Assembly (NCBI GenBank): GCA_004298505.1
Contig: SCRO01000051.1
Span: 1 to 56,545 of the forward strand
Direction: 5' to 3'
Length of the DNA stretch: 56,545 nucleotides
DNA from: Rhodanobacter sp.
Lineage (GTDB): Bacteria > Pseudomonadota > Gammaproteobacteria > Xanthomonadales > Rhodanobacteraceae
Each line of letters begins with the position of its first letter. Position 1 is the first letter of the stretch. The position numbers were made by a program, and so were the translations under genes. Positions 1 through 56,545 of this stretch are shown here, piece after piece. The notes under the pieces are model-generated. The model did not search any database, was not told the DNA's origin, and was given only the letters and a program-made list of their open reading frames with translations.

Positions 1-173
1 TACGTCGATTTGCGGCAACTTGAGGACTCGAACTCAATTTGAGGCGACCTACGCCGGCAGTTTTGATCACTTTTTGACCAAAATTTTGTGATTTTCCGTA
101 AGTCCGACAGGCTGCTAGGAACGGTTGCCCGATGGGCGGCAAGCGCCAAGCGGGGTGTCGTTTTTGTCGTGGG

Positions 174-275
174 TACTTCTCTTTTACTCCCGGCACCCTG
201 CCCTGCGCCCTGCGGGCCGGCTTCGCCGTTCGCGCACGCTCCTGCATTGCGGCGTGGACAAGCAAGAGAGAAGTA
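174..275. repeat. Imperfect inverted-repeat element upstream of the first gene
   Basis: Positions 174-185 (TACTTCTCTTTT) and 264-275 (AAGAGAGAAGTA) are inverted copies matching at 11 of 12 positions around a GC-rich loop of 78 nt. The whole stretch 1-508 has no convincing gene: its open frames lack a ribosome-binding site and read as low-complexity Arg/Ala/Pro sequence. It looks like a dispersed palindromic element of the kind common between genes in Xanthomonadales. I cannot tell which gene, if any, it regulates. Confidence 0.4.
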
Positions 276-508
276 GCTCGGGCGCCGCAGGCGCTCGAAA
301 GCTCTGGCTTCAGAGGGTTGTGATTCGCACGCAGCCTAACAGGCGAACGCCCCTGCTCCGCCGCGGTACCAGCGAGTCCCCTCCCAGCTGACCTGCGGCA
401 CCCATCAGGCAGAAGCTGGCTGACGCACCGAGCAGCTCGACTTCCGCAAGGTGCACAATAACCAACCACTGCACCGAAGCGCGCTTCCGCAAGAGGAGAC
501 CCACACCC

Positions 509-661
509 ATGGCCACCATCCTCGACATCCGCCGCACCGAGCTTGCCAACACCATCGAGCGGCTGCGCGAACAACGCGCGCAGATCGACGAGAAGCTGCG
601 CAAGCTGGAACAGGAGCTGGAGGCCCTCAAGGGATTCGTGCCGCCGGCGGACGAGGAGTAG
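509..661 (+). CDS. Small coiled-coil protein, 50 aa, unknown function
   Basis: The product begins MATILDIRRTELANTIERLR and is one charged amphipathic helix with heptad-like Leu/Ile spacing (residues about 5-42), ending in the acidic tail PPADEE. The start is supported by a purine-rich GAGGAG about 11 nt upstream (494-499). Codon use is strongly GC3-biased like the neighbours. There is no signal peptide or Cys. It lies 86 nt before the creatininase-family gene, so co-transcription is possible. I do not recognise the family; a small coiled-coil of this kind could be an assembly factor or SlyX-like, but it is shorter than SlyX. Confidence 0.6.
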   Translation: MATILDIRRTELANTIERLREQRAQIDEKLRKLEQELEALKGFVPPADEE

Positions 662-747
662 TGCGCCAGCCTTGCGCAAGCCAGGCCTCTGTTTCACTGT
701 TGCGCATATCGTCAATTGCCGGTCAGGTCATCGTGCCAAAGCCATTC

Positions 748-1566
748 ATGCCATGCCTTCCGGGTCGACAAATCGTCGCCTTTGCCCTTTTGCTCCTGCT
801 GGCGCAGGCGGCTTGCGCGCAGCCCCCGCACACGGTGCAAATGCAGGACCTCACCTGGACCGAGCTGCGCGAGCGCATCCAATCCGGCAGCACCACCATC
901 ATCATCCCGATCGGCGGTACCGAGCAGAGTGGCCCCTATATCGCGCTGGGCAAGCACAATGCGCGGGCGGCGTGGCTGTCGCAGAAGATCGCGGAAGGGT
1001 TGGGCAATGCGCTGGTGGCCCCGGTCATCGCCTATGTGCCCGAGGGCAGCTACGCGCCACCGAGCGGCCACATGCGCTTCCCGGGCACGATCACGGTGCC
1101 GGATGCGGCGTTCGAGCAGGTGCTGGAGTCGGCGGCGAACAGCTTCGCCGTACATGGCTTCCGCAATATCGTGCTGCTGGGCGATCATGGCGGCTATCAG
1201 AAGGACCTGCAGCGGGTGGTCGCACATCTGAACAAACGTTGGGCCAGCTCGGCCGCGCGAGCATTCGCGCCGCCGGAGTATTACGCAGCCAGTTCCGCCG
1301 GCTACGACAAGATCTTGCGCCGGCATGGCTTCCACGATGACGAGATCGGTACCCACGCGGCGCTCGCTGATACTTCCCTTCAGCTGGCAGTCGCGCCGCA
1401 GATGGTGCGAGTGGATAAACTGCATGGCGCCGGCAAACCCGGTGCCGCCACGGGTGTCTATGGCGGCGACCCGCGACGCGCGACGGCGGCACTGGGCCAG
1501 CTGGGGGTCGACCTGATTGTCAGGCAGACTATCCAGGCGATCCGGAAAGACACCGCAGGACGCTGA
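748..1566 (+). CDS. Exported creatininase-family protein with altered metal site
   Basis: Residues 1-24 form a Sec-type signal peptide (AFALLLLLAQAACA). The rest follows the creatininase/MftE amidohydrolase fold: PIGGTEQSGPYIALG (54-68) aligns with the family's metal-binding motif, then SGHMRFPGT (106-114), LLGDHGG (143-149) and a distal THAALADTS segment. Family members use Zn or Mn to hydrolyse cyclic amides or, in MftE, to trim a peptide. Here the E-x-H motif reads E-Q-S, and the usual Asp ligand about nine residues further is His, so the site may be changed or lost. The start could also be GTG 733. The propeller gene follows 38 nt downstream, suggesting an operon. Substrate unknown; periplasmic location is inferred from the signal peptide. 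Confidence 0.7.
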   Translation: MPCLPGRQIVAFALLLLLAQAACAQPPHTVQMQDLTWTELRERIQSGSTTIIIPIGGTEQSGPYIALGKHNARAAWLSQKIAEGLGNALVAPVIAYVPEGSYAPPSGHMRFPGTITVPDAAFEQVLESAANSFAVHGFRNIVLLGDHGGYQKDLQRVVAHLNKRWASSAARAFAPPEYYAASSAGYDKILRRHGFHDDEIGTHAALADTSLQLAVAPQMVRVDKLHGAGKPGAATGVYGGDPRRATAALGQLGVDLIVRQTIQAIRKDTAGR

Positions 1567-1604
1567 CACACCGCACGACGCGTACCGATATCCATCTCAC
1601 TTGG

Positions 1605-2798
1605 TTGACAAGGACATTTGCCATCAACACGTATCTCTGCCGCTCCTGGCGCCGCGCTACCTGCACGGCAGCCATCGTGCTCGGCGTCGGTCTCGGCGCT
1701 GCGGCGCAGGCCGGCCCCGGCGTGGCGACCGTCCCTGGCATGCCACCGGTGGTGAACCCGGCCAACCTGTACAGCAAGTCGGGAGCCAACGATTTCAGTC
1801 CGGCGGTAAAGAACGCACTGCAGCGGGTGTATGTGCCCAACATCCGGTCGGACGACGTCTACGTGATCGATCCGCACACGTTCAAGGTGCTGTACAAGTT
1901 CAAGGTCGGGCTCAGCCCGCAGCACATCGTGCCATCGTGGGATCTGAAGACGCTGTGGGTGACCAACAACGCCGAAGGCCACCGCGACGGCAGCCTCACC
2001 CCGATCGATCCGGTGACCGGCAAAGCAGGCGAAGCAATCGCCGTGGACGATCCCTACAACATGTATTTCACCCCGGATGGCAAGCAAGCGATCGTGGTGG
2101 CCGAGGCGTTCGCGCGGCTGGATTTTCGTGACGCGCACACGATGGCGCTCAACAGCCGGCTCGACGTGCCAGGTTGCAAGGGCATCAACCACGCCGATTT
2201 CTCGATCGACGGGCGCTACGCGATCTTCACCTGCGAATTCGGCGGCAGGCTGGCGAAGATCGACATGGTGAAGCACAAGGTGCTCGGCTACCTGCAATTG
2301 GACCAGCGCACCGGCATGCCGCAGGACGTGAGCGTTTCGCCTGACGGCAAGGTGTTCTACGTGGCGGACATGATGGCTGACGGCGTGTTCCTGGTCGACG
2401 GCGACAGCTTCACGAAGATCGGCTTCATCCACACTGGCGTCGGCACGCACGGTCTTTATCCGAGCCGCGACGCCACCCGCCTGTACGTCACCAACCGCGG
2501 CTCCCACCAGATTCACGGGCAACGCCGTGGCAAGGGCAGCGTCTCGGTAATCGACTACGCCACGCGCAAGGTGGTCGCGAACTGGAAGATTCCCGGCGGT
2601 GGCAGTCCGGATATGGGCAATGTCAGCGCCGATGGCCGCACCCTGTGGCTGTCGGGTCGCTTCGATGACGTGGTTTATGCGATCGACACCAGCACCGGCA
2701 GCATCCGGACGATCAAGGTCGGCATGGAGCCACATGGCCTGACGGTGTGGCCGCAACCCGGGCGCTATTCGCTGGGCCACACCGGAATCATGCGCTGA
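1605..2798 (+). CDS. Exported YVTN/YncE-type beta-propeller protein
   Basis: The 397-aa protein starts at TTG 1605, which gives an Arg-rich n-region and a hydrophobic stretch (AAIVLGVGLGAAAQA) ending near residue 36. The mature part is built from repeated blades with the pattern V-x-V-I-D-x-x-T and S-P-D-G-x (for example SVSPDGKVFYVADMM, NVSADGRTLWLSGRF, DVVYAIDTSTG), typical of the seven-bladed YVTN/cytochrome-d1-like propellers. It has no CxxCH, so it carries no covalent haem itself. Such proteins act as binding or scaffold partners in periplasmic redox and cofactor systems. It follows the creatininase-family gene and ends 76 nt from the convergent cytochrome operon. The exact role is unknown. 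Confidence 0.75.
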   Translation: MTRTFAINTYLCRSWRRATCTAAIVLGVGLGAAAQAGPGVATVPGMPPVVNPANLYSKSGANDFSPAVKNALQRVYVPNIRSDDVYVIDPHTFKVLYKFKVGLSPQHIVPSWDLKTLWVTNNAEGHRDGSLTPIDPVTGKAGEAIAVDDPYNMYFTPDGKQAIVVAEAFARLDFRDAHTMALNSRLDVPGCKGINHADFSIDGRYAIFTCEFGGRLAKIDMVKHKVLGYLQLDQRTGMPQDVSVSPDGKVFYVADMMADGVFLVDGDSFTKIGFIHTGVGTHGLYPSRDATRLYVTNRGSHQIHGQRRGKGSVSVIDYATRKVVANWKIPGGGSPDMGNVSADGRTLWLSGRFDDVVYAIDTSTGSIRTIKVGMEPHGLTVWPQPGRYSLGHTGIMR

Positions 2799-2874
2799 TC
2801 GACGCGCTGCGACGGCTGGTCAGCGGGTTCGACCCAGCAGCGGCGTGACGATCTGCTGCCGCCGTCCAGGCGGG

Positions 2875-4164
2875 TCAATCGGCCGGCGTATGCCGGTAAA
2901 GGCGTACTTCGTCTGGCTGCACTGCGTCGGCCTGGTTCGACCACGACTGGCGGATGTAGGTGACCAGCGCGGCAATCTCTGCCTCACTCAACTGCCGCGC
3001 GAACGGCGGCATCGAGTACGGCATCGGATAGCCGGCGGTGGCCGGCGCGAAGCCGCCAAGCAGCACACTGCGGATCGCGTTGATTCCGCTCGGTTCGGTG
3101 ACCGAGGTATTGCCGTTGAGCGGCGGATAGACAGCGGCGACGCCGTTGCCATCCATGCCGTGGCAGTCGGCACAGTGTTGTGCGTAGAGTTTGCCGCCCT
3201 GCTCGGCGCTGGCGGCGCGCGCGAACGGCGCGGCGGGCGCTGCGGCTGCGCGCGGCGGCAACGATTGCAGGTAAGTCGCCACCGCCTGCAGGTCGGCATC
3301 GGTCAGGTGCTGCGTGCTCAGCCGAACCACGTCGGCCATCGGTCCGAACGCCGCGCCCCTGGCGGACTGGCCGGTCTTCAGCAGATCGACGATGTCCTGT
3401 GCACGCCAGCCGGCAAGGCCGCCGCCGGCTTGCGTGCTGAGGTCGGGGGCGTACCAGTCCAGAGCCGGAATCTGGCCGCCGCTGAGGTGCTGATCTTTCT
3501 TGATGCCACCGAGCGAATCGCGTTCGGTATGGCATTCGTTGCAATGGCCGAGCCCCTGCACCAGATAGGCACCACGATTCCACTCCGCGGTTTTCGCCGG
3601 ATCCGGCTTGAAAACACCGGGTTTGAAATACAGCGCGCGCCACGCCACCAGGCCGCTACGCACGTTGTACGGAAAATCGAGGCCAGACGGCAAATCCGGT
3701 TGGTTCACCGGTCGCAGCGAGTTCAGGTAGGCGAAGATCGCCAGCGCGTCGGCGCGGGTCACCTTGGTGAACGACGTGTACGAAAACACCGGATACAGCG
3801 GTTCGCCCTGGCGGCCCTCGCCACGGTGCAGCGCACGCCAGAACTCGTCGAAGCGCCACTGGCCGATGCCGGTGGCGGGATCAGGCGTGATGTTGGGTGC
3901 CGGCACGTCGCCGAACGGCGTGGCGAGCAAGCGTCCGCCCGCGTAGGGCTGGCCACCGCGTGCGGTATGGCAAGCGGCACAGTCGCCGATCGTGGCAAGG
4001 TAGGCGCCACGCTTGATCAAGGCTAAGTCTTTCAGTGCGGCGGCATCGGCGTCACGCTGTCCGGGCGATGCCGGCAACCGCCCGGCAGGTCGCAACGCCA
4101 GCCACACCGCCACGACAACCGCCAGCATGGCCAGCACCCACCACCAGCGCCGTAACGAGTTCAT
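2875..4164 (-). CDS. Membrane-anchored trihaem cytochrome c
   Basis: The 429-aa protein has one N-terminal hydrophobic helix (residues about 7-24) and three c-type haem sites: CAACH (62-66), CNECH (208-212) and CADCH (331-335). The arrangement of three cytochrome c domains, with conserved MPPF near the end as a likely axial-Met region, matches the cytochrome subunits of alcohol and gluconate dehydrogenases, which pass electrons to the quinone pool or oxidases. No dehydrogenase subunit is encoded nearby. Its start codon overlaps the stop of the upstream dihaem cytochrome gene (ATGA, 4161-4164), so the two are translationally coupled. The partner enzyme cannot be named from the window. Confidence 0.85.
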   Translation of the reverse strand: MNSLRRWWWVLAMLAVVVAVWLALRPAGRLPASPGQRDADAAALKDLALIKRGAYLATIGDCAACHTARGGQPYAGGRLLATPFGDVPAPNITPDPATGIGQWRFDEFWRALHRGEGRQGEPLYPVFSYTSFTKVTRADALAIFAYLNSLRPVNQPDLPSGLDFPYNVRSGLVAWRALYFKPGVFKPDPAKTAEWNRGAYLVQGLGHCNECHTERDSLGGIKKDQHLSGGQIPALDWYAPDLSTQAGGGLAGWRAQDIVDLLKTGQSARGAAFGPMADVVRLSTQHLTDADLQAVATYLQSLPPRAAAAPAAPFARAASAEQGGKLYAQHCADCHGMDGNGVAAVYPPLNGNTSVTEPSGINAIRSVLLGGFAPATAGYPMPYSMPPFARQLSEAEIAALVTYIRQSWSNQADAVQPDEVRLYRHTPAD

Positions 4165-4919
4165 GGAGTCACCCCGCTGCTGCCCATCACGCACCAGCCG
4201 GGCAGCGGCTCGGTCCGCGCGCTCGCAGGCTGCGGATGCATGCCGACCGGCGGGGTCTGGTTGGCCAGCCAGGCGGAAACTGCGTTGATGTCCGATTCGC
4301 GCATGCGGTTGGCCACGACGCCCATGCAATACGGTCCCTCGGCGGCCCGCGTATGCGTGCGCCAGGAGACCAGTTGCTGGCTGATGTAGCCATACGACAG
4401 CCCCAACACACCAGGCATCATCGGTTCGAAGCCGGTGAGCCTGGCGCCGTGGCAGCTGTCGCACGCGGGCACGGCGCGACTGGGGTCGCCATGCAGCACC
4501 AGTTCCTCGCCGCGGCGCATGATTTCCTCCGACACTGCCGGCACCGCCAATTTGCGGTAGGGCACATCCTGCTTCGCAAAGTACTCGGCGATCTGGCGCA
4601 GGTAGGCGGGGCTGAGCTGGCGCACCACGTATTCCATCGGCGCATGCTGGCGCTGGCCGCTCTGGAAATACGCCAATTGCTGCAGCAGGTAGCCCGCCGG
4701 CTTGCCGGCCAGGCGTGGGCCACCGAGGCTGTCGGGCGAACCCTCGCCTTGCGAGCCGTGGCAACTGGTGCAGGCAACCACACGCTGCTGGAGAGTGTCG
4801 GGTACCGGCGGTGCCGCGTCGCTCTGCGGCGTGGCGGCCAATGCCGCGGTGCACAGGCAGAACGCAAGCAGCACGACGACCGCGCGGGGAAGGCTGCGCC
4901 GTGGTGCGGAGATGGTCAT
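4161..4919 (-). CDS. Dihaem cytochrome c, c4-like, periplasmic
   Basis: The 252-aa product has a signal peptide (residues 1 to about 29, AVVVLLAFCLCTAALA) and two haem-binding motifs, CTSCH (50-54) and CDSCH (153-157), each followed by a GxxLxG-type class I cytochrome fold. The two-domain layout and the YLLQQLAYFQSGQR segment resemble cytochrome c4. It is the first gene of a two-gene minus-strand operon with the trihaem cytochrome. A GGGGG run immediately precedes the ATG (4919). It is divergent from the threonine leader region. Expected role: soluble periplasmic electron carrier for the trihaem subunit. Confidence 0.85.
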   Translation of the reverse strand: MTISAPRRSLPRAVVVLLAFCLCTAALAATPQSDAAPPVPDTLQQRVVACTSCHGSQGEGSPDSLGGPRLAGKPAGYLLQQLAYFQSGQRQHAPMEYVVRQLSPAYLRQIAEYFAKQDVPYRKLAVPAVSEEIMRRGEELVLHGDPSRAVPACDSCHGARLTGFEPMMPGVLGLSYGYISQQLVSWRTHTRAAEGPYCMGVVANRMRESDINAVSAWLANQTPPVGMHPQPASARTEPLPGWCVMGSSGVTP

Positions 4920-5037
4920 CCCCCGATTGTAAGCCGGTGCGGCAACCCGGATCGCCGGGACGCGACAACCTGCCGCGGGTTGACGCCTCCCCGACCCCCA
5001 CTGCGTCGGCGCCCGGAAAAAGTTGCAAATAAATCTG

Positions 5038-5067
5038 TTGACTGCACTGCAACAATTCCCGTATGGT
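5038..5067 (+). promoter_or_regulatory. Promoter of the threonine operon leader
   Basis: TTGACT at 5038-5043 and TATGGT at 5062-5067 are separated by 18 nt and resemble sigma-70 -35 and -10 boxes. The expected start point, about 7 nt after the -10, coincides with ATG 5075, the first in-frame start of the leader peptide. The same geometry is seen upstream of leuA. Confidence 0.55.
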
Positions 5068-5074
5068 TGCGGGC

Positions 5075-5221
5075 ATGTCGCCGCTTTCCACGCCAGCCCG
5101 CATGTACTTCGCACCGGTCCGCACCGGTCGCATGCGCTTATGCGCGGGCGTCATCATCATTACCACGATTACCACCGGGACCGGTACCACGGGTTCCGGG
5201 CGGGGTGTCGTGCGTAGGTAA
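5075..5221 (+). CDS. thrL: Thr/Ile-rich leader peptide of the threonine operon
   Basis: The frame from ATG 5075 to TAA 5221 encodes 48 residues ending GVIIITTITTGTGTTGSG then RGVVRR; four Ile and seven Thr codons fall within a short run just before the stop, as in E. coli ThrL. In-frame ATG codons at 5102 and 5132 give shorter versions of 39 and 29 aa. I prefer 5075 because the predicted transcription start lies on it and none of the starts has a good Shine-Dalgarno. Known thr attenuators sense charged tRNA-Thr and tRNA-Ile by ribosome stalling in this run. It is followed 15 nt after the stop by a GC-rich hairpin and then by hom. Confidence 0.8.
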   Translation: MSPLSTPARMYFAPVRTGRMRLCAGVIIITTITTGTGTTGSGRGVVRR

Positions 5222-5236
5222 GTTTCTACACGCAAC

Positions 5237-5260
5237 GGCCCGCCCTCGACGAGGCGGGCC
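5237..5260 (+). terminator. Attenuator hairpin before hom
   Basis: GGCCCGCC (5237-5244) and GGCGGGCC (5253-5260) form a perfect 8-bp stem with an 8-nt loop directly downstream of the Thr/Ile leader stop. There is no U tract after it, so it is weaker than a canonical terminator. It is best read as the terminator half of the thr attenuator, or as a structure occluding downstream translation. Confidence 0.5.
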
Positions 5261-5310
5261 GGCCCACACCGACACGCCAGCGAGAACGGGCCTCCATCGG
5301 AGAGGCCGTC

Positions 5311-6462
5311 GTGATCACCTGTGTACCCAAGCAAATCCAGCGTTCCCCGTTGCCGCTGCGGTCGATGCATGCCATCGCCAGCACGCGGCGACGCGTGCTT
5401 GCGGTCGGCTTGATCGGACCCGGCCGGGTCGGCAGCACCCTGCTCGATCAGTTGCGCACTGCGCAACCGCGACTGGCACGCGACAGCGGACTGGAACTGA
5501 AATTGTGTGGGGTGGTGGCCAGCAAGCGCATGTGGCTGGATTGCGACGATGCCGAGCTCAACGGTCGCCATGACGGTGCCCAGGTCTGGCGACCAAACGA
5601 TCTCGACGCCTTCGCCGAGCACGTGCGCGGCAGCGATGGCCGGCACGCCCTGCTGATCGACTGCAGCGCGAATGACGACGTGGCGTCGCACTATGCGCAT
5701 TGGCTGGCCGCGGGCATCCACGTGGTGACGCCGAACAAGCTGGCCGGCAGCGGTCCGCTGTCGCGCTGGCAGGAAATCCGCGCCGCCTGTGTCGGCGGCG
5801 CGCGCTTTCGCTACGAGGCCACCGTCTGCGCCGGCCTGCCGGTGGTGCAGACCCTGCGCGACCTGCTCGATACCGGCGACGAACTGCAGGCAGTAGAAGG
5901 CATGTTCTCCGGCACCCTGGCCTGGCTGTGCAATCGCCACGACGGCCAGCATCCGTTCTCGACGCTGGTGCGCGAGGCGCACGCGCTGGGCTATACCGAG
6001 CCCGATCCGCGTGACGACCTGTCCGGCCTCGACGTCGCCCGCAAACTGGTGATCCTGGCGCGCGAGGCGGGCTGGCCGCTGTCGCTGGAAGATGTCGACC
6101 TGCAGGGCCTGGTACCCGAAGCGCTCGCCACGCTGCCACGCGAGCAGTTCATGGAGCGGCTGCACGAACTGGACGCACCGATGGCAACCCGGCTCGCCGA
6201 AGCGCGTGCCACAGGTGGCGTGCTGCGCCACGTTGCCCACCTCGACCGCCACGGCCACGCCAGCGTGCGGCTTGCGGTGCTGCCGGCCACGCACGCGTTC
6301 GCCCATTCGCGGCTGACCGACAACGTGGTGCAGTTCAGCACGCGCCGCTACTGCGATAATCCCCTGCTGGTGCAGGGCCCGGGTGCCGGGCCGGAAGTTA
6401 CCGCGGCCGGCGTGTTCGCCGACCTGCTGCGCATCGCCGAATCGCTGGCGGTGAAAGCATGA
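5311..6462 (+). CDS. hom: Homoserine dehydrogenase (monofunctional, no ACT domain)
   Basis: This enzyme reduces aspartate semialdehyde to homoserine with NAD(P)H. The Rossmann motif GPGRVG is at residues 36-41, the conserved TPNK at 140-143, and the family signature [19 protein letters not shown] at 227-245. At 383 aa it matches the C-terminal half of ThrA/MetL and lacks both the aspartokinase part and a C-terminal ACT domain, so feedback control, if any, is not of the ACT type. GTG 5311 is chosen because GGAGAGG (5299-5305) sits 5 nt before it; ATG 5365 is the alternative. The stop overlaps the thrB start (ATGA). Expression should respond to the Thr/Ile leader. Confidence 0.9.
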
Positions 6463-7454
6463 TCGTCTCGTTGCCGGAACCACCCATGGCCTCAGCTCGC
6501 TCCATGAACGCCCGCGTCGCCCGCGCCTTTGCACCGGCCAGCGTCGGCAATGTCGGCGTCGGCTTCGACCTGCTCGGTCATAGCCTGACTGGCAGCGGCG
6601 ACCATGCAGAGGTACGCCGTATCGACGAACCGGTGGTACGTATCGCAGCGATCCATGGCTGTGTCGACGGCCTGCCGCTCGATCCGCTGCGCAACACCGC
6701 CGGCACTGCGCTGCTCGCGCTGCAGCATGCGCTCGGCCTGCCCTACGGCTTCGAGCTGGTCCTGCACAAAGGCATCGCGCTGGGCTCGGGCATGGGCGGT
6801 TCGGCCGCCTCCTGCGTGGCCGCACTGGTCGCCGCCAACGCCATGCTGGAACAACCGCTGGCGCGCGAGGCGCTGTATCCGTTCGCGCTCGACGGCGAGG
6901 CGGTCGCCAGCGGCAGTAGCCACGGCGACAATCTCGGCGCGATGCTGCTCGGCGGCCTGGTGCTGGCCACCCACGATCGGCTGCTGCGCGTGCCGGTACC
7001 TGCAGCATGGCATTGCGCGCTGGTCCATCCGCACGTGGTGCTGGAAACGCGCAAGGCGCGCGCCGCACTGGCCGGCCACTACGAACTGGGCGAGTTCGTC
7101 GCGCAGAGCAGCCACCTGGCGCTGGTGCTCGCCGGCTGCTATCAGGGCGATGCCTCACTCGTGCGCGAAGGCCTCGAGGACGTACTGGTCGAGCCGCGCC
7201 GCGCGCCGCTGATCCCGCATTTCGCGCAGGTGAAGCAGGCCGCACTGGATCACCGGGCCATGGGTGCCAGCATCTCCGGCGCCGGCCCCAGCGTGTTCGG
7301 CTGGTATGAAAACCGCACCGATGCAGAGGCTGCCGGCGCGGCCATGCGCGCGGCATTTGCCACAGCGGGACTGGACAGCGACGTCTGGGTATCGCCGATC
7401 AACGGCCCCGCCGCCGCACTGGTCGATTCGCTCAACACGAAGCCAACACCATGA
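6459..7454 (+). CDS. thrB: Homoserine kinase
   Basis: A GHMP-family kinase of 331 aa that phosphorylates homoserine with ATP for threonine synthesis. The N-terminal block [20 protein letters not shown] (21-40) and the ATP loop [14 protein letters not shown] (105-118) are the family signatures; a C-terminal [10 protein letters not shown] segment completes the fold. The ATG at 6459 overlaps the hom stop; ATG 6486 or 6504 would remove a poorly conserved N-terminal tail and may be the true start. Second gene of the thr operon, followed by a spacer filled by a large palindrome. Confidence 0.92.
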
Positions 7455-7459
7455 AGCAC

Positions 7460-7527
7460 GTAGGGCGGGCACTGCCCGCCGGTTTTCTTCGGGTCGGGGC
7501 AAGCGCGGCGGGCAGTGCCCACCCTAC
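7460..7527 (+). repeat. Large palindrome in the thrB-thrC spacer (REP-like)
   Basis: Two 21-nt arms, 7460-7480 and 7507-7527, are inverted copies matching at 20 of 21 positions around a 26-nt loop. They contain the core GGCGGGCACTGCCCGCC or its complement. The element fills most of the 94-nt gap between thrB and thrC and would form a very stable hairpin in the operon mRNA. The same core recurs at 20497-20513 and 23171-23232. Confidence 0.75.
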
Positions 7528-7548
7528 AATTTTACGTGGAGTCGTGGC

Positions 7549-8889
7549 ATGAACCTGACGCCTCTTCGCTACATCAGCACGCGCGGGCACAGCCCGGCGG
7601 TACCGATAAGCCAGGCGATCGCTGCCGGGCTGGCGCCGGATGGCGGCCTGTATGTGCCCGTGGCCCTGCCATCGATCGACCCCGATGCCTTCGATCCGCA
7701 CGGCTTGCTGGCCGACACCGCCGCCACCTTGCTGAAGCCGTTCTTCGCCGGCGACCCATTGGCCGACGAATTGCCGGCGATCTGCGTCGAGGCCTTCACC
7801 TTCGACGCCCCGCTGCGCCCACTGCCGGCGCATCCAGACACCTTGATGCTGGAGCTGTTCCACGGCCCCACCTCGGCCTTCAAGGATTTCGGCGCCCGCT
7901 TTCTCGCTGCCTGTCTGCGCCGCCTGCCGCGTGCCGACACTCGTCCACTGACCATCCTGGTCGCCACCTCCGGCGACACCGGCGCTGCGGTGGCGGCCGC
8001 GTTCCATCGCCAGCCCGGTGTGAAAGTGGTGATCCTGTATCCGGACGGCCTGGTCTCGCCGCGCCAGGCGCACCAGCTCGGCTGCTTCGGCGACAACGTC
8101 ACCGCGCTGCGCGTCGCCGGTCGCTTCGATGACTGCCAGCGCATGGTGAAAGCCGCGCTCAGCGACGCGTCGCTGCAGGCCCAGGTACCGCTGTCCTCGG
8201 CCAACAGCATCAGCCTCGGCCGCCTGCTGCCGCAGATGAGCTACTACGCCCACGCGGCGCTGGGTTGGTGGCGCGAACACGGCACGCCACTCAACTTCAT
8301 CGTGCCCACCGGCAACCTCGGCAACGCCATGGCCTGCCTGTGGGTGCGCGCGACAGGCCTGCCCATCGGCGAAGTGCGCCTGGCCTGCAATGCCAACGCC
8401 ACCCTGCCGGATTACTTTGCCGGTGGCGACTACACGCCGCGCGAAGCCGTCGCCACGATTGCCAACGCGATGGACGTGGGCGCCCCCAGCAACTTCGAAC
8501 GCCTGCGCTGGACTTTTCCCAACGAGACGCAGCTACGCGAGTTGCTGCACGCCCACAGCGTAGGCGACGACACCATTCGCCAAACCCTCACGACGCACGC
8601 TCGCGAGCACCACGAAGTGTTCTGTCCGCATACCGCCACCGCGATGCACGAGCTCGATCGGCTGCATCACAGCGGCGATTCGCGGACCTGGGTCGTAGTG
8701 GCCACCGCGCACCCGGCCAAGTTCGAAACCGTACTGGAAGCCCTGCTCGGCCACGCTATCGCCATACCGCCGGCATTGGGGGCCTTGCTCGAACGACCGA
8801 CGAAGACGACCGCCATGGCGGCCGATGATGGCGTGTTCAAGCATTGGCTGCGCGGACACGCCGAGGCAGGGCCGATCAGCACAGCGTGA
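7549..8889 (+). CDS. thrC: Threonine synthase
   Basis: A PLP enzyme of 446 aa that converts O-phosphohomoserine to threonine. The N-terminus (YISTRGHSPAVPISQAIAAG) is typical of class I bacterial threonine synthases, and the PLP lysine is K112 in HGPTSAFKDFGARF. The segment VATSGDTGAAVAAAF forms the phosphate-binding region. Start ATG 7549 has GGAG at 7538-7541. It is the last gene of the hom-thrB-thrC operon. The product feeds IlvA, encoded at the end of the next operon. Confidence 0.95.
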   Translation: MNLTPLRYISTRGHSPAVPISQAIAAGLAPDGGLYVPVALPSIDPDAFDPHGLLADTAATLLKPFFAGDPLADELPAICVEAFTFDAPLRPLPAHPDTLMLELFHGPTSAFKDFGARFLAACLRRLPRADTRPLTILVATSGDTGAAVAAAFHRQPGVKVVILYPDGLVSPRQAHQLGCFGDNVTALRVAGRFDDCQRMVKAALSDASLQAQVPLSSANSISLGRLLPQMSYYAHAALGWWREHGTPLNFIVPTGNLGNAMACLWVRATGLPIGEVRLACNANATLPDYFAGGDYTPREAVATIANAMDVGAPSNFERLRWTFPNETQLRELLHAHSVGDDTIRQTLTTHAREHHEVFCPHTATAMHELDRLHHSGDSRTWVVVATAHPAKFETVLEALLGHAIAIPPALGALLERPTKTTAMAADDGVFKHWLRGHAEAGPISTA

Positions 8890-8922
8890 TCGACAGCTGC
8901 CAATAGTTTCATTTGAATTCAT

Positions 8923-8943
8923 TTGGACGGATAGCCGTCCGAA
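8923..8943. promoter_or_regulatory. Inverted repeat between thrC and the ilv/leu promoter
   Basis: TTGGACGG (8923-8930) and CCGTCCGA (8935-8942) form a 7-8 bp inverted repeat with loop ATAG, 44 nt upstream of the TTGACA box of the leuA operon. There is no U tract, so it is not a standard terminator. It may be an operator for a dimeric regulator or a weak thr-operon terminator. A second, wider inverted repeat (AGCTGCCA 8894-8901 with TGGCAGCT 8952-8959) encloses it. Confidence 0.35.
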
Positions 8944-8986
8944 CACTACCCTGGCAGCTTGGAAAGTTTCTTCATGAAGATTTTTC

Positions 8987-9016
8987 TTGACAGACCCCCT
9001 CGTCATCGCATAGGGT
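8987..9016 (+). promoter_or_regulatory. Promoter of the leu-ilv operon leader
   Basis: TTGACA (8987-8992) is a perfect -35 box; TAGGGT (9011-9016) lies 18 nt downstream as the -10. The expected start of transcription, 6-7 nt after the -10, is at the A of ATG 9023, which opens the leader peptide. This implies a leaderless mRNA. Confidence 0.65.
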
Positions 9017-9022
9017 CAACCT

Positions 9023-9160
9023 ATGCCGCAACGCAACAGCCATTGCCGTACCGCCGAAATCAACCGTCTCGCGACGGTCGACGGCGTGCTGCAGGTCGGC
9101 GGTACGCTCATTATCATCCTTGTACTCGTACTCCTCATTACCAACGGAGGTGCGGGCTGA
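9023..9160 (+). CDS. ilvL: Leu/Ile/Val-rich leader peptide of the branched-chain operon
   Basis: The 45-aa frame starts at ATG 9023 and ends at TGA 9160. Residues 28-40 read TLIIILVLVLLIT: five Leu, four Ile and two Val codons in a row, the hallmark of ilv/leu attenuation control. There is no Shine-Dalgarno because the predicted transcription start falls on the ATG. It is followed 43 nt later by a strong intrinsic terminator, then leuA. The long non-regulatory N-terminal part (MPQRNSHCRTAEINRLATVD) matches the length of the thr leader but not its sequence. Confidence 0.88.
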   Translation: MPQRNSHCRTAEINRLATVDGVLQVGGTLIIILVLVLLITNGGAG

Positions 9161-9203
9161 AGGCATGTGTCCAGGTAGATAGAAGATAACCTGAAGACTC
9201 CTG

Positions 9204-9239
9204 AAAAGCCCCGCACCGGCAACGGCGCGGGGCTTTTTT
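9204..9239 (+). terminator. Attenuator terminator of the leu-ilv operon
   Basis: AAAAGCCCCGC (9204-9214) pairs perfectly with GCGGGGCTTTT (9227-9237), followed by a T run to 9239. It sits between the branched-chain leader peptide and leuA and is a textbook attenuator: transcription ends here unless the ribosome stalls in the Leu/Ile/Val run. Confidence 0.92.
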
Positions 9240-9269
9240 ATTGCCTCGACTCGCATCACGGAGCCTGCA

Positions 9270-10865
9270 ATGAACCCCGAGACAGACGTAGCAACCCCAA
9301 CCACCGGTCGCGCCAGCACTGCCGCCGAGCGTGTGCGGATCTTCGACACGACGCTACGCGATGGCGAACAGGCCCCCGGCTTTTCGATGGACCGGCACGC
9401 CAAGCTGCGCATGGCGCAGCAGCTCGAGGCGCTCGGCGTGGATGTGCTCGAGGCTGGCTTTCCGCAGGCATCGCCGGACGATTTTGCTGCAGTTGCGGAA
9501 ATCGCCCGCACCTTGAAGAACACCACGGTGTGTGGCCTCGCCCGCTGCCAGAACGACGACATCGACGCCGCCGGGCGCGCACTGGAAGAGGCGGCGCACT
9601 CACGCATCCACGTGTTCCTGTCGACCAGCCCGCTGCATCGCGAACACAAGCTGGGCATGAGCAAGGCACAGGTGCTGGACACTGCCGTGGCGGGGGTGGA
9701 GCGGGCGCGCGGGCGGTGCCACGAAGTGGAGTTTTCGGCCGAGGATGCACTGCGCACCGAGCCCGAGTTCCTGGTCGAGGTGTTCAGTGCCGCGCTGGAG
9801 GCCGGCGCCACCACGCTGAACGCGCCGGACACCGTCGGTTACACCACGCCTGCAGAAATCGTCGCGCTGTTCGAATACCTGCGCCGCCATGTGCGTGGTG
9901 CCGAGCGGGCGATCTTTTCCAGCCATTGCCACGACGACCTGGGCATGGCGGTCGCCAACTCCCTGGCGGCGGTCAGCGCTGGCGCACGCCAGGTGGAGTG
10001 CACCATCAATGGCATCGGCGAGCGCGCGGGCAATGCGGCGCTGGAAGAGGTGGTGATGGCGCTGAAGGTGCGCGCCGCACGCTTCGGCGTCGACACCCGC
10101 CTAGACACGCGCAAGCTGTATCCCACCTCGCGTCTGCTGACTCAGCTGACCGGCCAGGCGGTACCGCGCAACAAGGCGATCGTGGGTGAGAACGCGTTTG
10201 CGCACGAAGCCGGTATCCATCAGCACGGCATGCTCAAGCATCCCGGTACCTACGAGATCATGCGCCCGCAGGATGTGGGCATCGCCGAGACCAGGTTGGT
10301 GCTGGGCAAGCACTCCGGTCGCGCCGCGCTGGGCCAGCGGCTGCAGACGCTGGGGCACACGCCGGATGCCGCGGCGATGGACACCATCTTTGCCCGCTTC
10401 AAGAAGCTGGCCGACAAGAAGTGCGAGATCCACGACGAAGATCTCGAGGCGATTGCGCTGGGTCAGGATCCGGACGAAGCCGGCCCGTGGCACTTGCTGC
10501 AGCTCAGCAGCGCGACCCACCTTGGCGGCAGTGCGTCAGCGTCGGTGAAGCTGGCCCACGACGACGGCCGCGAGGTCAGCGAGGCGGCGATCGGCGACGG
10601 CCCGGTTGACGCGGTGCTGCGCGCGATCGAGCGCGCTACCGGCAGCGAGCTGGAGCTCACCGACTTCGTGGTGCGCGCAGTCAGCGAAGGCGGCGATGCG
10701 CAAGGCCACGCCCGGCTCACCGCACGCCACCACCAGCGCGACTGGCGCGGCCATGGCGTCAGCACCGACATCGTGGAGGCCACCGCCCAGGCGGCGCTGG
10801 CCATCGTCAACCGAATTGCGCGACAGACTCCGGCGCCCGCGCCGATCGTCGTCGCCCACCTGTAA
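9270..10865 (+). CDS. leuA: 2-isopropylmalate synthase
   Basis: A 531-aa enzyme condensing acetyl-CoA with 2-oxoisovalerate, the first leucine-specific step. The catalytic and metal motif [14 protein letters not shown] is at residues 24-37, and the HxH metal ligands are H219 and H221 in SSHCHDDLG. The C-terminal part (from about 395) is the LeuA dimerisation/allosteric domain, so leucine feedback is expected. GGAG at 9260-9263 supports ATG 9270. First structural gene after the attenuator, followed by ilvE after a 16-nt gap. Confidence 0.96.
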
Positions 10866-10881
10866 TCACAAGGATCCTTGC

Positions 10882-11883
10882 ATGAACACCGCCTACCTGT
10901 GGCACAACGGCCACATCAAACCCTGGGCCGAGGCTACCTGCCACGTCAGTACGCACGCGCTGCACTACGGCTCGTCGGTGTTCGAGGGTGAACGCGTCTA
11001 TGCCACGCCCGCCGGGCCGGCGTATTTCCGCCTGGCCGACCATACCGCACGGCTGTTCGAATCCGCCGCCGTGTACGGCATCGAGGTCGGCTACAGCGAG
11101 GACGAAATCAACGAAGCGTGTCGCGAACTGATCCGCGCCAACCAGATGCGTTCGGCTTATGTGCGCCCGATCGTGTTCCGCGGTGCCGGTGGGCTGGGCG
11201 TGCTGCCCAAGGATGGCGCGCCGGTCGAGGTGGCGATCATGGCGCTGGACTGGGGTGCCTACCTGGGCGAGGCGGTCGAAAAAGGTGCCGACGTATGCGT
11301 GTCGTCCTGGCATCGCCCGGCACCGAACACCCTCCCGAGCTGGGCCAAAGCCGGCGGCAACTATCTTTCCAGTCAGCTGATCGCGGCCGAGGCGCGCCGC
11401 GGCGGCTACGACGAAGGCATCGCGCTGGGCAGCAACGGCCTGCTCAGCGAAGGCGCCGGCGAGAACCTGTTCCTGGTGAAGAAAGGCAAGCTGCTGACGC
11501 CGCCGAGCAGCGCCGGCATCCTGGCCGGGATCACCCGCGACTCCGTACTCAGCCTGGCCGCGGACCTGGGCGTGCCGGCCGAGGAGCGCGACCTGCCGCG
11601 CGAGGCGTTGTACAGCGCCGACGAAGTCTTCATGACCGGCACCGCCGCCGAGATCACGCCGGTGCGCTCGGTGGATCGCAAGCCGGTGGGCAACGGCATG
11701 CCCGGACCAGTCACTCGTGCGCTGCAGCAGGCGTTCTTTGGCTTGTTCGACGGGCATACCAAAGATCATCGAGGCTGGTTGGACTTGGTCAGTGCGGTCG
11801 TTCCTGACCGTGAAGATCAGGAACCGGCCACCCATGGCCGGACTCCTCAACCACAACCGACCACCTTGGAGATCTCGGCATGA
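10882..11883 (+). CDS. ilvE: Branched-chain amino-acid aminotransferase
   Basis: A fold-type IV PLP aminotransferase (333 aa) making the final transamination to Leu, Ile and Val. K156 in [11 protein letters not shown] is the expected PLP lysine; EGAGENLF and the [12 protein letters not shown] motif near the C-terminus are typical. The usual end (around GWLDLV) is followed by about 30 extra residues, including [12 protein letters not shown], encoded by a palindromic repeat that recurs in leuD. ATG 10882 fits the family N-terminus. The stop overlaps the leuC start (ATGA). Confidence 0.95.
11810..11851 (+). repeat. In-frame palindromic element, copy 1 (ilvE 3' end)
   Basis: A 42-nt segment 83% identical (35/42) to 13860-13901 in leuD. 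Its core is the near-palindrome CGGCCACCCATGGCCG. It is read in the same codon phase in both genes and encodes the tail [12 protein letters not shown] of IlvE. Confidence 0.7.
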
Positions 11884-13295
11884 GCGCGCGCACACTGTTC
11901 GAGAAAGTCTGGGACGCACATGTGGTGGCGCCGGAAACCGCGGACACGCCGGCGATCCTGTACGTCGACCTGCACCTGGTGCACGAAGTCACCTCACCAC
12001 AGGCGTTCAGCGAACTGCGCGAGCGTGGACTGAAGCTGCGCCGATCGGACCGCATGCTGGCCACCCTGGACCATTCCACGCCGACCCTGCCGATCAATGC
12101 CGATGGCAGCCGACCGTATGTGAATGCCGAGGCGCAGGCGCAGGTCACGCAGCTGGAAACGAACTGCCGCGAATTCGGCGTCGAGCTGTATGGCTGGGGC
12201 AGCGCGGACCGCGGCATTGTGCATGTGATGGGCCCCGAGCTCGGCGCGACCCAGCCGGGCATGACCATCGTCTGCGGCGACAGCCACACCTCTACGCATG
12301 GTGCATTCGGTGCGCTGGCGTTTGGCATCGGCACCACCGAGGTCGGCCATGTGATGGCCACGCAATGCCTGCTGCAGCGCAAGCCGAAAACCATGGCGAT
12401 CCATGTGGATGGCCAGCTACCGCGTGGCGTCGGGGCCAAGGATCTGATCTTGCACATCATCGGCACGGTGGGCATCGATGGGGGCACCGGCCACGTGCTG
12501 GAGTATCGCGGTGCGGCGATCGAGGCGCTGTCGATGGACGAGCGCATGACCGTCTGCAACATGTCGATCGAGGCTGGCGCACGCGCCGGCATGATCGCGC
12601 CGGACGAGACCACCTTCGCCTGGTTGAAAGGTCGGCCACGCGCGCCCCAGGGCGCCGCGTGGGATGCAGCGGTGGCGGCATGGCGTGCGCTGCGCAGCGA
12701 CGACGATGCCCGCTACGACCGCGAGATACACATCGACGCCCGCTCGGTGCAGCCCACCGTCACCTTTGGCACCCACCCGGGCAGCGCGATCGCGATCGAC
12801 GCACCGGTGCCGGTGGCCAGCTCGGCGCAGGACCAACGGGCGCTGGACTACATGCACAGCCAGGCTGGCCAGCCGATACAAGGCATGCCGGTCGACGTGG
12901 TCTTCGTCGGCAGTTGCACCAACGGGCGGCTATCCGACCTGCGCGCGGCTGCGCGCGTGCTGCAGGGCCGGCACGTCGCCGCGGGCGTACGCATGCTGGT
13001 GGTACCCGGCTCCGAAATGGTACGACGTGACGCCGAGCTCGAAGGCCTGCACAAGGTGTTTCTTGCCGCCGGCGCCGAATGGCGCGAGCCCGGCTGCTCG
13101 ATGTGCATCGCCATGAACGGCGACCTGGCACAACCGGGGCAGCTGGTCGTATCCACTTCCAACCGCAACTTCGAAGGCCGCCAGGGCAAGGGCGCACGCA
13201 CGGTGCTGGCCAGCCCTGCCACCGCAGCAGCATCGGCCCTCGCCGGGCGCGTGGCCGATCCGCGTGAGTACCTCAACCAGGAGCAGACCGCATGA
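11880..13295 (+). CDS. leuC: 3-isopropylmalate dehydratase large subunit
   Basis: An aconitase-superfamily 4Fe-4S protein of 471 aa that, with LeuD, isomerises 2- to 3-isopropylmalate. Visible signatures are [14 protein letters not shown] (from residue 131) and the cluster cysteines in VGSCTNG (C about 346) and PGCSMC (about 405 and 408). The start overlaps the ilvE stop and the stop overlaps the leuD start, so translation is coupled on both sides. Length is normal. Confidence 0.96.
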
Positions 13296-13936
13296 AGCCC
13301 GTGAGCCGCATCCACTCCCGCACCGCCGTGCTGGTGGACGAGAACATCGATACCGACCGCATCATCCCGGCGCGCTTCCTCACCACCACCACGCGCGAGG
13401 GGCTGGGCAAGCTGTGCTTCAACGACTGGCGCTACCAGGCCGATGGCAGCGACAACCCCGCCTTCCCCTTGAACCGGCCTGAGGCGCAGGGCTGCTCGAT
13501 CCTGGTTGCCGGACGCAATTTCGGTTGCGGCTCCTCACGCGAGCATGCGCCGTGGGCGCTGCTGGACTACGGCATCCAGGTGGTGTTGTGCAGCGAGATC
13601 GCCGACATCTTCCGCGGCAACGCGCTGAAGAACGGCCTGCTGGCGATCATGATCAGCGCGGCCGAACATCGCTGGCTACTTGATCATCCCGGCATCGAAC
13701 TGAGCATCGACGTGCGCGGCCAGTTCATCGGCCTGCCCGACGGCGGCCGCATCGCGTTCGAGCTGGAGCCGTTCGCTCGTCATTGTTTGCTCAACGGCGT
13801 CGACCAGCTCGGTTACCTGCTGCAGCACGTGGATCAGATTGATGCGTTCGTCCGTGAACGCGAAGGTCAAGAAGCGGCCATCCATGGCCGCACTCTTCAA
13901 CAAAGCGAACTCCGACCAGAAGGACTGGGCGCATGA
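13292..13936 (+). CDS. leuD: 3-isopropylmalate dehydratase small subunit
   Basis: A 214-aa swivel-domain partner of LeuC. The motifs [15 protein letters not shown] (16-30) and [17 protein letters not shown] mark the family. The last 28 residues or so (from [15 protein letters not shown]) go beyond the usual end and are encoded by the second copy of the palindromic element also seen at the ilvE 3' end. ATGA overlaps link it to leuC and leuB. Confidence 0.95.
13860..13901 (+). repeat. In-frame palindromic element, copy 2 (leuD 3' end)
   Basis: The 42-nt homologue of 11810-11851. The core CGGCCATCCATGGCCG is a perfect palindrome with 7-nt arms and a 2-nt loop. It encodes [12 protein letters not shown] of LeuD in the same phase as in IlvE. 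Confidence 0.7.
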
Positions 13937-15111
13937 AGGCCAGCATCGTCACCCTGCCCGGCGATGGCGTCGGTCCCGAGGTCACCAGCGCGGCGGTCGC
14001 CGCGCTGAAAGCCGTGGCCGCACGCTACGGGCACGTGTTCAGTTTCGACGAACAGCTGATCGGCGGCGCCGCGATCGACGCCTGCGGCGAGCCCTTGCCG
14101 GTCGCGTCGCTGGCGGCCTGCCAGGCGGCAGATGCGGTGTTGCTGGGTGCGGTCGGCGGCCCGAAGTGGTCGGATCCGAACGCCCCGGTGCGACCCGAAC
14201 AGGGTTTGCTCGGCCTGCGCGCCGCGCTCGGCGTGTACGCCAACCTGCGCCCGCTGCGGGTGCATCCGGCGCTGGCCAACCTGTCGCCACTGAAGAACGA
14301 GCGCTTGCACAACGTCGATGTGCTGTTCGTGCGCGAGCTCACTGGCGGCACCTACTTTGGTGTAAAGACACGCACGGCCGACACCGCCACCGACGAATGC
14401 AGGTACACCGTGATGGAGATCGAACGGGTGGTGCGCCGCGCATTCGAGCTGGCGCGCGGCCGTCGCGGTCGGCTCACCTCGGTGGACAAGGCCAACGTGC
14501 TGGAAACTTCGCGGCTGTGGCGCAGCACGGTGGTGCGTCTTGCCGCCGACTATCCCGACGTGAAGGTCGAACACCAGCTGGTCGACTCGATGGCGATGCT
14601 GCTGCTGACCCGACCGAGCGCCTACGACGTGGTGGTTACGGAAAACCTGTTCGGCGACATCCTCACCGACGAGGCGGCCGCACTGGCCGGGTCACTTGGC
14701 CTGCTGCCGTCGGCCTCGCTGGGCGATCGCGCACCCTCACCCGACCCTGCAGGCCACCCGCTCCCGGCAACGGGAGAAGGGAGTTCGGCGCGGCCTGTGG
14801 CCGCCTCGACCCTGATGGGGCTGTACGAACCGATTCACGGTTCGGCGCCTGACATTGCGGGCACCGGCGTCGCCAATCCGGTCGGTGCGATCCTGTCCGC
14901 CGCGCTGTTGCTGCGCCACTCGCTGGGACTGGAGGCCGAGGCCATCGCGATCGAAACGGCGGTCGACCAGGTGCTGCGCGACGGGCCGCACAGCCGCGAC
15001 ATCGGTGGCAGCGTCGGCACCGCACAGGTGCTGGCTGCAGTGCTGGCCGCGCTGGATAAGCATACGGACAGCGCCACCGCGTTTTCCTCCGGAGCACGCG
15101 CATGCAGCTGA
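13933..15111 (+). CDS. leuB: 3-isopropylmalate dehydrogenase with an internal insertion
   Basis: The NAD-dependent oxidative decarboxylase of leucine synthesis. The family motifs [10 protein letters not shown] (8-17), [10 protein letters not shown] and the Mg/NAD region ([27 protein letters not shown]) are intact. At 392 aa it is about 30 residues longer than usual: between SLG (264) and GLYEP (296) lies an insertion rich in Pro, Gly and Ser (residues about 265-295) where relatives have about five residues. The inserted DNA contains CGCTCCCGGCAACGGGAG, a palindromic repeat core. The loop is next to the NAD-binding surface, so function is probably tolerated but should be tested. It overlaps leuD by ATGA. 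Confidence 0.94.
14731..14812 (+). repeat. Palindromic repeat inserted in leuB
   Basis: This in-frame segment encodes the extra LeuB residues. It contains the inverted repeat CTCCCG-GCAA-CGGGAG (within 14761-14776) followed by AAGGGAGT. A related half-element (GCGGGAGAAGGGA) is seen at 15372-15384 just before ilvD. Boundaries are approximate and are set by comparison with remembered LeuB family sequences. Confidence 0.55.
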
Positions 15112-15142
15112 AGCGCGCCCACTCCGATCCACGCTTACCCCT

Positions 15143-15170
15143 GCGGATACAGGGATGTATCCGCTTTTTC
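15143..15170 (+). terminator. Terminator-like hairpin between leuB and ilvD
   Basis: GCGGATACA (15143-15151) and TGTATCCGC (15156-15164) form a perfect 9-bp stem with loop GGGA, followed by TTTTTC. It has the form of an intrinsic terminator on the plus strand in the 297-nt gap inside the branched-chain operon. It could split the operon into leuA-ilvE-leuCDB and ilvDC-ilvBM-ilvA units, or reduce expression of the distal genes. Confidence 0.65.
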
Positions 15171-15174
15171 TGCC

Positions 15175-15270
15175 GCCCCTTGCGTGTTATCGACAGCGGA
15201 CAGCTCGTAAACGCCGTGATGGCGCCCACCTCGCGTGCAGTCCCGTCACCCTCCCTGACACGCAAGGGGC
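15175..15270. repeat. Long-range inverted repeat before ilvD
   Basis: GCCCCTTGCGTGT (15175-15187) and ACACGCAAGGGGC (15258-15270) are perfect 13-nt inverted copies 70 nt apart. The rest of the gap (15271-15408) holds another repeat-like fragment and no gene that I can support. I see no convincing promoter for ilvD here. Confidence 0.6.
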
Positions 15271-15408
15271 GCTTTTCTTCGGCGAGGCGTATGGATCCGC
15301 CTCGCTTCGATGGGTGCCGCGATGACGAGCACCCACCCCTCATCCACCCCTTCGACGACGCCTCGGTGCAGGCGGGAGAAGGGACCTTGTCCTTCGGAAC
15401 TTTCTTTT

Positions 15409-17127
15409 ATGCGTAGCGACCTGATCAAGAGCGGCCCCGACCGCGCGCCCGCCCGCGCCATGCTGCGTGCCACCGGCCTGGACGACGAGGCGATCCGCAG
15501 GCCGCTGGTGGCGGTGGTGCACACCTGGTCGGATGTCAGCCCGTGCAACCTCAATCTGCGTGATCTGGCGGTACAGGCCGCCGCCGGCATCCGCGCCGCC
15601 GGCGGCACCCCAGTGGAGTTCAACACCATCGCGGTCACCGACGGCATCGCGATGGGCACGCCGGGCATGCGCTATTCGCTGGTCAGCCGCGAGGTCATCA
15701 CCGACTCGATCGAAACGGCGGTGGAGGGCCACTGCATCGACGCGATGGTGGTGCTGTGCGGCTGCGACAAGACCATCCCCGCGGCGGCGATGGCGATGGT
15801 GCGGCTGGATATTCCGGCGGTGGCACTGTACGGCGGCACCATCGCGCACGGGCTGCACAAGAACCACCCGATCACCATCCAGCAGGTGTTCGAGGCGGTC
15901 GGTGCGCACGGCGCGGGCAAGATCGACGACGCGGAGCTGCGCGCGGTGGAATGCGACGCCTGCGGCGGCGCCGGCGCCTGCGGCGGCCAGTTCACCGCCA
16001 ACACGATGGCGATGGTGCTGACCACGCTGGGCCTGTCGCCGATGGGGCTGAACGATATCCCCGCCACCCACCCGGACAAGCTCGCTGCCGCGCGGCGCTG
16101 CGGCGAGCTGGTGATGGAGTGTCTGCGCGAAGGGCGCACGCCGCGCGCATTGGTCACCCGCACCGCGATGCGCAACGCCGCACGCATGGTCGCCGCCACC
16201 GCCGGCTCCACCAATGCGGTGCTGCACCTGCTGGCGATCGCACGCGAAGCCGAAGTGGAGTGGTCGCTGGAAGATTTCCAGCCGGCTTCCGAGCACACCC
16301 CGGTGATCGCGGACTTATTGCCCGGCGGGCGCTACACCGCCGTGGAGATGTTCGATGCCGGCGGCAGCGCGCGCGTGGCGCAGGAGCTGATCGCTGCCGG
16401 CATGCTGGATGACGCGCCCACCGTCACCGGTCGCACGCTGTTCACCGAAGTGGCGGCCGCGCCGCGCTTCGACGACCAGCAGGTGGTGCATCCGGTGAGC
16501 GCGCCGATGAAGCCGCGCGGCGGCTACTCCATCCTCTACGGCAACCTGGCGCCGGACGGCTGCATCCTGAAGATTCCCGGCAAGAACGGCCCCGGCCACG
16601 GCGGCACCCACTTCGAAGGCACCGCGCGCGTATTCGAGAGCGAGGAAGCCGCGTTCGCCGCCGTCCAGGAAGGCCGCGTCGTGAAGGGTGACGTGGTGGT
16701 GATCCGCAACGAAGGCCCGGCCGGCGGCCCCGGCATGCGCGAAATGCTCGGCGTCACCGCGGCGCTGATCGGGCGCGGGTTGGGCGATGACGTGGCACTG
16801 ATCACCGACGGCCGCTTCAGCGGCGCCACCCACGGTTTCATGGTCGGCCACATTGCACCCGAAGCCGCCCGCGGCGGCGCGATCGCCCTGCTTAAGGATG
16901 GCGACCGCATCCGCATCGACGCGATCACCCGCGAGCTCTCCACCGACGCCGACCTCGCCGCGCGCCGTGCCGCGTGGCAGCCACCGGCACCGAAAGCCAA
17001 CCGTGGCGTACTGGCCAAGTTCGCGCTGCTGGTGGGCTCGGCCTCCGACGGCGCCACCACCCAACCGGCCAGCCCGGCCCCTCGCACCACCACCTCCAAC
17101 CCATCCAATCTGGGAGTCACCGCATGA
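15409..17127 (+). CDS. ilvD: Dihydroxy-acid dehydratase
   Basis: A 572-aa Fe-S dehydratase of the IlvD/Edd family forming the 2-oxo acids of the Val and Ile pathways. The cluster cysteines are in [17 protein letters not shown] and the [12 protein letters not shown] segment; [18 protein letters not shown] ([15 protein letters not shown]) and [11 protein letters not shown] are conserved. It ends in a Thr/Pro/Ser-rich tail (about 25 aa) beyond the normal SSA-type end. No good Shine-Dalgarno is visible before ATG 15409 (CTTTCTTTT precedes it), so translation may depend on upstream structure. The stop overlaps the ilvC start (ATGA). Confidence 0.95.
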
Positions 17128-18134
17128 GCAGCAACAACACCCTCGCTTCATCCCGCATCGCCGTACTTGGCTACGGCAGCCAGGGCCGCGCACACGCACT
17201 CAACCTGCGCGACTCCGGCCTCGACGTGGTCGTCGGCCTGCGCCCGAACGGGCCGACGTCGATCAAGGCGCGCGCCGACGGCTTCACCGTGGTCGAGCCG
17301 GCCGCGGCGGTGAAGGGCGCCGACCTGGTCGCCGTACTCACGCCGGACATGGTGCAGCCGACGCTGTACAAGGAGGCGATCGAGCCGAACATCAAGCCCG
17401 GCGCCGCGTTGCTGTTCGCACACGGTTTCAACATCCATTTCGGCCAGATCGTGCCGCGCAAGGACATCGACGTGATCCTGGTCGCGCCGAAGGGTCCGGG
17501 CGCGCTGGTGCGCAGCGAATACGAACGCGGCCGCGGTGTGCCGTGCATCTGGGCGGTGCAGCAGGATGTCAGCGGTCAGGCCGAGGCCAGGACCAAGGCG
17601 TATGCCGACGGCATCGGCGGCGGCCGCGCGATGATCATCAAGACCGATTTCAAGGAAGAAACCGAGACCGATCTGTTCGGTGAGCAGGCCGTGCTGTGCG
17701 GCGGCGCCAGCTCGCTGGTGCAGGCCGGCTTCGAGACCCTGATCGAGGCGGGCTACCAGCCGGAGATCGCCTACTACGAGGTATTCCACGAACTGAAGCT
17801 AATCGTGGACCTGTTCTACGAGGGCGGCATTGCGAAGATGCTGCAGTACGTCTCCGAAACCGCGCAGTACGGCGACTACGTCAGCGGCCCGCGGGTGATC
17901 GATGCCGGCGTCAAGGCGCGCATGAAGGAGGTGCTGACCGACATCCAGGACGGCACCTTCGCGCGCAACTGGACGGCTGAATACGCCGCCGGCCTGCCCA
18001 ACTACAAGAAACTCAAGCAGGCCGACCTGGATCACCCGATCGAGAAGGTCGGCGCGAAGTTGCGTGCACAGATGCCGTGGCTGCAGCCGAGCACGCCGAA
18101 ACCTGCCGTCGAACCCCTGAAGAAAATGGGCTGA
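17124..18134 (+). CDS. ilvC: Ketol-acid reductoisomerase (class I)
   Basis: A 336-aa NADPH-dependent enzyme isomerising and reducing acetohydroxy acids. The Rossmann motif [20 protein letters not shown] is at 12-31, with LRPNGPTS as the cofactor-phosphate loop; the C-terminal knotted domain carries the Mg ligands in the [10 protein letters not shown] and [13 protein letters not shown] segments. Length is that of class I enzymes. ATG 17124 overlaps the ilvD stop. Confidence 0.96.
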
Positions 18135-18206
18135 GCCCGAACCGGGCTGCCCGCGACCAGTCGCTGGCAGTCCATACCGCAACCGTCGAAAGACATGAGG
18201 TTTGTC

Positions 18207-18548
18207 ATGAAACGTTTTCACATCGCCCTGGCCGTTGCCGACCTGGACGCCTCCATCGCCGATTACAGCGCCCGCCTGGGCCAGCCGCCGCAGGCGGTGG
18301 TGCCGGGAGCCTATGCGATGTGGCGTACCGACCAGCTCAATTTCTCGATCAACCAGCAATCCGAACACGCCGGCCAGCTGCGCCACGTGGGCTTCGAGGA
18401 TGACGAAGCGCGCGGCTTCACCAGCGATGCCGACGTCAACGGCATCGCGTGGAAGAACTTTTCTGCCCTGACGCAGGAGCTGCGCATCATTTCGGCCTAC
18501 GGCATCCCGGTCCACGAGCCGGTAGCCGAGGAGCTGATCCGCAACTAG
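18207..18548 (+). CDS. Small VOC/glyoxalase-fold protein in the ilv operon
   Basis: A 113-aa single-module vicinal-oxygen-chelate-like protein. The N-terminal [22 protein letters not shown] (residues 4-25) is the classic first beta-alpha unit with a potential metal His at 5; HVGFEDDEA supplies a second His. ATG 18207 is chosen because GAGG (18197-18200) lies 6 nt upstream; ATG 18195 is in frame. It sits between ilvC and ilvB, in the direction of the operon, where no pathway enzyme is expected. Function unknown; a role with 2-oxo or acetohydroxy acids is only inference from position. Confidence 0.8.
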   Translation: MKRFHIALAVADLDASIADYSARLGQPPQAVVPGAYAMWRTDQLNFSINQQSEHAGQLRHVGFEDDEARGFTSDADVNGIAWKNFSALTQELRIISAYGIPVHEPVAEELIRN

Positions 18549-18607
18549 GCGTGCCGCACCCAGATTGCCCGACCTGCCGGCCCGACCGGCGCACCCAGGA
18601 AACCATC

Positions 18608-20488
18608 GTGACCACATCATCCCCGACCGCCAGCCCCACCACCTTCACCGCCGACCACACGACGATTGCCAGCGCGCCGCTCGCCAGCGTGCCGAGCAGC
18701 GGCGCCGAGGCGATCGTGCGCGTACTCGCTGACGAGGGCGTGGCGGTGATGTTCGGCTATTCCGGCGGTGCGATCCTGCCGGTATATGACGCGGTATTCC
18801 GCTACAACGCCTTGCATCCGCGCGCCGACGGCAGCGAGCCGATGCCGCTGGTAGTGCCGGCCAACGAGCAGGGCGCCGGCTTCATGGCGGCCGGCTATGC
18901 GCGCGCCTCGGGCAAGGTCGGCGTGGCAATCGTCACCTCCGGCCCTGGTGCCACCAACATCGTCACGCCGGTGCGCGACTCGATGGCGGACTCGATCCCC
19001 TTGGTGGTGATCTGCGGCCAGGTCGGCACGGCGGCAATCGGCAGCGATGCATTCCAGGAAGCACCGGTCAGCAACATCATGGGCGCCTGCGCCAAGCATG
19101 TGTTCCTGGTTACCGACGCGTCGCGACTGGAAGCGACCTTGCGCACCGCGTTCACCCTGGCGCGCAGCGGGCGCCCGGGCCCGGTGGTGGTCGACGTGCC
19201 CAAGGACGTGCAGAACGCCGCGATCGACTGGAAGGGAAGCGGCGAGCTGCTGCTCAGCGGTTACCGCGCACGCCTGCGCGCGGTGGAACAATCCAATCTG
19301 AACGACGCCGACTGCGCCGCGTTCTTCACCGCGCTGATGCAGGCACGACGTCCGCTGATCTACGCCGGAGGCGGCGTGATCGCTGCCACCGCGACATCGG
19401 CGCTGCGCGCATTTGTCGATCAGTTCGGCCTGCCCGTCACCACGACGCTGATGGGACTGGGCGCGTTCGACACCACCGATCCGCTGGCCCTGCACATGCT
19501 CGGCATGCACGGCACCGCGTATGCGAACTACGCGGTGGAGGATTGCGATTTCGTACTGGCCTTGGGCGCGCGTTTCGACGACCGCGTGGCCGGCGTGCCG
19601 GACAAGTTCGCGCCACACGCGAAGTTCATCGCGCAGATCGACATCGACCCGGCCGAGATCGACAAGGTCAAACCAGCGCAGTGGCACCATGTCGGCCCGC
19701 TCGACCGCGCGCTGGCACGCCTCACCGAATACGGCCGGGCGCATGCGATCAAGCCAGCACTGGCCGGGTGGCATACCGAGGTGGCTGCGCTCAAGCGCGC
19801 GCACGCGATGAATTACGACCGCGCCAGCGCGCTGATCCAGCCCTACGCGGTGATCGAGGCAATCAACCGGCACACCGCCGGTCGCGCCATCGTCAGCACC
19901 GGCGTCGGCCAGCACCAGATGTGGGCGGCGCAGTACTTCGATTTTCGCGCGCCGCGGCATTGCCTCACCTCGGGCTCGATGGGCACGATGGGTTTTGGCC
20001 TGCCGGCAGCGATCGGTGCGCAGTTCGCGTATCCGGACGCGCTGGTGATCGACATCGATGGCGACGCCAGCATCCGCATGAACATCGGCGAGCTGGAAAC
20101 CGTCACCACCTACGGGCTGCCGCTGAAGGTGGTGGTACTCAACAACCTCGGTGACGGCATGGTGCGGCAGTGGCAGAAGCTGTATTTCAAGAGCCGCTTC
20201 GCCTCGACCGACAAGAGTCTGAACAAGAAGGATTTCCTGCTCGCCGCACAGGCCGACGGCTTCACCTGGACGCAGCGACTGGAGCGCAACGAGGACCTGG
20301 AATCGACCATCGCCGCCTTTCTCGGCTTCGCCGGCCCGGCCTTCCTCGAAGTGATGATCGATCCGGATGCCGGGGTGTACCCGATGGTCGGTCCCGGCGC
20401 CAGTTACGGACAGATGATCACCGGCGATTTCATCGCCGCGCGGCAGCCTCCCGAAGCAGCCGGGGAAACCACCACCGCCATGTTCTAG
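18608..20488 (+). CDS. ilvB: Acetolactate synthase large subunit
   Basis: A 626-aa ThDP/FAD enzyme catalysing the first common step of Val/Leu/Ile synthesis. It has the ThDP-activating Glu in VPANEQGAGFMAAGYAR, the TSGPGATN loop and the ThDP-Mg motif (DGDASIRMNIGEL ... LNNLGDG). GTG 18608 is preceded by AGGA (18597-18600); no ATG is available before the conserved core. The N-terminal 35 residues are Thr/Ser/Pro-rich and probably disordered. The HEQ motif usual in the family reads NEQ here. The regulatory subunit gene follows after a 60-nt gap containing a palindrome. It could equally be called ilvG, as its small partner is IlvM-like. Confidence 0.94.
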   Translation: MTTSSPTASPTTFTADHTTIASAPLASVPSSGAEAIVRVLADEGVAVMFGYSGGAILPVYDAVFRYNALHPRADGSEPMPLVVPANEQGAGFMAAGYARASGKVGVAIVTSGPGATNIVTPVRDSMADSIPLVVICGQVGTAAIGSDAFQEAPVSNIMGACAKHVFLVTDASRLEATLRTAFTLARSGRPGPVVVDVPKDVQNAAIDWKGSGELLLSGYRARLRAVEQSNLNDADCAAFFTALMQARRPLIYAGGGVIAATATSALRAFVDQFGLPVTTTLMGLGAFDTTDPLALHMLGMHGTAYANYAVEDCDFVLALGARFDDRVAGVPDKFAPHAKFIAQIDIDPAEIDKVKPAQWHHVGPLDRALARLTEYGRAHAIKPALAGWHTEVAALKRAHAMNYDRASALIQPYAVIEAINRHTAGRAIVSTGVGQHQMWAAQYFDFRAPRHCLTSGSMGTMGFGLPAAIGAQFAYPDALVIDIDGDASIRMNIGELETVTTYGLPLKVVVLNNLGDGMVRQWQKLYFKSRFASTDKSLNKKDFLLAAQADGFTWTQRLERNEDLESTIAAFLGFAGPAFLEVMIDPDAGVYPMVGPGASYGQMITGDFIAARQPPEAAGETTTAMF

Positions 20489-20496
20489 AAAGAGTC

Positions 20497-20513
20497 GGCG
20501 GGCACTGCCCGCC
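20497..20513. repeat. REP-like palindrome between ilvB and ilvM
   Basis: GGCGGGCA and TGCCCGCC are 8-nt self-complementary arms around a single C. It is the same core as in the thrB-thrC spacer and at 23171-23232. The copy lies between two co-transcribed genes. Confidence 0.7.
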
Positions 20514-20548
20514 GCCCTCCACCGCAGCCTCAACCACCGGAGTCCAGC

Positions 20549-20797
20549 ATGAAACACACTTTATCCATCCTGATGCAGAACGAATCCGGCGCGCTGGTGC
20601 GCGTGGCCGGCCTGTTCGCCGCGCGCGGCTACAACATCGACACGCTCACGGTCGGACCCACGCACGATCCAGCGGTGTCGCGCCTGATCCTGAGCCTGCA
20701 ATGCGATGAGGCCGGTCTGGCGCAGATCGTGCAGCAGACGCGCAAGCTGGTCGACGTACTGCAGGTCGCCAATCCGTCGACGGCACTCGCCGCGTGA
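20549..20797 (+). CDS. ilvM: Acetolactate synthase small (regulatory) subunit, IlvM-type
   Basis: An 82-aa ACT-domain protein: MKHTLSILMQNESGALVRVA leads into GLFAARGYNIDTLTVG, the standard Val-binding ACT fold. It lacks the long C-terminal domain of IlvN/IlvH, so it is of the short IlvM class. GGAG at 20539-20542 supports ATG 20549. The stop overlaps the ilvA GTG start (GTGA). Confidence 0.92.
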   Translation: MKHTLSILMQNESGALVRVAGLFAARGYNIDTLTVGPTHDPAVSRLILSLQCDEAGLAQIVQQTRKLVDVLQVANPSTALAA

Positions 20798-22350
20798 ATG
20801 CAGTCGCGCCACTGACCGACACCGACGCAGGCGACCTGCTGGCGCGTGTTCGCGCGGCGCGCGTCTACGAGGTGGCACGCGAGTCGGCACTGGAAGCGGC
20901 GCCGCTGCTCAGTGTCCGACTCGGCCAGCACGTACTGCTGAAGCGCGAGGACCAGCAACCGGTGTTCTCGTTCAAGCTGCGCGGCGCGTACAACCGGATG
21001 GTGCAGCTGGATCCGGCACAACGCGCACGCGGCGTGGTGGCGGCTTCGGCCGGCAACCATGCGCAGGGCGTGGCGCTGGCGGCAGCGAAGTTGGGTATCC
21101 GCGCCACCATCGTGATGCCAGTGACGGCGCCGCAGGTGAAGGTGGATGCGGTGCGCCGCTTCGGCGGTGCGATGGTTGAAGTGGTGCTGTCCGGCGACTC
21201 CTACAGCGAGGCACAGGCCACCGCGACGCAACTGCAGACCGCGCAGGGTGCGACCTTCGTGCATCCGTTCGACGACCTGGCGGTGATCGCCGGCCAGGGC
21301 ACCATCGCGCTGGAGATCCTGCGCCAGCATCCCGGCCCGCTGCAGGCAGTGTTCGTGCCGGTCGGTGGCGGCGGGCTGCTGGCGGGCGTCGCCGCCTGCA
21401 TCAAGGCGCTGCGCCCGCAGGTGCAGGTGATCGGCGTGCAGGCGACGGATTCGGACGCGATGGCGTGCTCGCTGGAACGCGGTACGCGTGTCACGCTGGA
21501 CGAGGTCGGCCTGTTCGCCGACGGCACCGCGGTGAAGCAGGTCGGCGCGCTGACGTTTGCACTGTGTCGGCGCTACGTGGATGGCATGGTGCGGGTGGAC
21601 GCCGACGCGATCTGCGCGGCGATTCGCGACATCTACCACGACACCCGCAGCATACCGGAGCCATCCGGCGCACTGGCGCTGGCCGGCCTCAAGCAGTACG
21701 TCGCCACGCATGGCGCAGGAGAAGGCGCGCTGGTGGCGATCGTTTCCGGCGCCAACATGAATTTCGACCGCCTGCGCTTCGTCGCCGAACGCGCCGAGCT
21801 CGGCGAGCAGCGCGAGGCGGTGTTCGCCGTGACCATCCCGGAGGAGCGGGGCAGCTTCCGCCGCTTCTGCGCCACGCTGGGCCAGCACAGCATCACGGAG
21901 TTCAACTACCGCATCGGCGACAGCCGCGCCGCGCATATCTTTGTCGGCGTGCAGATCGCCAGCCGCGCCGAGCGCGAGGCGCTCGCCGACGCGTTTCGCG
22001 CACAGTCATTCGACGTGCTCGACCTCACCGACGACGAACTGGCCAAGCTGCACCTGCGCCACATGATCGGCGGCCGCTCGCCGCTGGCGTGTGACGAGCT
22101 GCTGTACCGCTTCGAGTTTCCCGAACGCCCCGGCGCGCTGGTGCGCTTCCTCGATCGGCTGCATCCGGACTGGAACGTAAGCCTGTTCCACTACCGCAAC
22201 CACGGCGCCGACCACGGCCGCATCCTGGTCGGCATCCAGGTGCCGCCGCACGAACGTCCCCTGTTCCAGCAATTCCTCGCCACGCTGGGCTACCCCAGCG
22301 TGGACGAGAGTAAACATCCCGCGTATCGGCTATTGCTGCGCGAGAGGTGA
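20794..22350 (+). CDS. ilvA: Threonine ammonia-lyase (biosynthetic)
   Basis: A 518-aa PLP enzyme converting threonine to 2-oxobutanoate, the first isoleucine-specific step. K61 in FSFKLRGAYN binds PLP, and VPVGGGGLLAG is the phosphate loop. The C-terminal third holds two ACT-like regulatory modules (about 330-425 and 430-515), which in E. coli IlvA bind Ile and Val. It starts at GTG 20794, overlapping the ilvM stop. Last gene of the operon; convergent with the ketoreductase gene 21 nt away, with no clear terminator between them. Confidence 0.95.
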   Translation: MNAVAPLTDTDAGDLLARVRAARVYEVARESALEAAPLLSVRLGQHVLLKREDQQPVFSFKLRGAYNRMVQLDPAQRARGVVAASAGNHAQGVALAAAKLGIRATIVMPVTAPQVKVDAVRRFGGAMVEVVLSGDSYSEAQATATQLQTAQGATFVHPFDDLAVIAGQGTIALEILRQHPGPLQAVFVPVGGGGLLAGVAACIKALRPQVQVIGVQATDSDAMACSLERGTRVTLDEVGLFADGTAVKQVGALTFALCRRYVDGMVRVDADAICAAIRDIYHDTRSIPEPSGALALAGLKQYVATHGAGEGALVAIVSGANMNFDRLRFVAERAELGEQREAVFAVTIPEERGSFRRFCATLGQHSITEFNYRIGDSRAAHIFVGVQIASRAEREALADAFRAQSFDVLDLTDDELAKLHLRHMIGGRSPLACDELLYRFEFPERPGALVRFLDRLHPDWNVSLFHYRNHGADHGRILVGIQVPPHERPLFQQFLATLGYPSVDESKHPAYRLLLRER

Positions 22351-22371
22351 TGAGTCCAGACGCAAGCCCCG

Positions 22372-23109
22372 CTACGCCATGCCCCCATTCACGCCGATCA
22401 CCTGCCCGTTGATATAGGCGGCGGCATCGCTGCACAGGAACGCCACCAGCGCCGCCACCTCGTTCGGCGTGCCTGCGCGCTGTGCCGGCACCACCTCGCG
22501 GATGCGCTCGGGCGGAAAGGCGGCATCGGCCATGCGTCCTTCGATCACGCCCGGCGCCACCACGTTGACGGTGATGCCCCGCGAGGCCAGCTCGCGCGCC
22601 AGCGACTTGCTGGCGCCATGCAGCGCAGCCTTGGCGGCGGCGTAGTTGGTCTGGCCGCGATTGCCCAGCAGCGCCGCCACCGAGCTGATCGACACGATGC
22701 GGCCGAAGCGTTGCCGCGCCATCGGCAGCAGCAGCGGCTGGGTCACGTTGAAGAAGCCATGCAAGGACACGTCGATCACCCGGTGCCACTGGTCGGCGCT
22801 CATGCCGGCCATCGGCGCGTCGTCGTGGATGCCGGCGTTGTTGATCACCGCGTGGATGGGGCCTTCGTCGAGCAAGGCCTCCAGCGCCGCGCGCGTCACC
22901 TGCCTATCGCAGACATCGAAGGCCGTGGCCTGCGCGCTGCCGCCAGCCGCATGGATCGCGTTCACCACCGCTTCGGCGCGGTGCAGGCTACGGTTGGCAT
23001 GCGCGATGACGTGATAGCCGCCGACGGCCAGCGCCACGCTGATCGCGCCGCCGAGTTCGCCGCTGCCACCGGTGACCAGCGCGCGGCGGGGAGGGGTATT
23101 GGCGGACAT
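22372..23109 (-). CDS. 3-oxoacyl-ACP reductase of the aryl-polyene-like locus
   Basis: A 245-aa short-chain dehydrogenase. TGGSGELGGAI (13-23) is the NADP-binding loop, NNAG is at 90-93, and the catalytic residues are S143, Y156 and K160. The C-terminal AAYINGQVIGVNGGMA is the FabG-type ending. It is the last gene of a minus-strand cluster with ACP, dehydratases, acyltransferase and exporter, so it most likely reduces 3-oxoacyl intermediates of an aryl-polyene/xanthomonadin-type lipid (ApeQ role) rather than of bulk fatty acids. Confidence 0.88.
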   Translation of the reverse strand: MSANTPPRRALVTGGSGELGGAISVALAVGGYHVIAHANRSLHRAEAVVNAIHAAGGSAQATAFDVCDRQVTRAALEALLDEGPIHAVINNAGIHDDAPMAGMSADQWHRVIDVSLHGFFNVTQPLLLPMARQRFGRIVSISSVAALLGNRGQTNYAAAKAALHGASKSLARELASRGITVNVVAPGVIEGRMADAAFPPERIREVVPAQRAGTPNEVAALVAFLCSDAAAYINGQVIGVNGGMA

Positions 23110-23170
23110 GCAGGCGACCTCGGCTTGGGATTTGTCTCTTGCTCGGATCTCGATCGAATACGGTGGCAAC

Positions 23171-23232
23171 AGCCGGTGGGTAGTGCCCGCCCCACGACGG
23201 GGCGACTGTAGGGCGGGCGCTGCCCGCCGGCT
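23171..23232. repeat. REP-like palindrome between exporter and ketoreductase
   Basis: Arms 23171-23195 and 23208-23232 are imperfect 25-nt inverted copies sharing the GGGCGGGC...TGCCCGCC core of the two other copies in this window. It occupies the gap between the exporter gene stop and the ketoreductase start. Confidence 0.7.
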
Positions 23233-23256
23233 CTTCTGCATCAATGCAAGATGTGA

Positions 23257-26169
23257 TCAAGCGACAGGCTCACCATGGGGGTGAATCACCGCGGCGCGAC
23301 CACTGGCCAGCAGCCGTCCCCGGTGTTCCACACGGAAGGCATACTGGGCCCCGCCGTCGTCGACGTAAAGACACTCGGCGTGGACGTCCAGATGGTCGTC
23401 CAGCTGATCGACGTATTCCTCGAATAATTGCACATCGCGCAGGCTCACCAGGCGACCCGGGCGTGCACCCTCGAGTCCGTGCGCACGCGCCAGCAGGCCG
23501 CCATGCACGGCCATCGCCTGCGCACCGTATTCGGCCAGGTGCACCGCGTGCAGTCCGCGCTCGCCACGCAGCGGGTTGTCGGCACGCGCATGGCCGGCGC
23601 TGATGGCGTGGATCGCATGTTCGTCCCACATGCACACGGCATCGAGCAGGCACATCGCGCCGGCGTGCGGAATCAGCGCCGCCCAGTCAGTCTTCGACTG
23701 GAGCCGGCCGGGCCTTGGTTGCCCGGGCTGCGAATCCATCTGTGCGGTCCATATTTCTGCCGCTTCTTGGTCCATAGAACCACTATGGACCGGCGAAGCG
23801 TCAGAAATCTGTCCCCCCCCAGCCGACTTCTCGCTTCGACCACCAGAGCCCGACCGGCTCCTGGCATGCGGCGCCATCAGGATCGACAGACAGAAGTGGA
23901 AGGCCACACCCAGGCTCACGGTGAGCCCGATCGCGCGTAGCACCGGGATGCTGGCCCAGGCCAGCAGGCCGAACACGAGCAACGCGGAAAGCACGCAGAC
24001 GAGGGTGGCGTGCAGCGTGCGCCGTTGCTCGGCCGGGTCGCCGGTGTCGCGCTCGAAGAACAACGCGTAGTGCAGGCCCAGCCCCCCGGCGAGAATCAGC
24101 GCGACGAGATGGAACAGCGAGATCTCGATGCCGGCCACGCGCTCCACCGCCAGCACCAGGAAGGTGGCCAGGGTCATCGGCGCCAGCACGTGCCAGGCGC
24201 GGCGCAGGCTGCGCAGCGCGAGCGTGATGGTCAACACCAGCAGGATGCTGGCGACCAGCAACGCCTGCAGGATGCGCGTGCGATAGGCGGCCACCAGCGA
24301 TTCGGAAGCGGCCTTCAGGTCGAGCAGGCGCACCGTGCCGTTACTGTCCGGACCCAGCGCCTGCAAGGCTGCCACATCATGCACGCCACTGAGCGTACCC
24401 AGGCCCAGCCAATGGCCGTCGCGCTTGACCAGCATCGCCGCCAGACGCTGGCCCAGCGGCGTCTGCGCGTAGCGCTCCGGCGTGAGCGGCGGCAGCTGGC
24501 GCGCAGTTTCCACGTCATCGACGAACGGCTGGAACAGGTCGGCACGGAACGGCAGCCCTTGCAAGGCTGTATGCAGCGCGTTGTCAAGGGTGGCGCGATC
24601 GGGCAGCTTTTGTTGCCGTGCGCGCTGCAGCGCGACGGTGGGCAGATAGCGCGACGGCAGTTCGACCGCGTCGACGGCATGCCTGGCCACCAGCGCATCG
24701 ACCTTCGGCTGCAGGGTCTGCGACAGGGCCAGCACGCCCTGCTCGGTGCGCGCCTCCAGCACCAGCAGGTAGCGCACGTCCGCTGCGCCCAGTGCCTCGC
24801 GCAGGCGTGCATCGCGCAGCAACAGCGCCTGCGGCACCGGGGTCAGCGCCGCCAGGTTGTTCTGCCAGAACGGGCCGGGCGCCAGCGCCAGCATCAGCAC
24901 GATCGCCGCCGCCACCAGCAGCGGAATCCAGCGTGGCCGCGGCAGCTGATCGACCCATCGACGCGCCTGCACCAGCCAGCCCATGTCCGCCACGTCGCGC
25001 ACCCGTCGCGGCAGCAGGTACGGCAGCAGGTAACGCGTGCTGAAACCGGCTACCAGCAAACCGACGATGGTGAACACCGCCAGCTGCTTCAGCCCGTTGA
25101 CACCGGAGGCATAGAAGGCGAGATAGGCGATGCAGGCCGAGGCGATCGCGGTGAGCAGCAACGGCCACAGGTCGCGCACGCTCTGCACCGCATCCTCGCC
25201 CGCACGGCGATGGCTGAGCACGCGGATCGGATACTCCTGCGCCACGCCAAGCAGGGTGAAGCCGAATGCCAGGGTGATGCCGTGCACTTCTGGAAACGCC
25301 ACGGTCAACGCCGCGATGCCGGCCAGCGCCGCGCTGGCGATCGGCAGCGCCGACAGCAGCAGCGAGCTGATGCTGCGATACGCTAGCAGCAAGAGCGCGA
25401 TGAAGCCGATCGTGGAGATGCGCCCGATCCAGTCGGCCTGATGCCGCGTCTGCGCGCCGATCACAACGCTGAAATAGCCTGGACCACTCAACTCGAGCGT
25501 GGCAGCCGCACTTCCAGGCAAGGCGTGGAAGGCCTGCCGAATACCGTCGATTGCGTGTTGCTGCGCACCCGGATCGAACCCGGCGGCCACCGTCTGCACC
25601 AGCAGCAGCGCTTCATGGCGTGGCGTGAACCACACGCCGTCGCGCAGCTCCGGGGATTTCGCCGGCGCCCAGCGCGCGGCCAGTTTCAGTATCTCCAGCG
25701 TGGGATCGCGCGGCAGCAGTCCCTTCAGCATACTGGCGGCGGGCGAGGAGAGATCATCCAGCCGCTGCTGCAACTGGTCGCTCAGGTACGCCTCGTCCAG
25801 CGGCTGCGTATCCAACGTGGAGGACAACAGGTAACGATACGGCAGCAACTGCGGGTCGAGCGCGGCGAGGTCGAAGTTGCCATTGCGCACCTGGCTGTAG
25901 CGTGGATCATGCTGCAGCGCCTTGACCAAGCCCTGGCTCAACGCCGCCAGCGGTTCGGCGGCGGCACCCGAAATGGACAATAGCAACAGGCGCGAGCCCG
26001 GCCCGTCGCCGACCTGTTCCATCAACAATCGCTGGTCCGGTGTGGTCGGCGCCGGCATGAAGCTGCGCAGGTCGGTGCTGATCTTAAGCCGCTGGCTGAC
26101 CATCCAGCCCAGCCCCGCCAGCGCCAGCAACCACAGCACCAGCAGCGTGGCGCGGGCGCGCGGGCGCAT
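23257..26169 (-). CDS. MMPL-family exporter fused to ApeP-like hotdog dehydratase
   Basis: The continuous 970-aa frame joins two proteins. Residues 1 to about 775 form an MMPL/RND-type exporter: one N-terminal helix, a large periplasmic loop, then clusters of membrane helices (IGRISTIGFIALLLLAYRS ... GITLAFGFTLLGVAQEYPIR), a second loop and a second cluster. Residues about 811-970 are a hotdog-fold 3-hydroxyacyl-ACP dehydratase (ALIPHAGAMCLLDAV, HLAEYGAQAMAVHGG) like ApeP. In known aryl-polyene and xanthomonadin clusters these are separate genes. The linker is low-complexity and is encoded by a G8 tract and a strong hairpin. Start ATG 26169 lies 2 nt after the upstream LolA-like stop. A separate dehydratase could begin at ATG 23739. 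Confidence 0.8.
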   Translation of the reverse strand: MRPRARATLLVLWLLALAGLGWMVSQRLKISTDLRSFMPAPTTPDQRLLMEQVGDGPGSRLLLLSISGAAAEPLAALSQGLVKALQHDPRYSQVRNGNFDLAALDPQLLPYRYLLSSTLDTQPLDEAYLSDQLQQRLDDLSSPAASMLKGLLPRDPTLEILKLAARWAPAKSPELRDGVWFTPRHEALLLVQTVAAGFDPGAQQHAIDGIRQAFHALPGSAAATLELSGPGYFSVVIGAQTRHQADWIGRISTIGFIALLLLAYRSISSLLLSALPIASAALAGIAALTVAFPEVHGITLAFGFTLLGVAQEYPIRVLSHRRAGEDAVQSVRDLWPLLLTAIASACIAYLAFYASGVNGLKQLAVFTIVGLLVAGFSTRYLLPYLLPRRVRDVADMGWLVQARRWVDQLPRPRWIPLLVAAAIVLMLALAPGPFWQNNLAALTPVPQALLLRDARLREALGAADVRYLLVLEARTEQGVLALSQTLQPKVDALVARHAVDAVELPSRYLPTVALQRARQQKLPDRATLDNALHTALQGLPFRADLFQPFVDDVETARQLPPLTPERYAQTPLGQRLAAMLVKRDGHWLGLGTLSGVHDVAALQALGPDSNGTVRLLDLKAASESLVAAYRTRILQALLVASILLVLTITLALRSLRRAWHVLAPMTLATFLVLAVERVAGIEISLFHLVALILAGGLGLHYALFFERDTGDPAEQRRTLHATLVCVLSALLVFGLLAWASIPVLRAIGLTVSLGVAFHFCLSILMAPHARSRSGSGGRSEKSAGGGQISDASPVHSGSMDQEAAEIWTAQMDSQPGQPRPGRLQSKTDWAALIPHAGAMCLLDAVCMWDEHAIHAISAGHARADNPLRGERGLHAVHLAEYGAQAMAVHGGLLARAHGLEGARPGRLVSLRDVQLFEEYVDQLDDHLDVHAECLYVDDGGAQYAFRVEHRGRLLASGRAAVIHPHGEPVA
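23753..23820 (-). repeat. Hairpin and G8 tract at the exporter-dehydratase junction
   Basis: Arms 23753-23777 and 23783-23808 are near-perfect 25-26-nt inverted copies around the loop AACCA. Beside them, 23813-23820 is a run of eight C (eight G in the coding strand). The tract is read as Gly-Gly-Gly at codons 784-786. One extra G would give a stop four codons on; one fewer would shift into another frame that ends near the dehydratase start. Confidence 0.75.
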
Positions 26170-26171
26170 AC

Positions 26172-26825
26172 TCAGGGCGTGCCCTGGCACAAGGCCTGGA
26201 GTGCCGCACGCGTGGGCTCGGCCGGCATCTTCGCGGCCAGCGGACCGAGCAGATCCACCGCCAGATCGCCATCGGCCTCCTGCATGTACAGGCAGCGCGA
26301 CTGCCTGCCGATGCCGTCGACGCGGATACTGGCGACCGTCTTCGCCACGCGCGCCTCACGCGGCACCAGGTTCAGCGTCCATGCACTGCCGGCATCGCCG
26401 CTCTGGCGGATCTCGAACACCTGTTGCAGACGCGCGGCATCGCCACTGAGCAGGGCTACGAAGCTGTCCAGCAGCACCTGCAACTGCGGCGCGCGCTTCA
26501 GTGAGAAGTGTCGCGGCCGCTTGCCTTCGCGCTGCTCGGTCACCTCGCCATCGGCGATGGTGGCGGTTTCCTGCCACGGACGATCGACGCGCCGCTGCAG
26601 CTTGTCACCGCCGAGCCAGGACAGCTGCCCCGATACCACCAGCGGGCGATCCAGTATCTTCAGGAAACGCGCCTCGGCAAACGCGGTATGCGCCGGCGCC
26701 GGCTGGCCCAGGGCAGCGACCAGCGCTTGCGACGACGACGCGGCCGCGGGCTCAGACGCCGACGTGGTGGCCATCCAGCACGGCAGCAGCAGGCTCAGCA
26801 GCAGACGGGTCTTGCCAGAAATCAT
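26172..26825 (-). CDS. LolA-like periplasmic lipoprotein/lipid carrier
   Basis: A 217-aa protein with a signal peptide (residues 1 to about 22, TRLLLSLLLPCWMATTSA) and a LolA/LolB-like half-barrel: AFAEARFLKILDRPLVVSGQ, then WLGGDKLQRRV and QLQVLLDSFVALLSGDAARL. LolA-like genes of this type accompany aryl-polyene and xanthomonadin clusters and are thought to help carry the lipid to the outer membrane. Start ATG 26825 lies inside the upstream acyltransferase gene, a 74-nt overlap. No clear Shine-Dalgarno is visible, so coupling is likely. Confidence 0.75.
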   Translation of the reverse strand: MISGKTRLLLSLLLPCWMATTSASEPAAASSSQALVAALGQPAPAHTAFAEARFLKILDRPLVVSGQLSWLGGDKLQRRVDRPWQETATIADGEVTEQREGKRPRHFSLKRAPQLQVLLDSFVALLSGDAARLQQVFEIRQSGDAGSAWTLNLVPREARVAKTVASIRVDGIGRQSRCLYMQEADGDLAVDLLGPLAAKMPAEPTRAALQALCQGTP

Positions 26826-27708
26826 AGAAGTTGAACCAGTTGTAGGGCGCGATCTGGATGTAATGTTCCAGCCGTTGCGCATAACGCGCGATCAGCGCAT
26901 CCAGCGCCGGCCCCCGATCATGCCGCGGAATCCGTACTCGTTCGCTGAACGGCTCGAACACCAGCCGATAACGGTTGCCACCCAGGTACAGGCCGAAACA
27001 AAGTACCACCGGCACCTGCAGCGTATGCGCCAGCAACCACGGGCTGACCGGAAACGGCGCCGGCGAACCCAGCAGGTCGGCGCGACGCAGCACTTCGTGG
27101 CCGCGACCGCGATCGGCCAGCATCGCTACCACCGCACCGTTTTGACACGCCTCGGCCATGGCCAGCGCGATGGAAGTGCCATCCTGCGCGGCATCGATCA
27201 CGCAGGCGCCTACCTCGGGCGCCAGCGCCTCCAGCAATTCGGTCATCGCCGGGGTCTTCTGCTTGTCCAGCACCACGCGCAGCGGCAGGCCCGGTCGCCG
27301 TGCCCCGACGGCGCGCAAGGCCTCGAAACTGCCCTGGTGCGAGCCGAACAGCAGCACACCACGACCCAGCGCGATGCGTTCATCCAGCAGCTCGAGCCCC
27401 TGCGTCTCGAACCCAAACGCCTGCTCGCCGTGCGCCAGCAGGAACACCCGGTCGAGAACCGTGGCGGCGAACGCGTGAATGTGTTTGAGCACCTGCCATG
27501 GCGTGGCCGGCCGGCCAAACACCCGCTGCAGGTATTGCGCCGACGCCAATCGTTCCGGCGCGCGGCGCAGGTAGAAATATCCGGTGATCGGATACAGGCA
27601 AAGCCGCGCCACCCGGCGGCCACCGTGCAGCGCGATCGCGCGGATCAGCCAGAGCGCGAAACGACCGCCACCTTCGGGCCGACTCTGCCAATGTTCGTTG
27701 TCGCTCAT
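26752..27708 (-). CDS. LpxL/HtrB-family acyltransferase
   Basis: A 318-aa lysophospholipid/lipid A-type acyltransferase. The HX4E catalytic motif is H124-E129 in GSHQGSFEA; a conserved DRGRGHEV segment and the basic N-terminal membrane-associated part fit the family. In aryl-polyene clusters such an enzyme attaches the polyene to a lipid anchor. The start ATG 27708 overlaps the dehydratase stop (ATGA, 27705-27708), and the 3' end overlaps the LolA-like gene. Confidence 0.85.
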   Translation of the reverse strand: MSDNEHWQSRPEGGGRFALWLIRAIALHGGRRVARLCLYPITGYFYLRRAPERLASAQYLQRVFGRPATPWQVLKHIHAFAATVLDRVFLLAHGEQAFGFETQGLELLDERIALGRGVLLFGSHQGSFEALRAVGARRPGLPLRVVLDKQKTPAMTELLEALAPEVGACVIDAAQDGTSIALAMAEACQNGAVVAMLADRGRGHEVLRRADLLGSPAPFPVSPWLLAHTLQVPVVLCFGLYLGGNRYRLVFEPFSERVRIPRHDRGPALDALIARYAQRLEHYIQIAPYNWFNFYDFWQDPSAAEPAAAVLDGHHVGV

Positions 27709-28007
27709 GCCGCTCCCTCGACGATACCGCGCGCCAGTACCGTGCCGTCGTGCCGGATGCTGAAACTGATCCGCGACATGTTTGCACTGGTCTGGCTCAA
27801 CTCCAACTGCGCCGATTCATCCGCCAGTAGTGGCACCATGAATTTTACCTCGATCACCCGGCTCAGTCGTTGCCCGCGCCACGCGCGCAAGGCCAGCGCT
27901 ATCTGCTCCAACATCAACACGCCGGGCACCAGCGGTTGCCCGGGAAAGTGGCCCGGCAGCGCGGGATGCGCGCCGTTGAAACGGATCAGTTGCGAATACT
28001 TGCTCAC
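27705..28007 (-). CDS. Small hotdog-fold 3-hydroxyacyl-ACP dehydratase (ApeI-like)
   Basis: A 100-aa FabZ/FabA-like protein with the signature GHFPGQPLVPGVLMLEQIAL (residues about 19-38), where the His is catalytic in the family. It is shorter than FabZ (about 140-150 aa), as expected for ApeI-type dehydratases. The GTG start at 28007 overlaps the stop of the upstream membrane-protein gene (GTGA). With the second dehydratase in the exporter fusion, the locus encodes two. Confidence 0.82.
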   Translation of the reverse strand: MSKYSQLIRFNGAHPALPGHFPGQPLVPGVLMLEQIALALRAWRGQRLSRVIEVKFMVPLLADESAQLELSQTSANMSRISFSIRHDGTVLARGIVEGAA

Positions 28008-28723
28008 GGCGCCACCGCGCCGTTGCCGCGCAGCAATTGCGGCCAGTGCAGCGCCAGTTGCAGCAGCATCTGATGCAGGCCGGGGTGCCTCAGGTGACGC
28101 AAGCGCCAGCGGCGATAGACGTATTCCAGCCCGAACGCGAAGCCAATCAGCACGTAGCAACCTAAGTGCAGCCAGGCGGCGGCCCAGCGCTCGGGCACCT
28201 GCAGCGGCGGCGTCAGCCCCAGGCGCCACAGCAGGCCGTTGCGCGATGCGCACAACAGCAAGGTCGTCAGCAGCAGCGCCTGGCCCGCGAGCAGCAAGGT
28301 CCAGAACCAGGTGACCTGGCGGGCATAGCGCGCAACGCCGGGCGCGCGCAGCCGCTCGGCGCCTTCGATCGCGATGATGAAGCGCGCCACCAGTGGCTCA
28401 GCGCTGCGCAGGCTGCGGCCGAACCAGCATGCGAGCAGCGCATTGACCAGGATCGGCACCGCCTCGAGCAACAGATCGGCGACACCATGACGCGACATCT
28501 GCCATACCCCGGCCAGCGTCGCCAGCCATACCAGCCAGGGCCAGACGCGATGTGACAGCAGACGCGGCAGCAGGACCACGGTCAGCAACACCACCAGCGC
28601 CAGCAAGGGGAACAGCTGCCGATGCGTCACCGCACCGGCGACCGCGAGTGCGGGATAGGCAAGCAGCAACAGCAACGCGTAACGTCGCGTGGCTGCTGCA
28701 TGGGAGGGCAACACATCCTTCAC
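28004..28723 (-). CDS. COG4648-type membrane protein of the polyene locus
   Basis: A 239-aa polytopic protein with about six hydrophobic segments ([50 protein letters not shown] and others). The middle motif RSAEPLVARFIIAIEGAERL resembles the COG4648 proteins of aryl-polyene clusters (ApeG position). It has no obvious enzyme motif. The start is uncertain: GTG 28723 has GGAA upstream; GTG 28714 and 28735 are alternatives. The gene lies 100 nt downstream of the ACP gene and is GTGA-coupled to the dehydratase gene. Confidence 0.7.
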   Translation of the reverse strand: MKDVLPSHAAATRRYALLLLLAYPALAVAGAVTHRQLFPLLALVVLLTVVLLPRLLSHRVWPWLVWLATLAGVWQMSRHGVADLLLEAVPILVNALLACWFGRSLRSAEPLVARFIIAIEGAERLRAPGVARYARQVTWFWTLLLAGQALLLTTLLLCASRNGLLWRLGLTPPLQVPERWAAAWLHLGCYVLIGFAFGLEYVYRRWRLRHLRHPGLHQMLLQLALHWPQLLRGNGAVAP

Positions 28724-28823
28724 GCCGGATTCCACGAAAATCTGACCGAAGCCAAAAGCTTGCCACCCATAGCGCAAGATGGCGTGATGGAAACGGGACG
28801 AGTGCCGGGGCGAGCCGCCGATC

Positions 28824-29093
28824 TCAGCCGATGCGGTTTTGCTCGACGTGGGCGCACAGGTTGCGCAGGTTGGCGAAAATCTGCCGGTTTTCCGGGTTGT
28901 CCGAACGCAACTGAAAGCCATAGTGCTTGGAAACCGCCAGGGCGATTTCCAGCGCGTCGATGGAATCCAGCCCCAACTCGCCACCGAACAGTGCGGCATC
29001 GGGGTCGATCTGCGCCGGATCGACACCCTCGAGATTCAGGCATTCCACGACCAGGGTGGCCAATTCGTGCTGCGCCGCTGTCTGTTCCGCCAT
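28824..29093 (-). CDS. Acyl carrier protein of the polyene locus
   Basis: An 89-aa ACP with the phosphopantetheine site S44 in GGELGLDSIDALEIAL. The acidic helices II and III around it are typical. It differs from housekeeping AcpP (which reads GADSLDTVEL) in the GLDSIDALE form found in aryl-polyene ACPs. ATG 29093 is preceded by a purine-rich GGGATCGAG. It is the first gene of the minus-strand locus. Confidence 0.88.
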   Translation of the reverse strand: MAEQTAAQHELATLVVECLNLEGVDPAQIDPDAALFGGELGLDSIDALEIALAVSKHYGFQLRSDNPENRQIFANLRNLCAHVEQNRIG

Positions 29094-29226
29094 GCTCGAT
29101 CCCGTACGCCAAGTGCATTGCCTCGCCCCGGTGGCAGTGGCGGCGGAGTGTAACATAGCGCCCTTGTCGCTCCCGGTGGTCGAGCATGGCTCAAGGCTGT
29201 GAAACGCCCCAGGTTGCCGCCTTCGC

Positions 29227-29256
29227 GATTTCCCATTCCCGATTCTCTATTCCCCG
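29227..29256. repeat. GGGAATCGGGAATAG-family repeat, glmU 3' end
   Basis: The sequence around the glmU stop reads (minus strand) GGGGAATAGAGAATCGGGAA and on. Similar GGGAAT-CGGGAATAG units occur at 33093-33158 and 35610-35705. Here it supplies the last codons and the stop of glmU. Confidence 0.6.
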
Positions 29257-30620
29257 CTCTTGACCGGCCGCTGCCATCCTTCGAACGTCTGCTGCCGTCC
29301 ACGCGCGACGGTCAATTGCCCCGCCGGCGCATCATGGGTGATCACCGAGCCGGCACCGATGGTGGCCTGGGCGCCGATCGTCACCGGCGCCACCAGGGCA
29401 CTGTTCGAGCCGATGAAGGCGCCGTCACCGATTCGGGTGGCGAACTTGTTCACGCCGTCGTAGTTACAGGTGATGGTGCCGGCGCCGACGTTGACGCCGC
29501 GGCCGATCTCGGTGTCGCCGAGGTAGCTGAGATGATTGGCCTTGCTGCCTTCGCCGATGCGGGTCTTCTTGGTTTCGACGAAGTTGCCCACGTGCACGCC
29601 GGCGGCGAGCTCCGTACCGGGCCGCAGCCGCGCGAACGGACCGATCGTGCACGGACCGTGGGTGACGACTCCGTCCAGGTCGCAGTGCGACTGCAGCACG
29701 GTACCCGCGGCCAGTCGCACGTCTTTCAGGCGTGTGAAGGCGCCGATGCGCACGTCGTCGCCGAGCACGACATGGCCATCCAGGATCACGTCAACATCCA
29801 ATTCGACATCGTGGCCGGTCTCGACCGTGCCACGCACGTCGACCCGCGCGGGATCGGCCATGCGCACGCCATTGCGCAGCAGGGCGTGCGTGGCACGACG
29901 GCGGTACGCGGCCTCCAGCTCTGCCAGTTGCACGGGATCGTTGGCGCCGGCGGCTTCGACCGGGTCGGCACATTCGACGTTCAGTGCACCATGGCCTTCC
30001 TGGGCTGCCATCCGGAACACGTCGGTAAGGTAGTACTCGCCCTGCGCGTTGTTGCGATCAAGCCGCTTGATCCAGCCGCGCAAGGCCACCGCCTCGGCGA
30101 CCAGGATGCCGGTGTTGACCAGGTTGACGGCGCGCTGGCCGGCGTCGGCATCCTTGTCCTCGACCACCTCGCGCACGCGGCCGTTGCCGTCGCAAAGCAC
30201 CCGGCCGTAGCCCTGCGGATCGGCCAGTCGCGTCGTCAGGAGACTGAATTTGCCCTCCGCTTCCAGCAGTTGCTGCAGGGTCTCGACGCGGGTCAACGGC
30301 ACGTCGCCATACAGCACCAGCACCCGTGCCGCACGGGGTACACCGGCCAGCGCCTGCTCCACCGCATGGCCCGTGCCCAGCCGCTCGGCCTGCAGCACCC
30401 AACCCAGGTCGGCCTGTTCCGCAAACGCCGCGCGCACTTGCTCGCCGCAGTGGCCGTAGACGATATGGATGGCAGCCGGCTGCAGCGCCCGCGCGATGGC
30501 GATCACATGCGCCAGCAAGGGCCGGCCGGCCAGTGGCATCAACACCTTGGCACGCTTCGATTTCATCCGCGTGCCGGCGCCGGCGGCCAGCACAATCACA
30601 TGCAGTTGAGCATCGTCCAT
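29247..30620 (-). CDS. glmU: Bifunctional UDP-GlcNAc pyrophosphorylase / GlcN-1-P acetyltransferase
   Basis: A 457-aa enzyme making UDP-GlcNAc in two steps. The uridylyltransferase signature [17 protein letters not shown] is at 11-27, with YGDVPLT further on. From about residue 250 the left-handed beta-helix of the acetyltransferase begins ([44 protein letters not shown]). Length is normal. In many relatives glmU directly follows atpC; here two unrelated genes lie between. Confidence 0.97.
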
Positions 30621-30677
30621 TTCGACCCCGTTCGGCGTTCAATCAAACGCTGCCGAGAATACATCGTGCGGTATGCG

Positions 30678-31760
30678 TCAGTGCTTGTCGTTGCTGGCGG
30701 CGGGCTTCAGGTGCTCCAGCTGCGGCGTGTAGGCCTTGACGAACGCATTGCGCAGCACGTTGATGATCGCATCCACGGTACCCAGCTGCTTGTCGTCGAT
30801 GCGCCCGCTGATCGGGATACGGGTGGCGAACTGGTCTTTTGCGTGGTTCTTGAAAATAGAGGTGGCTACTTGAGCCGCCGCTTCCCACGCCAGCTGGAGT
30901 GGATTCTTGTGGTCCTGCTCGACGTCCTGCTTCCAGCTGAAGATCTGCAGGTTGTGAAACAGCGGTTTCGCGTAACCGTTCAACTGGCCATGACTGGCTT
31001 CCAGCTGCATGGTGAAGTCACCCTTGCCCGAGGCCAGATCAAGCCCGGCATAGGCGCGCGTCAGCTGGTTGGCCCGGGTCAGGTCGATGTCGCTCACGCG
31101 CAGGTCGACCTTGAAGTCACCCTGATGCTGCAGCGGATCGAATTGGGCATGCGTCTCGAGCGGGGCCTGACCGAAGATTTTTGCGGTTGCCTGCATACTG
31201 GCGACGCGGCTTCCGCCGTGGCGCTCGACATTGGTGAGGTTGCTCGCGGTGCCGTTGACAGCGGTCATCTTCAAATCGACGCGCGGGCTGGACACGAAAT
31301 TCTGGAAGGTGACCGTGCCGTTGATCACGTTGACCTCGTCCAGTCGCATCGGCGTGAGCAGTTTCAGCTTGCTGCGCCAGTCCACGCCCTTGCCACTTTG
31401 CGTATCGTCCTCGCCCTTGCCGTCGACGAAATTGACTACAGGGCGGAAGAACGCCATCTTGCCGCGCAGCGTGCCGTGGGTCAGGGCACGCCAGCTCAAC
31501 TCGATATCGGTACGCGGAGCATCCAGCAACGGCACCGGCACCTTGCCCGACACCTTGACGACCTTCAGGTCGTCAACGCTGTACGCCCCGCGCCAGAGGT
31601 GAAGATCGATATCGACGATGTGGCCGTGATAGTCGCCCATGCGGTCCATGCGCGAGTTGAGGTAGTGCCTCACGACATAGGGCAGCAGCATGCGCACCAC
31701 CAGCAGCAGCACGATGATCAGCAGCAGCCATCCCAGGTGGCGACGATAACGAAGATGCAT
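30678..31760 (-). CDS. AsmA/DUF748-like inner-membrane-anchored protein
   Basis: A 360-aa protein with one N-terminal helix (LGWLLLIIVLLLVVRMLLP, about 9-27) and a periplasmic region with the AsmA/DUF748-type pattern: VPVPLLDAPRTDIELSWRAL, VNVINGTVTFQNFVSSPRVD and SDIDLTRANQLTRAYAGLDL. Such proteins belong to the AsmA-like group implicated in lipid transport between membranes. Start ATG 31760 removes an upstream low-complexity extension. It is transcribed towards glmU (57-nt gap), divergent from the DUF3016 gene. Confidence 0.75.
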   Translation of the reverse strand: MHLRYRRHLGWLLLIIVLLLVVRMLLPYVVRHYLNSRMDRMGDYHGHIVDIDLHLWRGAYSVDDLKVVKVSGKVPVPLLDAPRTDIELSWRALTHGTLRGKMAFFRPVVNFVDGKGEDDTQSGKGVDWRSKLKLLTPMRLDEVNVINGTVTFQNFVSSPRVDLKMTAVNGTASNLTNVERHGGSRVASMQATAKIFGQAPLETHAQFDPLQHQGDFKVDLRVSDIDLTRANQLTRAYAGLDLASGKGDFTMQLEASHGQLNGYAKPLFHNLQIFSWKQDVEQDHKNPLQLAWEAAAQVATSIFKNHAKDQFATRIPISGRIDDKQLGTVDAIINVLRNAFVKAYTPQLEHLKPAASNDKH

Positions 31761-32008
31761 GGTCGACGATACTCTGTTGGCGCGTTGCGGCGGACAAACT
31801 GGAGCTTGGACCCGCCGATGTTGAGGCCGCGTCGTCACGGCGCTCTGAAGTGCGCGCGACAAGTAGCTTTACCCCGTACCAGCATGGTTCATGCGGACCC
31901 CATCGTATGCAAATCGGAGCTCAATCGCGCACCGCACCCACACATAAACGCAACGCACCGCGTGCCAAGCTCGGCGTGTCAGCGAAGAAGCGGACAGTGA
32001 GGTGGATC

Positions 32009-32587
32009 ATGAAACGTGTGACCGGCATGCGGCTGTGCGGTCTGACGGCCTTCGCCGCCCTCGCCGTCGGAGTGGGTGGACCGGCGAGCGCCTTGGCGAC
32101 TACTACGCCGGCCGCGCAGACTGCCGCGTCGGATGCGCCGGCGGTTGATGTGCGGGTCTCGGTGACTTATGCCAACCCGGAGGGGTTCAGCGAGGCCCGC
32201 GAATTCGGCCAGCAGGACCGCTTCAACCATGTCAATTACCTGGAGCCGCTGCAAGCCCACCTGATCAAGCGGGCGACGCGCATGCTGCCGCCGGGAGATC
32301 GCCTGGAAGTGACCATCACCGACATCAAGCTCGCCGGCGGCTATGAGCCCTGGCTTGACCCGCGCCTGAGGTACGTGCGCTTCATGAAGGACATCTACCC
32401 GCCGCGCCTCAACCTGACGTTCAAGCTGATCGACAGCAACGGCAAGGTGCTACGTGAAGGTTCGCGCAAGTTGAGCAACCTGGACTATCTGCAGAGCGGC
32501 GTGGCAGGTCTGGGCGATACCGATCCGCTGCGCTACGACAAGGCGTTGCTCGACAGTTGGCTACGCCGCGGCCCGGACAACCTTTGA
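32009..32587 (+). CDS. DUF3016-family exported protein
   Basis: A 192-aa protein with a signal peptide (MKRVTGMRLCGLTAFAALAV then ASA near 29). The mature part has the DUF3016 pattern: VSVTYANPEGFSEAREF, LPPGDRLEVTITDIKLAGGY, EPWLDP and VRFMKDIYPPRLNLTFKL. The family is common in Gammaproteobacteria and has no known function. GAGG (31999-32002) lies 6 nt before ATG 32009. The 248-nt gap upstream is shared with the AsmA-like gene and must hold both promoters, but I cannot identify clear boxes. Confidence 0.78.
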   Translation: MKRVTGMRLCGLTAFAALAVGVGGPASALATTTPAAQTAASDAPAVDVRVSVTYANPEGFSEAREFGQQDRFNHVNYLEPLQAHLIKRATRMLPPGDRLEVTITDIKLAGGYEPWLDPRLRYVRFMKDIYPPRLNLTFKLIDSNGKVLREGSRKLSNLDYLQSGVAGLGDTDPLRYDKALLDSWLRRGPDNL

Positions 32588-32647
32588 GGACACTGCGGGG
32601 CGTGGCCAGCCGTTGATGCGGCGGCGCGGCCGCAAGTTCACAGCCTC

Positions 32648-33070
32648 TCAGTGCTTGAGGTTCTTGCGCAGCCGCTCCAGCGCCTGCAACTGCGCCAGCG
32701 CCTGCGTCAGCCGGGCCTGCGCCTCGGCGAGCTCGATCGCGTCGGAGCGGTTGGCCAGCGCCTCGCGCGCTTCGTTCATTGCGCGTTGGGCCGCGGCCTC
32801 GTCCAGGTCGGACGCACGCGCGGCGGTGTCGGCCAGCACGGTGACTACCTGCGGCTGCACTTCGAGAATGCCACCGGAAACGTAGAACTGCTGACGCTCG
32901 CCATTCTCCAGCAGCACGTCGACGTGACCGGGCTTCAGGCGTGTGATCAGCGGCGCATGGCGCGGCGTGATGCCCAGCTCGCCCATCTCGCCGGTGGCCA
33001 CGACCATGGTCGCTTCGCCGGAGAAGATCTCGGCTTCGGCACTGACGACGTCGACGCGGATGGTTGTCAT
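32648..33070 (-). CDS. atpC: ATP synthase F1 epsilon subunit
   Basis: A 140-aa protein starting [19 protein letters not shown] with the central [19 protein letters not shown] motif, followed by the C-terminal two-helix region (residues about 88-138) that can inhibit ATP hydrolysis. Last gene of the atp operon; separated from atpD by a 97-nt gap filled with repeat sequence. Confidence 0.95.
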
Positions 33071-33092
33071 GGTGATTCTCGCTTTGCTCGAA

Positions 33093-33158
33093 GGGAATGG
33101 GAAATCGGGAATAGTGAGAGCGGGGAGGGGTTGCGGCTGTTCCTACTCCCGATTCCCG
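33093..33158. repeat. GGGAATCGGGAATAG-family repeat between atpD and atpC
   Basis: GGGAATGGGAAATCGGGAAT begins at 33093, and CTACTCCCGATTCCCG lies at 33143-33158, forming an imperfect inverted pair. It is related to the copies in the atpA-atpG gap and at the glmU end. Confidence 0.65.
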
Positions 33159-33167
33159 AAAGCCGCC

Positions 33168-35598
<2,431 letters not shown>

Positions 35599-35609
35599 GC
35601 TTTACTCGC

Positions 35610-35705
35610 TCGCTTTGCTCACTCGTGGGAATCGGGAATAGTTCAAAGCGAAGCGCGCTGCGCCGTGGCTTTTCCGATTCCCCATTCTCTATTCTCTATT
35701 CCCGG
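35610..35705. repeat. GGGAATCGGGAATAG-family repeat between atpA and atpG
   Basis: GTGGGAATCGGGAATAG ends at 35641 and CCGATTCCCCATTC to TATTCCC covers 35674-35703, forming an imperfect inverted repeat that fills the 112-nt atpA-atpG gap. Part of the same dispersed family as 33093-33158 and 29227-29256. Confidence 0.65.
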
Positions 35706-35710
35706 CTCCA

Positions 35711-37261
<1,551 letters not shown>

Positions 37262-37358
37262 GATGTTTATTCCGAAAATTTTAGATGACGAAGCTTGCTT
37301 AGAGTCTGGGAAGGGCTCGCCGGCTTTACTCGTCCGCCAAGCGCGACTTCGCGTAAAA

Positions 37359-37889
37359 CTAGTTTCGCAGGGCACCGGACAGGCGTTCGAGACGCCCGCG
37401 CGCGGAGCCGTCGATCACCTCGCTGCCGGTATCAATCACCGCGCCAGCCAGCAATGCCGCATCAACCCGGGTTTCCAGTTCGATCTCGCGCTTGAAGCGA
37501 TGCTTCAGCGAGGCCTTGAGACGCTCGGCCTGCTCCGCATCCAGTGCCAGCGCGCTGGTAACTTTGACCAGCAGTTCCGACTGTGACTCACGCTTGAACA
37601 CTTCATACAAGCGAGCCACCTCCGGCAACAGCGCCAGACGACGCCATTCGGCCATTTCCGCCAGAAACCGCGAAAAAGGCGCGTCGGCGGCGACGCCGAC
37701 CGGCAAATGGAGCGCAATCAGTTGTTCGGACGTCACCTGGGGATCGTTGCTGAGCCGAGCCACCCGCGGATCGACAGCCACCGCGGCGGCAAATGCGAAC
37801 GCCTGCGACCAGGCATTCAGCGAACCGGTCTCGTGCGCCACCTCGAAGGCAGCGCGGGCATAGGGACGGGCAAGGGTTGTGGTTTCCAT
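37359..37889 (-). CDS. atpH: ATP synthase F1 delta subunit
   Basis: A 176-aa stator protein that joins the b subunits to the alpha top. [20 protein letters not shown] is the typical N-terminus, and [17 protein letters not shown] is the conserved C-terminal signature (V-x-D-x-S-x-x-G-x-L). It lies 7 nt after the atpF stop. Confidence 0.95.
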
Positions 37890-37896
37890 GGGCGAC

Positions 37897-38367
37897 CTAG
37901 ATCCCGGTGACGAGTTGGTCGAGCAGCGCTTTGTGGGCAGCCGGGCCGATTTCACGCTGCAGGATTTTCTCTGCGCCCTGCATCGCCAAGTTCGCCACCT
38001 GACCGCGCAGCTGCTCGCGTGCACTTTCAACCATGCGATCGATATTTGCTTGCGCACCGGCTTGCTGACGGCCTATCTCGGCCTGCGCGTCCGCACGAGC
38101 CTTCTCCATCACCAGATTGGCCTGTTGCTGCGCCTTGCCCAGGATCTCGGTCGCCTGCTGGCGCGCTTTGCGCACTTCGTCAGCCACTTGCGTGTCGGCC
38201 TGCTTGAGTTCGGCATGGGCGCGTTCGGCCGCTTCCAGTCCCTCAGCAACCTTCTGCTGGCGCTCGGTCATCGCATTCAGCAATGGCGGCCAGATGAAAT
38301 GCATGCAAAACCAGATCAGCAATGCAAAGGCGATGGCTTCGCCAAAAAGCGTGGCATTGATGTTCAT
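37897..38367 (-). CDS. atpF: ATP synthase Fo b subunit
   Basis: A 156-aa stator stalk with one N-terminal membrane helix ([20 protein letters not shown]) followed by a long charged helix rich in Ala, Glu, Gln and Arg (residues about 35-150). Length equals E. coli AtpF. Confidence 0.96.
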
Positions 38368-38430
38368 CGATTCACTACCCGTGGATCAGCAAAAAAGTGG
38401 CGTGACAACGCAGGATGCCTGCGAAGACGA

Positions 38431-38739
<309 letters not shown>

Positions 38740-38783
38740 TCAAAAAAAGCGAAAGAGTTGGTATTCGGTTTTATGGGATCAGG

Positions 38784-39584
38784 TCAGTGGTGCTGCTGCG
38801 CCATGGCGATATAGACCACGCTCAACACCATGAAAATGAACGCCTGAATGACAATGATCAACAGCTCGAAGATGCCCCAGGCCAGATAGCCGAAAACACC
38901 CAGGCCAAACAGGATGGTGCTCCCGGCGCCAAGCAGGCCGGCGATCAACATGAACAGCAACTCGCCAGCATACATGTTACCGAACAGTCGCATCGACAGG
39001 CTCAGTGGCTTGCTGAGCAATTCGATCAGGTTCATCAGCAAGTTGAACGGTGCCAACCACGGGCCGAAGGGGACGGTGAATATCTCCTTCATGTAGCCAC
39101 TGGCGCCCTTGGCCTTGAAGCTGTAGAAGATGGTAAGGATCAGGACCGTCAGCGACATCGCAAAGGTTGTGTTGAGCTCGGAAGTCGGCACCGCGCGAAA
39201 ATGTTCGGCCCCTGCCAGACCCATGAGATACGGGATGACATCCAGCGGCATCACGTCCATCAGGTTCATCAACAGCACCCAGACGAAGATCGTCAACGCC
39301 AGCGGTCCAAGCAGGCGTGTATCCCCATGGAAAACGTCCTTGACCTGACCGTCGACGAATTCGACCAGCAACTCGACAAAGGCCTGTCCGCGGGAGGGTA
39401 CGCCCGAAGTAGCGCGGTGCGCGCACGCCCACAGCAGCGCGCTCAACGCGACTCCGATCACCACCGACACGCCAAGCGTGTCGAGTTGCACCGTCCAGAA
39501 ACTGCCGCCACCGAAGTGTATGGTCAGGTTCTTGAGATGGTGATTAATGTATTCGGAGAGCCCGCCGGGCGCTTCGATCATCAT
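38784..39584 (-). CDS. atpB: ATP synthase Fo a subunit
   Basis: A 266-aa polytopic protein forming the proton half-channels. The essential Arg (about 199) is in SLSMRLFGNMYAGEL. The N-terminus EAPGGLSEYINHHLKNLT is typical. Its ATG overlaps the atpI stop (39581-39584). Confidence 0.96.
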   Translation of the reverse strand: MMIEAPGGLSEYINHHLKNLTIHFGGGSFWTVQLDTLGVSVVIGVALSALLWACAHRATSGVPSRGQAFVELLVEFVDGQVKDVFHGDTRLLGPLALTIFVWVLLMNLMDVMPLDVIPYLMGLAGAEHFRAVPTSELNTTFAMSLTVLILTIFYSFKAKGASGYMKEIFTVPFGPWLAPFNLLMNLIELLSKPLSLSMRLFGNMYAGELLFMLIAGLLGAGSTILFGLGVFGYLAWGIFELLIIVIQAFIFMVLSVVYIAMAQQHH

Positions 39585-39958
39585 GTCTTGTCCTTGAATC
39601 GCAGTGCCATCAGATTAACCGCCATCGCCGTTCCCATTCCCGCCAGTACCGCCAGACCTGGCATCTGCCATCGCGCCAGCAGCACATACAGACCAGCAAT
39701 GATTACAACCCACTTCAGCACCATGCCGACGATCATGTCGACCAGGGTGCTGCTTGCGCCGAGCCGGCGCCCCCCACCGAATACGCGCAATGCCATCAAC
39801 GCCGTACCCAACACGATCAGGCAACCACCCAATCCCGCCGCCAACGCCGCACGTCTGCCTTGAATAAGAAACACGACGACGCACGCAAATATCGCAACAA
39901 GCTGCCAAGCCAGCATGCGCGCGACCAGTCGTCTGCTCGCAGCGATAGAGTTTATCAT
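39581..39958 (-). CDS. atpI: ATP synthase protein I
   Basis: A 125-aa protein with four hydrophobic segments (WQLVAIFACVVVFLIQG, AGLGGCLIVLGTALMALR, VGMVLKWVVIIAGLYVLL and LAVLAGMGTAMAVNLMAL). It matches the AtpI/UncI assembly factor that heads many atp operons. Divergence is high in this family, so position supports the call as much as sequence. Confidence 0.88.
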   Translation of the reverse strand: MINSIAASRRLVARMLAWQLVAIFACVVVFLIQGRRAALAAGLGGCLIVLGTALMALRVFGGGRRLGASSTLVDMIVGMVLKWVVIIAGLYVLLARWQMPGLAVLAGMGTAMAVNLMALRFKDKT

Positions 39959-40033
39959 CCGAGTCTACTTGGTGGCAGGGTTGGCCTTCGATTCGAAGAG
40001 AGCCAGAGGCGAACCGGTCAGCAAAGCCCGTGA

Positions 40034-40063
40034 ATTGTATCAGCGGCCCGGTTGCGCAGGCAA
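40034..40063 (-). promoter_or_regulatory. Probable atp operon promoter
   Basis: On the minus strand, TTGCCT (40063-40058) and TACAAT (40039-40034) are spaced by 18 nt and resemble -35/-10 boxes. The 5' UTR would be about 70 nt. The rest of the 39959-40306 gap holds no gene that I can support. Confidence 0.55.
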
Positions 40064-40306
40064 GCAATCAGCCCGGCGACTTGGCTATCCCTCCTGCACG
40101 GTTTGATTTGCCGCGAATTCATCCGCACCGGAAGCCACTCATCAACACGCTTGAGACAACCTGCGCCGTAACCAGCGATTCCGAACTAGCGACGGACATC
40201 CTATGCTGTTCGGCTACCGCTTGCCGGGTAGGTCAAGGACTTTCACCTTCAAGTGGCCCCGCTCGCCACCATAGCGAGCAGAGCGGCACCATGCCTAGCG
40301 CACCCG

Positions 40307-40337
40307 AAAAAAAAGGCCGGAGATGAACTCCGGCCTT
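40307..40337 (-). terminator. Intrinsic terminator of the phasin gene
   Basis: Reading the minus strand, AAGGCCGGAG and CTCCGGCCTT form a perfect 10-bp stem with loop TTCAT, followed by eight T. It lies 30 nt after the phasin stop and separates it from the atp promoter. Confidence 0.93.
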
Positions 40338-40366
40338 GACTGGCTACGTATACTACTGTTGCTGAA

Positions 40367-40753
40367 TTACTTCGCAGCCTTCTTGGCGGCGGCAACAGGC
40401 GCGGTGACCGCGTCATTGGCCGCCTGGCGCTGCTCCTGCACCAGCGCACTCAGCGACTCGGCAGTCTTCTGGGTGATCGCCAGCACTTCCTGCGACACCG
40501 ACACGGCACGCTCGGCGTTCTCGCGGCTCAGGCTGCTGCCTTTCTCCCACAAGGTGCGCAGGCCTTCGGTGTCACGGGTTTCCATTGCCTCGGCGACGAA
40601 CTCGGCCGACACCTTGGTCTGCTCCTCGAGCGCCTGGAGTTGCAGCTCGGCCACCTTCTCCAGACCCTTCAGGGCCAGCGAATGCGCCTTGAAAGCGCTG
40701 TCGGTGAACTGCTTGGTGAACGCGAAAATCTGATTGTTGATCTGCTGGGTCAT
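40367..40753 (-). CDS. Phasin-family protein
   Basis: A 128-aa, nearly all-helical amphipathic protein (QQINNQIFAFTKQFTDSAFK ... GLEKVAELQLQALEEQ), ending in an Ala/Lys-rich tail (APVAAAKKAAK). This is the Phasin_2 pattern of proteins coating polyhydroxyalkanoate granules. It is monocistronic, with its own terminator and a TGC-rich palindrome upstream. No PHA synthase is in the window. Confidence 0.88.
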   Translation of the reverse strand: MTQQINNQIFAFTKQFTDSAFKAHSLALKGLEKVAELQLQALEEQTKVSAEFVAEAMETRDTEGLRTLWEKGSSLSRENAERAVSVSQEVLAITQKTAESLSALVQEQRQAANDAVTAPVAAAKKAAK

Positions 40754-40804
40754 GGCGTTGTCCTCACTGAGGATTGGGGTAGTGGAGTCACTCTAGCAAG
40801 GGTT

Positions 40805-40821
40805 ATGCTGCAATGCAACAT
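40805..40821. promoter_or_regulatory. Candidate PhaR-type operator upstream of the phasin gene
   Basis: ATGCTGCAATGCAACAT is an imperfect palindrome with TGC/GCA repeats, 52 nt upstream of the phasin start. PhaR repressors of phasin genes bind TGC-rich sites. The assignment is by similarity of pattern only. Confidence 0.3.
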
Positions 40822-40904
40822 AAATCTTCAATATAGGCCAGACCAGTCAAGAGATATTCAGTTAAAACATCTGTTTACACAGCTGACAGTCCTAACGCAA
40901 CGCA

Positions 40905-41267
40905 TCACAAACTGCCCCGAGTGCAGCTGGCCCCGGACGTGCAAGTCTCCTGCACCACCACTTTGTCCAGCCCTACAAGCCGCGGCTCCAGGCGCTGCCA
41001 GATCCAGCGCGCCAGCGTCTCGCTGGTCGGATTCTCTAGCCCCTCGATGTCGTTGAGGTAGTGATGATCAAGCTGGTCGTACAGCGGCTGGAAGGCCATC
41101 TTCAGGTCGGCAAAATCCATCACCCAGCCGAGTTGCGGATCCGGCGCACCCGCCACGTGGATCTCCACGCGAAAGGAGTGGCCGTGCAGGCGCGCGCACT
41201 TGTGGCCCGGCGGCACGTTGGGGAGACGGTGTGCCGCTTCGAGGGTGAATACTTTGAAAATGTGCAT
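40905..41267 (-). CDS. queD: 6-carboxytetrahydropterin synthase (QueD family)
   Basis: A 120-aa PTPS-fold enzyme of queuosine precursor synthesis. Zn ligands H13, H28 and H30 (EAAHRL, LHGHSF) and the catalytic Cys 24 in CARLHGH are present, with LDHHYLND (67-73) and the C-terminal QETCTSG motif. ATG 41267 gives the standard N-terminus [14 protein letters not shown]. The other queC/queE genes are not nearby. Confidence 0.92.
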
Positions 41268-41460
41268 CACGACATCCTGCGTGTCATGGGTAGAGCGGTG
41301 GAGACGGAAAGCCGCGCGGCGGACGAATTGCGGGGACCAACGCAGGCAAACACTCATTGCCCGGTCTGGTTGTCATCAGGCTTCTGATGAGGCCACCGGC
41401 GACGAGAGCCCGAAGCAGTACCTGCATGACAAGGCCACCGTCGTTGTGCAACCTCATATG

Positions 41461-41703
41461 CTAACCGATGACCGCCGCAAGTCGGCATCCTGCATCGCTC
41501 GCTGTTTCGGCGTGCGGCATTGGGATTTGCAGCCACTCTCCCAGCAGCCGGCGTGTCTCATGCAACGCTGGCGCATCACAGGCTGTCCTGCGTATCGACC
41601 CCAACCTCAAAGAGGCGGCCAGGGTCGCGGCCTTTTGCGCCTTGCGTAACTTGCGGATGGCCGACGGCATGGTATAGCGAATCGCGGCGTCGGCAAGTGA
41701 CAT
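41461..41703 (-). CDS. Small hypothetical protein, 80 aa
   Basis: The frame begins MSLADAAIRYTMPSAIRKLR and is basic and Ala-rich. GAGAGG precedes ATG 41703 by about 8 nt. I do not recognise the family and codon bias is only moderately like that of the neighbours. It lies alone in the 610-nt interval between queD and tRNA-Met, which otherwise shows no gene. Confidence 0.3.
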   Translation of the reverse strand: MSLADAAIRYTMPSAIRKLRKAQKAATLAASLRLGSIRRTACDAPALHETRRLLGEWLQIPMPHAETASDAGCRLAAVIG

Positions 41704-41877
41704 GACGGCAGCCTCTCGACGGTAACTTTTTTGATAATAGGAGTTACCGACAAAGCTATCGCCACGTGACGCTAGATTGCAATGAACGCCGCAGGAAGCC
41801 ATAGGACATGAAAAAGGCAGGAACCCTTGCTGTTACTGGGCTTACCGGTCTTTTTGAGGTGTCTTGAAACAGGTTCT

Positions 41878-41954
41878 TGGTGGCTATGGGTGGACTCGAA
41901 CCACCGACCCCAGCATTATGAGTGCTGTGCTCTAACCAGCTGAGCTACATAGCC
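41878..41954 (-). tRNA. tRNA-Met (CAT), elongator
   Basis: The minus strand folds as a 77-nt tRNA with acceptor GGCTATG/CATAGCC, the D-arm AGCTCAGCTGGTTAGAGC, anticodon loop CTCATAA (anticodon CAT), the T-arm GGTGGTTCGAGTCCACC and an encoded CCA. The closed first acceptor pair (G-C) argues for elongator rather than initiator Met. It differs from E. coli metT at few positions. Confidence 0.95.
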
Positions 41955-42134
41955 ATTGGGAACCCGCCGCGGGGCGATCGGGACGATCGCGGGCGGGGCG
42001 CGGAAGTGTAGTGGGCTGGGCGCGTTCGTTCAAGTCGGCGGCTTGCCGCTGCGTGGTGGGCTGTGGTTGAATCGGGCACAAGACTTTGCCGCGGTTTGGC
42101 CGCGAAGTCGCGGGGCGTGGCCCCAGGAGACGAC

Positions 42135-42695
42135 ATGATTGATGTAGATGGCTACCGTCCGAACGTGGGTATCGTGCTGCTGAATGCGGACGGCCAGCTG
42201 TTCTGGGCGCGCCGGGTCAATCGTGATGGCTGGCAGTTTCCGCAGGGCGGCATGCGCACGGACGAAACCCCGCTGGAGGCGATGTACCGCGAGCTGGAGG
42301 AGGAAACCGGGCTGGCAGCGCACCACGTGGAGGTGCTCACCGCCACCCACGGCTGGCTGCGCTATCGCCTGCCCGAGCGCTATGTGCGTCGGCACCAGCG
42401 GCCGACCTGCATCGGCCAGAAGCAGGTGTGGTTCCTGCTGAAGTTGGTCGGCGGCGAGGAGGCCTTGAAGCTGGACGCCGACGAGAAGCCAGAGTTCGAC
42501 ATCTGGCGCTGGGTGGATTTCTGGTATCCGGCCGCGCATGTGGTGAACTTCAAGCGGGACGTGTACGCGCAGGCGCTGCGCCGCTTCGCACCGCTGGTAG
42601 AGGAGTTGTTCGGCGTGGAGATTGGCACTACACCGCCCCGTGACGGAGCCGGCACGCCACCTGTCGGCCCAGGCAACGGGCGCGCCGCTGCCTGA
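42135..42695 (+). CDS. rppH: RNA pyrophosphohydrolase
   Basis: A Nudix hydrolase of 186 aa that removes pyrophosphate from 5' ends of mRNA. The N-terminus [17 protein letters not shown] and the Nudix box [20 protein letters not shown] (38-57) then TGL are characteristic, and GWLRYRLP plus GQKQVWFLL follow as in E. coli RppH. The last 25 residues are Pro/Gly-rich and beyond the usual end. AGGAGA (42125-42130) supports the start. Confidence 0.94.
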
Positions 42696-42703
42696 ATGGA
42701 CAG

Positions 42704-42838
42704 ATGAAGCACGCCGATCGGCTGATCGAGCGCATCCTGCACGATGAGGAAGGGCACATCGACTGGCTGGAAACCCAGTTCAACCTGATCAAGGACATCG
42801 GCCCGGAGCGCTACCTGCAAAGCAAGATGCAGAGCTGA
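42704..42838 (+). pseudogene. bfr: Bacterioferritin remnant with internal deletion
   Basis: The frame encodes [12 protein letters not shown] joined to [18 protein letters not shown] and a short end (44 aa in all). The first part matches the haem/ferroxidase segment around M52-H54 of Bfr and the second matches helix D around E127-H130, so about 70 residues between them, and the first 50 or so, are missing. It cannot form the four-helix ferritin fold. It directly follows rppH. Confidence 0.8.
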
Positions 42839-42865
42839 CACCGCGTCACGACCCGCGCCCGTTCC

Positions 42866-42895
42866 TTGACGCTTTCGTCACGTCCGGGCTATACC
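42866..42895 (+). promoter_or_regulatory. Promoter upstream of the DUF6776-like gene
   Basis: TTGACG (42866-42871) and TATACC (42890-42895) with an 18-nt spacer; the predicted start lies about 20 nt before ATG 42921. Confidence 0.5.
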
Positions 42896-42920
42896 TTGGC
42901 TTTTTCCGGAACGGCCTCGC

Positions 42921-43673
42921 ATGGGCTCACGACCGCCACCCCGCCTTGTGGTGCGCAGGTACGACGATGTCGGCCAGCGCTGGCGCCGGCTGCGGTGGGG
43001 GCTGGGCTGGCTGGGCAGTCTGGTGGTGGTGGGGTTGCTGGCGTACTTCCTGGGCGGACCCAGCACGCCGACGGCGGTCGATCATCGCCAGCGGCGAGCA
43101 GTGCTGACCCAGATCGATGACCTGAAGCAGCAGGTGGCAAACCTGCAGCGTGCCGCGCAGGTCAATGAGGTGGCCACCCACGCGCTGAGTGGCACCCTGA
43201 TTCAGCGCGAGAAGGAACTCAGCGCCCTGCGCGCCGACCTGGGCTTCTATGAGCGCCTGGTCAGTGGCGATGGCCAGCGCCAGGGATTGAAGCTGCAGGA
43301 AGTGAAGCTGCAGCCGATCGCCCGCTCGCGCGGCTGGACGCTGATCCTCAGCCTCACCCAGAATGCGAAGCGCGGCGGCGAGACCAGCGGCAACGTCACG
43401 GTCAGCGTAGAGGGTTTGCGCAAAGACAAGGTAGTCACCCTGGACTGGCCGGCGCTGGGCGATGGCGCCCAGCAGCACGGCCTGCCGTTCCGTTTCACCT
43501 ATTTCGAGCAATTGCAGGGCACCATCGTGCTGCCGGCGGATTTCCGGCCCACGCGACTGCGCATCCATATCCAGCCGGAAGGCGGCCAGACCGTCAGTCG
43601 CGCCGTTGCCTGGGGTGCCGCGCTGAGCGGCAATATCACTACCGCCGAGGGAGACCGGGATGCTCAACCGTAA
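42921..43673 (+). CDS. DUF6776-like membrane-anchored coiled-coil protein
   Basis: A 250-aa protein with one membrane helix (GLGWLGSLVVVGLLAYFLGG, about 28-47), a coiled-coil (RRAVLTQIDDLKQQVANLQR) and a C-terminal beta-rich domain (GWTLILSLTQNAKRGG, FTYFEQLQGTIVLPADFRP). This fits a conserved family in Xanthomonadales and relatives found upstream of erpA or bactofilin genes. Function unknown. Its 3' end overlaps the next small frame. Confidence 0.7.
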   Translation: MGSRPPPRLVVRRYDDVGQRWRRLRWGLGWLGSLVVVGLLAYFLGGPSTPTAVDHRQRRAVLTQIDDLKQQVANLQRAAQVNEVATHALSGTLIQREKELSALRADLGFYERLVSGDGQRQGLKLQEVKLQPIARSRGWTLILSLTQNAKRGGETSGNVTVSVEGLRKDKVVTLDWPALGDGAQQHGLPFRFTYFEQLQGTIVLPADFRPTRLRIHIQPEGGQTVSRAVAWGAALSGNITTAEGDRDAQP

Positions 43674-43857
43674 ACGCAAAGACCGCAACAACAGCAGTTC
43701 CGAAAGACGAGGCAATGCCGGCCTGACGCGGTATGCTTGCACCCGTCGACCACGCCCCCATCTGGATAGCCATGGAAACCATCATCGCGATCCCCGATTA
43801 CCGCAGCAGCGGTGCTCCGCTCCAATTCAGTGTCGCTGCCGCGCACAAAGTGCATGA
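43660..43857 (+). CDS. Short frame with strong ribosome site; possible bactofilin remnant
   Basis: ATG 43660 is preceded by GAGGGAG with 6-nt spacing, overlapping the end of the upstream gene. The product starts [19 protein letters not shown] and then becomes Arg/Pro-rich, overlapping the erpA start by 86 nt in another frame. In relatives a bactofilin beginning M-L-x-R-K-x-K is often encoded here, so I suspect a truncated remnant. The evidence is only the start context and position. Confidence 0.3.
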
Positions 43858-44140
43858 GCTGATTGCCGAGGAAGGCAATCCAGCGCTGAAGCTGCGCGTG
43901 TATATCAGTGGCGGTGGCTGTTCCGGTTTCCAGTACGGTTTTACCTTCGACGAGACCCAGGCCGAGGACGACGTGGCAGTCGAACGCGAAGGCGTCACCC
44001 TGCTGTGTGATCCGCTATCGCTGCAATACCTCAGCGGTGCGCAGATCGACTACGCCGAGAATCTCAGCGGCGCGCAGTTTGTGATCAGCAACCCGAACGC
44101 GAAGACCACCTGTGGCTGCGGCTCGTCGTTCACCGCCTGA
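43772..44140 (+). CDS. erpA: Iron-sulfur cluster insertion protein ErpA
   Basis: A 122-aa A-type carrier that delivers Fe-S clusters. The three Cys ligands are C50 ([11 protein letters not shown]), C114 and C116 (TTCGCGSSF). The segment [14 protein letters not shown] and [15 protein letters not shown] match ErpA more closely than IscA or SufA. Start ATG 43772 gives the family length. Confidence 0.95.
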
Positions 44141-44150
44141 GCACGACGTG

Positions 44151-45125
44151 ATGGATCAGGCCCGGTCGCCCCGCCCCAACACCTTTGCCGGGCTGAGCCT
44201 GGTACTTGACCGCAAGGCCGAGCGCCGCGACCAAGCGGCGTGGATCGTCACGCAGGCGCACGCGGATAACGCGCGCTACCTGTTGCTGGACGCGACTGGC
44301 GAAGCGTTCCTGCATCAAGGCAGCGATGCCCTGCGCTGGCTGGATGCCGGCGAATGCGATCGATGGTTGCCGGGTGCACCCACCTGCCTGCTCGGCATCG
44401 CCTATGGCGCTCCGCATTTCCTGCTGGTGGCGGATGGCCCCGCGCGCATCGGTGAGCTGGAACTTGCGCTCGGTGCGCGCCGCATGGCCCTGCGCAGTGC
44501 CGGCATGCTGCTCGCTGCCGACGAGGCCAGCTTGTTCGCCTACGCCAAGGGGCTTTCGCACTGGCAGCGCGAGACACGTTTCTGCGCCTACTGCAGCGCA
44601 CCGCTGCGACTGGTTTCCGCCGGCCATCGCGCACAGTGCACCAATCCCGCCTGCGCCCGCCTGCATTTCCCGCGCACCGATGCGGCGGTGATCATGCTGG
44701 TCGAGCACGAGGGCGCCTGCCTGCTTGGCCGCCAGGCAGGCTGGCCGCCGCATCGCTATTCCACCCTCGCCGGTTTCGTCGAGCCTGGCGAATCGCTGGA
44801 GGACGCGGTGCGCCGCGAGGTCGCCGAGGAATCCGGCGTGATCGTCGACGAGGTGCGCTACCTCTCCTCACAGCCATGGCCGATGCCGGCCTCGCTGATG
44901 GTCGGTTTCATGGCCACCACGAGGTCGCGGCAGATCCACAAGCGTGATCTGGAGCTGGAAGACGCGCGCTGGTTCACGCCCGAACAGATTGTCGCTGGCA
45001 TCGCCGACGGGAGCTTCGTGCCATCCACCGCGTTGTCAATATCGTACCGGTTGCTGGCGCGCTGGCTGCAACTGCGCGCGGGACTGGATCTGGATGTACT
45101 GACCGGCACCGCTGCTGCGGCTTGA
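44151..45125 (+). CDS. nudC: NAD(+) diphosphatase
   Basis: A 324-aa Nudix enzyme hydrolysing NAD(H) and NAD-capped RNA. A zinc-ribbon (FCAYCSAPL ... CTNPACARLHFPR) precedes the Nudix box (GFVEPGESLEDAVRREVAEE) and the NudC-specific SQPWPMPASLM motif. The start 11 nt after erpA suggests co-transcription; GTG 44148 is adjacent. Confidence 0.94.
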   Translation: MDQARSPRPNTFAGLSLVLDRKAERRDQAAWIVTQAHADNARYLLLDATGEAFLHQGSDALRWLDAGECDRWLPGAPTCLLGIAYGAPHFLLVADGPARIGELELALGARRMALRSAGMLLAADEASLFAYAKGLSHWQRETRFCAYCSAPLRLVSAGHRAQCTNPACARLHFPRTDAAVIMLVEHEGACLLGRQAGWPPHRYSTLAGFVEPGESLEDAVRREVAEESGVIVDEVRYLSSQPWPMPASLMVGFMATTRSRQIHKRDLELEDARWFTPEQIVAGIADGSFVPSTALSISYRLLARWLQLRAGLDLDVLTGTAAAA

Positions 45126-45197
45126 GTCGGCCGGCCTGAACTTCGCTGGCATGCTGCGGTCCGTGCACGAGACACATAGGCCGCGGATCGACCACGC

Positions 45198-45848
45198 ATG
45201 CGCAGGAACCGCCGCACCCCGGATGGCTGGCAGGGATCGGTGCGCCGCCTCGCCACCCATGTAGTCGTCATCAGCATCCATCTCGGCGCCTGGTTGCTGT
45301 TCTTTGGCGATGTCGTATTGCCGTGGTCCTGGCCGCAAAGCCGGGCTGATCAGCGGCTGGACAGCCTCAACATCCGCTTTATCCCCGCGCGGGCTTCGCC
45401 GCGTGTGCCAGCGGCACCAGCCGCACGGGCGACGCGGTCCAGGCGGTCGGCACCACGCATACCCGGCGCCACGCCGGCGCTGCGCGCGGCACGGTCACCC
45501 GTGACGCCAGCATCCGCGAACTTCATGGCAACGCCTCCGGTCGCGCCGCTGGCCGACTACATCCCCGGCGGCAATCTCCTGCATGACAAGGGTCGGAGTT
45601 TTCCGCCCGCCGTGCGCCTGCCCGGGTCGGGCACGCCCGTAGTCCAGGGCTTGCACATGACTGACCCGCGCATGCAAGGTGTTGCCGGAGTGGTGCGCAC
45701 GCTGCAAGCCTTGCTCGGTATCACCAATCCGCATTGCGTGGATGTCGAGGTCTGGCGTGGCATGACCACGCAGCAACGGTTGGCCCGGCACGTCAGCCTG
45801 GCGCAGGTTGAGCACACCGCCGCGGAATATCACTGCGGCCCCGGTTGA
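45198..45848 (+). CDS. Hypothetical membrane-anchored protein
   Basis: A 216-aa protein with a basic N-terminus, one membrane helix (HVVVISIHLGAWLLFFGDVV), an Arg/Ala/Pro-rich linker (about 65-105) and a C-terminal domain (LADYIPGGNLLHDKG, GVVRTLQALLGITNPHCVDV) with two Cys that could pair. I do not recognise the family. It is likely periplasmic and sits between nudC and the ampE-like gene. Confidence 0.55.
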   Translation: MRRNRRTPDGWQGSVRRLATHVVVISIHLGAWLLFFGDVVLPWSWPQSRADQRLDSLNIRFIPARASPRVPAAPAARATRSRRSAPRIPGATPALRAARSPVTPASANFMATPPVAPLADYIPGGNLLHDKGRSFPPAVRLPGSGTPVVQGLHMTDPRMQGVAGVVRTLQALLGITNPHCVDVEVWRGMTTQQRLARHVSLAQVEHTAAEYHCGPG

Positions 45849-45932
45849 GCTTGCCCGGTGGCCACTGACCACCGCACGGCGGGCGACGCATGCGCTCGCT
45901 ACAATGCAACCACTATCCAAGAGTCTGCTGCC

Positions 45933-46802
45933 ATGGCCATCCGTCTGCTTGTCGTCCTGATCGCCCTGGGTTTGCTGCATGTTGCTCCGCAGCTGGCCAG
46001 CTGGCGCCGGGATGGCCTGTTCCGGCGCTGGGTAGCCCAGTTGTCCGACACCAGCGGCGCCGGGCGCGTGCTGCTGGCGCTGGTACCGCCGCTGGTGGCC
46101 TGCCTGCTGCTGGCGTGGCTGTTCAGCCATACCATGCTGGGCGAACTGCCGCCCCTGCTGTTTGGCCTGATCGTGCTGCTGTACTGCTTCGGCCCGCGCG
46201 AGTTCGAGCGCGACCTCGAGACGATCCTGGCCGCGCCCGATGCGGTCAGCCGCGAAGCGGCCGCGCAGGCGCTGGCCGAGGACGAACGCGCGGTGAGCTG
46301 GTCGGCGCCGGCGCTGGGCGAGGCGATCATCTACGCCGCCTTGCGCCGCCGCTTCGCCGTGCTGCTGTGGTTCTTCCTGCTCGGTCCGTTCGGAGCGCTG
46401 CTGTACCGGCTGGCGCAGACGCTGGGCCGCGAGGACTCGCTGGCACTCGACGCCAACAGCCAGCGAGCTGCCGGATACCTGGCCAACGCGCTGGACTGGT
46501 TGCCGGCCCAGTTGCTCACCTTCACCCTGGCCGTGGTCGGCCATTGGGACGCGGTGATCACCGCCTGGCGACGCTGGCACATCCAAGCCACGCCGACCAG
46601 CTGGTACGAACGCGGCCCGGGCTTTCTCGGTGCCGCCGCGCAGGCCGACGTGCTGATCGACATCGAGGCCGGCGACGGTTACACCGAGGAGCACAACGAC
46701 CCGCTGGCCGAACTGCGCCGCCTGCGCAGCGCCCTGCTGCGCGCCTTGCTGGCGTGGCTCAGCGTAGTGGCGCTACTGGTGATCGGCGGCTGGGCCAACT
46801 GA
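45933..46802 (+). CDS. ampE: AmpE-like regulatory signalling membrane protein
   Basis: A 289-aa polytopic protein. MAIRLLVVLIALGLLHVAPQ starts the first helix; WLFSHTMLGELPPLLFGLIV and LLYCFGPREFERDLE match the AmpE/CobD-like fold, and the C-terminal LLRALLAWLSVVALLVIGG is the last helix. AmpE is linked to AmpD in beta-lactamase induction, but no ampD is in the window. ATG 45933 is chosen over 45858 because it starts at the conserved helix. Confidence 0.72.
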   Translation: MAIRLLVVLIALGLLHVAPQLASWRRDGLFRRWVAQLSDTSGAGRVLLALVPPLVACLLLAWLFSHTMLGELPPLLFGLIVLLYCFGPREFERDLETILAAPDAVSREAAAQALAEDERAVSWSAPALGEAIIYAALRRRFAVLLWFFLLGPFGALLYRLAQTLGREDSLALDANSQRAAGYLANALDWLPAQLLTFTLAVVGHWDAVITAWRRWHIQATPTSWYERGPGFLGAAAQADVLIDIEAGDGYTEEHNDPLAELRRLRSALLRALLAWLSVVALLVIGGWAN

Positions 46803-46857
46803 ACCGCCACCCTGCCCGACGGGGCAGCGCATATTTTTCGGTGGGGTACCGCATATT

Positions 46858-48732
46858 CTACGGGCGGTCGCCGCGCAGTTCGCGTACGCGCGCTTCCAGC
46901 GCGGGGGCGGTGGCTTGCTGCGGTGGCAGCGGCGCATCGAGCACCAACTCGATCCGTGCGCGGAAGCGTCGCGGCAGGCGCATGCGACCGAGGCGCGTGT
47001 CGCGCCGGCTCCACATGCTGCCCCACAGGCCGCGCAGCGCCATCGGCAGCAGCGGCACCGGGCGTCGCGCCAGGACCTTCTCCATGCCAGGCCGGAACGG
47101 CCCGATCTCGCCGTCGCCGGTGAGGCCGCCTTCGGGAAAGATGCACACCAGCTCGCCAGCGGCCAGCGCGGCGTCGATCGCGTCGCAGGCTTGTTGCAGT
47201 ACCCCGGGATCTTCCTTGTAGCCGGCAATCGGAATCGCCTTGGCGGTACGAAACAGGAAGCTGAGCAGCGGCGTTTTGAAGATCTTGTAGTACATGACGA
47301 AGCGCACCGGCCGGCGCAGGTTGGCCATCAGCAGCAGCGCGTCTATGAAGCTGACGTGGTTGCACACCAGCAGCGCCGGGCCTTTCTCGGGCAGATGCTG
47401 CATGCCGTCGACGCGTACCCGGTACAGCGTATTCACCAGCACCCAGGTGATGAAGTGCATCAGGAACTCGGGCACCATGGTGAAGATGTAGGCCGCCACC
47501 AGCACGTTCAGCAGCGAAGCGGCCAGGAAGATCTGCACCGCGTCCAGACCCAGTGCGCCCAAGCCCAACCCAAAACCGGCCGCCAGCACGATCAACAGCG
47601 CGTTCACGATGTTGTTGCCGGCGATGATGCGGGACAGCTTTTCGCGTGGCGCGCGCGATTGCACGAAGGCAAACAACGGGACCACGTAAAAACCGGCGAA
47701 TACGCCGATCAGGATGAGGTCAAGCACAACGCGCCAGCTGCCCGCCGCATGCAGGAAGGTCAGCCAGTCCACCCCGCGTACCGCGGCGACCCCGTGCCGT
47801 ACGAAGTACAGATCCACGCCGAACGCGGTAAGCCCGAACGCACCCAGCGGGACCAGGCCGATCTCCACGCGCTTGCCCGACATCTTCTCGCACAACAAGG
47901 CGCCGACACCGCTGCCGATCGAAAACAGGGTGAGCACCAGCGTGTACACCGAACCGTCGCCGCCCAGCGTGCCGCGCGCATAGATCGGCAGTTGCGCGAT
48001 CAACACCGTGCCAAAGAACCAGAACCAGGAGATACCCAGCACCGCATTCCACACCGCGCGGTCAGCGTGCGTGATGGCGAGCACCCGCACCGTTTCGCTC
48101 AAGGGATTCGGGTTGAACTTCAGCGCCGGCGCGGTGGCCGGCGCCAGTGGGATGCTGCGGCTGGCCAGATAGCCGGCCAGCCCCACCGTGATCGTCGCCG
48201 CCGAGGCCAACAAGGGACCCACGCCGGCCACCCGCATCAACTCGCTGCCGGCGATCATGCCGACCAGCATGGCCAACTGCGTGCCCATTTCGACCAGACC
48301 GTTGCCACCGACCAGCTCCGCAGGTTTCAGCGCCTGCGGCAGGATCGCGTACTTGATCGGCCCGAAGATCGTCGAGTGCAGGCCCATCATGAACAGCACC
48401 ACCAGCAGCAGCGCGACATGGTGGGTGTAGAAGCCGACCGCCGCCACCGCCATCGCGGCGATCTCGAACAACTTCACCCAGCGAATGATCCGCGTCTTCT
48501 CGAACTTCTCGGCCAGCTGCCCGGCGGTGGCGGAAAACAGGAAGAACGGGATGATGAACAGCGCCGGCGCGAGGTTGGTGTAGAGCGAGGCGATATGATC
48601 GCTCAGGCCCATCTGGTAAGTCACCAGCACGACCAGCGCGGTACGGAATGCATTGTCGTTGAACGCACCCAGTGCCTGGGTCCAGAAGAAGGGCGCGAAG
48701 CGCCGTTTGCCGAGCAGGCCGAATTGGCTCAT
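46858..48732 (-). CDS. LplT-type MFS transporter fused to PlsC-type acyltransferase
   Basis: A 624-aa two-domain protein. Residues 1 to about 420 are a 12-helix major-facilitator transporter (FWTQALGAFNDNAFRTALVV, GLHSTIFGPIKYAILPQAL) like the lysophospholipid flippase LplT. Residues about 430-620 are a 1-acyl-glycerol-3-phosphate acyltransferase with the HX4D motif in CNHVSFIDALLL (His about 454) and FPEGGLTGDGE. It resembles LplT-Aas fusions but lacks the AMP-ligase domain. Likely role: uptake and re-acylation of lysophospholipids at the inner membrane. Confidence 0.88.
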   Translation of the reverse strand: MSQFGLLGKRRFAPFFWTQALGAFNDNAFRTALVVLVTYQMGLSDHIASLYTNLAPALFIIPFFLFSATAGQLAEKFEKTRIIRWVKLFEIAAMAVAAVGFYTHHVALLLVVLFMMGLHSTIFGPIKYAILPQALKPAELVGGNGLVEMGTQLAMLVGMIAGSELMRVAGVGPLLASAATITVGLAGYLASRSIPLAPATAPALKFNPNPLSETVRVLAITHADRAVWNAVLGISWFWFFGTVLIAQLPIYARGTLGGDGSVYTLVLTLFSIGSGVGALLCEKMSGKRVEIGLVPLGAFGLTAFGVDLYFVRHGVAAVRGVDWLTFLHAAGSWRVVLDLILIGVFAGFYVVPLFAFVQSRAPREKLSRIIAGNNIVNALLIVLAAGFGLGLGALGLDAVQIFLAASLLNVLVAAYIFTMVPEFLMHFITWVLVNTLYRVRVDGMQHLPEKGPALLVCNHVSFIDALLLMANLRRPVRFVMYYKIFKTPLLSFLFRTAKAIPIAGYKEDPGVLQQACDAIDAALAAGELVCIFPEGGLTGDGEIGPFRPGMEKVLARRPVPLLPMALRGLWGSMWSRRDTRLGRMRLPRRFRARIELVLDAPLPPQQATAPALEARVRELRGDRP

Positions 48733-49080
48733 GCGATGTCCTGTGCTGAAGATTCGCCGCTTCCGCTGCGACCGCGGCGGCGCCGGGCTGACGGTAGCAG
48801 CAGGCTGTCGGCGGAAGAAAGCCCGGCAAGCCGGCTGAAACTCTGGCGCCCGCGCGAGGCCACAGCCCCGTGCATCAATGCATGCTCCGGCAGGACGTTG
48901 CCGCGGGAGCGGCGTGGGACTGCGGTCGAATCCGGGCCCAGGTTACGACCGACTTGGCACGACGCGCGCCGTGCGCGCAAAATATCACGTGTTCGGACCA
49001 ACTTGATTGACATGGCTGGCCCGATTCGCATGATCTTGCGTCCCAGCTCCTTGCTTTCCCACTCTGACACGGCCATCCTC

Positions 49081-49656
49081 ATGCGTACGCAGCAGCCTTC
49101 CTCGCAAAGCACAAGTGGAACCTTCGCGGATCGCATTCGTCTGCTGATCCAGCGCGTCGGCAGCGCCACCGAAATTGCCCGCCTGTGCGGTTTTTCCGAG
49201 GGTGTCGTGCGCAGCTGGCGCGATGGCAACACCGACCCCTCCCGTGCGCGCTGCGTCACTCTGGCACGCACGCTCGGCATCTCGCTGGTATGGCTGGTGG
49301 CGGGCGAAGGGGCGATCCAGGTCGACCCCACCACGAACTTCGAGGACGAGCAGCACACCAGCGAAGTCGTGCGCACCCAGCGGCCAGGTGCCAAGCTGGG
49401 CGCGGTCACCAGGTTGCCGTCGTCTGCCCATGCCAACAGTCTGGATCCGCAGCGGTTGAACACGGCAATGCAGATGCTGCAATCGGAGCTGGAGCTGGCG
49501 GACAGCCCGCTGACCCTGTCCGGCAGCACCGATCTGCTGACCGAGCTCTATGAAATCCTCGGGCCTGGCGGCGTCAACGTGGATACCGGCGCGATGATGG
49601 CATTCAATCGCCAACTGGCTGACCGTATCCGCAAGAGTCGCACTACCCCGGTGTGA
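49081..49656 (+). CDS. XRE-family/CI-type transcriptional regulator
   Basis: A 191-aa protein with a helix-turn-helix at residues about 15-60 (FADRIRLLIQRVGSATEIAR then LCGFSEGVVRSWRDGN), followed by a SLVWLVAGEG segment, as in Xanthomonas XRE/CI-like regulators. The C-terminal half is predicted helical without a peptidase motif, so it is not a LexA-type cleavable repressor. In-frame starts at 49012 and 49030 would add up to 23 residues. The 48733-49080 gap holds repeat-like GC-rich sequence but no gene. Confidence 0.72.
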   Translation: MRTQQPSSQSTSGTFADRIRLLIQRVGSATEIARLCGFSEGVVRSWRDGNTDPSRARCVTLARTLGISLVWLVAGEGAIQVDPTTNFEDEQHTSEVVRTQRPGAKLGAVTRLPSSAHANSLDPQRLNTAMQMLQSELELADSPLTLSGSTDLLTELYEILGPGGVNVDTGAMMAFNRQLADRIRKSRTTPV

Positions 49657-49676
49657 AGACGGCGCTGGCGTACCAG

Positions 49677-49704
49677 AAACGGCAGCCATCCGGCTGCCGT
49701 TTTC
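49677..49704. terminator. Terminator shared by the XRE regulator and glyS
   Basis: AAACGGCAGCC and GGCTGCCGTTT are perfect inverted copies with loop ATC or ATCC, followed by T-rich sequence on the plus strand and preceded by A-rich sequence. It lies between two convergent genes (stops at 49656 and 49723) and can act on both strands. Confidence 0.85.
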
Positions 49705-49722
49705 GTTTTCACAGGCCGCAGC

Positions 49723-51870
49723 TCAGAGCAGTGCAATGTCGGCGACGGCGCCGAACTGGGTTTTTAACTGGGCCAGCAAGGCCAACCGGTTGGCCCGCAC
49801 GGCGGGGGCGTCGGCATTGACCAGCACGCTGTCGAAAAACGCATCCACCGGGGCCTGCAGTTGGGCGAGGCGGCTGAGTACTGCGGCATAGTCGCCGGCG
49901 GACAGCGCCGCGGCACTTTCACGCTGGGCGGCAGCCAGCGCGTCAGCCAGTTCGCGCTCGGCATCCGCCTCGAAGTGCGCAGGATCGACCACGCGGCCGA
50001 TCGACGGCGCGCTGGCCTCTTCGGCCTGCTTGCGCAGGATGTTGGCAACCCGCTTGTTGGCCGCCGCCAGGCTGGCCGCCTCTGGACAACGACTGAACTC
50101 GACGACGGCGCGCAGGCGCCGGTCGAAGTCGGCGAGGCTGGACGGCTGCACCGCCAGCACCGACTCGAACTGCGCGTGGTCGAAACCCTGCTCGGCGTAG
50201 TAACCACGCAGGCGGTCGAGCACGAACTCGTACAATTCGTCAGCCAGGGTCGCGCGCCGCGCGCCGGCATTCAAGCTGGGCGGCTTGCCGTCCTTGCCGG
50301 GCTTGAGGCCCGCGGCCAGTGCCGCATCCGGCAACAGCTCCAACGCCTCGATGAAACTGCCGCGCAGGTGCAGTTCCAGGTTGCCCTCAATCAGGGTGCG
50401 CGCCAGACCGAGTGCCGCGCGACGCAGCGCGAACGGATCCTTGCTGCCGCCGGGCTTCATGCCGATCGCGAAGATGCCGGCCAGCGTATCCAGCCGTTCG
50501 GCCACGGCCAGCACCTGGCCGAGCTTGTCGGCGGCAATGTGGTCGCCACCGAAACGCGGCTGGTAGTAGCTGTCCAACGCCTCGGCCACGCTCGCCGGCT
50601 CACCGTCGTGACTGGCGTAGTAGCGCCCCATCACGCCCTGCAACTCGGGAAACTCGCCGACCATGCGGGTCAGCAGGTCACACTTGGCCAGGCTGGCTGC
50701 CCGCGTCGCCAGCGCGGCGTCGGCACCGACCCGGTTAGCGATAACGCGCGCCAGTTCGGCCACGCGCAGGCTCTTGTCCCACTGGCTGCCCAGCGCCTGC
50801 TGGTAGGTGACGTTCTTCAGTTGTTCCTGGTAGCTGGCCAGCGGCGTCTTCAGATCTTCGTCCCAGAAGAACTTCGCGTCGGCGAAACGGGGGCGAATCA
50901 CCCGCTCGTAGCCGCGGCGGATTTCGGCCGGATCCTTGCTCTGGATGTTCGCGATGCCGATGAAATGCTCGGTGAGCTTGTCGTCGGCATCGAACACCGG
51001 CACGAACTTCTGGTTCGCCACCATGGTAGTCACCAGGGCTTCCGGCGGCACGTCGAGGAAGGCACGTTCGAAGGTACACGCGATTGCCGCCGGCCACTCG
51101 GTGAGGTTGGCCAATTCGTCCAGCAGGGTGTCGCCCAGCCGGGGCGTGCCGCCGATGCCGGCCGCCACCTGCGCGATTTCGTCACGGATGCGCTGGCGCC
51201 GTTCGAGCGGATCGGCCAGCACCTGGGAGGCGCGCATCGCATCGAGCCAGCCATCGGCGTCGGCCACGTGCACCGGCTGCGGATGCATGAAGCGATGGCC
51301 GCGCGACTTGCGCCCGCTGGCCAGACCCAGCAGCTCGCCGTCGATGATCTCGGCACCGTGCAGCATGACCAGCCAGTGCACCGGCCGCACGAAGCTGTAA
51401 TCGTGATCGGCCCAACGCATCGGGCGCGGGATCGGGAGCGCCTTCAACGCCTCGTCGACAATCTCCGGCAGCAGCATGGCCAGCGGCTGGCCCGGCTTGA
51501 CCGTGCGCCACACGAACCAGGCGCCCTTGTCGGTTTCCAGCTTTTCCAGTTGGCCGACATCGACGGCACAGGATTGTGCGAAGCCGAGCAGCGCTTTCGA
51601 GGGCGCACCTGCGGCGTCGAATGCGGCAGCCAGTGCCGGGCCACGACGCTCGACTGACTGATCCGGCTGCGATGCCACCACGCCGGGAACGAAGGCGGCC
51701 AACCGGCGTGGCGACGCATAACGCCTGGCCTGATCCAGACCGGCGGCGACACCGCGCTTGGCCAGACCATCGCAGATGCCACGCAGGAAGGCGCCGGACA
51801 GCTCGTCCAGTGCCTTCGGTGGCAGCTCCTCGGTGCCCAGCTCGACCAACAACGACTTGCCGGTGTTCAT
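49723..51870 (-). CDS. glyS: Glycyl-tRNA synthetase beta subunit
   Basis: A 715-aa subunit of the tetrameric bacterial GlyRS. The N-terminus [20 protein letters not shown] and the region [14 protein letters not shown] are family signatures, and the C-terminal HD/anticodon-binding part ends near [20 protein letters not shown]. Its ATG overlaps the glyQ stop (ATGA). Confidence 0.96.
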
Positions 51871-52790
51871 GCGGCCTGCTCCTGGCTGCCCGAGGCATGG
51901 GCGTTCTTCAGCCCCGGAAAACCGAGCTTCTCGCGTTGTGCCACGTAGACCTCGGCGACGCCGCGCGACAGCGTGCGCACGCGCAGGATGTAACGCTGGC
52001 GTTCGGTCACGCTGATCGCCCGGCGCGCGTCGAGCAGGTTGAAGGTGTGACTGGCCTTCATCACCTGCTCGTACCCCGGCAGCGGCAGGTTGGCCGCAAC
52101 CAGTTTGTCCGCCTCGCTCTCGCACACGTCGAACCAGCGCAGCAGCTCGACCACGTTGGCGTGCTCGAAGTTGTAGGTGCTCTGCTCCACTTCATTTTGA
52201 TGGAACACATCGCCATAGGTGACGATTCCACGCGGGCCGTCAGTCCAGATCAGATCAAAAACGCTGTCTACATTTTGCAGGTACATCGCCAGCCGTTCCA
52301 GACCATAGGTGATTTCGCCGGTGACCGGGCGGCATTCGAGGCCGCCGGCCTGCTGGAAATAGGTGAACTGGGTGACTTCCATGCCGTTCAACCAGACCTC
52401 CCAGCCCAGCCCCCACGCGCCCAACGTCGGCGATTCCCAGTTGTCCTCGACAAAGCGCAGGTCATGCACCAACGGATCGAGGCCGAGTTCCTTCAGCGAG
52501 CCGATATACAAATCAAGCATGTTCTCGGGGTTGGGCTTCATCACCACCTGGTATTGGTAGTAATGCTGCAGGCGATTGGGGTTCTGCCCGTAGCGACCGT
52601 CGGTGGGCCGGCGCGAGGGCTGCACATACGCCGCGGACCAGGGCTCCGGGCCGAGTGCGCGCAGGAAGGTGGCCGGGTGGAAGGTACCGGCGCCGACCTC
52701 GGTGTCGAGTGGCTGCAGCAATACGCAACCTTGTTCCGCCCAATAGCGGTTGAGGGTCTGGATCACATCCTGGAAGGTACGCGCGGACAT
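51867..52790 (-). CDS. glyQ: Glycyl-tRNA synthetase alpha subunit
   Basis: The 307-aa class II catalytic subunit. [20 protein letters not shown], the [19 protein letters not shown] motif and [19 protein letters not shown] are highly conserved. A TATACT box on the minus strand (52827-52822) may be the -10. Divergent from the GspE-type ATPase gene. Confidence 0.97.
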
Positions 52791-52890
52791 GGCTTTCCGT
52801 GACCAAAGGCTAAAACGCGTTAGTATAGCCGCAGCTGGCTTTGCGGCTGAAAACCCCGACCGACCCGCCGCCACGGAGGACGTTATACGG

Positions 52891-54711
52891 ATGGCCGCAT
52901 CACCCCAAATCGCAACCCTGCTCGGCAGCCGTGGCCGGCTGGAACTGGACGAGGTGCTGGCGGCACTCGTGGTCGATGGTTACGTGTTGGGCGAAGACGC
53001 CAGGAACGTGCGCATGGGCGCGCGCGCGGGCCGCAGCACCGTGGAGCTGAACCCGCTGGTACTGATCGCCAACGCCAAGCTGGTCAACCAGCACGAGCCC
53101 GGCCGCCCGCTGAGCCTGGAGGTCATGACCGAATGGCTGGCCCACCACGCGGGGCTGCCCTATCTGAAAATCGATCCGATGAAGATCAACGTCGCCGCGG
53201 TCACCCAGGTGGTGAGCCTGGCGTACGCGAAGCGGCACCGCATCCTGCCGATCGCCGCGACCATCGGCGAGGTGACCTTCGCCACCTGCGAACCGTTTGA
53301 GGACGGCTGGGCATCCGACCTGGCGCAAATGTTGCGCCGTGACATCAAGCGCGTGGTCGCCAGCCCGCTCGACATCAATCGTTACCTGCAGGAGTTCTAC
53401 GGCGTCCAGCGTTCGATCCAGCTGGCCCAGGACGCCAAGACCGGCAGCGACAGCGCGGCGGCGATCCTCAACTTCGAGCAGCTGGTCGAGCTGGGTAAAA
53501 GCGGCGAGGTCGGCGCCGACGATCGCCACGTGGTGCACATTGTCGACTGGCTGCTGCAGTATGCGTTCGAGCAGCGCGCCTCGGATATCCATCTTGAGCC
53601 ACGGCGCGAGACCGGCGGCATCCGCTTTCGCATCGACGGCGTGATGCAGAGGGTGTTCGAGCTGCCGGCCCCGGTGATGACCGCAGTGACCGCACGCATC
53701 AAGATCCTCGCGCGCATGGACGTGGCCGAGAAGCGGCGGCCGCAGGACGGCCGCATCAAGACCCGCTCGGCCTCCGGTCGCGAGGTGGAGCTGCGCATCT
53801 CGAACATGCCCACCGCGTTCGGCGAAAAAGTAGTGATGCGCATCTTCGACCCGGACCTGGTGGTGAAGGACTTCGCCCAGCTGGGTTTTTCGCCCGGCGA
53901 AGCGGCCAACTGGCGCAGCATGGTCGAGCGGCCGCACGGCATCGTACTGGTCACCGGTCCGACCGGCTCGGGCAAGACCACCACGCTGTATTCCACACTC
54001 AAGCACCTGGCCACGCCCGAGCTCAACGTGTGCACGGTGGAAGATCCGATCGAGATGGTCTCGCCGGAGTTCAACCAGATGCAGGTGCACGCGGCCATCG
54101 ACCTGGATTTTGCTGCCGGCGTGCGGACCTTGCTGCGGCAGGATCCGGACATCATCATGGTTGGCGAGATCCGCGACCTGGAGACGGCACAGATGGCCGT
54201 GCAGGCCTCGCTCACTGGCCACCTGGTGCTGTCCACCCTGCATACCAATGACGCGCCCAGCGCGGTTACCCGGCTGCTTGACCTGGGCGTGCCGCATTAC
54301 CTGATCCAGTCTACCCTGACCGGCGTGGTCGCCCAACGCCTTGTGCGCACCTTGTGCCCGCATTGCAAACAGACCACCAGCCAGGATCCACAGGCATGGA
54401 AGGTGCTGACCCACGGCTGGAACATGCCGGTACCGGCGCAGGTATGCAAACCGGTGGGCTGCCTGGAATGCCGCAACACCGGCTTCCTGGGTCGCACCGG
54501 CATCTACGAGATGATGAAACTGTCGCCCCGGCTGCGTGGCATGATCTCGGCCCAGCTCGACCTCAGTGGCTTCGGCCAGGCGGCGCTGGCCGAGGGCCTG
54601 CGGCCGCTGCGTATCTCGGCGGCCGACCAGGTCATCGCCGGACTGACCACGGTGCAGGAAGTGCTCACCGTCTTGCCGCCGATCGATGGCTTCGACGAAG
54701 ATCAACCGTAG
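52891..54711 (+). CDS. GspE/PilB-family secretion or pilus ATPase
   Basis: A 606-aa type II/IV secretion ATPase. An N-terminal GspE_N-like domain (1 to about 150) precedes the ATPase: Walker [16 protein letters not shown] (about 356-370), the Asp box VCTVEDPIE, Walker [13 protein letters not shown] and the His box [15 protein letters not shown]. The zinc tetracysteine is CPHC (489-492) with CLEC (about 520-523). GGAGGA (52875-52880) supports ATG 52891. No other gsp or pil genes are in the window, so the machine it serves cannot be named; an orphan GspE-type ATPase next to glyQ is seen in related genomes as I recall. Confidence 0.88.
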
Positions 54712-54740
54712 AATATATCGGTCCCGTGCAGAGCCATACC

Positions 54741-55466
54741 ATGAAACCCGTCTTGATCATTCGCACCGGCCAGGCGCCGGCAGCCATCCGTTCCCGCCAT
54801 GGCGATTTTCCGCATTGGTTCCGGCTCGCCACGCGGCTGCGCCGTGAGCGCGTGCAAGTGGTCGACGTCGCCGCCGGCGAGGTGTTGCCACCCGTACACG
54901 AGGTGGCCGGCGCCATCGTCACCGGCTCGTCCGCCATGGTCACCGCACGACTGCCCTGGAGCGAGCACACTGCCGGCTGGATTCGCGATGCAATGGATGC
55001 CGAGTTGCCGTTGTTCGGCGTGTGCTACGGCCATCAACTGATGGCGCAGGCCCTGGGCGGGCGCGTCGATTATCTGCCGGGCGGGCGGGAGATCGGCACG
55101 CAGCCGATCGAGCCGTCGCCGGGACACGAACGCGATCCGCTCACGCGTGTGCTACGCGGTAGTTTCCGCGCGCACACCACCCATGAGCAAAGCGTACTCG
55201 AGCCTCCTCCTGACGCGATCATCCTCGCCCGCTCCGCACGTGACCCCCATCACCTCCTGCGCTACGGCCCGAGCGCGGTCAGCGTGCAGTTCCACCCAGA
55301 GTTCAATGCCGAGGTGATGCGCGCCTACATCCGTCGCAGGCGCACCGACCTTCGCGGCGAAGGCGCCGATCCCGAGCGCATCTTCAATGCCGTGGCCGCC
55401 ACGCCGATGGCGCGTCGCCTGTTGCGTCAGTTCGCCCGTCTGCACGGTTGGACTGAAAGCGCCTGA
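54741..55466 (+). CDS. Class I glutamine amidotransferase-like protein
   Basis: A 241-aa stand-alone GATase. The nucleophile is C95 in FGVCYGHQLMAQALGG and the His/Glu pair is H185/E187 in QFHPEF. This arrangement (GMP-synthase-like, GATase1) is used to release ammonia from glutamine; stand-alone members often act on gamma-glutamyl compounds. ATG 54741 is chosen; it lies 29 nt after the ATPase gene. Confidence 0.85.
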   Translation: MKPVLIIRTGQAPAAIRSRHGDFPHWFRLATRLRRERVQVVDVAAGEVLPPVHEVAGAIVTGSSAMVTARLPWSEHTAGWIRDAMDAELPLFGVCYGHQLMAQALGGRVDYLPGGREIGTQPIEPSPGHERDPLTRVLRGSFRAHTTHEQSVLEPPPDAIILARSARDPHHLLRYGPSAVSVQFHPEFNAEVMRAYIRRRRTDLRGEGADPERIFNAVAATPMARRLLRQFARLHGWTESA

Positions 55467-55474
55467 CCGGGCAA

Positions 55475-56209
55475 TCAGCCGCGCAAACGGCGGGTGATGG
55501 CCTCCCGCGAGAACAGCGCAAAGCCCAGGCCGAACACGAAGCCGCCGATGTGGGCCCACCAGACATAGGCGCCATAACTCGGGCCGGCGTAACTGAAGAG
55601 CAATTGCAGCAACACCCAGATGCCGATCAGCAGGAAGGCCGGCACACGCACGAACTCAAGATAGAGTCCCAGCGGCAGGACGAGGCCCAGTCGCGCACGC
55701 GGAAACAACGCCACATACGTACCCACCACCGCCGACACCGCACCGCTGCAGCCAATAATCGGAAGGCGCACGCCGGCCAGTGACAACGCGCCAATCAGGT
55801 TGGCCACGATGCCGCCGACCACGAACAACAGCAGGAATCGCAGCGACCCCAGCGCACGCTCGCCCGGCAACCCGAAGATGACCAGGAACAGCAAATTACC
55901 CAACAGGTGCAACCAGGTGACATGGATGAACAACGCCGTGAACAGTCGCAGCAGCGCCGGGTCGGTCAGTTGCGGCAACACCGGATCGTGTGCATTGAAA
56001 ATGTTCGCCGGGACCGTTCCCCACTGCAGCAGCAGCGAGATTCGCTGCGGTGCCGGCATCAGCGCCAGACCCACGAAACACACCACGCAAACGATGACGA
56101 GCAGCAGGGTTGCCCAGTGCCAGCGTGGTCGGCGACGCGTTTCGACATGGACGAACAATGACTGCCTCCTTAAGGACGCCTGCGCAAAGATGCGATGGCT
56201 GCCCATCAT
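55475..56209 (-). CDS. Rhomboid-family intramembrane serine protease
   Basis: A 244-aa protein with about seven hydrophobic segments. The catalytic Ser is S155 in GCSGAVSAVVG (GxSG) and the His is H220 in WWAHIGGFVFGLG; the HLLGNLLFLVIFG helix carries the conserved Asn and His residues. ATG 56206 is one codon downstream and equally possible. Convergent with the amidotransferase gene, 8 nt apart. Confidence 0.9.
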   Translation of the reverse strand: MMGSHRIFAQASLRRQSLFVHVETRRRPRWHWATLLLVIVCVVCFVGLALMPAPQRISLLLQWGTVPANIFNAHDPVLPQLTDPALLRLFTALFIHVTWLHLLGNLLFLVIFGLPGERALGSLRFLLLFVVGGIVANLIGALSLAGVRLPIIGCSGAVSAVVGTYVALFPRARLGLVLPLGLYLEFVRVPAFLLIGIWVLLQLLFSYAGPSYGAYVWWAHIGGFVFGLGFALFSREAITRRLRG

Positions 56210-56331
56210 AGGCGATCGAGGCGAACCAACCTTGAAGAAATCGTGCCTTTGGCAAGGGCCCACCGGCGATCAGCGATCGCCGCCGTAGTACACCAAGGAA
56301 ACACCCACCGTTTCCGAAGAGGGCGTTTCAA

Positions 56332-56354
56332 GATAAAGCCCCTGGCGGTGACCT
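56332..56354 (-). repeat. Duplicated 3'-end fragment of 5S rRNA
   Basis: These 23 nt are identical to 56441-56463, which is the end of the 5S gene (CCTGGCGGTGACCT). No further 5S sequence follows this copy, so it is a scar of a second, deleted 5S gene or a recombination product. Confidence 0.75.
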
Positions 56355-56410
56355 GTTGCGGGATGCGATCTACGATCGCCACCGCAACGCGGCGACACGG
56401 CACAAAGACG

Positions 56411-56436
56411 AAGGCCTCCCCGGGTGGGGAGGCCTT
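56411..56436 (-). terminator. Terminator of the rRNA operon
   Basis: AAGGCCTCCCC (56411-56421) and GGGGAGGCCTT (56426-56436) form an 11-bp perfect stem with a 4-nt loop just after the 5S 3' end (minus strand). The U tract is only partial (CGTCTTTG). Confidence 0.8.
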
Positions 56437-56448
56437 CTTGGATAAAGC

Positions 56449-56545
56449 CCCTGGCGGTGACCTACTCTTGCATGGACAAGCCACACTACCATCGGCGCAT
56501 GCGCGTTTCACTGCTGAGTTCGGGATGGGATCAGGTGGGACCACG
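56449..56545 (-). rRNA. rrf: 5S ribosomal RNA, 5' part cut by window end
   Basis: Reading the minus strand from the window edge: GTGGTCCCACCTGATCCCAT, CCGAACTCAGCAGTGAAACG, GCCGATGGTAGTGTGG and GAGTAGGTCACCGCCAGG are the ordered 5S landmarks. About the first 15-20 nt lie outside the window. It implies a 16S-23S-5S operon to the right, transcribed into the window. Confidence 0.93.

Follow-up and report, generated by a model that had tools for sequence, protein, structure and literature searches.

Does the mRNA of an attenuator begin at the start codon of its own leader peptide? The question is raised by two sites, upstream of hom and leuA, in a 56,545-nucleotide stretch (the window) from Rhodanobacter sp., a soil-bacterium relative of Xanthomonas. 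Attenuation is usually taught from E. coli, in which a leadered RNA leaves the ribosome enough time to load ahead of the decision; should the thr and leu/ilv leaders of an order of Gammaproteobacteria begin at the AUG, the timing between ribosome and polymerase must be solved differently. Judged from sequence, both sites are very probably ribosome-mediated attenuators, with transcripts starting at, or within about 2 bases of, the A of the leader AUG.

Promoters and leader peptides

5022..5030, forward strand: GTTGCAAAT, a conserved stretch ahead of the hom-leader −35 box (roughly −53 to −45 relative to the ATG); conservation begins about here
5038..5043, forward strand: −35 hexamer TTGACT of the hom leader promoter; hexamer end 30–32 nt 5′ of the ATG in 56/56 distinct relatives and 30–31 nt in 12/12 further loci
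5062..5067, forward strand: −10 hexamer TATGGT of the hom leader promoter
5075, forward strand: A of the hom leader ATG, the predicted transcription start, at position 8 after the −10 box
5075..5221, forward strand: Thr/Ile leader peptide ORF (MSPLSTPARM...IIITTITTGTGTT...), preceding hom-thrB-thrC
5153..5191, forward strand: regulatory Ile/Thr codon run of the hom leader, from sequence
5311..6462, forward strand: hom, homoserine dehydrogenase, GTG start (ORF; Pfam Homoserine_dh, 160.4 bits)
8987..8992, forward strand: −35 hexamer TTGACA of the leuA leader promoter; hexamer end 30–31 nt 5′ of the ATG in 40/40 relatives
9011..9016, forward strand: −10 hexamer TAGGGT of the leuA leader promoter
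9023..9160, forward strand: Leu/Ile/Val leader peptide ORF upstream of leuA; predicted transcription start at 9023
9107..9139, forward strand: regulatory LIIILVLVLLI codon run of the leuA leader, from sequence
9270..10865, forward strand: leuA, 2-isopropylmalate synthase (ORF; Pfam HMGL-like, 314.8 bits, and LeuA_dimer, 105.9 bits)

A preliminary description of this DNA had given the layouts as TTGACT-18-TATGGT-7-ATG 5075, with a 48-aa ORF carrying Thr/Ile runs, and TTGACA-18-TAGGGT-6-ATG 9023, with a 45-aa ORF carrying Leu/Ile/Val runs; both are exact. At each site an ORF with a run of cognate codons lies upstream of the matching biosynthetic genes (hom) or gene (leuA). The hom promoter is picked up by a mechanical promoter scan (1 hit versus 0.1 in shuffles). 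The leuA leader promoter is absent from that scan's list because TAGGGT matches only 3/6, and this candidate, with its weak −10 box, rests on conservation. By position, GTTGCAAAT may be UP-element-like. The ORF listing begins the hom leader at 5063, an in-frame ATG within the −10 box.

Across the 3.78-Mb genome, the strict form TTGACN{17,20}TANNNTN{5,8}ATG has 4 matches versus 3 for the reversed control, a count not above chance. The departure from chance lies in two of these four matches standing 4 kb apart at leader ORFs, and in both being conserved. The other two also fall at gene starts, of a MarR-family gene and a brnT gene (Pfam). Under a looser rule, TTGAC 29–32 nt before any ATG, the window has two matches on the forward strand (the hom and leuA leaders) and four on the reverse.

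Attenuator RNA structures

5198..5214, forward strand: hom leader tail, which as an antiterminator can pair with the 5′ arm of the hairpin that follows (pairing conservation and fold model)
5236..5262, forward strand: hom attenuator hairpin CGGCCCGCCCTC-GAC-GAGGCGGGCCGG, no U-tract (sequence and relatives)
5288..5308, forward strand: hairpin holding the hom Shine–Dalgarno GGAG; 88.9% of cells paired, changes on both sides in 4/6 pairs
9149..9156, forward strand: GGTGCGGG, leuA leader tail, pairing with CCCGCACC of the terminator 5′ arm (antiterminator); both present in 32/32 leaders found through leuA
9207..9239, forward strand: intrinsic terminator AGCCCCGC...GCGGGGCTTTTTT, the leuA attenuator; U-run in 39/40 relatives

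We propose that the ribosome would load on the 5′-terminal AUG soon after it leaves RNA polymerase, and would then trail the polymerase. When the amino acid is ample, the ribosome would reach the stop codon and mask the leader tail, which would let the downstream hairpin form (OFF). Under shortage of Thr/Ile or Leu, the ribosome would stall on the codon run, and the free leader tail would take the 5′ arm of the hairpin, so that transcription goes on (ON). The OFF hairpin of leuA is a standard intrinsic terminator. At hom the logic of the pairings is the same, but the hairpin lacks a U-tract and the hom ribosome site lies in a second hairpin, so the OFF step there may be U-tract-free termination, Rho-dependent termination or translational.

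At leuA, the mechanical terminator scan does not list the attenuator terminator. The antiterminator is paired at 0.74 in the nascent RNA of the fold model, and at equilibrium the terminator prevails in both ribosome states (0.91 each), so the switch must be kinetic. The Rfam Leu_leader model (RF00512) reaches 16.4 bits (E 8), under its gathering cut-off of 50 bits.

At hom, across 56 sequences, the two antiterminator pairings stay paired in 97.1% and 95.9% of cells, and neither shows double changes. In the attenuator hairpin the inner 4 pairs are kept in 99.1% of cells and the outer 8 in 75.2%, in the register used, and the fold model gives its arm a pairing of 0.74 with the ribosome at the stop and 0.37 when stalled. 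Thr_leader (RF00506) matches 5148–5264 with 33.2 bits (E 0.0016), under its gathering cut-off of 55 bits. The terminator scan found no intrinsic terminator at this attenuator, and in 56/56 relatives the 9 nt that follow the hairpin contain no T run longer than 2.

The missing U-tract fits a different OFF step, in which leader stalling exposes the hom Shine–Dalgarno rather than blocking termination. This OFF step also finds support in the changes on both sides of the Shine–Dalgarno hairpin, and a further helix between the attenuator 5′ arm and the strand upstream of the Shine–Dalgarno is paired in 99.2% of cells with double changes in 2/5 pairs. However, such double changes may reflect one or two events, and the modelled cost of opening the Shine–Dalgarno is independent of ribosome position (6.57 kcal/mol at the stop versus 6.37 stalled mid-run); 17 of the 56 relatives show a drop of more than 1, and 12 a rise of more than 1. 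We regard translational control at hom as possible, if on balance doubtful.

Spacing in close relatives and distant genera

The preliminary description had named beforehand the comparison that could refute it: the ATG position and the −10-to-ATG distance in relatives. Both are kept in every close-relative leader identified. Among 96 distinct leaders (56 hom, 40 leuA; relative L077 was left out of the hom set for its broken frame), each has exactly one TAnnnT at gaps of 3–13 nt. The gap to the ATG is 6, 7 or 8 nt in 8, 46 and 2 of the 56 hom leaders, and 6 nt in 9/40 and 7 nt in 31/40 leuA leaders. The spacing of a leaderless mRNA, a −10 box about 6–8 nt before the ATG, is thus found in 96/96, and 12/12 further hom loci, 6 with new sequences, fit it as well. 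The leuA ATGs were chosen regardless of promoter, and the hom starts were first chosen partly by promoter score; in 41/56 hom leaders the chosen ATG is also the most upstream in frame, so the choice there is independent of the promoter. The other 15/56 have extra in-frame ATGs upstream, often within the −10 box.

Among more distant genera of the order, TTGAC lies 29–32 nt before an in-frame ATG in 25/25 thr leaders identified, which are not independent since 15 are from Xanthomonas, and in 11/11 leu/ilv leaders from five families. These leaders, of unrelated sequence, keep the distance, and the ATG matched to TTGAC is in many cases one of several in frame. Several of them have −10 boxes that depart from TAnnnT, so what is conserved there is the −35-to-ATG distance alone. 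A leader ORF was not found in 5/30 outgroup thr loci and 5/16 outgroup leu/ilv stretches.

A 5′ untranslated region of 1–5 nt, or mixed starts around the ATG, would overlap with our main reading. Close relatives differ by up to 2 nt in the −10-to-ATG gap and outgroups by up to 3 nt in the −35-to-ATG distance, and in Corynebacterium glutamicum the ilvL +1 is one nucleotide from the start codon, according to the available part of the source. Against this, base −1 is C in 53/56 hom and 39/40 leuA leaders, giving a pyrimidine–purine initiator, and the A of the ATG is a purine at the distance from the −10 box that transcription starts favour. Such near-leaderless RNAs seem unlikely. The leaderless start put forward in the preliminary description remains a strong prediction: it holds by −10-to-ATG spacing in all close-relative leaders identified and, in distant genera, by −35-to-ATG distance only. 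A search of literature and data found no mapped transcription start for the hom-leader or leuA-leader site.

Shine–Dalgarno signals and the leader start

A sigma-70-type promoter ending 6–7 nt before the ATG, as read here, would leave no room for a Shine–Dalgarno sequence, given the usual start distance. The pairing energy with the anti-Shine–Dalgarno is −2.8 kcal/mol for the hom leader and −3.8 for the leuA leader, with an average of −3.40 at random positions; seven ordinary starts of the window span −5.8 to −9.1, and an eighth, an alternative thrB start, has −3.5. The earlier claim that neither ATG has a Shine–Dalgarno stands for the hom leaders, which show no such signal across the 56 relatives (−3.48 versus −3.40 at random). 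It is softer for the leuA leaders, which average −4.00, a little beyond random, with 57% below −4 versus 34% at random; the slight excess plausibly comes from the G-rich −10 box. The leadered E. coli thrL is also poor by this measure (−2.4), so a missing Shine–Dalgarno alone is weak proof of leaderlessness.

Could TAAGGT or TAGGGT instead be a Shine–Dalgarno-like AGG near the ATG, with the true transcription start further upstream? TAAGG matches part of the Shine–Dalgarno consensus and occurs at usable spacing in many relatives, and the leuA mean leans the same way. However, the hom leaders equal random, and the G's of the box are not conserved: relatives have TAAGGT, TATGGT, TAGTGT, TATCTT and TAACGT, a kept TA...T with a variable middle, as for a −10 box and not a Shine–Dalgarno. 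Conservation is also low beyond about −60 (0.13–0.17 bits per position from −120 to −61 for hom, 0.14–0.27 for leuA), and in outgroups the AGG is mostly missing while the TTGAC distance is kept. We consider this reading very unlikely. It is barely credible that the conserved block is a promoter plus initially transcribed sequence, with the leader translated from a later start or never: most hom leaders have more in-frame ATGs before the run, and protein-level constraint is not seen for the leuA leader, given the ratio of 0.88 at codons 2–24 in close relatives, but in 15/56 hom leaders the chosen ATG is the sole in-frame one ahead of the run, 29/40 leuA leaders lack a second in-frame ATG within the first 30 residues, and codons 2–9 of the hom leaders have a pN/pS-like ratio of 0.35 in close relatives.

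Timing and known systems

If the transcripts are leaderless, the preferred reading, initiation would draw on the binding of 70S ribosomes to a 5′-terminal AUG, which is established in the portion of the literature available (PMC9031893). A bolder design, quite improbable, is that thr and leu/ilv control is timed across the order, with the AUG loaded early or not at all, together with a hom OFF step that needs no U-tract terminator. Once about 80 nt of leader are made, pairing with leader sequence further downstream would make the 5′-terminal AUG harder to reach; the ribosome would have to load early, in step with RNA polymerase, and the 5′ halves of the leaders would help to build the gate. 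Modelled AUG openness falls under codon-shuffled controls in 46/56 hom leaders at 99 nt and 35/40 leuA leaders at 84 nt, counts from relatives that are not independent. The course is not cleanly open-then-closed: hom values are low as early as 30 and 60 nt, and leuA is under controls in only 27/40 at 99 nt. A comparable shielding hairpin was proposed for C. glutamicum ilvL, as far as the available text goes.

Among known attenuators, E. coli thrL and leuL serve the same operons with the same codon logic, before thrA and leuA. In contrast, their best promoter candidates in a simple scan lie further from the ATG, ending 19 nt (thrL) and 33 nt (leuL) upstream of it rather than 6–8. The Rhodanobacter leaders are longer (48 and 45 aa versus 21 for thrL and 28 for leuL, by annotated coordinates), as had been claimed against ThrL and IlvL (32 aa); leuL is the proper comparison for leuA. 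Length is not conserved, as outgroup thr leaders range between 22 and 44 aa when the TTGAC-matched ATG is taken as their start. The cysteine-rich uORFs of mycobacteria are leaderless. They are likewise short, cognate-residue-rich ORFs ahead of related genes, and leaderless transcripts are frequent in their genus, but they concern cysteine and their attenuation is termed speculative in the available text (PMC4633059).

Leaderless attenuator leaders are already known as a kind from Corynebacterium, Streptomyces and Sinorhizobium, where the accessible parts of the sources report C. glutamicum ilvL, C. diphtheriae ilvB, S. lividans leu/trp/ilv/met/thr and S. meliloti trpL. The C. glutamicum ilvBNC attenuator (IlvL; Morbach et al. 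2000, cited in PMC11857589) shares a leader with branched-chain codons, antiterminator/terminator logic, and a transcription start one nucleotide from a leader start codon with no RBS; it differs in its actinobacterial host, its 15-aa leader and, in that text, the lack of a counterpart to the hom element. In S. lividans (PMC8079986, in part), LeuL, TrpL, IlvL, MetL and ThrL are several leader peptides transcribed leaderless, and some lack a clear U-tract terminator, as does hom in Rhodanobacter. Unlike hom, ThrL lies upstream of thrS, not homoserine dehydrogenase, and this Actinobacterium has leaders of 12–29 aa. S. meliloti trpL/rnTrpL (PMC7298713, in part) is a proteobacterial attenuator whose RNA 5′ end is the leader ATG, but it belongs to an Alphaproteobacterium, concerns tryptophan, has 14 aa, and its peptide and RNA also act in trans.

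In the open literature searched, we saw no leaderless attenuator leader reported from Gammaproteobacteria. Our analysis suggests that leaderless attenuation, reported in the sources available from Actinobacteria and one alphaproteobacterium, is more widespread. The stress-specific behaviour that the preliminary description expected of it does not follow. The S. meliloti peptide peTrpL accumulates equally from leaderless and Shine–Dalgarno-bearing constructs, as stated in the available text. The conserved hom and leuA leader pair offers a natural system for testing whether leaderless initiation, by 70S loading, sets attenuator output.

Spacing between promoter and leader ATG in close relatives

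Inspection of the sequence bore out both promoters and both leader ORFs that the preliminary description had placed ahead of hom and leuA:

5075–5221, + strand: hom leader, a 48-amino-acid Thr/Ile ORF before hom–thrB–thrC; promoter TTGACT, 18 nt, TATGGT, 7 nt, ATG (5075)
9023–9160, + strand: leuA leader, a 45-amino-acid Leu/Ile/Val ORF; promoter TTGACA, 18 nt, TAGGGT, 6 nt, ATG (9023)

The same description predicted that both leaders are leaderless, the RNA beginning at the leader AUG. This reading is strongly supported by the sequence comparison, which found the promoter-to-ATG spacing to be conserved. We fetched 110 hom loci (80 from named records and 30 from the window's own genome and other relatives), as well as extra leuA loci. 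The 98 hom loci with a plus-strand match entered the leader search, and yielded 67 leaders (56 distinct by peptide), one locus without a leader (L077) and 30 distant loci; the other 12 were checked separately without a strand filter, and all 12 conform, with gaps of 6–7 nt between the −10 box (TAnnnT) and the ATG. The 56 leaders precede hom genes that share 72% identity or more with that of the window, mostly from Rhodanobacter, Dyella, Frateuria and Fulvimonas, with some metagenome-assembled genomes (MAGs) under other labels. For leuA, 32 leaders (window included) were reached via leuA matches, and a set of 40 distinct leaders via the leader-tail motif.

The distance from −10 box to ATG and the position of the ATG are kept across these relatives, at gaps of 6–8 nt in the 56 hom leaders and 6–7 nt in the 40 leuA leaders. 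Each hom leader has a single TAnnnT at gaps of 3–13 nt, the gap being 7 nt in 46, 6 nt in 8 and 8 nt in 2, and the −35 hexamer ends 30–32 nt from the ATG in 56/56. Among the leuA leaders, the gap is 7 nt in 31 and 6 nt in 9. The base preceding the ATG is C in 53/56 hom and 39/40 leuA leaders. Starts of leuA leaders were picked blind to promoters; those of hom leaders were initially picked partly by promoter score, and the chosen hom ATG is the most upstream in-frame ATG in 41/56.

At the L077 hom locus no leader ORF was found, because the frame is broken ahead of the codon run. The break is a length change inside the Thr codon run, with promoter and ATG intact, and is either a natural variant or a sequencing error.

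Upstream regions and Shine–Dalgarno sequences

No conserved 5′ UTR is visible in the ATG-aligned upstream regions of the hom and leuA leaders. In profiles limited to leaders with a 7-nt gap (46/56 hom, 31/40 leuA), information at −120 to −61 is 0.13–0.17 bits per position for hom and 0.14–0.27 for leuA; conservation climbs from about −56 and next at the −35 and −10 boxes. A TTnCAnA-like element occurs in both promoters at an equal distance 5′ of the −35 box (window 5022–5030; −53 to −45 in relatives), and is perhaps an UP element or a site for a shared regulator.

The lack of a Shine–Dalgarno sequence, also part of the original claim, holds for the hom leaders, with an anti-Shine–Dalgarno pairing energy of −3.48 versus −3.40 at random positions; the leuA mean of −4.00 is slightly beyond the random value, and seven ordinary starts in the window score −5.8 to −9.1. 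Escherichia coli thrL scores poorly as well (−2.4), and weak pairing alone therefore proves little. TAAGGT was rejected as a Shine–Dalgarno sequence: its TA...T is kept among relatives, but its G's are not.

Evidence for translation from the leader ATG

The nonsynonymous-to-synonymous ratio over hom leader codons 2–9 is 0.35, which favours translation, whereas the ratio of 0.88 over leuA leader codons 2–24 does not. The ATG is the sole in-frame ATG ahead of the codon run in 15/56 hom leaders, and the sole one within the first 30 residues in 29/40 leuA leaders. ATG-TCG is preferred as the first two codons in both unrelated leaders (46/56 hom and 35/40 leuA relatives; 5075–5080 and 9023–9028); the window's own leuA leader opens with ATG-CCG.

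Within the hom leader ORF, CACCGGTCCGCACCGGT (5112–5128, codons 13–18) folds into a small hairpin, possibly a pause hairpin. Some relatives appear compensated when judged by eye; the consensus fold of the 5′ half of the hom leader contains a 3-bp stem only.

The spacing deeper in the order

The outgroup thr set comprised Xanthomonas, Stenotrophomonas, Arenimonas, Rudaea, Dokdonella and MAGs, and a leader ORF was found in 25 of its 30 loci. TTGAC lies 29–32 nt upstream of an in-frame ATG in 25/25 of these leaders (15 of them from Xanthomonas), despite differing sequence and length, and 29–31 nt upstream in 11/11 outgroup leu/ilv leaders; in several cases of both kinds the matching ATG is one among two or three in frame. 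The 11 leu/ilv leaders, which represent five other families (labels from genome search), come from a relaxed scan of 16 stretches, the strict version having given one. The −10 boxes of the outgroup thr leaders are often non-canonical. As a yardstick, TTGAC occurs at the outgroup distance from any ATG six times on both strands of the 56.5-kb window, including the two leaders. A simple scan of E. coli thrL and leuL shows no such −35/−10-to-ATG geometry. Leader length was considered as a meaningful trait and rejected, as it varies across the order. A plus-strand ORF at L206, one of the loci in the relaxed leu/ilv scan, was dropped as spurious.

Predicted attenuation at leuA and hom

The pairings at both loci follow standard attenuation logic, from which, together with fold models, we infer the mechanism. 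At leuA, the leader ORF carries at its 3′ end GGTGCGGG, whose complement CCCGCACC lies in the terminator 5′ arm. The two sequences occur together in 32/32 leaders reached via leuA, the set used for this count because the 40 had been picked by the leader-tail motif. The terminator is canonical, with a U-run after the hairpin in 39/40. A stalled ribosome would free the leader tail to pair with the terminator 5′ arm, in competition with the terminator. In fold models, which took in 39/40 leaders, the antiterminator has a probability of 0.74 in nascent RNA ending at the 5′ arm, and the complete terminator prevails (0.91) in both ribosome states; the modelled switch must therefore be kinetic.

At hom, a downstream hairpin offers its 5′ arm for pairing with the leader tail (97.1% and 95.9% of cells paired; no covariation). 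The fold model gives this hairpin 0.74 for a ribosome at the stop codon and 0.37 for one stalled in the Thr run, and a U-tract after it is absent in 56/56 (T run of at most 2). The Rfam Thr_leader model matches the element below its cut-off (33.2 versus 55 bits). The hom Shine–Dalgarno sequence lies within a second conserved hairpin with both-side changes in 4/6 pairs, and hom could instead be controlled by a translational switch, in which ribosome position opens this site; in a thermodynamic test, however, the opening cost was not consistently tied to ribosome position (6.57 versus 6.37 kcal/mol), and we retain the translational switch as no more than a rival reading.

Beyond attenuation itself, the 5′ AUG is modelled as less open than under codon shuffling in 46/56 hom leaders at 99 nt and 35/40 leuA leaders at 84 nt, counts that come from relatives that are not independent. 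Its openness along the hom transcript is uneven, at 0.59 for 30 nt, 0.82 for 75 nt and 0.48 for 99 nt. This non-monotone course counts against an order-wide timed design, in which the AUG of leaderless leaders would be gated and hom turned off without a U-tract terminator, and which we consider improbable.

Known leaderless attenuators and other candidates

Leaderless attenuator leaders are described for Corynebacterium glutamicum ilvL, Corynebacterium diphtheriae ilvB and Sinorhizobium meliloti trpL, and Streptomyces lividans has several, some without a clear U-tract. A Salmonella dRNA-seq study counts 33 leaderless genes, among which we found no attenuator leader named. In the literature searched, mainly open-access, we found no report of a leaderless attenuator leader in Gammaproteobacteria (a limited negative) and no transcription start sites published for Xanthomonas, Stenotrophomonas or Rhodanobacter. 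The leaders described here would extend a known type of regulator to a new lineage rather than establish a new type. Proteobacterial attenuators were reportedly studied by Vitreschak et al. in 2004, as cited in PMC8079986.

The neighbourhoods of hisG-, pheS- or trpE-type genes (13 genomes, ~1.5 kb of flank) gave no convincing leader rich in His, Phe or Trp, and no ilv leader was found near ilvB within the genus (loci with flanks of ~1.5 kb); a more distant family has one ilv leader (L159/L196).

Genomic setting

ORFs and Pfam matches give the gene order hom, GHMP kinase (thrB), threonine synthase (thrC), leuA and more leu genes. The genome is Rhodanobacter-like, and the named records nearest to it in hom include Rhodanobacter sp. 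B05 (87%) and, at 88%, a MAG under the label Lysobacteraceae. The thrB–thrC interval (~7460–7527) contains a REP-like inverted repeat, GTAGGGCGGGCACTGCCC...GGGCAGTGCCCACCCTAC. Elsewhere, the genome carries two extra homoserine-dehydrogenase-like genes (62% and 48% identity), on contigs C21 (23541–24629) and C7 (27971–28996); the former is within a 1005-amino-acid open frame resembling bifunctional ThrA.

The whole genome contains four matches to the strict pattern TTGAC...TAnnnT...ATG, barely above the three of a reversed control, and two of the four are the hom and leuA leaders, 4 kb from each other. The same leaderless geometry (TTGACA, TAAAAT, 7 nt, ATG) precedes a MarR-family regulator gene (Pfam MarR; L141 1501–1538, contig C40:3097–3134), and closely similar promoter matches turn up in at least four further genomes from the genus among the matches listed. 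The fourth match lies ahead of a brnT toxin gene (Pfam BrnT_toxin; L142, contig C49:800–837, minus strand), with TACAAT 7 nt upstream of the ATG.
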